From positions 62,001 to 126,000 of the forward strand of contig JAJKFJ010022898.1 of assembly GCA_027382625.1 (NCBI GenBank): DNA of 64,000 bases. The letters run 5' to 3'. Positions within the stretch are counted from its first letter, which is position 1; every line of letters starts with the position of its first letter. The notes beneath the pieces were generated by a model. It did not search any database and was not told the origin of the DNA. It was given only the letters and a program-made list of their open reading frames with translations. Source of the DNA: Tetmemena sp. SeJ-2015 (Eukaryota; Ciliophora; Spirotrichea; Sporadotrichida; Oxytrichidae). Positions 1-64,000 of the stretch are shown here, in pieces. The position numbers and the translations under genes are program-made.

Positions 1-501
1 GCATTGATTGATAGAGAGATAGACTTGATAGCTGATGCCTTGAAGTTCAACATGAACATCTACTGGGAAAGGCTTGGCTCTAAGCTCCAGCAGAAACAAA
101 TTTTACAGAGACTCTCCTCTAATTAAATTAGATCTATTTCTTATTATGAGACAGGCGATGAGTCTAAAGAAATTTGGAGTTTATAACATTCAGGCCTCCT
201 ACGCATCTGATGATGGATTGGACTTTAACAATTACTTCAAGGCATGCCCATAGGAACATTTATTTCAAGTGTATTTCTATACATAATAAAGGCAGTTTGA
301 AAAAGCTGAAATGTAGAAGACTTACGTTAAAAGACAATCCTATAGACTAATAACCCCTAACCAATTATATTAGAAAGAACCGGACACAAGAAGTAGAAAA
401 TGAAGGCAAATAAACAAGCAGCAATTATGAGCAACTTCCAACAGTGGGAAAGAAATATATAACAACAAATGCAACAATAGCGGTAACTTATAGCTTAGTG
501 A
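1..501 (+). CDS. 3' end of an unrecognised gene, interrupted by two IESs
   Basis: The frame is open from the first base and ends at TGA 499-501. Read straight through it breaks twice. Removing 46 bp between ACAG repeats (105, 151) and 23 bp between TAGAAA repeats (371, 394) gives one continuous frame, with TAA/TAG as Gln. The protein end contains KKFGVYNIQASYASDDG followed by a Gln-rich tail (QQQMQQQRQ). It starts outside the window. I do not recognise the family. Coding is well supported by the consistent frame after IES removal; function is unknown. Confidence 0.7.
105..154. other. IES, pointer ACAG
   Basis: ACAG at 105-108 and 151-154. Removing one copy plus the intervening DNA (46 bp) joins the two frames of the surrounding coding region. 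Confidence 0.65.
371..399. other. Very short IES, pointer TAGAAA
   Basis: TAGAAA at 371-376 and 394-399, a 23-bp excision. It fuses two frames and avoids the TGA at 401. Confidence 0.65.
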
Positions 502-506
502 TTTTC

Positions 507-775
507 CTAAAAGGGACTAGGAGCTATAATCCTGTCTCTTTTTAGTTTAAAATTTCCTGAATTATTATATATGTAATATAATGAATCTAGTTCACAAGGC
601 TCAATATAAAAGGTAATCGGAGAAGTAAAATTCTCCAGATCTAATCTATTTTCAACTTCAACGCTCTCTAGCTCACTTCCCTTTCTCAAGTCTATCTTAG
701 GAAATTATTGAATCCATTTTTTATAATGTATTTGAGGAATAAGAAGCAGGCATTTTGAGGCTCTGAAAGTTGATC
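507..775 (-). CDS. Unrecognised coding segment (convergent with the gene at 1-501)
   Basis: On the minus strand a TGA-free frame encodes a mixed acidic/aromatic peptide containing KIDLRKGSELESVEVENRLD and ENFTSPITFYIEPCELDSLY. Composition looks protein-like and the frame is open for at least 90 codons. Neither a clear start nor a stop is visible: the frame runs on past 507 into the convergent neighbour, so an IES or intron boundary probably lies near 507. No family recognised. Confidence 0.45.
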
Positions 776-1147
776 ATATATAAAGACATACTTAAACAAA
801 TGGTAACTCAAACAAATAACATATAATGATTCATTTCTGATGATGAATTAAATTTGGTAACTCCCTCTTCCCCTATTCTCCCTATCTACTCTAATTTATT
901 AGCTTTAAAAATTTTAAAATTCATCTTAGTCCCTCCCTTTCTATGCTCTTAATTGGTAATTTATTTGCAAAATGAAAAGTATTCTTATTAAATAACTGAA
1001 ACTATACTTAACAAGCAAATTTTGTTGACAGCGCTTACTCGATCCTTTCTTCATAATTACTACCATAAATATACACACAGGCTGAACTGAATTTGCTATT
1101 TGGAGTTGGATTATCTATCTATCGAACTTTCATAGGAATATTGTGCA
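776..1147. other. AT-rich intergenic DNA
   Basis: No convincing frame on either strand. This is presumably the 3' flanks of two minus-strand genes. Confidence 0.5.
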
Positions 1148-4100
1148 TCAAATGTTCTGGCTTGGATTCGAGGCAGTAGCAATAAAACGAATATAAATGT
1201 TGAGAGCATTGATCTTAGAAAATATCGGGCCTTTGGGAGAGCCAAAGTTTTTGAGCAACTCAGAGTTGATGTTCTTTGTTTTCTCATAGTCACTGAGAAT
1301 ATTCATATACCATAAGTATACTTTTAGAATATTGGTAATTCTGCCATTCTTAGCTGACTGCGAATAATTCTGACTGGCATCTGTTTGTCCCATCGCGTAG
1401 CTGTTGTCACTATTCTAGGTTCCTCCGTTGTGTGTAAAAATAAGCTTCATAATTGGTGCATATTACAGTTGAGTTGAGCGCCATTAAACTTACTAAGCAG
1501 CTGTGCATTATTGTTATTGATTATTTTCACGCCCTTCACTATCTAGCTTTTCTTGGAGGTGTCTGAGCTGGTGGGATCAACTTTCCTGTATGAGTTTTGA
1601 CTTCCCTGACTAGGTTGATTCTTAGCATTGGTGAGGAGACCATGGCTGGGGCGCCTGAGCCTGAAGGTTGATAGGCGACTGAGTGGCTACTGTTAGAATT
1701 CAAGGAGCTCTTGAGGTGGTTGCTACTCACATTTTTCAAGAGAGTGCTATAGCCTTCCTTCGACTGGCCAGTTGAATTTACATTCACAAACTAGAGAGAT
1801 GGTGAAGCTCCATATTAATTAGTAACACTTAACTACTCAAAGATACATCTAATGTTAATAAATTAGTTCCATTAGTGTTCTTGTCGAAGTGGAAAATCTT
1901 GCCTGGACTCTTCGTTTGGTCTCTAGACATCTTCAGTCCATTGGGAGTACTACTGTTCTATGAGGAGCCTGTGCCATTCCCATTCACATCTAGTGTGCGC
2001 TTCACGCTCTCATTTGAAGCAAGTCTTTTTGAAATCCCACCGGCACTTGCTGGCTTAGAAGTTTTCTTGGAGCTGGAGTAAGCCTTGCTGTTTTAAATTC
2101 CTGGGGTTGACTACTGATGATTAGTTCATATGTAATATTCAACACAAATGATGAATTAATTAGTGTTGTTTTGATGAAGTGCGTGCTGCTGAGAGATGCG
2201 ACTAAGCAAGGCTGACTATTGCTACTTGCTTGGAGGCGTCTCAAGGTTCATATTCAGTGCGGTTTGACTTGCAGGTGTTGCAGAGGTTGTAAGAGTAGTA
2301 GCTGTGGATGAAACGAACTTGACATGAGCGGAGCTCTAAGCTTAGTATAAAAGCAATCATTCCGAATCCTAACTTCAATTAATTTGTTGTTAGTGTGAGC
2401 CATTGCTGTTGTCTCTAACAGCTGATTTTTTGTTGTAGTTACTGAGGAAGGTAGTAACTGTAAAGTTCTTAGAGTTCTATGGTGTGGCTTGACTAAACGC
2501 TATGCCCTGAGTGGCACCCTCGTTTGCTCCGCTTATTGAAGACTTTTTCTTGGCTGACTGCGCTCTTAGGTGATTGATAAATGCGCCATTGCTGCTGCTC
2601 GTGCTTGAAGTGATCTCCTCATTTCGCTTCTCTCCTCTAATCCTCTCTTAAATTCACTAATGAGATACCCATGATAAAAAAGTTATGTTAAACTCTCAAC
2701 TGAGTTCCTACTAGAATTTTGAGTAGTGATAGCTTTGGATTTCTTTTTCGCATAAGCATCGCTCGATTGAGCAGTCGAGGGAGCGTTCCCCTTAGAATAA
2801 GGAAAATATAAGTGTGTGTAATATTATTTATTACATTAGATTAAAGAATTACTCCTGAGTGAAGTCTTCCCTTCAAATAAATGCAAATTTTACTCTTTAA
2901 TAAAATTATAAAGAAATTCCCTGAGACTAGCTTAGTAGTTTGATACTGAGGAGTTTAGCTTACAGAATTTAAAATTAAAAAAGGCATAATAGATATAATA
3001 CACCTCCATTAGACTTTAAATCGTTCTAAAGAAAGATTTAGGCTTGAAAATTCTTAAATTATTTAGAGAGTACACAATAAATAAAGAAAGGTAGTGAGGC
3101 CGCTAAGAAATTATTTCGGCTTGCACCAAATAAACTCTTGCAGCCAGTTTAGAAAACAGCCAGCTTTTATACCTCAAGAGAGATAAAGAGTATATGATGA
3201 TGGATATCTTGTGGTCATATTAGCCTCAAGAGTAATCAGGGTGGTGGGCTTTGAGAACCGTGGAAGTTGCCATGACGAGATGAAGGACTGTGAAGAAATC
3301 ATCCATCAAGCAGCAATTCTTGCCACAAAGATTCAACTCAGTCCTGAGTTAATTCTTGATTAAATTACTTACGTTTTATTGCGACGACGATGCATGTGTA
3401 GCTGTAGAGAAATTCTTCTGAGAACTTGATAGTGCCACAACTAGAGAAGGCTTCTCTCTCGCTGATATTTTAGTCTTGGCCAGTGAATCGGTCTTAGACT
3501 TGTCTTTACTGGCTGTCTTAGGCCTCTTTCTTTAGGAGCTTGATGATGGTTGCTTGTTAATTTGTTGTGGGTGTTCGTTGTGTGTGTGTTAATTCATTTG
3601 ATTTTATTGTTGTTGACTCTTCTCATCATTACTCATTTGGAAAAGCGATTTATAAACCCCATTTAAAACTTTCTTAGCTTCATTTTTAATGGATTAGCCC
3701 ACTTACTGAAGTGAGCTAGGTGTATCCTTAGCCTTTTAAGATGAAATAAATTGGTTTTGCTAAAGCTTAGAAATAGAGGACACACTCTGTGATTGAGAAA
3801 TAACACCATCGTTAATTTATTATGAATCAAAGAGATTAGATTTAAGATTTTTATCTTAAATTTTTCTAAAGGACTTCTTAGCTGAGCTCTCTTAACCTTA
3901 AGTTATATCTCCCCCGACCCAGCCATTATTTGCCTAACTATGCTGCTACTTTATTTTCAAGTCAGCATTTTCACTTATGTCCACGGGTATAATGATAGCA
4001 CTCTTCTTAGATTGGTGCTTGGTTGTGCTTGAAGTGGGGTTTATGTTGAAGGCATTTGAAGTCACAGGCTATCCACTCGATGCGAGTCTGATGTCAGACA

Positions 4101-6408
4101 TTTTATAGTTCTTCTCCTTCACTTTCTGGTTTACAGTTTAGCTAATTCCCTTCAGTCTCTTTACATCTTCATCTATCCCTGCTCCGTCTTCTGTTGTGAT
4201 CCTCAGGTTATCAGTATTCTCAAGTTCATTAGTGTTTGCTAAAGTGCTGCTTATCTTCAGTTTCTAAGAGCTAGAGAACATCTTAGAATCCATTTGAGAG
4301 CTTAAATGCAGCTGCTGCAGCTGCTTCCTCTTTCATCCTCTACTCTCTCAGCCTCTCCTCTTTGATTCTCCTTTCCTCCTCTTCAATCTTCTTGCTAATT
4401 TATTCACAGAGAGATATAGACTTCTCGTTTTGATAGACGTTATCAGGTGTGCAGCACTCCAACAGCACTGGTCTCACATCAGGTATCACTGCTAGTAGCT
4501 AGAGCACTGGTATGAGCTCAAGTAACTTAGTGTCTGCCTTTTCATCATACCAAGAAAGTATGGGCATGCCATTTTCAGGCTAGAAAGAGTAGCTTTGAGG
4601 TGAGTTATCTATGATAATTATGTCCTGCATGCGCCTGCCCAGCTTGGCCATGTCTTTTACAAAAATACCATTTTTAAAAGTGCAGTGCTCTCTGAACAGC
4701 CGCTGAGGGGCGATGCCTTCAGGATCCAGGATATCCATCAAAGGATCTGCGTATTTTGAAAGAGAGGCAGTGAAGATTACTACCTCATAGATCTTGGCCA
4801 TCTCAGCTAGGAACTTTTAGCAGCCAGGTCTCACGAGCACATACACATTACAAACGCGCCCTTCTATATCGACTGGCAAGACTATGTCTGCCTCTTTGGG
4901 GGGCTTGAAAGAGGAGTGCACCAGAGTTTCATCTAAGTCTAAGACTAAAGTCTTTCTATGAAGCACCTCTGGCTTCTAAGGTTTCAAAAGGGCGGTATGA
5001 CCACCTCTGATGATTTCCAAATCACTACAAGTAGGGTTTAATCGTATCTGATATTGTGGAAGTAGATTATATAAGCTGAAGTTATTTAAAAATAGAGATT
5101 GTAAAAATCATAATATGCGGTGATCTCTATATATAATCCCCAGCATAGATATGAAGATAGATAATTTATTTTGTATACTTACTTTTTATTTTGGGGATAA
5201 GAAATGGGTTTGCCAGTTACTCCCACCACTTGAGGAGTTGACTCTCCTTGTTTTACTTGAGTGATAAGCCCCATAGCCTGAATGTCCCTGCTAACACCTA
5301 AAACAAAAAAGCTCGAAATATTATTAAAAAAGGCGTAAAATTTATTTAGCAATAGTATTGCTTTAATGGGCCAATTTTTGGAGTTTATTAACAAATGCAC
5401 ATTTTATGTGTATGAAAAGCGGAAGCAATTATGCTTTAAAAGCTTTCCTTAAAAATCTTATCCCCATTAATCTCGGTTCGTAATTGATTAATAATCCACC
5501 TTTGTCTAATGATCTCAAAGGACTTTCTCTCACCTCGTGAATATAAATATCAACTTACTGTGAGAATTTTGATGGGGCACTTTCTACAAATGATGATGCT
5601 GTGTTGGAGAGTTATTCGAGCTAGCGGCGTTATCTTAAGCATTAGATTGAGATATTTTCTATCCACTGTTGCTGTTCTAAAATTGTACATACTTTCAAAA
5701 AATGTAAGAATAAATGAATTATTGATAGTTGTATGTTCTGAAATTGCGAGTTATTTGGCTCGTTGCCACTTTCACTATTTATTCCATTAGTGAGCTGCTT
5801 TGTACTCGCATGAGCAGTCTTCGAAACTCTAAGAGCCTGCTACTGTATATCATTTATAGTCTGCTACGATTGCTTCTTGTACACGTTTATTTGGTGTGCT
5901 GTCTCGTCTTCCTCCTCTTATAATAGAAAAGGTGATCTTAAATTCAAGCACTATAACTATATGAGTTCATGAGGTTAATGCCGTTTTAAAGCAATTTGTT
6001 CTGCTTGGATTCCCTAGAGGCAAATTTATGAGCACGATAAGTTATAAAACTAGACCATCACACATATTCACTCCAGATTCATAGGATACAAATCATCATA
6101 TTATTCATCATCATAATCATCATCATTCTATCTAAGGATGATGGAAGTTGGTTATCTAAGTGAAGATCACGAAACTCATTCTATAAGTAATTCATATACA
6201 ACACTTTTTTAAACTTACTTGGCTGCACATGACTGCGTTCTTTTCATAGCATGTTGATGCTGTGCTTGGGTGAGCGACCTCTCTGGGTTCTCATTCGCTG
6301 AAATATCCTTATTCACTTGCTGTTCCACTTAATCTGAAAATAAAAACACACGTCCTAAATAAATGAACTAATAAGTTATGAATGGTAATGTTGATAGGCG
6401 GAGCTCAT
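1148..6408 (-). CDS. SCP/FCP1-type HAD protein phosphatase with long N/Q/S-rich arms
   Basis: Starts at ATG 6408 and ends at TGA 1148-1150. The catalytic core lies at about 4500-5000 and carries the HAD motif I signature [11 protein letters not shown], then [14 protein letters not shown] (motif II) and [14 protein letters not shown] (motif III), the order and spacing of small CTD-phosphatase/NIF-type enzymes that dephosphorylate Ser in RNA polymerase II or other proteins. The N-terminal arm is Gln/Asn-rich (exons about 6217-6408 and 5551-5940). One clear GT-AG intron is 5076-5182 and another ends at 5298. A very long Ser/Asn/Lys-rich tail (about 1148-4300) is cut by at least five IESs. Family members usually lack such arms. 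The phosphatase call is firm; the exact substrate is unknown, and parts of the tail (2250-4300) were not fully resolved into frames. Confidence 0.85.
1150..1201. other. IES at the stop codon, pointer AAATGTT
   Basis: AAATGTT at 1150-1156 and 1195-1201, 45 bp apart, in frame. The same TGA terminates the gene with or without removal, so only the last residues differ. Confidence 0.5.
1296..1332. other. IES, pointer AGAATAT
   Basis: AGAATAT at 1296-1302 and 1326-1332, 30 bp apart. Removal keeps the minus-strand frame and drops an AT-rich insert. Confidence 0.6.
1409..1495. other. IES, pointer ACTA
   Basis: ACTA at 1409-1412 and 1492-1495. The 83-bp excision moves the minus-strand frame exactly as needed and removes an in-frame TGA. 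Confidence 0.6.
1817..1867. other. IES, pointer AATTAGT
   Basis: AATTAGT at 1817-1823 and 1861-1867. The 44-bp excision fuses two minus-strand frames and removes a TGA. Confidence 0.75.
2120..2164. other. IES, pointer ATTAGT
   Basis: ATTAGT at 2120-2125 and 2159-2164. The 39-bp in-frame excision removes an in-frame TGA from the Ser/Asn/Gln-rich tail. Confidence 0.65.
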
Positions 6409-6620
6409 TTTTATTTAGCTTAATTCGCTTGGATTATAATAGAGACTGCCCGAATCTATAAAATTTATTTCCCTGAATAAATTACTCTCAACTCACCACC
6501 AATCCTTAGGAGTTAACATTTAAACCCCATATTTCGCGATAAAGAAAGAGAATGCAGCTTATAATACGAAAGCTAATCAGTTTTAATTATCACTGCTTAT
6601 ATTGCGCTAACTTAGGGGCA

Positions 6621-7593
6621 TCAATCTTGTGGGTAAATCCAAACACAGTGTTTTACAAAATAGGGAACAAGGAACCACATTATTCCCAGGAAGGCTGCTA
6701 TCATGAATATACTCGCAATTGCTGAAAGCCAAATACTCCCCACATGAGAGAAGGAGTTTAGATTATCAGCTCGTAATTCAAAGTTAACTTTAAAATAAGA
6801 TAATGATAATGCAGTTTTAACTTTTACTGGATCGAAAAAGGTCACTTCATCCATAGCCAGAGCTATCTTCACTAGTGAGAAAGAAAATACCAAATACTCC
6901 TCATCATCAATTTAAATTTACAATAGACATTTTCATAGATATACATCATCAACCTTAGTTATTTGATATAACTGTTCGCTCTCGTCGTCATCATAGCGCA
7001 AATTAGAATTGAGAGTGAATTCAGCAGGATATCTATGATCGAGCAAGTCTCTGCCGAATCTCTGTTTGAAGTCAAAAATATATTATATAAGATTCTTATT
7101 TAAAGTCAGAAGAGGCATACAGCTAATCCACATTTAGCTGCTTAGCTTAATTTTATCAAAAGATGATGTATCTTAATTTTATTAAGCTTTCCTTTTCATC
7201 AGAACATCGTTCCCTTGCTAAAATTAGAACTCAGCTTTGAACATACAAAGCAAATATCTTTTTGCTTGTTTCATTAAATCGATTAGGGAAGTTGATACTT
7301 ACTGCACCACTGAAGTAGGTTCTGATCCAGTAGGATTCTTAGGGTTGCATGGAAGATAGAGGGATAAAAATGTCATAGACATGATACGGCTCTACTGCAA
7401 CTTGCTTATTCTCATTCAGGCTCAAGTAAATCCTCGTGTTCTCTCCTTTTGCAGTGAACATGCTAATGCAGAGCATCAACATTAAGTTTGCAAGGATTCT
7501 CTAAGGTCTATCTAATACACAATATGAGCACACTTAAAAGAGCTTACAGATTGAGTGTTTCTCGTTTGTGGGAATAGTTCGTGTGCCTTCCAT
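6621..7593 (-). CDS. Type I membrane protein with signal peptide, family not recognised
   Basis: Starts at ATG 7593 and ends at TGA 6621-6623. Introns 7512-7547 (36 bp) and 7218-7302 (85 bp) have GTAAG donors and TAG acceptors. After the first intron comes a hydrophobic signal-like stretch (LANLMLMLCISMFTAKG), then a lumenal/extracellular region, then one strong membrane helix near the C-terminus (WLSAIASIFMIAAFLGIMWF) and a short tail ending WIYPQD. An IES with 7-bp pointer CATCATC lies at 6902-6950. The architecture suggests a secretory-pathway type I protein of about 250 residues. I could not assign a family. Confidence 0.7.
6902..6950. other. IES with in-frame TGA, pointer CATCATC
   Basis: CATCATC at 6902-6908 and 6944-6950. 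The 42-bp excision is in frame for the minus-strand gene and removes its premature TGA. Confidence 0.8.
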
Positions 7594-7675
7594 TATAGTT
7601 TGATTTGATTATTGTATATTTTGAAATTAATAGCCTCACCCTTTTATTATAATCATTTATAAAGTTAATAATAAA

Positions 7676-8812
7676 ATGAGTAATAAGCAGCAGGCCGTGT
7701 TTATCTTTGCTCACTATACCAGGGACAAATCAAGTGAAGAGGAGTTTAGAAAAAGGGCAGATCATATTGAAGAAGCCTGTCCAGAGATAAATAACTTCAT
7801 CAAGAATGGAAATACGCAGCTACTTGTGCTCAGAAAGACGACAACTCTTATTTATGTATTGCAAGCTGATTATATCGGATTAATTTAAACTCAAGATCCT
7901 GATAGCGGGGAGTAGCATAACGAAGATAAGGATTTTATAATCCATAATTGATTGATTTCATTTAATAAGGAGCAGATAGAGATTTTCAATGCCCTAACTT
8001 GCTTATCCTTAGTTGAAGGGTCACTTATGGAATCAGAAAGAGAGAAGGGATTTGAGAATCAGAGCGTAATCGAAAAGAACTTCTTCCCTCTGTACTTAAG
8101 AGATGGATAATACTCTAGTCTTTTTCACTATGGAGGACTCAACTCTTTCTAAGTCTCGCAATATAATTTCAACTTATTTTAAAGCTATATATAAAGTCAT
8201 CTCTAACAGCAAAGCAATTATTGAGCATGCAAAGAAGTTTAGCATAGACTTAAAAATTTGTTATCTTTTTAAGATAACTTATTTTAAGACACAGAGGAGC
8301 TTAAAGAAAATATCACCCTCACCCAGTCCTACTAAGTTCGGTTTATCTACTTAGTTAACCCAACAGCTGAGCAGTTGGACACTTTGATAACTTAATTGAA
8401 AGCTCAAGAGCAAGAAAGTAATCAGCAGATGCTGAAGCACATTGGCTTCTACCCTTAACCAATTAAGAAAGAGCATTTAAGGCCCAAGCAGTATGAGTTC
8501 TTAGAAGATATAGTGCCTCAGACCTAATCTTATCAATCAATAGGCAGTGAGACTTTGGACTATGAAAAAGACATTCAGCATGATAGGGCCATCTTGATAA
8601 CTGAATGGGACCAAGACTATCAGAGACTATAATATTTCATTCAATAATGTAGTCTGTAGGTAATTGTAGATAAGTTTGAGTCATTTAGTCAAGTTCAATA
8701 AGCTTTGAATTAATCTAAGACTAGCCCATTCATCTTAAGATATTAGTCAGCAGACTCCTTTATGAGGAATATTGCTTTCAAATTAGGTAAATTGGAAAAA
8801 TTTGGAGCTTGA
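7676..8812 (+). CDS. Unrecognised protein, interrupted
   Basis: Starts at ATG 7676 (MSNKQQAVFIFAHYTRDKSS) and ends at TGA 8810-8812. The first segment is stopped by an in-frame TGA inside the 7926-7971 IES; after excision it runs on through ALTCLSLVEGSLMESEREKG. Two further frame changes remain. One near 8100 is unexplained. One near 8250 fits a 29-bp GT...AG intron ending just before ACACAGAGG. The C-terminal part is Gln-rich and contains VRFIYLVNPTAEQLDTL. No known family recognised. Coding is likely because all pieces avoid TGA and share composition. Confidence 0.65.
7926..7971. other. IES with in-frame TGA, pointer ATAAGGA
   Basis: ATAAGGA at 7926-7932 and 7965-7971. The 39-bp excision is exactly 13 codons and removes a TGA, joining EQHNEDK to EQIEIFNAL. 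Confidence 0.85.
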
Positions 8813-10255
8813 GTTCAGTGTATACATTAAAACATACAAACTTAATAAATTGTTAATAGAGGTGTTTATTTGTTTTTTCCTTCAATGTGGATTCCTAATA
8901 TTTACGCAAGATAGATCGGCTAATTTAGAATGCAATGGATAAATCATTAACAGTTATAATAAATATCAATGGGAGTGGCTTCTTGAAAGAAAGAAAGAAA
9001 CAATAATATAAATGAAAATTATTAAACATTTAGAAATTGATTTATTTATAAAATTTAAATTATCAAAATATGTCATTTAATAATTCAGTAATTTCCTAAT
9101 TTGAAATTCTTCCCTTTTTTTAAAACTTAATTCTCATCTTTTTTGAAAAAAGTTGCACCTCTTTGTAAATTACTCAGAAATCAACTATAATAATTTATTG
9201 ATTTTTAAAATTAGATTTATCATTCAGCACTTAGTTAAAATTGAAATAGTTCCTATTTAGTATGCCTGAGATAACTCAGTCACAATTCTATGAGTGATTT
9301 AAAAAGATTAATCCCTTGAATTTTATATTCCATAAAATTAGTTCATATTTAATCCCTTCTAATTTAAAAGCAGTTTTATATTTATTTTATACCTAAAGGA
9401 GTAACTTGCATTAATCTATAGAGTGGAGGATATTTAAGATTGAAACTCTTACACGTCTCCCGAGAGCTATCCCGCAGCTAAGATACAAACATTTCATGAA
9501 GTAATCAAAAATAATTCATCCATTTGCAATAGATAATAAGAGAATGCAGAAATCACAGGAAGCCTCGAAGAACATTATTATATTCTGTTTTAACTTATTT
9601 TAGCCTCGAACAAAGTCATAATCGTGAATGTAAGTGAAATTGGAGATGTTTCTCTCCCAGGATTTATTAAAAATCATGGATCAACTCGACTCATATTAGA
9701 TATATGAAGCGGGCCATTCGCACTACAAAACCCCAACCACATCTCAAATATGTTATTCATCAGCATTATAGAGATTCTTGCTTAAAAGCTGAGGTTTACT
9801 TTAAAAATGTGCCATAGTTGCTTGCAATCGTTTAATTAAGCGTGAAGTGTCTATCGTTTCTCTGAAGAAGCTAAAATATACCACTCTCCTGTTCAAAAAT
9901 CATCAATCCTTCAAAGGAGCCCTTCGAGATGAAATAACCTTAAACGAGACCTTTCACTATTATACTCAGACTTATGTCTCGTGCACATTAAGATGTTTGA
10001 TCAAAGAAAGGAGAGATAGAGGGTGTGCCTATTAGAAGAGGCGACAGATTAAGCTGGTTTGAAATCGGTAAAATAAACAAGGAAAAAGAAGAGATAAAAA
10101 TTAAAAAGTTTAAGAAAATAAGACATCATTTCTAGAGGAAACTAGGAAATTAATCAATGTCTTTGCTGAGACTATGAGCAAAATTTAGTTTAGAAGTTTT
10201 TAGTCAAAAAATTGAACAGCAATATAAATTAGTAGTATTATTATTATTATTATTA
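8813..10255. other. AT-rich region without a confident gene
   Basis: Mostly AT-rich and noncoding. A TGA-free frame at 9847-10060 (+) encodes a basic peptide, and the minus strand is open over the same stretch as a possible 3' extension of the next gene. I could not decide between them. Confidence 0.35.
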
Positions 10256-10631
10256 AGTTCATAATTTAAGAGCCAGTGCTCGAGTTGACTTGGTTGCTGC
10301 CACCGCTGCTTGCACTAAGATTCTTAAATTGAGAATGCTACTGATTCATAAGCTGTTGCTACTGATTCTTAATTCTCTCTCTACTAGAATAGTCTGGCAG
10401 AGTGCCGTGCCTATAGTGGTCGAAGTCTTCCTTTTCATAGTTGGGAAATGTTATCTATCCAATTTCCTACACTAAGAGGATCATCCCTTCCAACTTATTT
10501 TTGAAGAGATTCAGCTAGCTAGAGGTGATTTAGTTTTACTCTTCAAGTCCTTCTTGATAGTTTTCAAGATGGCTCTAGAGTTCTTAAAAATACTAGAGGG
10601 AGCTCTGAATCTCTTATTTGATAGTATCCAT
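10256..10631 (-). CDS. Gln-rich coiled-coil protein, unrecognised
   Basis: Starts at ATG 10629-10631 with MDTIKQEIQSSLQYFQELQS, a heptad-like coiled coil of about 60 residues. Next come a segment with FPNYEKEDFDHYRHGTLPDY and a Ser/Gly/Asn-rich stretch. The frame continues past 10256 into Ile-rich sequence encoded by an ATT repeat (about 10235-10255), which could be a membrane tail or an IES. No TGA follows until about 9970, so the true 3' end is unclear. Coiled coil followed by a hydrophobic tail would fit a tail-anchored protein, but that is inference. Confidence 0.55.
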
Positions 10632-10978
10632 TTAAAGATAAATAAAAAACAGAATTTATTTTGCTTAAACTTTGAATATTTATCCAACTATGCTCGAGAT
10701 TATATTGCTTAAGAAGGGAGGAGGGAATCTATACTTTTAAACTACTAATATACTTTCTAATTATACTCTGTATTTAAACAGATTAATATTTAAAAATCAT
10801 AATAAGATTTTATTTTAAAGGTTAGTTCAATCTGAGTAGTCTATTCTATTGCAAATGTTATACCTCTATTTATCTTCGATATTAATGTACTATTCTAATC
10901 TAAAATTTACTTTACAGTTTATAAGCAAGATATTTTAATGGAAGCTTTTAGAAACTAATTAATTAAAAGGAATTAAAG

Positions 10979-11359
10979 GGCCCGCGGCATAAATAAGATA
11001 GGTCGTGAAGTCAATGATATTGCTGTGACGCACTTATCTGACGCCCCCAAACCTACGAGCCGAAAAGGGATATAAAACATGTCGCACCCCCGTCACCTCA
11101 CACTCTGAGCAGAAGACCCCGGCTTCTGTATAACTTTCAAAAAATACCTAAAAGGACAAAAGAAATCAGGTAGCTTCTGTCCGAGAGCAAGGCGCTGCTC
11201 TGTAGCGTCTGGCTTCGCTGTCCAGCTATGACTAAGTGTTTGCCGATAGATCACATCCCTCCATGCCTAAAAGGGTTAGGAAGGTGAGTGGGAGACCACT
11301 CACCTTTGATTATTCCTCCAGTGAGTAGCATAACCACCTTCCTCAGGGCTTCGGCTCCC
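10979..11359. ncRNA. GC-rich block, candidate structured RNA (left part)
   Basis: Base composition jumps far above its AT-rich surroundings. No strand gives a convincing protein. It contains a perfect 9-bp hairpin GGTGAGTGG-GAGA-CCACTCACC (11283-11304) and a TATA-like GGGATATAAAAC near 11066. The block stops at TCCC (11356) beside the inverted-repeat element, and GC-rich DNA resumes after TCCC at 12542. I compared it mentally with 7SL, RNase P/MRP, U snRNA, U3 and telomerase RNA hallmarks and could not assign it. Confidence 0.35.
11283..11304. repeat. Perfect 9-bp stem-loop
   Basis: GGTGAGTGG, loop GAGA, CCACTCACC. It is the strongest hairpin in the GC-rich block. Confidence 0.8.
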
Positions 11360-11361
11360 AT

Positions 11362-11416
11362 TATTAAGATAATGCTATAGATTTTTCAAAATTTTATATT
11401 AAATCAACTCTTAACT
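11362..11416 (+). repeat. Left terminal inverted repeat
   Basis: 55 bp, matching the reverse complement of 12487-12541 with one visible mismatch. Confidence 0.85.
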
Positions 11417-11799
11417 GTGAGAATTTTAAATAGCTCATCTTATAGTCATTTTCCGAAGTTGCTTATCAACAAACGAATTTAATACAATGAGGATTAGTGA
11501 GAATGTATTTATATATTATTATGGCGAGGGATTCTTATTATTATTCTTAAATAACTTTTGCACTTATAGACTGCACAAACTTATGGAGTTCTAAAATATT
11601 CCATTTAATACTCATTTTATTTTAATGCCCTTCACGCTCGCAGCAGTTGCATCTTCTTTCATCCGCACCTTAACTTCCCTCAATTTATTAGCAATTGGCA
11701 CTTGTTATCTCGTAGTCACATACATATTGAAGTTTATTTCCAGAGTGCCTCCCTGCAAAATTTTAATATTAGGAGTCCCTTAACTTTCGCGATCTCTTA

Positions 11800-12464
11800 T
11801 ATTATTAATCCTATTGTGTCTTGAGTGCTTAAAGTCTTACTATCTGGATTCATTGCACCTTTGCTTCAACTATTATTAATGGTTTTAGAAAAATCGCCAC
11901 TCGACTTAACTATCTTTTCTTAAGCGCATTCTCCATTCAATTTCCATTTTCCATTATTTTGTTCTTTTTGCCTCTAGTGATATTTCAGAAGCTTCACCTG
12001 AAAGCAATGTTTTATTTTCCCGATCTGAGCTTCCAAATATTTTGGGTACTGACTATGGCTGAATATCATAATCACATTCAACGAATCTCCTATTTTATCC
12101 TGCAATTTAGAATGACTCCTATTCATCTTGACTAATTAGCTTTCAAGGTGTGCTCTGCCATTTACTTGCATCTGCTGCTTATTTATTGCTCCAAACGTAT
12201 CTTAATGCTATTCCCATGCATGTTTACATATTCTGGACTTGCTACCATTTTTTATTATCTTTTTCTCCCAAAGATCCTAAATATGAATTGCCTTTCCCTT
12301 CTGCAAATTGGAATTTGAAATGAGTTCTTTTGCATCTCTCCATGTTTATTAGCTAAAATTATATTAATAAAATAATCATTTGGAATATAAGTTACTCCTG
12401 TTGCAATAATTAATAAGATAAAACAGTCATTCATTGAAGCTCGCTTTCTCAAATAGCCTTTCAT
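11800..12464 (-). CDS. Possible coding DNA inside the inverted-repeat element
   Basis: From 12464 downward a minus-strand frame begins MKGYLRKRASMNDCFILL and continues as basic, Gln-rich protein (FGRKRQQKMVASPEYVNMHG) to a TGA near 12120. A second frame then carries SHSKLQDKIGDSLNVIMIFS and continues to about 11870. This looks like one gene interrupted once, but I recognise no domain, and no DDE or tyrosine-recombinase signature is visible. Confidence 0.35.
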
Positions 12465-12486
12465 TTCAGAATTTTAAACGTACGAT

Positions 12487-12541
12487 AGTTAAGAGTTGAT
12501 TTAATATAAAATTTTGAAAAATCAATAGCATTATCTTAATA
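12487..12541 (-). repeat. Right terminal inverted repeat
   Basis: Reverse complement of 11362-11416 with one visible mismatch. Confidence 0.85.
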
Positions 12542-12650
12542 TCCCCTTGCTTCATTTCAGCGCTCATTCACCAGCCAACGGAGTATTAAACCAGAAAGCC
12601 TTCATGGAAAGGGTGACCAGTGCCTAGTGCCGGTCTGGTGTCTCCTGAAT
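12542..12650. ncRNA. GC-rich block, right part
   Basis: Continues the GC-rich composition interrupted by the inverted-repeat element. It contains complementary segments (ACCAGA... and ...GGTCTGGT; GGAG... and ...CTCC) that could close a stem. It may be the 3' part of one structured RNA with 10979-11359. Confidence 0.3.
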
Positions 12651-13267
12651 TTTAGCTTTCTAATTTAATAATATGATAATACATAATTCAAAAGTGGCAT
12701 ATAATTATTTAATATTTTCCTTTATCTTTATCTGAAAATATAAAAATCTTAAGATTAAAAAATTGACTAAATTTCCTCAAAATTACTAAATGGATTTAAA
12801 ATTTATTCAATTACTACCTTATTAAATTTGGTTTAATTAATTATACCCTTTTTAATTTTTGCCAATATCAGTAATATAAAGGAAGTTTAAAATTGAATTA
12901 ATGCTTTTTTTAATCTAACAGGCTTATAAAAAACAGCATAAAATTTTCATATATTGCATTCATGAATTTCAAATATTAAATAGTTTTACTCTATAGCTTA
13001 ATTAGCAGTAAAAATTATGCATTGGAGGTCATAAAATATTTTAATGGAAGGTATTTTGGAAAACAATTTCTTTTTAATTTGGCTTTTGCTTTAGATTATC
13101 CACTAAAACAAGCTGTTAAAAATCATTTCACTTCTTTAATTAAAAAAAAATACTTCAAAAATTATCATTAGGGCAAAATATATTTTTTTAATAAACAATA
13201 TCAGTGTATGTTTTGTGAGATGAATAATAAGATTTCTTATTAAAAGAATTTTATCAAAGAAAATTAA
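12651..13267. other. AT-rich intergenic DNA
   Basis: Very AT-rich. No supported gene seen. Confidence 0.5.
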
Positions 13268-13786
13268 TCAATAAATAGAGCAGTAGTAGTTAGTAGATGA
13301 GTCATTATATGTTATTGGGGTGTTCTGATTTTTACTGCCTACTTATATGAAATCGCTAGAAACAGTTTGAGAATTAACTTCCGATTCAATATTGATGGTG
13401 TTATGAGAAGGCTATTTCTAATGCTGTTGAGGCTTTAACTACTGCTACTATTATATTTACATTTATTATGCTTGAGTATTTTAGAATTTTTCTTTTTTCT
13501 TAGCTGATCCTTTTTATTATTCTTTGAGCTATTTGTCTTGGAGAGAGGCACATTTGGCTAACTAAGCATAGTGTTGAGAAATAATCGTTGGAAGGTTTAG
13601 ATTCTCTATCGCTTTGAGAGAATTGGTAATAGTAGTGAGACATGCCTGTATTTATATCATCTCTTTGGTTTCAGGCAATTCAGCGCGCCTGATTTTGCCT
13701 CTTAAAGTATTAATCTTTTCTGGTATATCATTGATGGACCTTAAAGCCCGAAGGGATTCTTCTTCCTTTTTCTAAAATTAATTCAT
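13268..13786 (-). CDS. Small Q-rich protein with C-terminal CaaX-like box (copy A)
   Basis: Uninterrupted frame from ATG 13786 to TGA 13268-13270, 172 residues. The N-terminal half is helical and charged (MNQFQKKEEESLRALRSIN...), followed by a Lys/Gln-rich linker with QQQQQ. It ends NYYCSIY, so the last four residues are Cys-Ser-Ile-Tyr, the layout of a prenylated CaaX tail. Two similar genes follow on the same strand, one starting alike (MNQ) and both ending alike. Inference: a lipid-anchored family of unknown function. No IES is needed, unusual for this window. Confidence 0.7.
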
Positions 13787-14583
13787 TTTAAGGAAAATAA
13801 AGAAGGTTATTGTTATAGTGATTATAAATATTTATTTATGAAATCATAGTTTATTATATACTTATTGGAATAATTAATAAGACAACAATATATAAAAGAG
13901 GAATTACTTATCCTGTCTTATAGGACGCTTGAAGTTATGATACTCAAGAGCATTAAATTAAGTTAAATGTTTTATTTAACCTCCCCCCCACTGCTTATAT
14001 AGAGTATATAGGCAAAAGGTTTCTAATCCAACATCTATCAATAAATTCTGATTATCTTAAAGAAAGGATATTTTTAGTCATGTTAACCCCAAGATTAAGA
14101 TATCGGCTGCTTGATTTTTCAAAGCGCTATTTCTTGATATTGGTGGACTCAAGATATCATACATTTGTAATCAAATTAAAATGATTTTAAATTTACTAGA
14201 AGCATCCACAATCATTCACACTTTTCATTGAAGATACAGTCAGAGATATTTTTCACAATCGCCGCCCTGAGCGCACTCAATTAATACGAAACTCTAAATT
14301 ACATCCCTCAATTTACATGCGAGCAAGACTGAATTTATAGTGCTAAAATTATAAAAATCTCTACTTTAGGGATTTGTATGTATTTACTATAAAACTCTAT
14401 CTCAAGATATTACATTAAATCTCTAGATATTTTCACAATAAATTGGAAAGTATGTTCTCTCTTAAAATCAGCACTTACCTCTATATCAAATTAAGTATGT
14501 AGGAAAATTATTCTGACTTCAAATAAGCTAAAAGGGAAGGATTTTTATGTGATAAAATTTTGATCAAATCAAAATTCTTTAAA
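13787..14583. other. AT-rich intergenic DNA
   Basis: No supported coding frame seen. Confidence 0.45.
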
Positions 14584-14820
14584 ATGGATATGGCAGATGA
14601 GCAAAGGTATTAATGCCTTATTTGCTCACTTGTCACTAGTCTTGAGACCTTGAACAAATGTATTAAAGACATGGAAGAATTTCTATAGACAAGACAAAGA
14701 CATAATAAGTTTAAGGTTTAGCAAAAGATTTTAGACAGTACATAGATTAAACTAGGAGATTAATAAAAAAGATTTGTTATCATAAAATAATTTATCAAAG
14801 AAAATAAATCAATATATTGA
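14584..14820 (+). CDS. Possible small protein, 78 residues
   Basis: ATG 14584 to TGA 14818-14820, starting MDMADEQRYQCLICSLVTSL with charged helical content after it. It overlaps the 3' end of the minus-strand gene at 14809 by 12 bp. Without homologues this could be chance, but the length without TGA and the composition favour a gene or a fragment of one. Confidence 0.35.
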
Positions 14821-15348
14821 ACAATTGTAATTTACATTTGTGTTATTATAAGTATTTGTGGAGAAATCATCACGGCTTTATTCTTATTTGAAAACTCCTC
14901 CTTACAGATGAGTATTCACTACTTAATCAGTGCCTAAGATTTAAGTAGGAGGCTACTCCTTTAGACCCTGCAGCTCCTACTGCTTAATCAAAGTTTCTTG
15001 CAACCTCTCTTGCTCTATTTATTCCATAGCGGCCTTCAATTCTCTAGCTTCTTGCCGGATTGATTTGATATATTTGACGTGGTCTACTCTTTGGGCTCCA
15101 TGAAGATTCCCATTAGTTATGAAGCCTTCGAAGTCAATAATGTCTATCTCAGTGAACTTAATCTCTCTTATAGCTGAAGAGGCCGCCGAGATTTTAGTCA
15201 AGTTCTACATCAAGATCTTGAATTCATCAGTTATAGGAAGACCTGCGCTCTCGAGCATTTTTTAAAAGTTGCTTACTCTTTAATGGAAGACTTTAACATA
15301 GTTTAAAGCCTACAAAGCTTCTCTAAAGTCCTCTTTTAATTAATTCAT
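14809..15348 (-). CDS. Small Q-rich protein with C-terminal CaaX-like box (copy B)
   Basis: Uninterrupted, ATG 15348 to TGA 14809-14811, 179 residues. It starts MNQLKEDFREALQALNYVKV, has a helical core (YIKSIRQEARELKAAMEQIE) and a polar linker, and ends NYNCSIY. The end is nearly the same as in copy A (NYYCSIY), as is the sequence around the stop (TTTATCAAAGAAAAT). It is probably a diverged tandem duplicate with the same predicted lipid anchor. Confidence 0.7.
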
Positions 15349-15654
15349 TTTATAGAAAATAAAAAATTTTATTTTTATAAGAGTTTATAAATATTTGTTA
15401 AGTTTTATTGATCATTATATTCAATGAATTATTTCCTGAATAAAATAGTTAGATTTAATTTAATCCTCAAAATGAATGAAAAACATTCTTTTAATTATTG
15501 AGAGGGCTTGTAAGCTCAAGCCCATTTTGATAGAAGTATACAAGCTATTTAAGCAATCGCTTTTGCTTAGCGCAATATCGAACTTAGATATATTTATTTT
15601 TTAAGAATACAGCAACTGATTCAACATTCATGGTGAGTTATAGCAGCGGCTCTT

Positions 15655-16023
15655 TCATAAAGCAGCTAGAATCAATTTGCCATATGGAGTAGATACCTAA
15701 CTCAGGACTTCATCTCTCAACCTCATAACTCTCTCGATGTCTCGCCCAAATTATTGAAGTCATTGAAGAATTAAACTAGGCTTACCTCCCGGAAGTGCAT
15801 GCATATTCAAAATAAGAGAGGAAAACTTTAGTAGGAGGAGTATTAGGGAAAATGACGCAAAATTTAGTTGGGCAGAGTATCTGTGAATGACTTCAGCTTT
15901 ATACAATTTCTCAAAAATTGCAAGCATTTTCTTTTTACCTCTGCTAATATAAAAAGCGAAGGGGAGTTTTTTAGAACTGCCCAAATGTGTAGTCGAATTG
16001 CCTATACTTGAATACTTTCTCAC
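15655..16023 (-). CDS. Uncertain coding region, unrecognised
   Basis: Two TGA-free pieces on the minus strand. From 16023, MRKYSSIGNSTTHLGSSKKL leads to KKKMLAIFEKLYKAEVIHRY, which resembles the start of small-subunit ribosomal protein uS8 only loosely. Then RDIERVMRLRDEVLS leads to TGA 15655-15657. The middle is hydrophobic and may be an intron or IES. Assignment is speculative. Confidence 0.35.
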
Positions 16024-16131
16024 CCTTACTCAAGTGCATCTATTGAAGACAATTAGCTCACATAACCCCTCAGATTTTTGGGGAAAGATATTTAAAACAT
16101 TAATTAGAAATCAAATTAGAAGAATTTACTG

Positions 16132-16626
16132 TCAAAATATTAGGCAAAAATAATTGTTTATATTTTTGATTTTTGAGCTGTGTTTAGTTTTTGAGTCGTT
16201 TCCGGTTAACACAATTTGTTGATTGCCATTATTTTGATTTCTGCCACTTGAAGAGTCCTATATTCCAGTCATTATAGATCCTGAGCCATAACTAGCAGAA
16301 TTGCCTCCTCCAACATTTTGAGCTCCATTTCCCTGGCTGAGTAAAAGTCTTTGGTAATGCGCTGCTCTTTCAAGGACATCAATCTGTTTTCCTGCCTATA
16401 AGTGAACATAATCATTAGCATCAGGAGCAGTGAATTATATTCTCTCTAAGTTCGAGCAGGCTATTTCTATTGCCTATAAGTTAGCTAGTGCTAAAACTAT
16501 TTCAGGAGACAAAGGCATTTGAGATTGCTGAAGCTGCTTTGAAATTTCCTGCAACAGACTTTTCAGAGTATGCTGAGATAACCTCGCAATGGAAACATAA
16601 GCATCAGTGTCGACTTTCAAATTCAT
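16132..16626 (-). CDS. Small protein with C-terminal CaaX-like box (copy C)
   Basis: Uninterrupted, ATG 16626 to TGA 16132-16134, 164 residues. A helical N-terminal domain (MNLKVDTDAYVSIARLSQHT) is followed by a Gly/Ser/Asn-rich linker and the end NNYFCLIF. The terminal Cys-Leu-Ile-Phe is a CaaX layout and the preceding Asn/Tyr residues match copies A and B. All three lie on the minus strand within 3.4 kb. Similarity is confined to the ends and the overall layout. Confidence 0.7.
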
Positions 16627-17440
16627 TTTTAATTATTAAGACAAATTACTTTTTAAGATTTTATATTAAATATTTATTTTGCAAAAATGAAAGTTATCAC
16701 TTTTTTGCTTAATTTTAAAGTGTACTTTTATATAATTTTTTGTATTAATTCTAAATATTTTTACTTTAATTAATAAGAATCTTTCAACTGCCTAATCTAC
16801 ATTCTGAAATAAAAATTCACTATATAATTAAAAGCATCCTGCGCTTAAATAATGCTAAAATGGTATCTATTAACCTAACTACGTGTACTTTTAATTTAAA
16901 GACGTCACTGTAATTTAAAGAGTTTTATAATGTAAAGATATATTCCTATAATAATATTCTCTATCTTATATTGGAGCATTATGGATGGCAGAATTAAAAC
17001 TGTTTAATAACACATATAAATAAGAATATTAGATTTAAACTTTAAAAATTAACTCTTAATTTACTTTAAATAAACCTCCCTTTCATATTTTCTATGTAAA
17101 GCATTACTAAGCAAGTTATAAGTTTAGAGGTAAATTAAATCATTTTAAAACAATTTTTAATGTCAGTATACTCGGGCTTCTCAACAAGGCAATATGAAAC
17201 AATTATAAAGATAAGTTGAAATTTTTTAAAAAAATAAATGAAACTATGTATGACTAACTCGTAGAAAAACTTATTCAAATCCTGGCAGAGAAAATACTCA
17301 ACATCTATTCGGGTCGTAAGTAACAACAGTCTTATCTCTATCTAATTAAGCGGAACTAATTAGCACCATGGATTTCTTAAAATCTTTCCTCACATCTCTA
17401 TTTCTATAAAACTCCTTAATACAATTTTGCAACAAATGAA
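16627..17440. other. AT-rich intergenic DNA
   Basis: No supported gene on either strand. Short frames here are rich in Phe/Ile/Tyr as expected from AT-rich DNA. Confidence 0.45.
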
Positions 17441-20175
17441 ATTAACCTCAAGGGTATAGATCTTTAAGATGAGTGATTGTTCGCCAAGAAGATAGTGAAA
17501 CTTCACCGAACACTCATCAAGCTAGAGTAGTCAAAGTATTTGCAACCCTTCATGTCCACTCCTTTGCAGCTGCTGGCTAACTACTTAGTTCAGAACTTTT
17601 CAGCTTCAGAGTCCACTGCGATTTCCTCTATTTCTTTCATTGAGTAAGTAGTGCTATAGCAGTAGCAGCAGTAAAAATTTAAGACCTTTAAGTTCCTAGT
17701 ATGAAAGTTTTAAAATACCCACTTATAGTTAGAATACGAAATCAATGAGGATTAATCAGTCACATCTCAGTGTTGACAGCTTTAAATTATATACAAGAGT
17801 TAATTATCTTTTGAGTCATTTAAAGAAGCTAAGATGGGAGGAAGCTGAGATAGTCAGCCATGCAACAAGAAATCTAGAATTCAAGATCAGGAAACCAATC
17901 CATCAACTTATTAAACTACCTCTTCTTTATTATGAACTTTTCTGGAATACAAGCTTAATTCGAAATCGGAAATCCTCATGACGCTTACAATAGTCTCCAC
18001 TCTATATCTCCAAATACCAAGGGCTAATCAAATGAAATTGAGAGTTAATCATTACTTATATAATCTAAGATTCTTAGAACTCATAAGTCAGGAAGCAGCT
18101 CAGGGAGCATCGTCCTTCAGAAAGCTGATTCCTTAGTGTCGAGAGATCTTTTGGGCAACACAGGTGATGCTTCTAATTCTCAGATCCTTGAAATGGAAAA
18201 CGAAGAAGAGGAAGAGGTTGATTCGAAATAGCTGACTCTTCACAAGCAAAGTAGCCTTGATGTATCTCATTTATCATTGCTTATATGAGTTTGAATGTAT
18301 CTGAAAATGCAGACTACAAACTGAAACAAGCAATTATAGTCGAGGGAGTATCTCTCAACTCTAAAAATTCCTCTCACCTTTCTTTTCAGGATGGTCACAC
18401 TAGTATAGGAGGGAATTTAAATAGGGACTTGCAAATGTTAAGGCCACAGCCGGCTATGCAAAAACATCAAGTCAATTCTGTCGATTCAAAAAGCAAGAGC
18501 AGCTCTAATTCCAGAGGCTAGAGAGGTTAGCAAAGTCTTCAGAGTTACTCAAATCAAAGTTAGAATGCTAAGTTTATTGGAGATAAAAAGAGCAAGAATA
18601 GCTAGAGTCTCATAGTTTAAGATAGGCAGCAGCAAACTACTCGCAGGAGTGATTTTCTCATTTGATCATATAAATTCTTATAATTGACTTAGTAAAAGAG
18701 AGTGATAGGTCATTCGTAAGTGAGAGAATAAGCCAATTAGGAGAGTACAGTAAGTAGCAAAATCTAGGTAGAATATGATCTTTACGGGGAGAGCAGCCTT
18801 GTTATGAATGGAGGAATGAACTCAAGGAATAATAAAAATATCAACATTAAGAAGAAGCTCAATCGTCTGAGTGAAAGAGAACTCTCGAATACTGCTGTGT
18901 TCAATACTGATGATGGACTCATGCCGAAGAGATACATCTAGTCTAAGAGTGAGCTCAAGAATTACACAGCCAAGATCTAGTTTAATTAAAGCTGATAATG
19001 GCTCCATATTTTTAACTTTAGTTACCTAAACGCTTATCAAAGATAACTGAGAGAAATTCTCTCAACTAAAGTAACTTAATCATCTCTGACCATTACTCTT
19101 TCAATGAGAACAAGAAGTCAGCAGATACTTCATCCTAAGAGAATTTAATATTCCTTCCTTAATAGACAGCAAATTAATGATCCTTGATGAATTTTCAACA
19201 AAGAATAACTTGATTTAGAGACCTCAAAATTTATCATAGCACTATCAAGCTAATAGCTACGCTTAGAACCAGAGAAATATGTCTTATCAGCTTCCAATTA
19301 TTCATAGAATATGTGTTCAATCACATTTTGATTGCTATTCATGCCAGAGAAGATCAAACAAGTAGCAGAATCAAAGCTTAAGACATGGAAATTATGTATA
19401 TCCATAAGACTCTAGGCACTCTTCAGAGATTATAAATTATTCATTATAATTAAGAGATTAGCTAATAGCAACCCATACTTTATTCCAAAGAGAGCAGTGA
19501 GAGCAGCTAATCATGCCAAAATATTCCTCTTAAATTAAAAAACTTGTCTTTGAATTTACTTTGAGACAAACAACCATGGCAAAATTTTAGGGCAGTCAAG
19601 GAATGAAAACTATTAACTGATTAGCATGCCAAGAACTTTGGATTAAACCAAGGCAGGGGCGCTCTCTAGCTGGGCAAGACTAATCTACTGAGTTCTTAAT
19701 TGAATGAGTTGCAGCATTCTAAATATAAGAGGACCATAATCTTAATTTCAATGATTAAATTGCATTAAAGAGCAACTGGCAATCGTTCTGAGCAGCGACA
19801 ATAAGCCAACAATAGTTAATTAAGAGAAAAGAGCAAATCTGTGAAATAGAAGAACAATCTCCTCTAAGTCTAAAGCGTTTAAATGAATCTTAGATTATTT
19901 TAAATGTCTTTAAAGCAAATATGGAGGAGGTAGCAGCAGACCAAACTTTTAAAGCAATCCAAAGTTTACATCAAACTCAGTTAATCAAAGGGCGGTTATG
20001 ATAAATTGCCCTTAATTTAATATTTTCAGTTTCTATAAATTACATTATAATTAGTTTAGCTTACCATCACCAGCCTTAGAATATGAAAAGGAAAATCTTA
20101 ATGATAAATGAAGATGAGCTTGAGGGTCTTAGGTCAGCCACTAGTATCAGCTCAATTGAATAACCTACTTAGTGA
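17440..20175 (+). CDS. Long Ser/Asn/Gln/Lys-rich protein, unrecognised, interrupted
   Basis: Several TGA-free plus-strand pieces of similar composition. Near 17480: FAKKIVKLHRTLIKLEQSKY then FMSTPLQLLANYLVQNFS and a poly-Gln run. 17980-18280: SGSSSGSIVLQKADSLVSRD and an acidic EEEEEVD. 18285-18660: VSENADYKLKQAIIVEGVSL. 18780-18990: KKKLNRLSERELSNTAVFNT. The end is DELEGLRSATSISSIEQPTQ at TGA 20173-20175. Frame changes between pieces are of the IES kind, but I did not place every pointer. The N-terminal piece may be helical. No enzyme domain seen; the rest looks intrinsically disordered. Confidence 0.55.
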
Positions 20176-20382
20176 ACCCATTCTAAATTATGATATAAGC
20201 TTAAGTTAAGATTAAATGCATTATCGATGTTTGTAAGGAGAGTGTTATTTTAGTTTAATTTATTAAGTTAAATAACGTGATAAAAACTATCGCTGGAACT
20301 TTGATAACACCTAACTTAGTACGGTTTAATAGCAGCCAGTCTTCCTTTGCGAAGAGACTCGCTTATATTGAATATTGATTTC

Positions 20383-22235
20383 TCAGAAGGTCTTGAGATT
20401 GGGGCTGACGTTGAAATGAGCAGAGGTTAGTCTCTTCACCTCCTCAAGAGTAGTCTCTTCAGCGATTTCAGAAAGCACCATCTCTCCTGTGCCTGCCTTG
20501 TCAAAGTTGAAAACTGCTAACTCAGTGATTAAAGTATCAACGACGCGCTTGCCAGTTAAGGGTAGATTGCAGTCTCTAAGAACCTTGTGAGATCCCTTTG
20601 CTGTGTGCTCCATTCTAAAATTCAAATCTGAAACTCACTTGGATCATTATACATTATTGATTGTAATGACAAGTTTCTTGGCACCAGTGACAAGGTCCAT
20701 AGCTCCACCGGGGCCCTTACCATCTTGCCTGGGATGATCCAGTTCGCGAGATCACCTCTCTCGGATACTTGGAGACCTCCAAGAATAGAGATATCCATCT
20801 TTCTGCCTCTGATCATAGCGAAGGATTGGGATGAGGGGAAGAAGGAAGCACCTGGTAATACGGTGACTGATTGCTTAAATTTAGAAGATCATTTTACAAT
20901 TTCATATTGCTTTCCAGCGTTAATGAGATCTGGGTCAATCATATGTTCCTTAGGGAAGGGGCCGAGTCCAAGAATACCGTTCTCAGATTGAAGAGTGATG
21001 TTTACACCTGGCTCAAGGAAGTTAGAGCAAAGGGTTGGGATACCAATACCTAGGTTAACATCAACTTATAAGCATTGATGATCAATTATACTAGAACATA
21101 CATGCCATCCTTAATTTCCTAAGCTGCTCTACGAGTCATCTTCTCTCTGGCCTTATCATCCTTGCCTACCTTTCCACTTGAGAAGGAGCCTGAAACTGTT
21201 CTGAATTCCAATCTTTTCTCATAGTTTTCACCCTTGATGATTCTATGGACATACACATCTGGCAAGTGGATTTACTGAATACTCCTACTTCATAAATATT
21301 ATAAGGAGAGGATTTCATCTGGTTCCAAAGCACCGATAGGTACTATCTCCTCAACTTCCACGATACATATCTTTCCAGCGACTGCACAGTCGGGGTTGAA
21401 GTTTCTTGCTGACTTTCTGAACTGAACGTTTCCCTTCTCATCAGCTCTCCATGCCTTAATGAGTGCGTAGTCTCCTATGATAGATCTCTCCAAGATGTAC
21501 TCACGATTATCATAAACGCGCTTCTCCTTCTTTTCGCTAATTTTAAGGGGCTTCTTGGGGTCCTTGGGATCGAACTGAAGTGGGAACCCACCCTCCTCAA
21601 CTAGGGTGCCTTGGCCGGTAGGGGTGAAGAAGGCTGGGATGCCTGCACCTCCAGCGCGAAGTTTCTCTGCCAATGTACCTTGGGGAACTAGCTCTAACTC
21701 TAGCTCTCCTGATAGATATTTACCTAAGTTTATAATGTGGGATCTTGAATGCAACTTTAAATAACGATTGTCTCTCAAACTCCTTATTCTCTCCTACATA
21801 GGAGGAGATCATCTTTCTGATTTGCTTGTTCTTGAGTAGCAGACCTAGTCCGCAGTCATCCACACCGCAGTTGTTTGAGACCACAGTAAGATCTTTCTGT
21901 CCTTGCTGCTTGAGTGAATCAATGAGTTTCTCGGGGATGCCACATAAGCCAAAACCACCAACGCACAATGTACTGCCGCTAGGGATGTCCTTAGTTGCCT
22001 ATCCAATAGAAACCCTTTTAATTTTAAAACCTTTATTTAATAGAGATAAGATGATTGAGAAACATTGAAGATGCTAGTCAGAGCTAAGATACTTACCTCG
22101 TGAGCGTTGGGGTACACCTTAGAAGAGAACAGTCTTAAAACTTAAAGAGTGAAAATATTTTTTAAGTCTCTGTGATGCGGTGATCTGTGTCTTGGTTAGG
22201 AAGAAAGATTTGCCGAGGATCTATCTGGAGAGCAT
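20383..22235 (-). CDS. OXCT1: Succinyl-CoA:3-ketoacid CoA-transferase, mitochondrial
   Basis: Transfers CoA from succinyl-CoA to acetoacetate in ketone-body use. ATG 22235 begins an Arg/Ser-rich mitochondrial presequence (MLSRQILGKSFF), then KVYPNAHE, the glycine-rich CoA-binding motif [54 protein letters not shown] and, in the second domain, NLGIGIPTL then [12 protein letters not shown] around the catalytic Glu. It ends [15 protein letters not shown] at TGA 20383-20385. Four IESs are placed (22131, 21718, 21268, 21057). A one-base frame break remains at about 20715 (GKMV | [10 protein letters not shown]), and another break lies at about 20640. With IESs removed the length matches the roughly 500-residue family. 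Confidence 0.9.
21057..21098. other. IES, pointer AACA
   Basis: AACA at 21057-21060 and 21095-21098. Removal joins DGMYV to NLGIGIPTL in the CoA-transferase. Confidence 0.8.
21268..21315. other. IES, pointer GGATTT
   Basis: GGATTT at 21268-21273 and 21310-21315. Removal joins LEPDEI to [10 protein letters not shown] in the CoA-transferase and removes an in-frame TGA. Confidence 0.85.
21718..21769. other. IES, pointer ATT
   Basis: ATT at 21718-21720 and 21767-21769. Removal joins NKEFERQ to [15 protein letters not shown], the correct family sequence. Confidence 0.8.
22131..22169. other. IES, pointer AGTCT
   Basis: AGTCT at 22131-22135 and 22165-22169. Removal joins the presequence (ITASQRL) to [11 protein letters not shown]. 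Confidence 0.75.
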
Positions 22236-22803
22236 AATAAATATAATATATAAGTCCAGAACACGATTTCACTCTTATAAAACTCAGCAGCCATTTAAAA
22301 ATCAAACCTCTACAGTCATACCCAATTAAATTCAATCAAACCTAGCTCTCATAGAGCTTTAATAAGAAAATCTCTTGTAATTATTAACCAAGGGGAAGTG
22401 AAATTTAATTTAGGACCATATATATTAGCGTGGCTGCGGGGAAAAATCTCATTTACAAAGAGAGACGTAGCTGTCTTACGAATCTTACTCAGCATATTTA
22501 CTAACCAACTATTTGCGAACATGCATTTTACATAACTTACTTCCCCCTAAATAAAAATAGCTTCCTCCCATAACTACTAAGTATATTCATGATTGAATAA
22601 GCTATCAACTCAAAGATGAAATAGCAAGATAGGGGTGATAAGAGAGATAGAGTTTAGACTTTGGTTGAGATGTTGATGATGATACTAGTCTGGTATTAAT
22701 TGATCGTGAGTACGTGGGGGTGGGGTAATGTATAGGATAGCAAGTTAGATATATAAAGAGTTGCGCTGTGAAATATTAATAAGTTAAATATCTAAAGAAC
22801 ATC
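22236..22803. other. Intergenic region between divergent genes
   Basis: It separates the starts of the CoA-transferase (-) and the first kinase (+), so it must hold both 5' flanks. No other gene seen. Confidence 0.6.
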
Positions 22804-25194
<2,391 letters not shown>

Positions 25195-25913
25195 GCTGTT
25201 TGAACAGGTGCGCGTGAAGGCTAGTACAGGTTCCTTCCCCGCTCCTCCATTTCTAATGTTCAAAATAAACTGCTCTCTAATCCATTACAAATTACTAATT
25301 GCTAGTAGTATGAAGTATGGATGAAAAGCTTTTTACTTGAATAATTTTTTTCTCGTGAATGATTGATAGAAGAGCTTTTAGTTGAATGAATGATTGATTA
25401 TATATGAGCTAAGACTTTGGCTGCTGTTCGCAGCCATTCGCACATTCATTGCTTTATTTTTTAAACGTTATCTCACTAAACAATATATTTAATATTATAT
25501 AGCACAACCAAACGAATCCTTAAAAGGGGACTCTCCCTCCCCTACCTTGCGCTCTCTCATTTTTAAGTCTAGATATTTATTTGCTTTTCTCGAGAATTAT
25601 AAAATTCAGGTTTGGATTGTTGATAGGAGGAAGATAACATTGAGAATTAATATTATAATTAAAGCAGGAGAATAAATTAATTTTTGCTTGTAATATAAAA
25701 TATATAATTTTCAGTAAATGAACTCAGTAATGATATCTTGATTTATATCTTTAAATTCATAATCTTATCAATATTAATTTGACGAAGAGTATAAATGAAT
25801 GAGGTTTAAATTTATGGTTATCTAAATAAAAAGTTGTAATCGCCTGCATGGGAGGTAGATTAAGTTTCATGTGAGGAATAAGTTAATCATTTTCATAGCT
25901 CTCTGTTGTAATT
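25195..25913. other. AT-rich intergenic DNA
   Basis: 3' flank of the first kinase and of the minus-strand CAP segment. No gene seen. Confidence 0.5.
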
Positions 25914-26400
25914 TCACTCAATCTGCTCATGGATTTCAGTCTTGAGCTTGTCACTTTATCATTAAAGGACATTAATATAATTAGTGATCACCTTTGATGG
26001 TTGAGACCAGGGTCTCGGAGATTCCAATGTCAAACCATTCGTCTTCCTCATATTAAATAGTATTATATTAAAAATTTCAACTCAGTGCCGCCAGTCATTG
26101 GGTAGTTGACGACAACTGACTGAGAGCAAGTGGTCATGATCTTTGCATTCTTAGCAGGTTCGAACAAGAAGATTTGAACTCCATCATAAATAAATATAAA
26201 TCCACTTTAATTGCAGTTTATTGAATATATTTTATTAACTTTGGAACTCCATTGCTTCTTTCGACTGCAAAGAGAGGGATCCTAATAAGAAAAGTTAAGA
26301 TATTATGTAATATAGAGGAGAAATTATTTATTCTTACTGTTCCTTGACGGTAACTTAGATCTTCGAAGAGTTTATCACCTCAATCAAGCTTAAAAAATAA
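25914..26400 (-). CDS. CAP: Adenylyl cyclase-associated protein (CAP), C-terminal part, inverted relative to its N-terminal part
   Basis: CAP binds and recycles actin monomers; this part is the C-terminal beta-helix (CARP) domain. Minus-strand reading: EVINSSKIQVTVKEQ, an intron (about 26281-26340), IPLFAVERSNGVQIFLFEP, AKIMTTCSQSVVVNYPMTGG, EEDEWFDIGISETLVSTIKG, ending IHEQIE at TGA 25914-25916. Three IESs are removed to get this (pointers GAACTCC, CTCA, TCAC). The N-terminal part of CAP is on the plus strand at 48705-50019, so the gene is split and inverted over about 23 kb. The short middle piece between the two is not confidently placed; a candidate is near 26450-26490. Confidence 0.85.
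25951..25991. other. IES in CAP, pointer TCAC
   Basis: TCAC at 25951-25954 and 25988-25991. Removal gives VSTIKGDKLKTEIHEQIE and the gene's final TGA. Confidence 0.8.
26047..26084. other. IES in CAP, pointer CTCA
   Basis: CTCA at 26047-26050 and 26081-26084. Removal gives MTGGTEEDEWFDIGI. Confidence 0.8.
26176..26250. other. IES in CAP, pointer GAACTCC
   Basis: GAACTCC at 26176-26182 and 26244-26250. Removal gives RSNGVQIFLFEP, the expected CARP-domain sequence. Confidence 0.9.
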
Positions 26401-27189
26401 AGAAGAACTACATTGAAAGAATTTAATTTAAAATAACTCATCACAACTACGAATTTGTTATTTTATCTTTGCTATAATCTTCATTTAATTAATAAAACTT
26501 ATAATTAGCATATTTGATTTTATATAAGCACTTTATAAAAATTATGTAAATGTTGGCCAAAATAAAAATTAAAACTATGATTTTAACCCCCTTGACAGTT
26601 TCTCTATCAGATGTTTTTTTTGGGCACTTGGGGGCCATCTACAAACAAAAGTGGTGCCCAAATTTTTATATAAAAATTATTATCCCAAAGTAAATAAAAA
26701 TTTTAATTTATTTTTATCCTTTGTATTAAATTGTTTAGGCATACTTAAAAATGTGAAGCTTGATTGGAAATAATGTAAAAATAGAGTTTATATTGGAGTT
26801 CAAAACCTTAAAATATTTAATTTTTCCCCCTTTTCACAAAATTAATATCACTTAAATTTAAAAAACCCCAAAAAAAATAAACCCCAACTTTTTTAAAATT
26901 TTAAAAAAATTAAAATTTTAAAAAAGGATATCTTATATCAATATTTTTTAGGGGGAATCGCATGATAATCTATTTTTAAAGGCCCTTTTTTAAGGGGCCG
27001 GGGTTTGCTTTTCAGTTTAATTGGGAAATTAATATCAAAAAGGGGAGAGAAAATTTAAAAATGGTGGGGGCAAAAAAGTAAAGGTACCCTTTACCAAATC
27101 CAAAACCCAAACTTTCCTTTGGGGCCCAAGGGGTTTTTAAAAACCCCCCACCCCCCCCCCAAAAAAGGCATCGAGAGGGGTAATAACTT

Positions 27190-29449
<2,260 letters not shown>

Positions 29450-29704
29450 ATGTGAGCCAGAAGCACTGGGGCTATTTTCCAAGGACGAAGATGAGAAGAT
29501 TCCCCATAACTGCGTGAGCTAATTCAATAAGCACATTAGTTTCTTAAATATATATATCACCTACACTCTATCCACTTTACCTTTCCTTCGTCTATTTATA
29601 TACTTACCGAGTCATTTAAACTCTCTATTTATCTCGATTCTCTTACACGTGCTTATACTACTTAATTAAATAGTGAATGAGCTTTACTGAATTATAGTAG
29701 GGTA
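29450..29704. other. Short intergenic region with a kinase-exon-like fragment
   Basis: AT-rich apart from 29482-29520, where GACGAAGATGAGAAG and CTGCGTGAGCT match two ends of one exon of the first kinase (about 23177-23232) with the middle missing. Confidence 0.4.
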
Positions 29705-30243
29705 TGTTAGTTTAAGGAGGACCCTTGGTGAACACTATTTTAATGAAGGAGCCTATTCCTAGCACGTTCAGTTACTTGGGTGCAGTTGAAATGCTATCAC
29801 CTTTTCTAAAGACAGTTTTAGAGATTATTTGCAATACGAAATCGTATCAGTAATCAGATTTTCCCGAAAATATTTTCCAAGAGTACTTACCCTGCTAGTC
29901 GATATTCCACATCTAGGAAGCTACCGCTGACACCATCTCCAATCCAAACCTCAACCTCAGGAATGAATCTATCTTCTTTGGCCATCAAAATTAGGTGAGC
30001 GATTTCACATCTGTAATTGAGTCTTATGACTATCTCCTAAGGGAACTTGCAATAGCGAGCGCACTCCCAGCTACGCACATGCGGCTCAAACGTTATCATG
30101 CTCAGATCCTCGAGTGAGGTACCTTGCATCTCTGATGAAGCAGCCACGCATGTGAAAGGCACCCAAGTAAAGAGAGACTTGACGCGAGTCTTTTCTCGCA
30201 TCAATTCATACATGTCTTCTCTCGTCTGCTGAGTTAGTTCCAT
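29705..30243 (-). CDS. CEP104: CEP104-like ciliary tip protein, N-terminal part, inverted relative to the rest
   Basis: CEP104 binds microtubule plus ends at ciliary tips and centrioles. Likely start ATG 30243 (an in-frame ATG also exists at 30318). The N-terminal jelly-roll domain is recognisable: VAASSEMQGTSLEDL, SWECARYCKFPQEIVIRLNY, VEVWIGDGVSGSFLDVEY. An 85-bp intron is 29806-29890. The last segment (LGIGSFIKIVFTKGPP) ends in the pointer TGTTAGTTTAAG (29705-29716), whose reverse complement begins the continuing segment at 43063. Joined there, the frame continues as TNKNPCGQVGIALL, as expected for this domain. Confidence 0.88.
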
Positions 30244-30503
30244 TACAAAAATCAATCCTAATAATTTTCTAAATTTCACACTAAACTTCGAAATCTGCAA
30301 GTTCAAACTAGTTCTCATTGAGAGAGGAGTGAGTTAGTCAAATTTAAATTTGAGATTTGATACGATGTCAGCATCAGTGAAATGTTTGGGATTATAATTA
30401 TATAACAGTAAATAGAAGTAAAATGTAAGAAATTTTAAAGCCACCAAGCTCTTCTAGTTTTCTTCCCTTTAAACTCTTCTAATATCCTTTTTATAGAAGA
30501 TAT

Positions 30504-33500
30504 ATGAGAGGAGCTTCTTAAGGTACCAAAGGCAAGCCAAAAGCCTATTAGATTGAGGCAGTCAATCAATTTCAAAATTTAAGTAGTTAGAATTCCAAGC
30601 AGCATTAAGATTTGAAGATTTTTATGATTTCAATTAGAGTGCTGAATGACGTGGATCACTCGAAGATTGCCTTAGATTATGCTATGCATAGTCATCAATT
30701 CAAAGCGAAAGCAAAGGCTACAGCTCATAGCAATACATCAAAAACTTAATAACAAAAATAGCATGATAGCTTTGAAGTGCAATTCAATACCGTCGTCAAT
30801 AATCTTAAGAGTGCTTGAGAAGCTTTAATTTCTGAGCATATATCTTTAGCTATAATTTTGAGAAGTATAACAGAAAGCGATTGTAAGGAGCTTTAACCTT
30901 AACAGTTTGCTATAGAGCTAAGCTGTCAAAGAGAAATAAGAGAGGCAATAATCCAGCGAGCAAGCATAGACAAAGAATTTGAAGCAGTCAGAATCGTATA
31001 GAGCTTTGATAGACTCCAAGGCCATTTAAAGTAGCATAGAGCTGTGTGAGGTTTTCGTGGTAGTTGGTGTTCACCAAGATACCTTAAGTAAGTGCTTAAT
31101 TATGAGAAAGAACTTTAAATTTTAGGGTTGCACTTGAAGGAGATTGACGAGGGAGAACGGGAGCATGATGATCACTATCAACAGCAATCTATGTTAGGCT
31201 GCATGGATACTAGTATGGAGAAATCTAGTCCATTCGCAAATAATCCGTCTTACGTATCTACAACTCCTCAAATTCTAGACACTTATCTCATTATGAATAC
31301 TCTCATTTACTTTCATTATGAATTGGTGGCTTATCCCAAAATCCTGAAAGAAAACCAAGACTTCGTAGCAACTCTTAACTCGTAGAAAAATAAGCATCAA
31401 AGCTCATTGCTATCCTAAATGCTAGAGCAGTATCTCTACCTGAGCACCATTTAACTAGTAATTTTGTCTTAACATTTTGACAGCTTCAGTTTAGATTTGC
31501 TTTCCTGAAGGCTATTATGTGGACGTTGATTTCTCAGAGAGAAAGCTGAGAAACTTATGTGGTTAGCTGACTGCAAGTGCCTATCACACTCATCAATAAG
31601 TGAACCTGAGCAAGTCAAAGCTCTAGCATTTCACTATCACTCAATCCACAGGAGAGAAGAAATACCTCACCTCCATTTCTTACTATGTAAGTCAATGAAC
31701 TCCTTTTCATTCCCAAATTTTAGGAACTAGCTTTGATAGAGTATGAATCTGACCACTTGATGAATCGGAAACTCGTAATCCTGCCTAAATGTTTGTGTTT
31801 AGTGTCTCGCCTGCCTCTCTTTTCCATATAGAAGTAATTTCATTACATTTCATCTCATAAAGTAAAGGTAGATGCTTGAATTCCTGCACGATGACTTGAT
31901 CAAGCGCTTTCACAGCCACTTCTATGAGGAATATGTCAAGAGTGGTGAGTCTAGAATATAGGAGGATGCTGATTTTGGAAGAGTCATGGAGATCTATTTG
32001 ACCGCAAAAGTAAAAGCGAAGCTGGATAAGTTAGAGTTCTACCTCTCTACTTTCTTTCATCATTTGAAAATCGATGGCACAAACCTCGAAATAGAGATAG
32101 TTAATAATTTGGCCTTCAAGCTATTTTTTATTTCATAATATTTTTGAGAGATATATAAGAAATCTGCTGGACTAAACACTTCGATATCGAATTAGAGAGA
32201 CTAGCAATAGAAGAAGACTCTACTTAAATACGTGAATACTTTCAACAAAGAATGCTTGAGACTAGAGAACTATGATTATAGGTTGCTATTCTAAAAGGTA
32301 TCTCCAAATACACTGATGCAAATGTTTGTGTCAATTCTTCATGAGAGAAAAATAATACTCATTCATAATGATAGGGCAAGATTTTCATAGATTTTATTGT
32401 TAACTTTTTTAAAATTCCACTAAAAGAAAATCTTATTACAAATTAAAATTCTCATGAAATATTTTATCTTTCATTGAATAATTAAATTATCAGGTATATC
32501 AAATATTTTCCTGCTTATTAGGTTACTTTAAAGATTAGTTTGCTGTATCCTTTGCAGTGGAACTTCACAAACATATCTACTGATACATGTTAACTGAAAT
32601 TCCATTCTATCCGGGAAAATTTTTTTAATGAGGAAAACTTATTACCAAATAATTTTTTTAAAATGAATCCTATTCAATCTATATCGATATTTTTTTGGCA
32701 ACGTTCCAAAATTATCCAACTTTAAACAATTTATACTAAATTTTTCATTTACGAATAGAAATGGGATGTTTTAGGTGAGGAGGTAGTAGCTTTTGACATA
32801 GATAACCACAGAGTCTTCAAGAAAGAAGAACTCCCAGAATTTCCTCAACCTTACACTTCCATGCTGATAGAATAACTTAAGAAGCAAATTGAGAATGGAA
32901 AGAAGATCTCTTCCAAGCTTTAAAACATGAGCGTTTCTGAAATCTAGAGAGAGGAAGACAAGTTTTGGAACCACTTCACCCTCAAAGTAAAGCAGCAATT
33001 TGTAAACTTCCTCATCTTTGTGATCAACAATTTCGAGAGTTTCTACACAGTGACTAAGAAAGAAGATTAAGCAGCAGGCTCCACTCTAGTTAACGCAGAA
33101 TCTATGCTTCTGAATGCCTAGTCAACACTTGAGAGCTCCAGAATAAATCCGACCAATATGAATTCCTTTGTGCAGGGACAAGGTGGTGGAGTAACTAATA
33201 ATAACTTTGCTGGTGGTATGGGATCTGCAAACGATATCTTCAACTTTGATGAATACATTGAAAATTTCAAGGATAATCACACCTTCTTTGAAAAATTCCT
33301 TAGGACTTAGGCTTTCATAAATTTCATAGAGCAGGCTTATTACGAGGAATAGGGAAACCTAAGCGATGCGTCTATCAGGTTCTTTAAAGAGTGCACCAGG
33401 AAGCTTTCAAGTGAAAATCTACAAGCACTAAGAGCTATGCAGGACTCTATGATCTAAAGCTTATTGATTAATTTAAAATGGGATGAGGTATATATGTATT

Positions 33501-36500
33501 AGATGTAATGATTTTTGCGATAATTCATAAGTTCAATGAACGAGGAATCAGCTACTCTATAGATAAATGCCACATGATCTATGAGAAGACTTTGAAGTAG
33601 GTTCAATCGCATAACTAAACCAAAGGCGATTCCCCACTTCATTCTTACTTTGGGCCAATCTAGAAACTTACACACTAGCGTATAATTAAGATGAAGTAGT
33701 TCGATCCAACTCCTCTGATAGAATAAAGATTCACTAAAAGCTAGGAGACTCTATTCGATTTTTAAACTCTCTAACAGCAGCGAAGGTAATCCATAAAACA
33801 GGAAAACTAGCATTCAAACCACCTTAAGCCAAGTTAGACTTCCCTTCCCTACTCAAAGTTTATAAGAATCTTAGCTCGAGTGTTCTGTTGCCTACAAAGA
33901 TAATCTCAACATATTATCTAAGACTCTGAGGATATTCAAGGTGTAAATGCAAATAACTTGTAGAGATACAAAATAGGGGAAAGAAACACTGCTATTTAGT
34001 TTGGAACAAATGAAACCGGATTCATTGATGCTTTCTAGCAGCCAAACTTCACTACCAATAATGTACCAGATTACTTCACTGTCCAAGCAACTCCTATGAA
34101 TGCAAACAGTAGAGTAAATTTTGATCTCGACCTTGATTAGAGTAAAGATATACTCAACAATTCTAAGTTAAACCTTATATGACTGTATATTTTTAGAATA
34201 TTTATTCTCAACAAGACAACTCATTTGATTAAGATAGAGGACACATATGATGGGTAAAACTTTGATGAGAGCAGAATCCTAGCTCAACATGACAAGTCAA
34301 TAACCCCTGAAGAGGGTTAATCCGCTTCAGAGCACGAGGACGAGAAAGACAACGCTGGATTCTTAGGCTTTTTCAAAAAGACATTCTCTAGTGTGAAGAA
34401 GACTTTCGAAAGCACTTTCAATGCAGCTAATAACCAAGATCAGTCCAAGGGGAGAGATGGGAAATATCTTAAGTCTAAGTCGTAGTAGAGGCCTGCTGCT
34501 TAAAGTTCATATTCCTAGTAAAGACCTGCTGGCATCTTTGGGTTCATGACTGGCTCTAACACTCATTAAATTGTTAAAGTCAAAAACATTTTTAATTTAT
34601 CTTATAACTCCTGATTTGATCATTAACGAAATAGATAAGCAAACTCTTTCAATAGAAGAGTCTGAGTCACCTGACATCATAGGTTCCAGACGATAGGCCA
34701 AAGTCCTGGTAGATTAAAAGACAAAAGATCAAGGCAAGGTTTAGAATAGAGCAGCGAGAAGTTAAACTTTTCACAGTAAGGAGGAAAAGGGGTAGATTGC
34801 TAGCTCAAGGGATGAAATTATGGGTCTGATGAATCTAATGGGGATATCAAAGAACAAAGAAAAGAAATAAGAGAGTAAAGAAGTAAAGACACCAGCAGCA
34901 GTAGAGATTAAGAGGAAGGATTCTATTAAAGAAGGAAAGGCAGATCAAACTGTCAAATCAGCTAAGGGAGATCCTTAAATACAGTAGAAGGAAGTTAGAA
35001 GGGATAGGAAGGCAAATAATTCCTTCTTCGCAAGTCTATGGAACTTAGGCTCCTCGAGGAAAAATAAACTTGAAGAGATTGACTATGATAGACAGATTTA
35101 ATCTTAATTTATAATGAAGATTCACTCTATTGCTATAGATTTAATCACTCAGTCCGCATAAAGAACTGCCTTCAAGCCATTAAAAAGAGCAAGATAAGAT
35201 TATTCTAACAAAGAAGAATAGGAATCGTACTCTCAATGGTAGTGGATATAAAAATAACATAACTTCATATTATCTCACTCTCATTTTTTACTAGATTCTT
35301 TGTATTCAACGAGGAGGACATGAAGAACATGACTGAGATGTCGCCTAGTAATCTTTACAAATAAAACTCAGCTCAAGTTGAGCTAAAGTTATTCAGGTAG
35401 TTTGATTTCAAGCAGGTGGAGAAATAGCTAAGCCAACGCGAGCATCAATAACCCTTGATTAAAAATCCTCCCATACTAGATGGTTAGTAGAATTCACTTC
35501 TGAACAGACTGAGGTCAATCAGCCATCAGGCTTAGACACAGTCTCGCTACCTAACTTCCAATAACAACAGCAACTTAAAAGACTAGCAGAGAGCAACTGT
35601 TGGCAACTCCCACAGTAAGTTTGCAAATGAAGAGACAAAGAGGGAGAGTGCAACTAAGGCAGGGGCTGTTATTGTAAATGGTATTACCATGTACTAGAAC
35701 TACTCAACTAATATGCTTGATTGCAAGTAGAATCAGTCTGCGAACAGACAGACTTTCGCTGCTAATTCAAGTGAGATTTTATTCTTGGATATTTAAATTC
35801 TTAGGGGTTCAGTCCAATACAAATAGTTGATAGCATAGACTCGAGGAATAACAATAACAACTTCAGGGAGAGACTAGTCCCCTAGCACTTGATCTTTAAC
35901 TTGGAGGATGAGTTCACTACTACGATTCCCGACATAGATAAGATTCAACAGACACCCAAGTACCAGACGCAACTCTCAGCCAAATTTACATCCTCTTACT
36001 TGAATTTTTTAAATAAAGAGAGAGTAAGGGTGGTATGGATAAGGATGAATTTGAGTAGATCTATAAACAGAGCACTGAGAAACTTCTTTACCCGCCTGTA
36101 GTGATGCCTACAGTGAATCAGACTGTGGCTGCACCCACACTTTCAAAATCTAGCTCCAAGGAAAAGTTCACAATGTGGAAATCTCAGACAAGTAAGATCA
36201 ACATCAAGAGCCTCGGAGTCTCAGGTCCTGGAAGTGCAGGAGGGAGTGGCAATTAGAGTGGAATTGCTCACTACAGCTACACTCTAAATGCATCCACAAG
36301 CAGCAAGGCAAAGGGACATGCATCTAAGCCACCGAAGCATCACTATAAAATGATTAAAAAGAACTCAGTCAGCTCAAATAAGAAAGCTAACAATAAGTCT
36401 GTGGCGCAGCAGAATTCAAATAACATGAACACCTCCATCATAAGCAATTATTAGTAATCAAATAGTCTTAAGAACTATTTAATTTAACTATTTTAAAATG

Positions 36501-38486
36501 GTAACAACAAAAATTCCGGGCATAAAAGCAGGAAGGAAGATATACTAGCTCTTTAAAGATCTCTTACTAGCGATCTTTGCAACGATAGGAACTCAACTGA
36601 TGAGGACATGCGGGCTCCTATTCTAGGTAAGAATCTAGCTCAGTTCCAGAATATCATGTAAAACTCTTCCAAGCCTTTTTAATTCAATCCTAAATTCAAA
36701 CTCCACTTTTTAACTTTTGATAAGATGAGCAGCAGTGGAAACTAGCAGCTCAATGATGACTAGATTTTGAGTTAGGAGGTTGAATTATTTAATCTTATAA
36801 ATTTGTAAGTTTCGCTTAGGATATTTTTTATTTTGAAGAGCTCAAGGCATAATTGAAAAAGCAGTAGGTTGAAGAGACTTCAAAGAAGAAGAATACTTCT
36901 TCATCCTCACCTTACACTCACTAGATTTAATTAAGAATAGTTCATGTAAATCAATTTAATTATGAAAGATAGTAGCTCCACCTTAGGTGACTAACTTCAG
37001 TCTCTAAAATAAAGGCCACCAGAAAACTTAAAATCAAGTCTAGGCTTCGACAATAACTATTCAATAAAAACCTTAATAGGCTTAGACTGGGAAGCAACTT
37101 AATCACCATCAGCATGCAAAGCATTTCTCTTAGCAAGTACCAAGCGCAACCACGAATTAAAACTCGCTTTTTAAACGCCAAAGCCAGGGCTCTTCTGTGG
37201 AGCAGAGTTCAATTGTAGTAGGAGATTCTCTCATTCATTAAACATTAAATCCTTTAGCTCTCTTTTAATAAGCTATTATCTTTAATTCAGTCTCCCTTGA
37301 TAGAAAACATAGAGCCAGATGAAGATTGGCAGAAGGCTAGGTAATTCGGCAAGCAGATAGAATCCATGCAGCTGGGCAGGGTGAGGAAGAAGTCCTTCTA
37401 ACAAGGCCTCTACTCATCAAAGCACGGCCACTCATCTTCAAAACAGAACCCTAACTATCACAACCATCACGGCAGCTCCAACTAAGAGTAGCACCTACCA
37501 AAGGAAGAACAGCAGCATTCAACTTCTTAATTTTAAAGAGTTCTCTCCAAGCTCAATAGTAGAACACAAGCAGCAACAACTTACACTCTCATACCACTAA
37601 TTCCAAGATCGTTGGCCCCTTCGACCCTAATAACTAGTCTCAATAATACAGCTGCCAACTCGAAACTCATCTCTGCCCAGTCCTCTAACATGATAATGGA
37701 TGATAGCTTTAAACTTTTTATGATGAGAGAATTTAAACACTGCAAAGAGAGTGCAGAAGCAGATTACATCAGCCAAGATAAGCAACTTCATCAACAAAAA
37801 TCAAGGATCAAACTCTATGCCCACCAGCAAGCAGCTCCAATTCACTGAAACTAACAAGTAACTTCAAGATGTGCTCAGAGAAATGAATCAGAGAGACAAG
37901 GAGAGAGATCTTCAGTTAAGCAAGAACAAGTCACTGTCTCAAAGTAATCAAAAGATAGGGCGTAAGAGCAACGCTCATTCTTAGTAAAAAGTGAAATAGG
38001 GATACAAAGTTAACCAGCCATAGAATAATGATAAAACAGGACTTTAACAACTTCTAGTTAGTAGAAATAACAAAGGAGGATTAGAAAACAAGGGAAGAGC
38101 AATTGCTAGTGCTGAAGGTGAGATACCTCAAGCCTATAGTGCCTACTGAGATGTTGAAACAGAAGAGTAGTATGATCCAAAGAGTTGGGAGCTTAGAGGA
38201 CGATGAGGTCTTAAGAATAAGAGAAGGAGGGGGAACAGCAAGTAAGATGAGTCAAAGCAGACAAAATGCTGCCCTTCCAGTAAAGACAATCTAAAGTTCA
38301 GAGGATGATGATGACTAGGGAGAAGATGATGGAATGGATAGCAAGCTCTTGAACGAAGGACATTCGAATGGAGCTGAGGAAGATGACTTTGAGATGGAGA
38401 ACTATAGATAGCGAGGAGATGACTCTGCCATCCAAAGTAGCTCAATCCTATAGTAATAAATTTCATTCGACCCATAAATAAGTTGA
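30504..38486 (+). CDS. DENN-domain protein with very long disordered tail
   Basis: DENN proteins are guanine-nucleotide exchange factors for Rab GTPases. ATG 30504 (MRGASQGTKGKPKAYQIEAV). uDENN-like ICFPEGYYVDVDFSERKLRN and EKKYLTSISYY are at 31490-31690. cDENN-like SLLYPLQWNFTNI is at 32540-32580. dDENN-like DNHTFFEKFLRTQAFINFIE is at 33270-33340. About 5 kb of Ser/Asn/Gln/Lys-rich sequence follows, ending EDDFEMENYRQRGDD...SILQQQ and TGA 38484-38486. Multiple IESs interrupt it; one of 14 bp (pointer ACTGA) is placed at 32579-32597. The apparent stop directly abuts the pointer of the next gene's segment, so the real 3' end may be elsewhere. The DENN call is good; the Rab target is unknown. 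Confidence 0.75.
32579..32597. other. Minimal IES in the DENN gene, pointer ACTGA
   Basis: ACTGA at 32579-32583 and 32593-32597, a 14-bp excision that joins LQWNFTNIST to EIPFYPG. Confidence 0.6.
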
Positions 38487-38939
38487 CTCTACATTTAACT
38501 AAACTAAGCTAAATACATAGCTACAAACTGCGACAAAATTTTCCATACAAAAGTTGAAGGAAGGAGGATGCCAGCCAATGGAGCTCTCATTGAAGCTATA
38601 ACTTGTGCCACGCAAACTAAGCCAGTAGTTGTAGGCAAACCAGAACCTTACATCTTTAAATCCTCATTTAAAGAATGAATAATGTAGGATATTATCTTTG
38701 AACTTCTGAGGAAGGAGCATGGGTTAGAAGAGAAACCTCTGGATAAGTTCTTAATGGTGGGAGACAGTTTAAAAACAGACATTGTGTTTGGCAACAACTG
38801 TGGAATAGACACACTAGTAGTACTAACTGGGAATACTCCAGAGGAGTTGGGTCGGAAATAGATGAATGAGCAAGTACAAATTAGAGAACTTGGAATCCCA
38901 ACTTACATATCCCCCTACTTTGGGTATAATGAAAAATGA
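38487..38939 (+). CDS. HAD phosphatase (phosphoglycolate/p-nitrophenyl phosphatase type), C-terminal half
   Basis: This begins with pointer CTCTACATTTAA (38487-38498) and continues KYIATNCDKIF, RRMPANGALIEAI, the motif III lysine in VVVGKPEPYIF, then motif IV VGDSLKTDIVFGNNCGIDTL and LTGNTPEELG, ending PYFGYNEK at TGA 38937-38939. A 42-bp IES with an in-frame TGA (38652-38699) is removed. These are the second-half motifs of the family that cleaves 2-phosphoglycolate and related phosphates. There is no start codon or motif I here: the N-terminal half is on the minus strand at 45226-45958 and ends in the same 12-bp pointer. Confidence 0.92.
38652..38699. other. IES with in-frame TGA in the HAD gene, pointer ATCTTT
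   Basis: ATCTTT at 38652-38657 and 38694-38699. The 42-bp in-frame removal gives KPEPYIFELLRKEHGL. Confidence 0.92.
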
Positions 38940-39241
38940 ACATATTATTTTCTCATTCTCCAAAATCAATAGACTCTTAAGAATATTTATTGACTGACCC
39001 TTAAAATTTTTAATGAGATTTATATTCCTCTCTTTGCTGCTCAAGTCTTCTTAGTTTATTCTAGATATTCCCATTTTAGAATACGATGAGAATTCAGTTT
39101 ATTTGATCTTACCCTGATTTATATTGCAGTCTCAAATTCCTCTCTCCCTACAGCCAGTTCCAGTTCCCTTTTGAGTTTAGATATTCCTAAAAAATAATTT
39201 GATATATCCACATTTCTGTATTTAATCTTTGACGAGGGTCT

Positions 39242-39440
39242 TCAAGAGCTCTTAAAGGAGGGAATTTAAATTTGTTAGTATCTCTTTTTCTCCATGTCAA
39301 TGAGTGTTTGGCGGGTATCATCATCCACAGGGGCGTAGGTGTAACTCTAATCATCCACATAGCTCCAGTTTACGTGTTCAATTGGCAAACCCATCTCTAT
39401 CAGGATCTTATCCACCTCTTCATAAACATAAGTTTTTAAA
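39242..39440 (-). CDS. Short C-terminal coding segment, unrecognised
   Basis: Minus-strand reading TYVYEEVDKILIEMGLPIEH, then NWSYVDDQSYTYAPVDDDTR and IDMEKKRY, ending at TGA 39242-39244. No start is visible upstream because the next gene (+) begins at 39522. It looks like the last exon or segment of a gene whose other pieces are elsewhere. No family recognised. Confidence 0.45.
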
Positions 39441-39521
39441 ATTACTTTTCATCATAATCTTCATAAATCAGATTTAAAATGAAGAGGAGAAGTAAAAATT
39501 TCAGAAATAAGGATTAAAATA

Positions 39522-40749
39522 ATGCTTGTGAATTTAGCAGGATAAGACTCCTTGCCTTCCTTCGATAAGAGCAGCTTAGTGATTGCTTGTAGCGCAGCTG
39601 GGCATGCACCTTTCATGGCTCTAGACTTGATTATCTTAAACGATCCCACCATGAAGAAGGTAGCCTACTACAAGAGTAAATACCTTGAGCCAGTCCTCTG
39701 CAATCGTTTATTTAAGATAATGCTTTCTCATAAGAATAAATTGTATTCATTTGATTAGAGAGAATGACAGTCTAAGCTTGAAAGAGATCAAGGAGGAAGG
39801 AGAAAAGCCAAAGAGAGGTGGAGATTAGAATGAGCCTGCTTTTGATAGCAGTATCGGAGTATTGACGATGCCAGTCAGAAGTATACCATTCTGAAGAGCG
39901 TATGCTGACTCTTCTTTACATAAGAGCTAGTATAAGTGAAGGGTGCATGAGGAGGTATGGAGATGAGCTCACTTCATTTGTTAAGAGAGAAGGCTTCGTA
40001 AATGTCAGCATTTTTACTGCTTCCATATCCCCCATTCGCAGAGATAGAGAATCTAATCGTCAGTAAGCAATATAAAGTGAGTAATTTTTTCCCTTTTAGA
40101 ATACCAGAGGTGATGGCTTACCTGAACAATTACCTCTACAAGAAATCGAAAGTGCATAATTACTACAAGCTCTATGGAATAAGAAAATTCGGATACTGGC
40201 TGGCTGATACTAAAGCTTCTTAGAATTATCTTTAGGAAGAAGGTTAGGAGTCAGATTCACTTTACTCTACTGCCAATCCTAAACACAAAAAGTACTCATC
40301 ATCAACCAGGAGGTATGTTCACAGGGAGCTGGACGAGTTAATGGCAGCAGGCATGGCCAAAGGTCTGTTGAAGGCTTTTAACAGAGTGGATTTACCATGC
40401 TTGCTGTATGTGATTTTCACTTGCGGTGAGTATGATTTCGTTGGAGGATACACCCTCTACTATTCTAAACATCTCTTTCAATTCAAAATATAAAAATTCT
40501 TCTCTCAAGTTATAGTTCATCCAAACTAAGTTAAATTAAAGCCAAGAAGAGAAGGAGGAAAATAAACTTGATGAAGTAGAAGAAGAGAAACAGAGTTAAA
40601 TTGACACTACAGCAACTAGAAGCCTTTCTGATTAGCTGGGCAAGGTAAATCTTCATGAATAGTCAGGCGAGGAGATCCACGAACTTCTATTTCAAAGTGA
40701 TAAACTCAAAGTACCCTACTACTGGAAGCAGATTGCCTCCTATTACTGA
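39522..40749 (+). CDS. PSMG2: Proteasome assembly chaperone 2-like protein
   Basis: PAC2 pairs with PAC1 to assemble the alpha ring of the 20S proteasome. ATG 39522 (MLVNLAGQDSLPSFDKSSLV), then ACSAAGHAPFMALDLIILND, KKVAYYKSKYLEPVLCN, LLYIRASISEGCMRRYGDEL, REGFVNVSIFTASISP, DLPCLLYVIFTCGEYDFVGG, ending KVPYYWKQIASYY at TGA 40747-40749, resembling the family's C-terminal Pro-x-x-Trp-x-x-Leu motif. A 37-bp intron is 40063-40099. Three IESs (39702, 39881, 40465) were resolved and each restores frame. An acidic insert (EEKEENKLDEVEEEKQ) precedes the end. Identification is from overall motif order, not a catalytic signature. Confidence 0.75.
39702..39765. other. IES, pointer AAT
   Basis: AAT at 39702-39704 and 39763-39765. 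Removal gives LEPVLCNDSLSLKEI. Confidence 0.75.
39881..39903. other. Very short IES, pointer GTAT
   Basis: GTAT at 39881-39884 and 39900-39903. The 19-bp removal deletes a TGA and gives MPVRSMLTLLYIRAS. Confidence 0.8.
40465..40529. other. IES, pointer CTAA
   Basis: CTAA at 40465-40468 and 40526-40529. Removal joins GYTLYYSK to the acidic segment in frame. Confidence 0.7.
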
Positions 40750-40883
40750 TATTCAACGTTGTCACTGTATTTTTCGTGCTTTATAAAACCTTAATTTAAT
40801 AAGAACAACTTTAGCGATTGAGTTATTATTATGAGCCATGAATAATTATTGATTTCAGTAATAATAAATTGTGAGGTTATAAA

Positions 40884-42945
40884 ATGTCTGCCAAGAATTT
40901 TATGAAGGATGCCATGAATACGGGAGTGAACACCTTCTCTCGAAACTAGTCCAACATCCTGAATCTGCAGCACTCTGCCTTCGACATCTCTAATCAGCTC
41001 TACGCCTTCATTTCATAAAAGGAGAAAGATTATTTTGTATGATAATGAATTGTTGTCCATTTCGTGGATGAACTCGTTTGAATTCATATCAGATGAGAGA
41101 AGTGATTCAAACGCAGTGGAGGGTAGTTGTCCCGCCGTGCAAGTTAATCACCCATAGCATTCCATGACTACAATCACATAAATGGCATGGGCTATGGCCT
41201 AAAGCCCTCTCTAGCATCAAACAAGGAGAGGTCATTCAATCATTCATGCTTTTTAATTACAAATGCAATCTAGTTAGCTATTTATACATGCATTGTGTCG
41301 AATATTATCATAGATTATCTAGTTGAAAACTGCTCTGGGTATCACTCCAGACTCGATCTTAGGCAAATCATTCGGCTCTCATACTTTGAAATAAAGCAGC
41401 CTCAAGATGAAGAGTTTATAAGCGATTAATCTGATTAAATTGATGCGGACGATTTGCTGGATACTTAACTCTTTCTATAACTGAAATTATTGTCTATTTA
41501 TACATCTTAATACTCATTCTTTAATAGAACTCATGATTTCTTACTCAACCCTCATTCACATCCACAGTAGCACGTTCACAAAAGCAGATTATAGCAGCAA
41601 CTCATGCTCACCAGAAGATAATAATGCTGGAGAGGGTATCTGAAAATAGCATAATTGGAGAATTCATGTAAACATAGCATGAACTCTCATCTGATAAAAG
41701 TCCAGAAAGACTCAAGATTAATCTTATCTGTGTTAATGTCTTGAAAAATGTCCAGGTAGAGATAGACTCAGAGATTTAATTAGTATGTGTGTTACATGTT
41801 CTTGATATAAATGAGATCTTGAGATCGCAAATGATGGAGACCAACAACTTCTACCAAAGGATTTATCATCAGCTCACCAAGGGCGATGAGCAGTCACCTT
41901 ATTCATAAAAAAAATTTAAACTGCACTCTTTAATCTTACCCTATAAGGATAAGAATCCCCTCTCTATTGACGAATTCATGTGGGCCTTCTAAACTGCATC
42001 CTCTCGGCATCTCGTATTCGATAACCAGGGTTCAAGTGAGTCACCACTCTTGATGCTTCTCCCACTTGTCGACATGATAAATCACTCGCCCACTTTCGAT
42101 CCAAACGTCGTTGTGCTGCCCTATGAGGATAAGGTGCGAGAAGAGAGCTTTGTTTTAGTGAGGGCGATTAAAGATATTCAAAAGGATGAGTAGCTTTACA
42201 TGTCCTATGGCGCACTTAGCAACAGTCATCTAGTGCAAAAGTACGGCTTCACCTTAGAAAATAATCCACATAACGTCATCTCTCAAGCTTACCCTCTGGG
42301 CAGCTACTGCAGATTCGCACTTCAAGAGGAGGGCTTAAAGCATAGTCTCTCACAGAAGCTTAAGCTTCCATTCATAGATCCTGAGCTAAATAATAGTTCA
42401 TAGCCGATAAGTGTATTTTTTGAGGTAGGGAAACTGAATATGAGCATGTGGTCTAATAGATTCAACTAGGAGGTGTTCAAGGCTTTGAGACTGCATTTCC
42501 TGAACAGTCAAATGATTATGGACAGGGGCGGCACTGATGCCTTCACCAGGATCTGTGGAGATTTCAGCAAGCCTATTGACAGGAATAATGAGGAGCTAAA
42601 TATATAAGTGTGAACAGATTTCCTCATTTTTTGAATTCTAGCTTTGCTATGAATTCCTTCTAGAGTCAATCGACAGGAGCTACTCTCAGCTGAAGCCCAT
42701 AGACTTCTATCAAGAAAAGATAGAGGCTATCAAGCACTCCCTCAAAATAGACCAAACAGGAGTGTAATCAGAAAGCCCTAGTTAAAATCAAAGACTCTAT
42801 CACGAATCTGCCAGCCATAGACTAATACAACTTGCTAAATGCATACAGACTTCAGATAGATGAGAGCAAGATACTCAAAGCTAACTTGGAATTCCTCAAA
42901 AAGAATAAGTCAGAGGCGGTCAAAAGACTCATTCAGTAATCATGA
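40884..42945 (+). CDS. SET-domain protein methyltransferase (SETD3/Rubisco-LSMT-like)
   Basis: ATG 40884 (MSAKNFMKDAMNTGVNTFSR). Weakly resolved N-terminal part with HDYNHINGMGYGL and ALSSIKQGEVI, like the start of split-SET domains. Clear SET core at 41960-42290: ASSRHLVFDNQGS, LLPLVDMINHSPTFDPN (the Asn-His-Ser cofactor motif), then LYMSYGALSNSHLVQKYGFT and ENNPHN. The substrate-binding C-terminal helices follow, ending FLKKNKSEAVKRLIQQ at TGA 42943-42945. It transfers methyl from S-adenosylmethionine to Lys or His side chains; the target cannot be told. Frame changes in 41000-41950 show further IESs not all placed. The N-terminal 50 residues could belong to a separate small gene, but spacing favours one gene. 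Confidence 0.75.
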
Positions 42946-43062
42946 AGAAGAAAAATTATGCTTCAGCTAAGTATCGAGGTCTGCGGTATTTTAATTTAAT
43001 TACTCTCAATCAATTAAAAAGAGATGAGTTGTTAATACCCATTTTCTTAGTTATTTAATTGA

Positions 43063-45132
43063 CTTAAACTAACAAGAATCCATGCGGGTAGGTTGGAATC
43101 GCTTTGTTGAAGGCGTGGGGTTAACCTCTTGGCTACTACAAAGGAGTTGTGAATGAAGCCACTCCCTTAAGAGGAGGGAAGGAAGAGGTGGATCTATTTT
43201 TTGTAAAGAGAGACTAAGCTTTCAAGAATCAGGACTATGAGCTCTAGCAATAATAAATTTATTGTGGTCAAAGATCTTAAAATAGTGTTCGAGGTAAGAC
43301 TATATAAATTATCTTTTCACTGTCTAATAATTGTAACGCTATTTGTAGATCGGAAATGACATCCTGAAACTCAAAAGGGAATAATTAAAATGTTATCCTT
43401 ACCTTATTAAATCACTCATATTTTATATGCTAGCAGCAAAGAGATAGTACGATGCTCTATATGAGACCACTCGTTATGAGGACATGATAATGATGGCACG
43501 GCCTTCAACTGCTCAACTCAGAGCTGTCCAATTGGCTGAAGAGGAAGACGCAAGAAGGAGGATGATGCTTTGTAAGATATAAATCCTTGTTTGTTTTACT
43601 TGAGATTAGAGAGGCAGAGAGAACTGGAAGATGAGGAAGCGAGAGCGAGGCGCATGATGGAAATGGACGAGCAGGAGAGACTTCGCCGCCTTAAGGAGGA
43701 GGAAGAAGAGAGACGCAGAAAACAGGCTGAAGATGCCGAGAGGAGAAAGAATGCAGCCGATAACAGAAAATCCAAAGTGAAGGAGACCTTTACCAATTAG
43801 AAGGGCAAAGACACTGACATCAACATCAAGGGAGATCCTCTTGAGTCAAACGATGGAGATATTGATCTGGAGCCTTATCTGAATCCCTACTGTCTGCAGC
43901 TGGAGGTAACGTGGAGAAGCTTGGATTGGAGGCACTCAGGAGAGCCCTATCAGATGGAACGCTGCTTGTGTGTGGAGTCAAGCTCTGGACAGCCTTGCAC
44001 TCTGATCAATGGAGACATAGAGAAAGTTCAGTTCAGGCCTTTTTGGAATATTCAACATAATGTTATTTTGAAATAAATAAACCTAATAATTATTTCGTAA
44101 TATCTGCAGGCTCCCCTGAAGAAAAAATACATAGGAAAGACGAAGCGTTTGTTCCTGGCTGCATGCGATGTGGCAACTATAGCTTGCAGAGATAAACTGC
44201 TATAGATTTACTATGTGGGACTTAAGATCCTGCAGTCTGCTATGGCCCCTCCCATCTGTGGAGATGATATCCCTCCCAAGATAATCAACAACGCTGTCAA
44301 GCCCTTCATAATAAAAAATAGCTTTATTTATTCATATTTGATTTTCCTTCATCACTCTTCTAATCGACAAGATAATAATTATAGTATAATTTATATAAAT
44401 TTGATGTTAAAGATAAGCGAGTTGAACTATCGTGCACGTGATGTGTCTTTGCATGCGCTTATCTCTCTGTTCCGCCACCCTGCAGTGGATATCAGATAGT
44501 TGATCGAAGGTATAATGGATATTACTGAGAAGGGACCCTCCCCTGACAAGGTGCAGTGGCGTATCGTGCTTGCTAGACTGGAAATACTGCTGCACATAGT
44601 CTAGGAGTTTAGAATCAACGACAAAGCCTGGGACTGGAGAGTTGTCTTCTAGAAGTTAACAATTAAAGTTTGATTATTGATTGGTGTGTTGAAGTTAGTT
44701 GCTCCTTCATTCTTCAATCACAACCCAGATGTGAGACTGATTGCGATTGAGGTGACATTGGAGATGTACAAGATCACAGGGGCAGAGCTAAAACGCATGG
44801 TCCAAGAGATAGACGGCCTTAAGCCTAACCTACTCCAGACTATTACATCAAATATAAAGCTAAAAGTATTTAAAGTAATTGCTATTACAAAGAGGATGAA
44901 AATAATTGATGAGGGTGGTGGTACTAAGTACGTCTTGGGATCTTAAGATCCAGAGGGAGGCATAGGCACGGCCAAGGAAAATGTAATTGGTGGTTTGGAA
45001 TAACTTCAAAAAGTTTATTCTTTAAATTCATAGTGAGAATAAGTGGCTGAGACGCATGAGTGGAGTGAATAAAGTCCCACTGGCGGAAGCAAGAACAAAA
45101 CTAATCAGAACTTTAATCAGTAGCCCTAGTGA
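43063..45132 (+). CDS. CEP104: CEP104-like protein, C-terminal part (coiled coil and TOG domain)
   Basis: It opens with pointer CTTAAACTAACA (43063-43074), shared in inverted form with 29705-29716. The rest of the jelly roll (NPCGQVGIALLKAWG) is followed by a charged coiled coil (RRMMEMDEQERLRRLKEEEE) and a TOG array: VKLWTALHSDQWRHRESSVQ, LNYRARDVSLHALISLFRHP, RINDKAWDWR, APSFFNHNPDVRLIAIEV. It ends near ETHEWSEQSPTGGSKNKT at TGA 45130-45132. IESs were resolved at ATAA (about 44310 to 44415), ATT (about 44660) and GAATAA (about 44998 to 45055). A frame break at 43890 fits either an 11-bp IES (pointer CTG) or a base error. TOG domains bind tubulin; the family acts at ciliary tips. Confidence 0.88.
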
Positions 45133-45225
45133 TCAGCACTATAAATTTAGGTTCAATTCAAGTCTAACTTTAAAATTAATCATTCACAAATTTGAAGAAT
45201 ATCAACTCTAGAGTGCATATGCTAT

Positions 45226-45958
45226 TTAAATGTAGAGCGTAGCGAGGCAAATCTTTCTGTAGCTGAGTGAGTAGCAGATTCCACTGACTACTGCCTTCAC
45301 GTCGGGGTCTATCTCTATCCTAGAAAACTCATCTGCACTCATAGAGTCTCCTTCCCTTTCTTCACTTTCGTTATCTGAGTTTACCACCTAGAATCCCTCA
45401 CTTCGAAGTGCATCTTTCAAACCTTTTTCTCCAATCACGTAAACCTTCTCACCTTAGGTAGAACTAAGATTTTAGGTTTCTTTAACATCAGCATGCTCAG
45501 TAAAAAGCTTCTTCAGATAATTGGCAGTAGCATAGGCACTCGTATATATCTAGGAGGATGGTATGAGTTTATCCAAATCGCCTTAAAATTTAGCAAGTTT
45601 CTCATTTATTACTTGCTCTGCTGTCTTTGAAGAATTGTTAGTGACCAGGAAGATATTATAAAAGCTCATATAGAAATATTAAACTTATTAGCATATATTT
45701 TAAGATCTTCTTAGTCTGAGAGTATTCAGGATTAGTCAAAATTGAACTGATAGCCTGGAGGGCATTAGGAATCTCTGTGTCTCCACACCACAGCACTCCA
45801 TCACAGTCAAACAAGAAGTAATCGTACTTGGCAACCAAGTATTCAAAGCTAGCACTAAACAAAGATAATAAGAATATACGGTTAAATTCAAACTAGAAAT
45901 CTACCTACTACGGAAGTTGCTCTCCACTTTAGACCACTATCTCTTCTTTTGCTTCCAT
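45226..45958 (-). CDS. HAD phosphatase, N-terminal half, inverted relative to its C-terminal half
   Basis: ATG 45958 (MEAKEEIVVQSGEQLP), an intron of about 80 bp (GTAG...TTTAG), then motif I YFLFDCDGVLWCGDTEIP with both catalytic Asp residues, motif II IFLVTNNSSKTAEQV, TSAYATANYLKKLF, KVYVIGEKGLKDAL, DPDVKAVVSGICYSLSYRK. It stops at LATLYIQ, encoded by pointer CTCTACATTTAA (45226-45237 on the minus strand). The same pointer starts the C-terminal half at 38487 (+). One IES (pointer AAGAT, 45650-45706) is removed. The frame across the join is continuous and the joined order of motifs I-IV is canonical. Confidence 0.92.
45650..45706. other. IES in the HAD gene, pointer AAGAT
   Basis: AAGAT at 45650-45654 and 45702-45706. 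Removal gives SQTKKIFLVTNNSSK across motif II and drops an in-frame TGA. Confidence 0.9.
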
Positions 45959-46089
45959 TAAACTCTTTCTCAATTTAAAATTAATGATTGACAATTAAAG
46001 AGATGCATAATTTTAAGCGATTAGTTAAGTGATCTCATTATAATAATAATTAGTGCTATAAGTTAATAATAAGAATATATCGCTTCAAT

Positions 46090-46374
46090 ATGGATCAAAG
46101 TCCCTTCAAGTTCGACAGCGCCAACCCCCGCTTCGTGACCAACGCTTCTGAGAACAAAACCGTCTACTACGCAGCTGGAGCCCTCTTCCTCCTCTCCATG
46201 CGCTTCTACCACAAGAACATCTTCCGCGTGAACGAGAGATCCCTCGACTTCGCCGCCTTCACAGTTGGATCCCTCTTCTCCTCATACGCCATCGCTAACT
46301 TCGCCCTCGAGAGCCCCAACAACCAAGCTGCTCTTTTGAACAACTCACTCGAGAACCAAGTTGCCAAGCACTGA
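46090..46374 (+). CDS. Small intact membrane-associated protein, 94 residues, unrecognised
   Basis: ATG 46090 to TGA 46372-46374, single exon, no IES. Codon choice is much more GC-rich (many C-ending codons) than that of its neighbours, typical of a highly expressed gene. It begins MDQSPFKFDSANPRFVTNAS, has a short hydrophobic helix (TVYYAAGALFLLSMRFY) and a second weaker one (FTVGSLFSSYAIANF), and ends NNSLENQVAKH. It could be a small subunit of an organellar membrane complex; no family recognised. Confidence 0.8.
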   Translation: MDQSPFKFDSANPRFVTNASENKTVYYAAGALFLLSMRFYHKNIFRVNERSLDFAAFTVGSLFSSYAIANFALESPNNQAALLNNSLENQVAKH

Positions 46375-46988
46375 GCAAGCAGCATTCTCTGACAGGGAGA
46401 CATGCTACTTAGGCTTAGTAAAAAATATATCTCTAATATGCTTACTATAAGGAGGCTTGATGATAAATGACAGTTAGAACTCGAGCCAGAAGATTGATGG
46501 AGATGCGAGAGAGTTTCAGTGGTATCTTATTCTCGGGAGACGATCGAGCACTGCCTCACCTCTTCAGGCTCTTATCTTTAAGTTAAACTTAACTCAATTC
46601 CTTCTCTTCTGTCTCTCCTTAAGCCTAGTTAATAATCCTCACTTTTTTCTACTTCTCTCTTAGGCTCTATCTATATTAATTATATATAGTTAACTCCTCT
46701 TCAACTTAAGTAAGGATCTAACTCGAATTTATTAAGACAGATTCGATTATCTATTTTCCAGAATCAACTGAGATTATTTATCTGGATTAGCTTATATGAA
46801 ATTTTAGGATTTTAAACATTTGAACCATTAAACTGAGCTTCAAAATAAACTTTCTTGCTAAATAACTCTCCTTCGTTACAAGGAAGAGTTTCTAATTAGA
46901 TTTTCAATCAGTAGATATCTTCACAGTCACTCATGCTCTCTATCTCCTCAGTAGGTTACTATCTGCCGTTTGCATTTGGGTCATTTCA
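46375..46988. other. Intergenic region
   Basis: 3' flanks of the convergent small protein (+) and the disordered protein (-). No gene seen. Confidence 0.5.
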
Positions 46989-48530
46989 TCATTAGAATAC
47001 ACAAATGCAATATAAGTAATTTCCCAGAGCAGCATTTCTATCTCTTAGTCTCTTTCGACCACCGCCACTTTTTGGAGTGTGAGGCTCGTGATCGACATCA
47101 CCTGAGAGCTTGGCAATTTAATTAAAGGAGTCTAAGGCCATTTTGTTAAGAGGTTTTTGAGTGTTATGATGAGGGAAGCTAGCCCCACCCATGGGTCTAG
47201 CTCTGCCATAGATCTAAGGTGTCAAGTTTGGATTATCCTTTTGATTATTGGAGGAGACTACTGTTTTTTATTAGGATCAAGCACGTTTGTGAAATATGCA
47301 GTTGCTTAAACGTTTGAATTTATTGGCTGAAGCATTTGAGCAGGCTGCTCTGAGGGATGATGGCGGTGGAGATTTCCTGAAAGTGGATGCTTGAGATAAT
47401 TCTTGTGATGATTGTTACTTATTACATTTGGAGAAACCTAGCTTATATTAAGAAAGCGTTAAAATTGAGATAGATACAAGCTGTGAATAACTTTCTTTTC
47501 CTCATTCTTAGTTTCGAGTTTCTTCGTATTAAGTTACGAAGGCTAAGTTGTAGTGACTTGCAATCTGCTCTAGTTCTATGAGTTAATGTTGCTAGCTCTT
47601 TGCCTCTCAAACATGTTTCTTTAGTGTAGGTTGTTGGTAGGCGAGGGTATCTTTGAACCAATTTGCATCTTCTACTTGGGGCTTAAGCTATGTTTGAACT
47701 CACTTTTTTAAATGCGGGTGCCTTTCATCTTGCTAGCTGTATTATCTAATTTGGTATGCTGACTCTAAGAGTGAATGCGGCCCTTTTTGAAACTGCTTGT
47801 CTACTATTCCTAGCCAGACATAGATCCTCTAAGGTTAACCTAGGCATGAGCAGCAGCTTTGGCTGACATGTCATGTTGCCTCAAGGCAATCTTGAGGGCT
47901 ATTAAATCCATTTCAGCTAAACTGGCACCTGTGAAGCCACCTAGACTCTACTAATTGATCTTATGGATTTGATTAGTAGGGGATGTGACACCTCCCTTGG
48001 GAAGTGCTCCTAACTTATCTTCTGAAGTCAACTTCTCCCCAGAAGACTCTTGCTTCATAGCTCTTGAAATATCCCTACGCCTGGAATCTCTAAAGTCTAT
48101 ACTTTGATTGATAGCGTTGATGTAGGAGCTACTGTTCTACTGATTGGCTTTGCTCTCTATGAAATCCTCATCTTGAACATAGTCGCTATCAAGATCATCA
48201 GAATTTAGTTCATTAGAGGAGCTGAGAGGACTCTTATTATCAGGCAAGCTGGTTGAAGATTTTTAAAAAGAGGAATCAGAACGAGCAGGAGAATTGTCCT
48301 CATCTTAGCCAAATTAAGGATGCCTGCTAGCTATATGTCTTAGAGGAGGAGGGTTTAGGTGAATGCGTCTCTCCACAGTCTTGGTCTTCGAATTGTCAAA
48401 GCTTTATTCATGGTTATGATAGGTCTACTGCTACTATTGCTACTTGGGCTAAGTCAAAGAATTTAAGGGGTTAGTGCTTGTTGCAAAGAAACTGTTTTAC
48501 GAATGTGGCCTACCCTTGTTGATTGAGCTA
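46989..48530 (-). CDS. Ser/Asn/Gln-rich protein, unrecognised
   Basis: Minus-strand reading of polar, largely disordered sequence: ERRIHLNPPPLRHIASRHPQ, SSNELNSDDLDSDYVQDEDF, RDSRRRDISRAMKQESSGEK, ASLAEMDLIALKIALRQHDM, NPNLTPQIYGRARPMGGASF, KSGGGRKRLRDRNAALGNY, ending at TGA 46989-46991. A start was not identified (upstream of about 48450). Frame changes near 47690 and 47240 imply IESs. No domain recognised. Confidence 0.6.
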
Positions 48531-48704
48531 CTTTGAGTAGAAAATATCCATCGCTCAAATCATCAAACCCTCCTCATCATATTCCGATCTGCTATTACAA
48601 ATGCGATGTCAAGATATATCTGAATAGTACTTGCTGTAGCTTTTTGATTGATTTTTATAGTAATATATCTTAATTTCAACACAGCGTTAAATCTCTTAAA
48701 AGAT

Positions 48705-50019
48705 ATGGAATCCAGACTTGAGCAACTACTCAACCGATTTGAATCCCTAGTCAACAGACTTGAGGGAGCCGGCGGTGCCACTAGTGGCTAAGCTTCCTCA
48801 TCTACTGGAAGTGCCGCAAAATCTACTTCCTTGCCAAAATTGGTGAAGGACTTCGATAATGAAATGAACTCTAAGATCAAGGCACTCGAGGATGCTACTG
48901 CCTCTTTCGGATAAGAAGTCGTCTCAACCATTGTAAGTTGCTTTGATAATTCTAGTAGTCCTCTTTGTCTCATTCTTCTAATTTAGACTAAGGAATATGT
49001 GAAGATCCTTCTGAGCCAGAGAGACATCTTGATCACCATGAGCCAGAGTGCAAGACCTGCTAACTTCCAATTCTTGATTGCTCCCGTCTCTAAGGCCAAG
49101 AATGATGTGAAGGGTCTTAAAAATAAGGATCTCAAGCTCTAGAATCACGTCTAGACTGTGGCTGATGGCTTCGACCTCTTTGCCTGGTTTGCTCAGGTAC
49201 AAACTTTCCTCTCTGCTAATGATATCTGTAGTCTGACTTGAAGGATGTAATCGAGGACTAGCTGAAGCAGATTGACTTTTATGGATTCAAGGTGTTGCAG
49301 CTGAAGTAAGACCCAGACACTGCTTGGTACAAGGCTTACAAGGAAGTTGCTAAGACTTTTGTGGACTTCTTAGTTCAAAACGCAGATGACGTGGTCCAGT
49401 GGAAGGGACAGGGCAACGCTGAAGATGTGTTCGCCTCCACTCTTGGTATCTCAGAGCAAATTTTCAGAGGAGATTCAGGCGCAACTTCTGTAAAGAAGCA
49501 AGTTGAAGAGGTGAAGGCCCAAGCTGGCAATCTCTTTGCAGATATTACAAGTGGCAAGACCATGAACTAGAATAAAATTATCGTGAATAATCCATTTAAA
49601 AGTCTTCTCTTTTAAATATAATGAGGTTTTAGAATTTGGTACATGTGGAGAAGAATGCACACAAGAAGGACGGTCCACTCCAGCCCATTGAAAAGAAGTA
49701 GGTAGCTCCAAGACAACCAGCAGCTGGAGCAAAGGTGGAAGTAGTCAAGGACCCACACTTAAATATTAAATGCCCTATTTTCATAACTATAAGACCCAAA
49801 GACTGAATTCAAAATGAACACCTACTACATTTTTCAATCATTAAGAGTAATTTTATTATGAATTAAATTAGAATTTAATTGTAAGAAGATGCTTATAGTT
49901 TAATGCTTAACTCGTAGGAGCACTATGGAAAGGAGGTTTTAAAGTATTCAGGCGACCAACTAGAATCCAACTATGCTTTCGCTATGATCAAGTGCAAGGA
50001 CACCACTTTCTCAAAAAAA
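48705..50019 (+). CDS. CAP: Adenylyl cyclase-associated protein (CAP), N-terminal part
   Basis: ATG 48705 (MESRLEQLLNRFESLVNRLE), a Gly/Ala/Ser linker, then the helical folded domain: PKLVKDFDNEMNSKI, ILLSQRDILITMSQS, FYGFKVLQLKQDPDTAWYKA, FLVQNADDVVQWKGQG. Two GT-AG introns (at 48933 and 49197). After an IES (pointer TAGAAT, about 49567 to 49634) come a Pro-rich segment (KKDGPLQPIEKKQVAPRQPA) and the start of the CARP domain (EHYGKEVLKYSGDQLESN, FAMIKCKDTTFS). The coding region then stops dead in AT-rich DNA at about 50019. The remaining C-terminal domain is at 25914-26400 on the other strand. CAP promotes actin turnover. Confidence 0.88.
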
Positions 50020-51050
50020 GCATATAAAACTTATTCCTTCCTCTAATTTCTTATAATTTACTCACTTATAAATTATAACTTTATTCTTGTCAGTTTATCC
50101 TTGATTTGAGAGTAAGTTATGTTTAAATTTGAAAATGTGTTCCTTATAAACGACATCGAGATAATTAATATTAAGTAAACCATTAAAATAGCTGGGTGTC
50201 ATCATTTTTAGTTGCAAATTTGAAATTTGGTTGAAATAAAGACCCGAGCTATTCTTATGATTTTAACATAGTCTAAAGTTACAATCATATGCTGCAGAAG
50301 CTCAAGAATCATACTCAAAATATTTTTATCACTTATTTTAAAGCTGTAATACTTCCCTAGCCCTTGAAGGATACAAGATGAGCGAGTTAAAAATTTATTT
50401 TCAACAATAAAATACAATTAAGATTTATAAGCTAACTACTTTAAATAAATACAGGATCATATCCAGTCTAATTTTTGTATTTATTTTTTTAAAAAATATT
50501 CTTACAAATTTATTATCGAGTACTCTCCGAATTGACAATAAGTTAAGCCATCTTCTGAAAATCAGGACTTCCAATTTAAGATGGCGATTTTAATTAAATA
50601 CCAATCTTATGAGGTATTCGAAATTATTGCTTGCCCTCAAAGTCACTCGGCCTCAAATCTTTATCTTCTTAAAAAATAAATAAAAAAACTTTTAGATGAA
50701 ATAATTTAATTTATTCTAATGTAATTAACTGATGACATAAAGAATTAATTAATCTTCTGAATCAGAGATCCGAAAATTGGTAGTAAATGTTTTTATTTTA
50801 TCTTCTTGTTACTCTAGTTATTTCTCCATAGTTGCTCGCTATACCACCTCGGCACATTCTCTTTCTGATTTATATTTTAGTTCTAATTCTTTGACATTTA
50901 GTCTCACTTTTTATTCAAAGTAATAAAAAAAATATATTCAAATGAACTTTTTGTACCCTGGAAATGTATTGGTATTTTTAGTTAAACTCTATAAATACTT
51001 GCTTGATTAATTTAACAAAGAGAAGAAGTTTAAGATTTGAGAAGTAATTA
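50020..51050. other. AT-rich region without a confident gene
   Basis: It follows the truncated end of CAP. No TGA-free frame with protein-like composition, apart from a possible 3' extension of the kinase on the minus strand. Confidence 0.4.
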
Positions 51051-51059
51051 TTTTTTGAT

Positions 51060-52680
51060 AATGCCATTCACGTCTTTAAAGAGTTGCGAGCCGTAGTGGT
51101 TAAAGAATGCGTGTCTTTTAACTTGCTGAAAAAATAAATGAGTATAAACTCTCATCATTCAATTAAATGGAAGTTTTTATTTTATACTGTACTGTGGGCC
51201 TCTTTTTTAAGCTGAACGAGAGCATATGTATTAGCAAATCGATTAGGTAATCCGTCGTCACCTTGAACTGATCAGGAATTTTACTCCCTTATTGCTTTTA
51301 AACCAAACTTTATACACATACACACAATTAAATATAGATCCATATATATGTGTGTATATTAAACTTCGTATTCTAGAAATAAGGTAACCTGGTTATCTGT
51401 ATTCAGCTTTGCTATAGCAGCCACCCTCGTACGGAAACTCTTTGAATCGCAACAAAAAAAGCAACACGCCAAGTTGAAATATGTCTATCTTTGTTAAATC
51501 CTCAGGCAGAAAATTGCTTGACTTAACTTGGATGGTGCTGCAGCAAAATCTGCTTCAGGAGCCATGAAATTTAATTCGTAAATAAAAAAATGGAATACAA
51601 AGTTAAGGTATCTAAATTAATAGTTCCAGCCTTGAAGTTGAACTTGCCTTTTTGAATGTCTTCTATGGTTTGAGATATACCGAAGTCCCCCAGCTTGGTC
51701 AGAAGAGGAATTCGAGCTGTCATGAGGTTGGCCGAGTAATCTTTATATTTCTGAAAAAATACGTTGCCGGGCTTGATGTCCAAATGGAGAATCTTTAATA
51801 TATTCTCTAAGAGATTTTTAAAAGAATCCCACATGAGTGCATGAACTCAAGAGATAGCAAGAGTTAACGCGCTATAACAAAGATCAGCCCTTCACTGAAA
51901 GGAAATAGAGTTTAATAATTCTTGATTTATCCTATATCATTTAAAATGTGAAGCTTGAATAGTACTAGAGACATAAGAACTTCACATCTCTCTAACTTTA
52001 AATACGATTTTTAATTCATAATGAAGTAAGAAATCAACTTCAGAACAGAATCGATATAGCTTGACATAGTATCATCATTTACTTTTTAATTATCACCAAC
52101 TATGAAATTATCAGCATAGAGATAATTCTACTTGCTATTGATTTTTTAAAAAAATTTAATAGAGTATATCTCTAAAGATATCTTAAATTCTAAAGCTAAA
52201 TAAAAAAAAAAATTTTACTTTACTTTACTTTACTTTACTTTACTTTACTTTACTAAAGCTTAATAAATAAAGAAGGACGCATAAATTTCCCAAATCTTAA
52301 ACATATTCTTCTCTTTAATAAAATTATAATTGCAATATCGAATTACATCAAGGCTTAACTTCTAGCTTCATCAACTTAACTAAGTTACTTGTTTTTATAT
52401 CCAATTTTCATTTGTTCTAAGGACACGTTGACTCGCTTAAAGTAGTTGCCCATAATTTCTTTATCTTCACTGCTTAGCTCATAAATCTCCAGGAAGCCTT
52501 TCTCATTTATAGAGCCCTTGAAGCGTTTCCTTAGCTGTTCGTAAATATTTTTCTCATTCTTAAGATTTTTTATGTTCTAAGACAGCCCTGTCTCCTTCGA
52601 GAGAGGAAGTTTAAATAAGATATTGTCGTGCCCTTATAGCTCTACCAAAATATAATATATAATTCTTTAAAACACAAATT
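51060..52680 (-). CDS. Divergent protein kinase, interrupted
   Basis: Kinase subdomains occur in the right order along the minus strand. N-lobe-like NEKNIYEQLRKRFKGS and FLEIYELSSEDKEIMGNYF are at 52390-52600. The catalytic loop HLDIKPGNVFF and KLGDFGISQTIEDIQKG are at 51600-51800. The APE region FMAPEADFAAAPSKLS is at 51500-51560. Subdomain IX KIDIFQLGVLLFLLRF is at 51410-51470. The C-lobe DYLIDLLIHMLSFSLKKRPT is at 51195-51260, and VKRHAFFNHYGSQLF at 51070-51120. The pieces are separated by AT-rich DNA that I attribute to introns and IESs. HLD replaces HRD; the catalytic Asp and DFG are kept. The glycine loop was not found. A distal 5' part may extend to 53100. Confidence 0.75.
52215..52254. 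repeat. Pentanucleotide microsatellite (TTTAC)n
   Basis: About eight tandem TTTAC units inside the AT-rich gap between pieces of the kinase gene. Confidence 0.9.
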
Positions 52681-53099
52681 ATAGCCAGATAGTGGGCTTA
52701 ATCGCTGAGTCAAGGGGTAAAATTGGTCACGTTGTATTTATCTAGAGGCCAAGGTAGCAACAAATAGTTTGGGCTCTAGTCTGCAAACGAATGTGCGTTG
52801 GTGGACTCTTGTATTTTATAGATACTCTAATATTTACAATGGGAGAAATATGCAAGCTACAAAAATTCCAATTCTAAAAATAAAAAAGAAATATGATAAA
52901 TTCAAAGTGACTGGCTGGTCATAGTTCGGCAAAACTAATTTTAAACTGCAAAGCCTCCTCCCTATTCCTTCTATTTAGTGATCTTACTCTGGCTAATTGT
53001 AGCAAAAGCTTTTAAGTAAAGGGATGGACTTGGAGGGATGCAACTCTATTTAACTTCACAGGCTAAAACAGTTATATAATAATACCACTTTCAATGAGA

Positions 53100-54693
53100 A
53101 AAAAATATAATTAAATATATTTCCATTCCTTAATTTTAAATTTACTTCTACCAACAATCAGCATTTTATAAAAGCATAATTTATCTTTGAAAATATCCTC
53201 TATTAAATGCAGACCCTCCCTTTGCGTGGATTTATATATTTTATTCTTCTTTTTTTTAATTATTATTATTTTGCTAAAATTCTTCGTGTATATTATCTCC
53301 TTCTATTTAATTTTCTATAGCTTAATTTTATAAATAACCAGCCAATACATTTCGAGCTGACAGAAAACCTTCTTGATTATAAAAATATAAAAGGTGAGGA
53401 TTATGTAAATTTTGATAAAATTATAATTAAAATAATTGCTTGTTTTAAACTAAATATTATATTAAGTAGAGAGTTCGCTTTCTGTTTAAATCATAAAACT
53501 GAAAGTAGGGATAACTTTTATTCATCTAGTGATTAAAAAATAGTTCTTATTTACAAAATAGTTCAATGAGAAGATATTACGCGAAATAATTCCTATCAAG
53601 AAAACAGGCCTTTTTAATTTTAAGAAATGGATATTTTTGTATTTTAAAAATAATTCTCATTTTCCTGATAGGATTTAAGAAAATTCATTACAAATCCTGA
53701 GAGAAGCTACAAATTATAAAGCTATAAATTAAGAAGAAGGAAAATTAAACAAAAAAATGATGAAGGATTCAACTGAAATAATTGTTTATGGGCATCTTGA
53801 AGATCAGAAAAATTATCTCAGAGAAGTTTTCTTCTCTTAAGACTCGATTTGATTAATTTTTAGAAAAAATTGATGTATTAGTTGGGTAAAAGATATATAA
53901 AAAAGAAGAATAGTCGGAAATTATTACTTTAGTAGGAAAAATAAGTAAAATAAAATTTCACTGAAAAAGTCGTATTTCCCAGAATAGCACTTTATCAAGG
54001 CACAATTCTAAAAATATGCAACAATATACTTTTAAAATTCATTTTGGAAATTTAATTTGAAATTTAATAACCTCAAGTAAGACCCTATAAAATTTAGAAG
54101 CACTCTAAAATATGTAAGATTATCATTAGATTTGAAATTGTTTTTCATTTTGTTAATCTCTTCGTAATCGATTTATACAGTAGATTTCTCCATATTATTC
54201 TTTATGCATCTTGGCTAATGAGAAAATTAACTCTTTTATAATTTAATTTAATTAAAATAAATTTATTAATATTTCTGAGTAATTAAATAGCATTTTAATT
54301 TAGAAACTGTTAAGTTTTTGTCCACTTTATCTCTCCTTTGTGAGATTGGATCATCTAAGTAGACTAATCGGCGAAAATTGGATGGAATTAAGTCGAATTG
54401 CTCTGATTTAATCATCATTTCTTTGTTTTAATATTTTAATACAATTGCCTTTACCCAAGCATACATCTATTTCACAAAGCTATTCCTTATATGAAAAATG
54501 TATTTATTAGCAATCAAAGACAGGAGGATTAATGTTTATAATTAATGTTAGAGATCGCATTTTTGGAAGAGAGACATTTAATATTCAAAATAAGAAGATT
54601 TATTGAGAAAGAGAGATTTTCTGAAAGTATGTAGGCTTTAGTAAGTTCTGTTTTCTAATCATATTATAAATTACTTATACTTAAACCCTAAAA
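53100..54693. other. AT-rich region without a confident gene
   Basis: No supported coding sequence. It contains the 5' flank of the UNC93-like gene. Confidence 0.45.
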
Positions 54694-56482
54694 ATGGGAG
54701 AATAATCAAAGTACACTAACCTGGATAGAGTCACGATTATGTCAGTGGGCTTCTTCCTGCTCTTTGTGGCATTCAACTCAGCCGCCAATTTAAGTGCTCA
54801 AGTACTCAAGGACGATGGTTTTGATGGCCTTGGATTCTATACTATGGCAATCAATCAAATGATTTAGTTTCCTTATCTTTCATAATAAATTCATGTTTCC
54901 CTCTTTTATGATGAATGCTATACTTTGTGTTTGCATTCTGCAGTTTTATCTCAGCTGCAATTGTCAACAAGATTGGAATAAAGACCTCTCTCCTTATTGG
55001 CGGAATGTGCTATTTCTTTTGGGTTTTCTGCTTCCTGGCCCCCGCCTACAAATACCAGTATCCAGACTCAGATCTATTCCTATTTAAGAAGGGCTTCATC
55101 TACTTCATCTCACTATTCTCGGCTGCTATCAACGGCTTTGGGGTGCTGGTAAACTTTATTATACTTCTTTGTAAGATAATGTTTAATTTCAAATTCTTTT
55201 ATCCTCTGGGTGGCAGAGGGTAAGTATTGGCATTAAAAATTAATTTTCATTTTACTTTAAGCCCTTATTGCTTTTTATTACTTGGTAATACCTATCAGAG
55301 TGTGCCTCAGATTTGAACAAGGGATTCTTCTTCAGCTATTTCTGGGCCTATTTTATGTCCTCACAAATCCTTGGAAACCTGGCAGCTGCTTTGATCTTTG
55401 GAAACCTCTCACAGCCCATCTACTACATAATTATGTCGATTGCATCTTTCATTGGCTGCATGATCTTCATTTTACTTAAATTCATTTTTTGGAATTTTTT
55501 TTAAAAAACTCATTTTACTGAGGAAACCAATCAAGATTGAAGACCTCACTCAAGTCTAGGAAACTCTTAAATCAAGTTAGATCCGAGAAAACAGAGGACC
55601 CTCAAGGATTTATACCATCAGCCTATATATTTATATCATACCCAAATTTAAGATTCAAAGAGGATATCGTGGCGACCTTCCGTATGCTCATTTCATTCTC
55701 TCTATTTAATTGTTGCTAATTTCGAAGAGGATGTGCCTTGTGCTGCCTTTGATTATCTGGTCTGCAGTTTCTCAATCAATTTTCAGTGGCTGCTTCGTGC
55801 CCATGATGAATAACACTTTTAGTGACGCTTACACATCCAATGAGAAGTTGGAATACTCCCTGCTAGCTATGATCCCCTTGGGACTTGGATCTGTAATCGG
55901 CGGTTTCATCCAAGGATTCGTGGCTGATAAGTTTGGATAGAAACTGTCTATCCTCTACGTGATGCTCGTGAGCGCAGTTGCCTGGGCTGTGCTATTCACA
56001 TATGACGGCCTCTATGAATTTGGAGTTATCACCTTATTTCGTCACCTTCACTTGGGGAATCCAAGATAAACTACTCACTCTTTCTTACTCAAATTATCGG
56101 TACGATCATTTTTAAGGTTTAGCGGGATGAACAACTTATTAAACTGCACTTTAGGATTCCAGTTTGACTCAAAGGTGATCCCCTTCAGTATCCTTAAATT
56201 CATGCAGTCACTTTTCACATTTGTGTTCTTGGTTATAGAGTCAATCCTCCTCACACAGAAAGACTATATGATCTACTTCATATGCATGACTGTCATCTGC
56301 TACGCTGCTCTCACCGTCATGTTTTTCTTCCCCTTCAAAGATTAATCATCTAAATTAGTTATGCTTTATGGATAGGAGATATTTATTTTTAAGAAACTGA
56401 AAAGAATCAAGACCAAGGGGCAGCAGTTGTAACCAAGGATGAATAGGAGAGCTTTACTGATGAAAAAACTTATCGTGATTGA
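54694..56482 (+). CDS. UNC93-like major facilitator membrane protein
   Basis: ATG 54694 (MGEQSKYTNLDRVTIMSVGF), then the family's first helix (FFLLFVAFNSAANLSAQVL) and GLGFYTMAINQ. Further membrane segments: VFAFCSFISAAIVNKIGIKT, FFFSYFWAYFMSSQILGNLA, IIMSIASFIGCMIFILL, VLPLIIWSAVSQSIFSGCF, GSVIGGFIQGFVADKFGQKL, TFTWGIQDSGMNNLLNC, YFICMTVICYAALTVMFFF. A charged tail ends FTDEKTYRD at TGA 56480-56482. At least six IESs are removed (54858, about 55138, 55214, 55469, 55690, 56029), each restoring frame or family sequence. UNC93A relatives are multi-pass proteins, some linked to potassium-channel or receptor trafficking; the substrate is unknown here. Confidence 0.85.
54858..54917. other. IES, pointer AATG
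   Basis: AATG at 54858-54861 and 54914-54917. Removal gives TMAINQMLYFVFAFCSF. Confidence 0.85.
55214..55300. other. IES, pointer CAGAG
   Basis: CAGAG at 55214-55218 and 55296-55300. Removal gives VAECASDLNKGFFFSYF. Confidence 0.8.
55469..55519. other. IES, pointer ATTTTACT
   Basis: ATTTTACT at 55469-55476 and 55512-55519. Removal gives MIFILLRKPIKIEDLTQ. Confidence 0.9.
55690..55723. other. IES, pointer ATTTC
   Basis: ATTTC at 55690-55694 and 55719-55723. Removal gives TFRMLISKRMCLVLPL. Confidence 0.85.
56029..56048. other. Minimal IES, pointer TCACCTT
   Basis: TCACCTT at 56029-56035 and 56042-56048, a 13-bp excision that gives EFGVITFTWGIQ in frame. Confidence 0.65.
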
Positions 56483-57158
56483 AGATTATTAGATTGGCCT
56501 TTGCAATATGCACTCTGGAATTATGTTATATAATATTGGTATCAATGGAATAAGAACTTATTAGATAATCCTCAAGCATTTCACGTACCTCAATTACCAC
56601 TCATTCTCGAGTAAGAATAAATTTAAAGTGCAAATTATTGATCAAATCTATAATAAAAAAGCATTTGTGTTCAAAATAAAAATTTAACTTAAATAGCGTT
56701 CTATTATGGTTAAAGGGCTCATTTTTTAATTAGATGAAATTAATCCAGGGTTTTAATTTAACTAAATTAAGGTAATAGAGCTGACCATCTTTTCCTTTTC
56801 GTAGATAATTTATTGTTCAATTGTTTAATAGGAAACTTAATAGCAACTATTTTTAAAACCTATTTCATTTTTTTTGGATTAAGGGAAATAAATTTTAAAT
56901 TGCTCTCAAACTAAACTAATTTAAGAGCGATAACTTGGTCTCTAAGTTGTTTTTATTATGCAAACTAATGGAGACAAAGATTTTATTTAATTTTAAAAGC
57001 TTTGATATCTACTAATGTTATGATTTCTCTATTATTTTATAAAGAGAGACACATTAATAAAAATATTTATAGTTTGTATTTTTAATCTTCTTTCCATAAT
57101 TTAAATTTAAGCATTTTTGGATTCGTTTTGGTAGATACTTGACAACTTAAAATAAAAA
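56483..57158. other. AT-rich intergenic DNA
   Basis: 3' flank of the UNC93-like gene and 5' flank of the ABC transporter gene. No gene seen. Confidence 0.5.
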
Positions 57159-60100
57159 ATGGCTGAAAACAGGAACTCTAATTCTCAAAATAAACAGCAA
57201 ACAAAATATTTTATAATCTGTAATTTAAGTTTTTTAAAACTTCTAAAACTTTAAAAATTATTTTCTCTTAAATTATTTATTTATAAGGTTTTAATTATAG
57301 CAAGAACAAGCCTCAGAAAAAGGCATTAGATGGAGGCAATTATTTAAACTTAATTTCTCTTTTATTCATATTTTATTTTTCAATTCAAGATACTATTGAA
57401 GAAAAACTATTGGGTCTAATGAAAAAATATTCTTTTAAGAATTTTTTTACTATCCTAAATTAAATTTAAGATTTTTAATGATCAAACTTCCGAGATTACT
57501 TTATAGAGGTGCTGTTCGTGATTGGAATGGGCATTTTCATAACATTAGCTAACTTATTCGTCAATAAGTAATTTTTATTTTACAATAAAGAAGATATAAA
57601 TTTGAATTTTATTTTAAATTTATAAATTTAGAAATATTATTTTTATTTTTCCTTACTGAATAAAATGAAAATGTTGAAGAATCTCCAATAACAAATAGAT
57701 GATTTACTACTAATTAAAATCTATTTAGTTTTGATGCGTATTTATTTTTATTATTACTGAGAGTAATAATTTTATTCTCACTATCTATCATAAAGATTTC
57801 TTTTAATTCAATCCAAGAATAATATAAAAATTAATTATAGTAAACCCAAGATTAAGGTAATTATATTTGAAGATTAATTATTAAAGTGTTTATTTAGTCA
57901 GGTGCTTTTTTAAAAACTAATTATTGAATTAAGGTCAGAAAAATCAGGAACTTCTCCTCTTGGGGTGAAAATTCTTTCATTAGGAGCAATCTCAATATAA
58001 AATTTATGTATTGCTGTTTTTGCTGTTTTTATAATTACGAACAGTGGCAAAATATAAAAGGAGATTAAGATTTTATTAAAATTTCACACTGCCCTATCTT
58101 GCCAAATATCTATGTTTAAAAATATTAAACTTCGGATGCAACTGGTTCGCTCTAAGTGTTTTTAAAAAATAGTTAATGAATTCTCTGCTATAATTAAAAA
58201 AAGTAAGTTGAGAAATTGGGTCCAGATACTCCAGATAACTAAGCTCAAAATAATTTAGGCATTGGATGCTTTTTCCATATTACAAATCAAAACGATTTAT
58301 AAAAACATAGTTTAAAATAGCTATCTAAATATTAGGCTTTTTTATTTTGAAAAATTTATTTTCATAATTATAAAACTAGTTGCCTTAATATAATTTTAAG
58401 ATTGCTAAGGAAATTCGAATTTTGACTAGTGGAATAGCAACCCCTTGCTTTTAAACAACCCCAAAGAACTTCTTCAGCCCTTCTATCTCTATAACTTCAT
58501 CCTCTGCACATTAAAATATAAGATAAAATAAGGACATCTATTTTATTATTCTCTTATTATAAAATAAATATGTTGGTGCACAGCAATTCCGATAATCTTT
58601 GCGAACCCTTGCAGATTCATCTTGTACTAAATCGCTAAGGAGAAGCAAATTAACCTCATAGAAACACTTAGAATCCACAACTTAAAAATAAAAATTTAAT
58701 TTTATATCTCTTCACTTATCTAAAATTCTTCTTTGCATATATAAGTTTAAACAACTTAAGTGGAATCGCTTATGGGATGAGCTACATAGTCTCTTAAACA
58801 TTTAAAGATAATAATAATTTGCTTTATTAATAAATAATTTAAATTAGAAAGCTTTAGCTCTTCCTATCGCTGCTTTCACTTATTGTACTCTACCATTTAT
58901 AAATTTCATAAAATAAACTTTATTTTAACCCCCCTTTGTGCCCAATAATTCCCCTTAAGCCTTTCTAAAAACACCACCAATTTTCCTAAAACCCCCTAAA
59001 AACTCCAACCTTTTGAGCCTTTAAAAAATTTAAAAATAAAAAAATTAGTTTGGGAAATTTGTCGACTTTGGCTTGTTTTAAATATATAGGGGGCTTTTCT
59101 AGTTCGCCCCCAACCCGGGTTGGGGGTATTCAAATTAATCTTAATTTAAAAAAGGGGAGTCAAATATAAACTTTCTGATTTTTCTCTTTAAGCACTCCCA
59201 AAATTTAAAACCAAAAAGTTTTCCCAGAAAGGGGCTTGCTCATTCTTTTCCTCCCTAAACTTAACTGCTATTATAATTAATAATTTTTTAAAAGTAAAGT
59301 AATTAAAACGATTAAAGCAACTTATTAAAATAAGAATAAGGAATTCTAAGTAATATTTGTTATTTTGGGTTTACCATCTTTATTATGCTAGTGGACGTTT
59401 ACGCGCACTAGACATGTCCTAATGATGGCGAGACTCAGCAAGATTAATATCTTTACTATGGTTTTATTTGGGTTCCTTAAGTTCCTGCTTTGCTTTTGCT
59501 CAAAATCTTCTTAAATAAAAAATATTATTCTTCAAAAAAGAAATTAAAGAATAGAAATTATTATGTCAATTTAATATATTCTACAGCGATTAGGATTCAT
59601 CTATTTTTTAAACTTTTAATATTTTTGAGCACTATATACCAGAATCAAAGGATTCTTAATTAGGAAGGACAAATGTATATTTTCTATTGTCATCATATTT
59701 AAGTTAAATCTTTAAATTATAAATTTCTTGAAGGCAAGGTTTTCAATAAACCACTACTGGTCTGAAAATGATGAGTTTGACTAGTCTGCACCGAGAGTGA
59801 AGGCATATTTCGGAGCTCTAGTGGGAGATATAGTCCTCTACGCTTTCCTCTATCTGTATTTGCACCATGTCTGGAACAACAAAAGACCCTGGTGGTATCC
59901 CTTAAAGTATTCAAAATGATTTTGTATAATTTAAAGTGCTGCCTAAGAAAGAGCAAGCTTGTAAGGAAATGTGAAATTAAGATTTAATTTTTTCAAGTGA
60001 TATCAATTTTAAATAGGAAGCACCCTTACACTTTGACAGAGATAGGAAGTTCAAGGGCAGGGTCCAACAATTAGTCTCAGCACCAGAAACTTTTTGAGTT

Positions 60101-63100
60101 TTATTTTAAACGTAGCCGCTCACTTTCTCAAGATAAATAGGGTGATTTGGAGCATAGAGCAGAAGGAGGGACTTATAGATTAGTAGTTCAGATCCCAAAC
60201 CATTAAATTAATTTTTCAATCTATATACATTTAAATATATAAATTTAAAGACTTGAATTTATTAATATAAAAATTTATTATTTTATTGCGCACAATTGTT
60301 ATTTAGTTATTTAACCATACTCACTCTCAATCTGACTGAAGTGCCGAACAACAACTAGACTTTATCTTTTGCAAGCACTAAGAGAGTCATAGTTGATGTC
60401 AAGAAATTATTAAAAATTATCTTTTCGAATTAAATAGTTATAGATTATTTATTCAAGAACGTATACAAGAAGATGGGGAAGCAAAAGGACATGCTTTTGA
60501 AAGACATTCAATCTAACTATTAGAAGTGGCGAATAGCCTGTCCTCATCGGTGAAAACGGTTCTGGAAAGAATAATTAATAAAATAAAATTTATAACTTGT
60601 CTTTTGAAAGACAACTTTGACCAAAATTCTAGCAGGGCTGGAGTATTTTAAACTTATATTTTTATGATATTTTTAATTTAGTATCCTGATTTGAGAGATG
60701 AAGAGGAGCCACCTCAGATAGAAATCGATGGAGATGATCTTATTTTATTTATAATCTAGTGGTATGGCCCTAACTCGCGAGAAAGAACATTAAACTGTGC
60801 CAATAATTTGACTACCTCTTCATGGACCTAACCCCTCAGGTAGCACTTTCTGATGGTGTGTGAGATGCGAAACGTCCCAAAAGAAGTGACTTAAGAGAGA
60901 GTTCAAACACAGCTAAACTACTGTTTATTTTCATAATTATATTTTTAGCTTGACTAGCTTTTGCTCACAGATGACGCCAATAAACGGGTGAAGAAGTTAT
61001 CCAATGGTGTTAAGAGGAAAGTTTCAATAGGGATGGCTTTGCTTGGGGACTCCAAGTTCATAATTTTGGACGAGCCAACTGCTAATCTGAGTGACAAGGA
61101 GGCTGGGAGCTCTGGAATGTTATTTCCAGAGTGGCCAAGAATTCAGCTGATAGAGCTTAATATAATTCATTTAAAATAGTCCACTTTTATAAAAATTTGC
61201 TTTCCTAGTTACAACTTAAGAACTGAAGGACTTGAAGAGGAAGACACACAGCGAAAATTAGTAATAAGCCGCAAGTGCTGATTTTAGCAATCAAAGACTG
61301 CTAGAGCAAAAATACAAACATATTTTTAGAGTTATAAAATACTTTATTTTTAAGCAAACCAATATAATAGAGGAAGAAAATCGAAATCAGCAACAGAATT
61401 TTATATTTAAATTTGATTTAGAATTTTTACAATTTTAATTTGCTTAATCTTAATTATTTTAAACTTAAATTTTAAGCCTTTATAAATTTTAAGCAACAAG
61501 TAAATCAACAAGAATACATAGTTAACAAGATTTTCCTTATAAAAAGTGGACAGTTATGGAAATTCAGTTCTGTTGAGTTAAAATAATGATAATTTATTTT
61601 ATTTCTTTTTTTTTTTTGTTAGGAATTCAAGAGCAGAATAAGTTCAAGTCAATTCAAAAATAATATAAATTTTATAATTTATATGATTTCTTTGTATTTA
61701 TTCTTTAATTTAAATAATTCTTGTGATCAAAGATATTTTATAATAGCTAAAATTTCAGAAATAATTTATATTTCAACTAAATATTATAGGAAAATATTTA
61801 TCAAGTTTGATGCATAAATAAATTCACTGTTCTATTTTTAAAAAATATAAATGAATATATTATTAAACTATTAGAATACTGACGTTAGAGATACTTGGCT
61901 AACGAGAGAGTATATATGATTCACGAGAGCGAAAAAGACAATCTAGAAAGTTTCAAGCAGGAGCTAGCAGATTATAAATATTAATTTTCCTTATCTCAAA
62001 ATATTTCTTTAAGATTTTCTGAATCAATTCACTGAAAACCAAATCTAAGGGTAGGAATAAATAGTAAAACGTATATTTAGCTCCTACTTATTTTTAGAGG
62101 ACTTAGAAGAGAAAGGGAATGTGCGACTTTACGATATCGATTCTCCAGAATACATTTAGTTAAAATGACATTTTTATATCTAAATAATTTACTACATGAG
62201 TCAAGCTTAAATGAAGAGCATTGAGGACTATTTGTAAATAGATATTTTAATAACTTTTAAATTTTATGAGGACATCTTTATCGGAATGACTGGCTAAATA
62301 ATTTTACTTTACAGTTATAAAAAAGACACTTGCTAATTATTTATAACTGGCACAGAGGAGTAATAATAATAATAATTATCTTTTCTTTATTTTGAGGAGG
62401 AGAAGATTAAGGAAATTGAGAGGTTGTAAGACGAATCTACTACTTAACATGAAATCAATGGCTCCAAATAAATAAAATCGCAAAATAACAAAAATTATAA
62501 TCAAAATTTATTAATAATTATTAATTTAACTATTGTAAGCTCCCAAATTGTGACTGAACACAGAATAGAAGATCAAAATTGTCTATGAGAAAGAATTATT
62601 AATTTCAGTACTTTTATATTTATAGTCTGCCTCAAGTGTTCAATCCGTATTTTCACAATGACAGTGCTTTTCAAAAGTTCAGAAGAGACTTGCGCACTAT
62701 CTTCTTACTGCGATGGACGCTCCTCAAGAATCAGAAAATGCTCTACCTCACTTTCCTCAGCATCTTGTTCCTCCCAAGAATGATCATAATTATAATATAA
62801 ATACCTTCTAAATTTATTTTTTAATAGATAAAGTATGTTTCCCTTTATAATAATATATTTTTAAGTTTGTGATCATAATTTTCTCGCTACAAAACTTCTA
62901 TATCTACTCGAATGAATTAGCTGGCAAAGGGACTCCGCAAGTGTTTGGAGGTTCATATTCAAAAAGATTGAAATAATTTTGCAAGATATTTTATAATCAT
63001 GTACCAATGAAGAAAAGAGGGAAGTTTTCGAGTCTTATTAAAATATAATTAGAAAGTTTAATAATAATTATTTAATTTGAGTTATTTTAATTAAAAATAT

Positions 63101-64000
63101 TAGAATTAATTAATTGTTACAATTTTAATTATTTTATAGAGTCTCAAAGCGTTACAAACTTAATAAATTGATGAATATTTTTGTAAAAGTTACAAGAGGA
63201 GATCTTTCCAAATACTTAGAGACAGCGCGTGAAGTAGTCCCATAAGTTGCAAGCAATAGTTTATACTCTTAAAATTATTGTGAATTAAATACTAAGTTTT
63301 CTGCTTGTGCTCGGGTATCTTCCTCTACAATTAATGAATATAGACTATAATTTTATCATTTTATTGTAGTTGTGAATAAATTAAGTAGACGACATGTAGT
63401 CGAAGAGGAGATTTTTATATCGAAATATCGGCTTGTCTACCTTCAGCTACTACTTCGCATCCTTCTTTTTCGATTATTAGCATCTATAGATAGTTTATGT
63501 AGATTGATTTGAGATTGTTTGTTGGTGACGATACCCACACTGCTTTTGATAGCATGCCTTATCTATCAGATATCCTTCAGGTGCTATGACTACGCAAACA
63601 AGATCATCACACTCCTCGTCTTCGGTATCACAATCATACCTATGATGTACATCACAGGCCGCTTTTTCAAAAATAAGGATGACGCCTTCAGAAATGCAGG
63701 CATCTTCCTCTTCTTATTAAAACATTGTAAATGATAATTACTATGATGAAATAGAGTAATGGGAAATGTCTTTTAATATAAACTGTTAATTTCTTGTTTG
63801 GATTTTTCGTGGCAGAGTTCCTTAATGCCTACTCTGGAAACGATCTATATAATATTCCTACTAATCAATGCCCAAATGATACCCCTCCTACTCAAAAAGA
63901 TGCAGCTCATTTCAACTATGTCGCCCACACTCTCAGACTTTCCTTTTCTAGGCTAGTAGCTAATTTAATCTAGCCTCTCCTGTGATCTTCCTCTTGTGAT
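57159..64000 (+). CDS. ABC transporter, subfamily A type, partial at the 3' edge
   Basis: ATG 57159 (MAENRNSNSQNKQQ), then the cytosolic lead WRQLFK...LLKKNYWV. First membrane domain pieces: EVLFVIGMGIFITL near 57520, KQINLIETLRIHN and GIAYGMSYIV near 58640-58790. The segment before the first nucleotide domain is at 59775-59915 (YFGALVGDIVLYAFLYLYLH, RPWWYPL). Walker A is GENGSGKTT at 60550-60615, the signature LSNGVKRKVSIGMALLG and Walker B FIILDEPT at 60990-61080. A linker follows, with the second membrane domain from 62630 (FRRDLRTIFLLRWTLLKNQK; TFSYYFASFFFD; IPTLLLIACLIYQISF). Subfamily A proteins are long full transporters, often of lipids. Dozens of AT-rich interruptions exist, with pointers placed at 57196/57299 and 60565/60606. 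The second nucleotide domain lies beyond the window. Confidence 0.85.
57196..57303. other. IES, pointer AGCAA
   Basis: AGCAA at 57196-57200 and 57299-57303. Removal joins SQNKQQ to EQASEKGIRWRQLFK in frame. Confidence 0.7.
58930..59250. other. Second homopolymer-rich stretch, probably poor base calls
   Basis: Runs of C, A, G and T with the same texture as 26600-28030, inside the ABC transporter locus. It includes a 20-bp perfect palindrome at 59107-59126. Any coding here cannot be read. Confidence 0.6.
60565..60611. other. IES inside the Walker A motif, pointer GAAAGA
   Basis: GAAAGA at 60565-60570 and 60606-60611. Removal gives LIGENGSGKTTLTKILAGLE; unremoved DNA lacks a complete nucleotide-binding loop. 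Confidence 0.92.

Follow-up and report, generated by a model that had tools for sequence, protein, structure and literature searches.

A probable germline locus of a spirotrich-like ciliate with a scrambled HAD phosphatase gene interleaved with a scrambled CEP104 homolog

The locus described here very likely represents micronuclear (germline) DNA from a spirotrich-like ciliate. A HAD phosphatase gene in four segments (MDSs) is interleaved there with a CEP104 homolog in eight, on both strands, and the segments would be joined by inversion at pointers. In the window, that is, the whole stretch of 64,000 nucleotides analysed, the segments of both genes are out of order or orientation with respect to their products, as judged from homologs. 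All eight scrambled pointer pairs (seven of CEP104 and pointer p of the phosphatase) match exactly, and joining at the pointers preserves the frame, except in the window haplotype just after CEP104 pointer 7. The genetic code of the window uses TAA and TAG for glutamine and TGA as the stop, and C4A4 telomere repeats are present in the assembly; the built-in control of this telomere pattern was uninformative because the pattern is identical when read backwards.

The phosphatase gene and its inverted junction

The first phosphatase segment (MDS1, 45707..45958 without its closing pointer, minus strand) starts with an ATG at 45958, encodes the motif FDCDGV and contains a 54-nt GT..AG intron (45855-45908), whose 18 coded residues are absent from the related proteins P0001-P0003. 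It is followed on the same strand by IES 1 with one copy of the pointer ATCTT (45655..45706, 52 bp; copies at 45706-45702 and 45654-45650) and by MDS2 (45226..45654), which ends in the scrambled pointer p, CTCTACATTTAA (45237-45226). The same 12 bases (38487-38498) open MDS3 (38487..38657) on the plus strand, inverted and 6,727 bp from MDS2. Downstream of it lie IES 2 with one copy of the pointer ATCTTT (38652..38693, 42 bp; copies at 38652-38657 and 38694-38699) and MDS4 (38694..38939, plus strand), with the motif GDSLKTD and the stop TGA at 38937-38939. IES 2 contains an in-frame TGA, and P0001-P0003 have no residues corresponding to it. The sequence-only reading had placed the N-terminal part on the minus strand from 45958, the C-terminal part from 38487 on the plus strand and the shared 12-bp repeat at their ends, and these coordinates and strands were exact. 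It had also described the gene as two halves, which holds for the distance of 6.7 kb and the opposite strands but not for the number of pieces: each half is interrupted by an ordinary IES, and therefore the germline segments are four.

Joining at p retains the frame, as had been claimed, and gives the product LATLYIQLNQAKYIATNCDKIF within an uninterrupted HAD-phosphatase protein. Around the junction this stretch aligned without gaps to P0001 (SLYIQLNEAKFIATN) and P0002. P0001, whose accession number is presumably that of an Oxytricha record, was the closest relative found in the searched protein database, with 51% identity continuous across the junction, followed by a protein of Halteria grandinella (44%). 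The joined coding sequence of 1,026 nt is open throughout in both haplotypes, and the joined protein of the window haplotype matched the Pfam domains Hydrolase_6 (73.1 bits, cut-off 27) and Hydrolase_like (55.3 bits, cut-off 22), one in each half. The stretches FDCDGV, TNNSS, GKP and GDSLKTD, which we take to be the HAD motifs, are all retained. The same two domains characterize the HAD phosphatases of the phosphoglycolate or 4-nitrophenyl phosphatase type (names from the database matches), from which the gene in the window differs in having a coding sequence divided among separate germline segments; its role as a phosphatase is predicted.

The 12-mer CTCTACATTTAA occurs once per strand in the whole window. 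We rejected the idea that such a repeat is significant by itself, as the 7.6 kb at 38400-46000 hold 14 exact inverted repeats of at least 12 bp, including three palindromes; four of the 14 are pointers, and the 10 others, to which no role is assigned, are by themselves still an excess over shuffled sequences (n=100; mean 3.84, maximum 12). At random pairs of positions, on the other hand, a match of at least 12 bp was found about 3 times per 100,000 (200,000 tried). The repeat is remarkable because its site is fixed by homology and the frame is kept.

The CEP104 homolog and the neighbouring genes

The sequence-only reading had noticed part of a third gene between the phosphatase halves. A third gene is indeed there, but it is itself scrambled: it is the CEP104 homolog, and seven pieces out of its eight fall within this interval. 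Its segments are spread from 29.7 to 45.1 kb on the two strands and share seven exact pointers of 12, 12, 7, 7, 9, 15 and 13 bp. MDS1 (29705..30243, minus) begins with an ATG at 30243, contains an 85-nt intron and ends in pointer 1, CTTAAACTAACA (29716-29705). MDS2 (43063..43193, plus) carries pointer 1 at 43063-43074 and pointer 2, GAAGAGGTGGAT, at 43182-43193, and MDS3 (39281..39421, minus) carries pointer 2 at 39421-39410 and pointer 3, AAAGAGA, at 39287-39281. MDS4 (43205..43245, plus) extends from pointer 3 (43205-43211) to pointer 4, GAGCTCT (43239-43245), and MDS5 (39225..39251, minus), of 27 bp including its pointers, from pointer 4 (39251-39245) to pointer 5, GTCAAAGAT (39233-39225). 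MDS6 (43267..43381, plus), with a 55-nt intron, is bounded by pointer 5 (43267-43275) and pointer 6, AAACTCAAAAGGGAA (43367-43381), and MDS7 (39029..39178, minus), with a 52-nt intron, by pointer 6 (39178-39164) and pointer 7, AGCAGCAAAGAGA (39041-39029). Finally, MDS8 (43432..45132, plus) opens with pointer 7 (43432-43444) and encodes the TOG region (PF21040); its introns are partly resolved, and its stop TGA (45130-45132) was placed by reading the frame. The odd segments 3, 5 and 7 thus cluster at 39.0-39.4 kb on the minus strand and the even segments 2, 4, 6 and 8 at 43.1-45.1 kb on the plus strand, with MDS1 apart at 30 kb. This layout is the textbook inverted odd-even pattern.

Segments 1-7 join into a single frame. 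In the window haplotype the frame shifts just after pointer 7, because one base fewer is present there than in haplotype 2, where the frame continues into segment 8; this difference may reflect either allelic variation or a mistake in the assembly. The joined CEP104, with the final stretch of the query taken from haplotype 2, matched CEP104_N and UVR. When 10 of the 42 relatives found were compared by tblastn, all 10 matched pieces in both clusters, at 39 kb on the minus strand and at 43-45 kb on the plus strand. Eight also matched the segment at 30 kb; the exceptions were P0122 and P0123.

Phosphatase MDS3 and MDS4 are located between CEP104 MDS1 and MDS7, and CEP104 MDS2 to MDS8 between phosphatase MDS2 and MDS3. 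Seven inverted pointer pairs are nested (p and CEP104 pointers 7 to 2), with p of the phosphatase outermost. Two other plus-strand genes, with ends estimated by eye, lie between the two arms: one at 39515..40768, for which no Pfam match was found, and one for a SET-domain protein at 40884..42950 (PF00856, E 6.8e-8). Upstream, a plus-strand coding region at about 32.7-38.5 kb, perhaps of more than one gene, is located between CEP104 MDS1 and phosphatase MDS3; its start gave a weak dDENN match (E 9.8e-5; 22.8 bits, below the Pfam cut-off of 26.8). The region closes with an open frame (37995..38486, plus), whose stop TGA (38484-38486) directly adjoins pointer p.

During somatic development of such a locus, the ordinary IESs would be excised and each pointer pair would recombine with one copy retained. 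RNA copies of the old somatic genome would probably guide the joining, a mechanism that has been proposed for Oxytricha and Stylonychia. The phosphatase junction would then consist of TTGCCTCGCTACG, a single CTCTACATTTAA and CTAAACTAAGC, and both products would be expressed from somatic chromosomes.

The second haplotype and rival explanations

A second haplotype was found on contigs C4992 and C4709, which overlap perfectly by 127 bases; the link between the two contigs rests on this overlap. The haplotypes are 96-97% identical over long alignments, and the segments have the same order and orientation in both except for CEP104 MDS1, which had no match in haplotype 2, so that pointer 1 was checked in one haplotype only. 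Haplotype 2 carries p and CEP104 pointers 2-7 with the frame kept, two of these pointers being shorter (11 instead of 12 bp and 12 instead of 15 bp), and its IES 1 has 54 bp as against 52 bp in the window, with an identical frame after excision. A chimeric join in the assembly within the region 38.5-45.2 kb, which had been named as a possible refutation, might be suspected from the contig overlap, since a perfect 127-bp overlap resembles a short-read assembly graph and the joins may therefore rest on short reads. However, separate contigs of both haplotypes give the identical order and orientation, and eight exact repeats at junctions defined by homology would not arise from a chimera, which we regard as highly improbable. 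Nothing in our results favours the idea that the two halves form independent genes or are linked by trans-splicing at the RNA level without DNA rearrangement, and this too is very hard to maintain: the junction sits at a 12-bp repeat rather than at GT..AG sites, both halves are interrupted by ordinary IESs with direct repeats, and CEP104 would require seven such events, one of them via a piece of 27 bp.

The other refutation named beforehand was an intact contiguous phosphatase copy, and none was found in the 146-Mb assembly. Six of the seven phosphatase matches there represent the two loci in two haplotypes, and the seventh is a diverged paralog on contig C1880. Neither the joined phosphatase junction (up to 2 mismatches allowed) nor the reciprocal junction was present in the assembly. 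This C1880 paralog was rejected as an intact copy, being collinear but diverged, with 34% identity by tblastn and 40% in the genome search. Its existence would fit decayed fragments of a duplicated gene with a working copy elsewhere, but the halves are complementary and overlap by the pointer alone, the four motif stretches are intact, and a closer copy was not found in the assembly. Moreover, the haplotypes differ little, by one synonymous and one nonsynonymous base in the 205 codons of the N-half and by three and two, respectively, in the 137 codons of the C-half, and such decay seems most unlikely. A scrambled germline gene that needs inversion, as the sequence-only reading proposed, is the best explanation for an exact in-frame junction with ordinary IESs in both halves, and it is also backed by the ciliate code, the C4A4 repeats, the same map in haplotype 2 and the more heavily scrambled second gene.

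Comparison with known scrambled loci and possible joint origin

The locus belongs to a well-described class, of which the two scrambled genes are a fresh example. Excerpts of earlier reports describe gene scrambling in Oxytricha, Stylonychia and Tetmemena, for example that of actin I, which has inverted MDSs (PMC2394655, PMC9797194); the genes here are others, seen in what is very likely germline DNA. Among the literature matches listed, the locus was not named in titles or abstract openings, and CEP104 had zero occurrences in the 10 papers listed of 18 matches in one search. The scrambled pointers of 7-15 bp (n=8) are longer than the ordinary ones of 5 and 6 bp (n=2), a small sample that follows the trend given for Oxytricha, Tetmemena and E. 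woodruffi in the excerpted text of PMC9797194. The CEP104 pointer order 7 6 5 4 3 2 ... 2 3 4 5 6 7 resembles the odd-even 'return word' loci as excerpted from PMC5940158, but here an outer pointer layer comes from another gene, the phosphatase, and segment 1 of CEP104 is remote from the others. In interleaved loci, each gene has one or more MDSs inside an IES of its partner (Braun et al., 2018). Our locus shares this mutual arrangement, and the other genes between its arms, with the interleaved or Russian-doll loci in the excerpts of PMC5940158 and PMC9797194, where five nested genes are reported for Oxytricha as against two interleaved loci in the window.

According to the excerpt of PMC9797194, an origin by duplication and decay (Gao et al., 2015) makes IES n resemble MDS n of the other arm. 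With 1,000 shuffles, residual similarity at p 0.05 was found in none of five MDS/IES pairs and none of six flank comparisons (lowest p 0.095). A tentative and rather doubtful possibility is that the phosphatase and CEP104 were scrambled together as one 6.7-kb hairpin, from a single event, either an inversion or an inverted duplication, in a pair of genes lying tail to tail, with recombination at p also giving the 3' end of the upstream neighbour. If so, the seven nested inverted pairs form the hairpin and the two other genes its loop, and one recombination at a 12-bp pointer serves the phosphatase and the upstream neighbour simultaneously.

The result is a map, exact to the base, of two scrambled germline genes that are interleaved, one of them for a phosphatase that matched nothing closer than 51% in the protein database searched. 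The two haplotypes show variation of pointers and IESs while the joined frame stays, which bears on the minimum repeat needed and on the evolution of scrambled loci. Moreover, the shared hairpin offers a way to test whether two scrambled genes arose together.

The phosphatase gene in four segments

The HAD phosphatase gene lies in two parts on opposite strands, whose coordinates were exact in the sequence-only reading. The N-terminal part runs on the minus strand from the ATG at 45958 to pointer p, a 12-bp scrambled pointer at 45237-45226 (CTCTACATTTAA), and the C-terminal part starts with the identical 12 bases from 38487 on the plus strand. That the two would join in frame at this pointer, as had been proposed, is borne out by alignment of the joined protein across the junction (LATLYIQLNQAKYIATN) with the homologous protein P0001 (ASLYIQLNEAKFIATN). 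The earlier description of two halves placed both parts and the pointer correctly, but the germline segments number four, because each part also contains a segment that would be removed (IES). In the N-terminal part, a frame break at 45706-45650 contains two copies of ATCTT, and excising the 52 bp between them restores KKIFLVTNN, matching the homologs. In the C-terminal part, two copies of ATCTTT (at 38652 and 38694) enclose 42 bp that the homologs lack and that include an in-frame TGA; excision of these 42 bp gives KPEPYIFELLRKEH. The three phosphatase pointers are thus 5, 12 and 6 bp long. Moreover, the N-terminal part has a 54-nt GT..AG intron (45855-45908), whose 18 coded residues are missing from the homologs P0001-P0003. 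The joined coding sequence of 1,026 nt is open throughout in both haplotypes, and Hydrolase_6 and Hydrolase_like both score above the Pfam cut-off in its protein.

Only five ORFs of at least 80 amino acids overlap 34-50 kb under the standard code; reading TAA/TAG as glutamine and TGA as stop opens the coding frames. The best database match of the joined protein is P0001 (51% identity), whose source name, 403341554, we take to be a GenBank number of Oxytricha trifallax, and a Halteria grandinella protein (44%) is also among the best. Since no closer protein was found in this database of about 5.8 billion proteins, the somatic proteins of the species seem to be absent from it. Elsewhere in the window, Pfam domains mark an NLI-interacting-factor-like phosphatase (4229-5107, minus; PF03031, E 1.3e-56) and a CAP N-terminal domain (48648-49238, plus; PF21938).

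An interleaved CEP104 homolog

Between the two phosphatase parts, the Pfam scan detected a SET domain (frame at 41.5-42.6 kb) and, in the frame at 43.5-44.7 kb, a CEP104 TOG domain. A coding-like minus-strand stretch at 39.0-39.5 kb turned out to encode the central part of this CEP104 protein. Ten of 42 CEP104 relatives found were mapped; all ten matched both 39 kb (minus) and 43-45 kb (plus), and eight matched 30 kb (minus). Base-by-base reading of the junctions placed eight retained segments (MDS1-8) in protein order at 30.2-29.7 kb (minus), 43.06 (plus), 39.42 (minus), 43.21 (plus), 39.25 (minus), 43.27 (plus), 39.18 (minus) and 43.43-45.13 kb (plus), the smallest being 27 bp including pointers. 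An exact inverted repeat was verified at all seven jumps (pointers 1-7: CTTAAACTAACA, GAAGAGGTGGAT, AAAGAGA, GAGCTCT, GTCAAAGAT, AAACTCAAAAGGGAA and AGCAGCAAAGAGA), and the pointer order in the MIC is 1, p, 7, 6, 5, 4, 3, 2, then 1, 2, 3, 4, 5, 6, 7, p. Segments 1-7, joined and freed of three GT..AG introns, form one frame of 877 nt, and the joined query, with its end taken from haplotype 2, matches CEP104_N and UVR.

Assembly, haplotypes and chance

The window lies in a 211,575-bp contig (C3534) of a 146-Mb assembly with 5,213 contigs. The second haplotype is on C4992 (10,929 bp) and C4709 (12,607 bp), whose long alignments to the window show 96-97% identity, and each contig has one copy of pointer p in the same place and orientation. 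At about 40.8-40.9 kb the ends of these two contigs share a perfect overlap of exactly 127 bases, the length expected from an assembly graph with k=127. Haplotype 2 also has CEP104 pointers 2-7 (pointer 2 being 11 bp and pointer 6 12 bp), and MDS1 had no match there. One CEP104 intron is 58 nt in haplotype 2 versus 55 nt in the window, and the first phosphatase IES 54 versus 52 bp. The joined CEP104 frame stays open in haplotype 2, whereas it shifts after pointer 7 in the window because one base fewer directly follows that pointer (window 43444-43445 versus C4709 at about 2648); this difference is either an allele or an assembly error.

The joined phosphatase protein has seven matches in the whole assembly, six from the two loci in the two haplotypes and one from a diverged paralog (C1880:12536-13189; 34-40% identity), which is collinear across the junction and has further interruptions. 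Neither the joined nor the reciprocal junction was found anywhere in the assembly with up to two mismatches. Thus no somatic copy of the phosphatase shows up in the assembly. The telomere pattern C4A4 matches 67 places assembly-wide; several contigs (e.g. C298, C586, C672 and C739) start with such repeats and are possibly somatic chromosomes or transposon ends.

Among 200,000 random plus/minus position pairs in in-frame registers, shared repeats of at least 7, 9 and 12 bp occurred in 1.5%, 0.13% and 0.003%, respectively. The eight pointer junctions, each where homology puts it, are not chance. Exact inverted repeats of at least 12 bp number 14 within 38400-46000 (shuffle mean 3.84). Because such repeats are common here and only four of the 14 are pointers, they are meaningful solely at homology-defined junctions; the other ten are an excess over shuffles.

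Possible origin and proposed rearrangement of the locus

Seven inverted pointer pairs are nested, the phosphatase p pair being outermost, and the two genes lie tail to tail in both arms. This arrangement suggests, rather than shows, that their scrambling had a joint origin. Nested pairs 2-7 are the ordinary look of an inverted odd-even locus. Residual similarity was significant in none of five comparisons between a CEP104 segment and the other-arm IES, nor in any of six flank comparisons. Upstream, the stop codon of a plus-strand coding region (38484-38486) directly adjoins pointer p, so the 3' end of that gene lies either inside the phosphatase segment or beyond the same inversion; in germline order (38484-38499) this leaves the coding region without a separate 3' untranslated region.

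Published accounts describe scrambled loci with inversion as common: of the scrambled chromosomes, 21.4% are inversion-only cases in Oxytricha, and in Strombidium cf. sulcatum the share is 69.4% (PMC10901763). Interleaving and return patterns of the odd-even type (PMC5940158) and the greater length of scrambled pointers (PMC9797194) are also reported. For Stylonychia and Oxytricha, one account has most ordinary IESs removed first and proposes that an RNA template guides the joining of scrambled pointers (PMC2394655). The interleaved phosphatase and CEP104 locus fits such a scheme, in which IES removal would be followed by RNA-guided joining.
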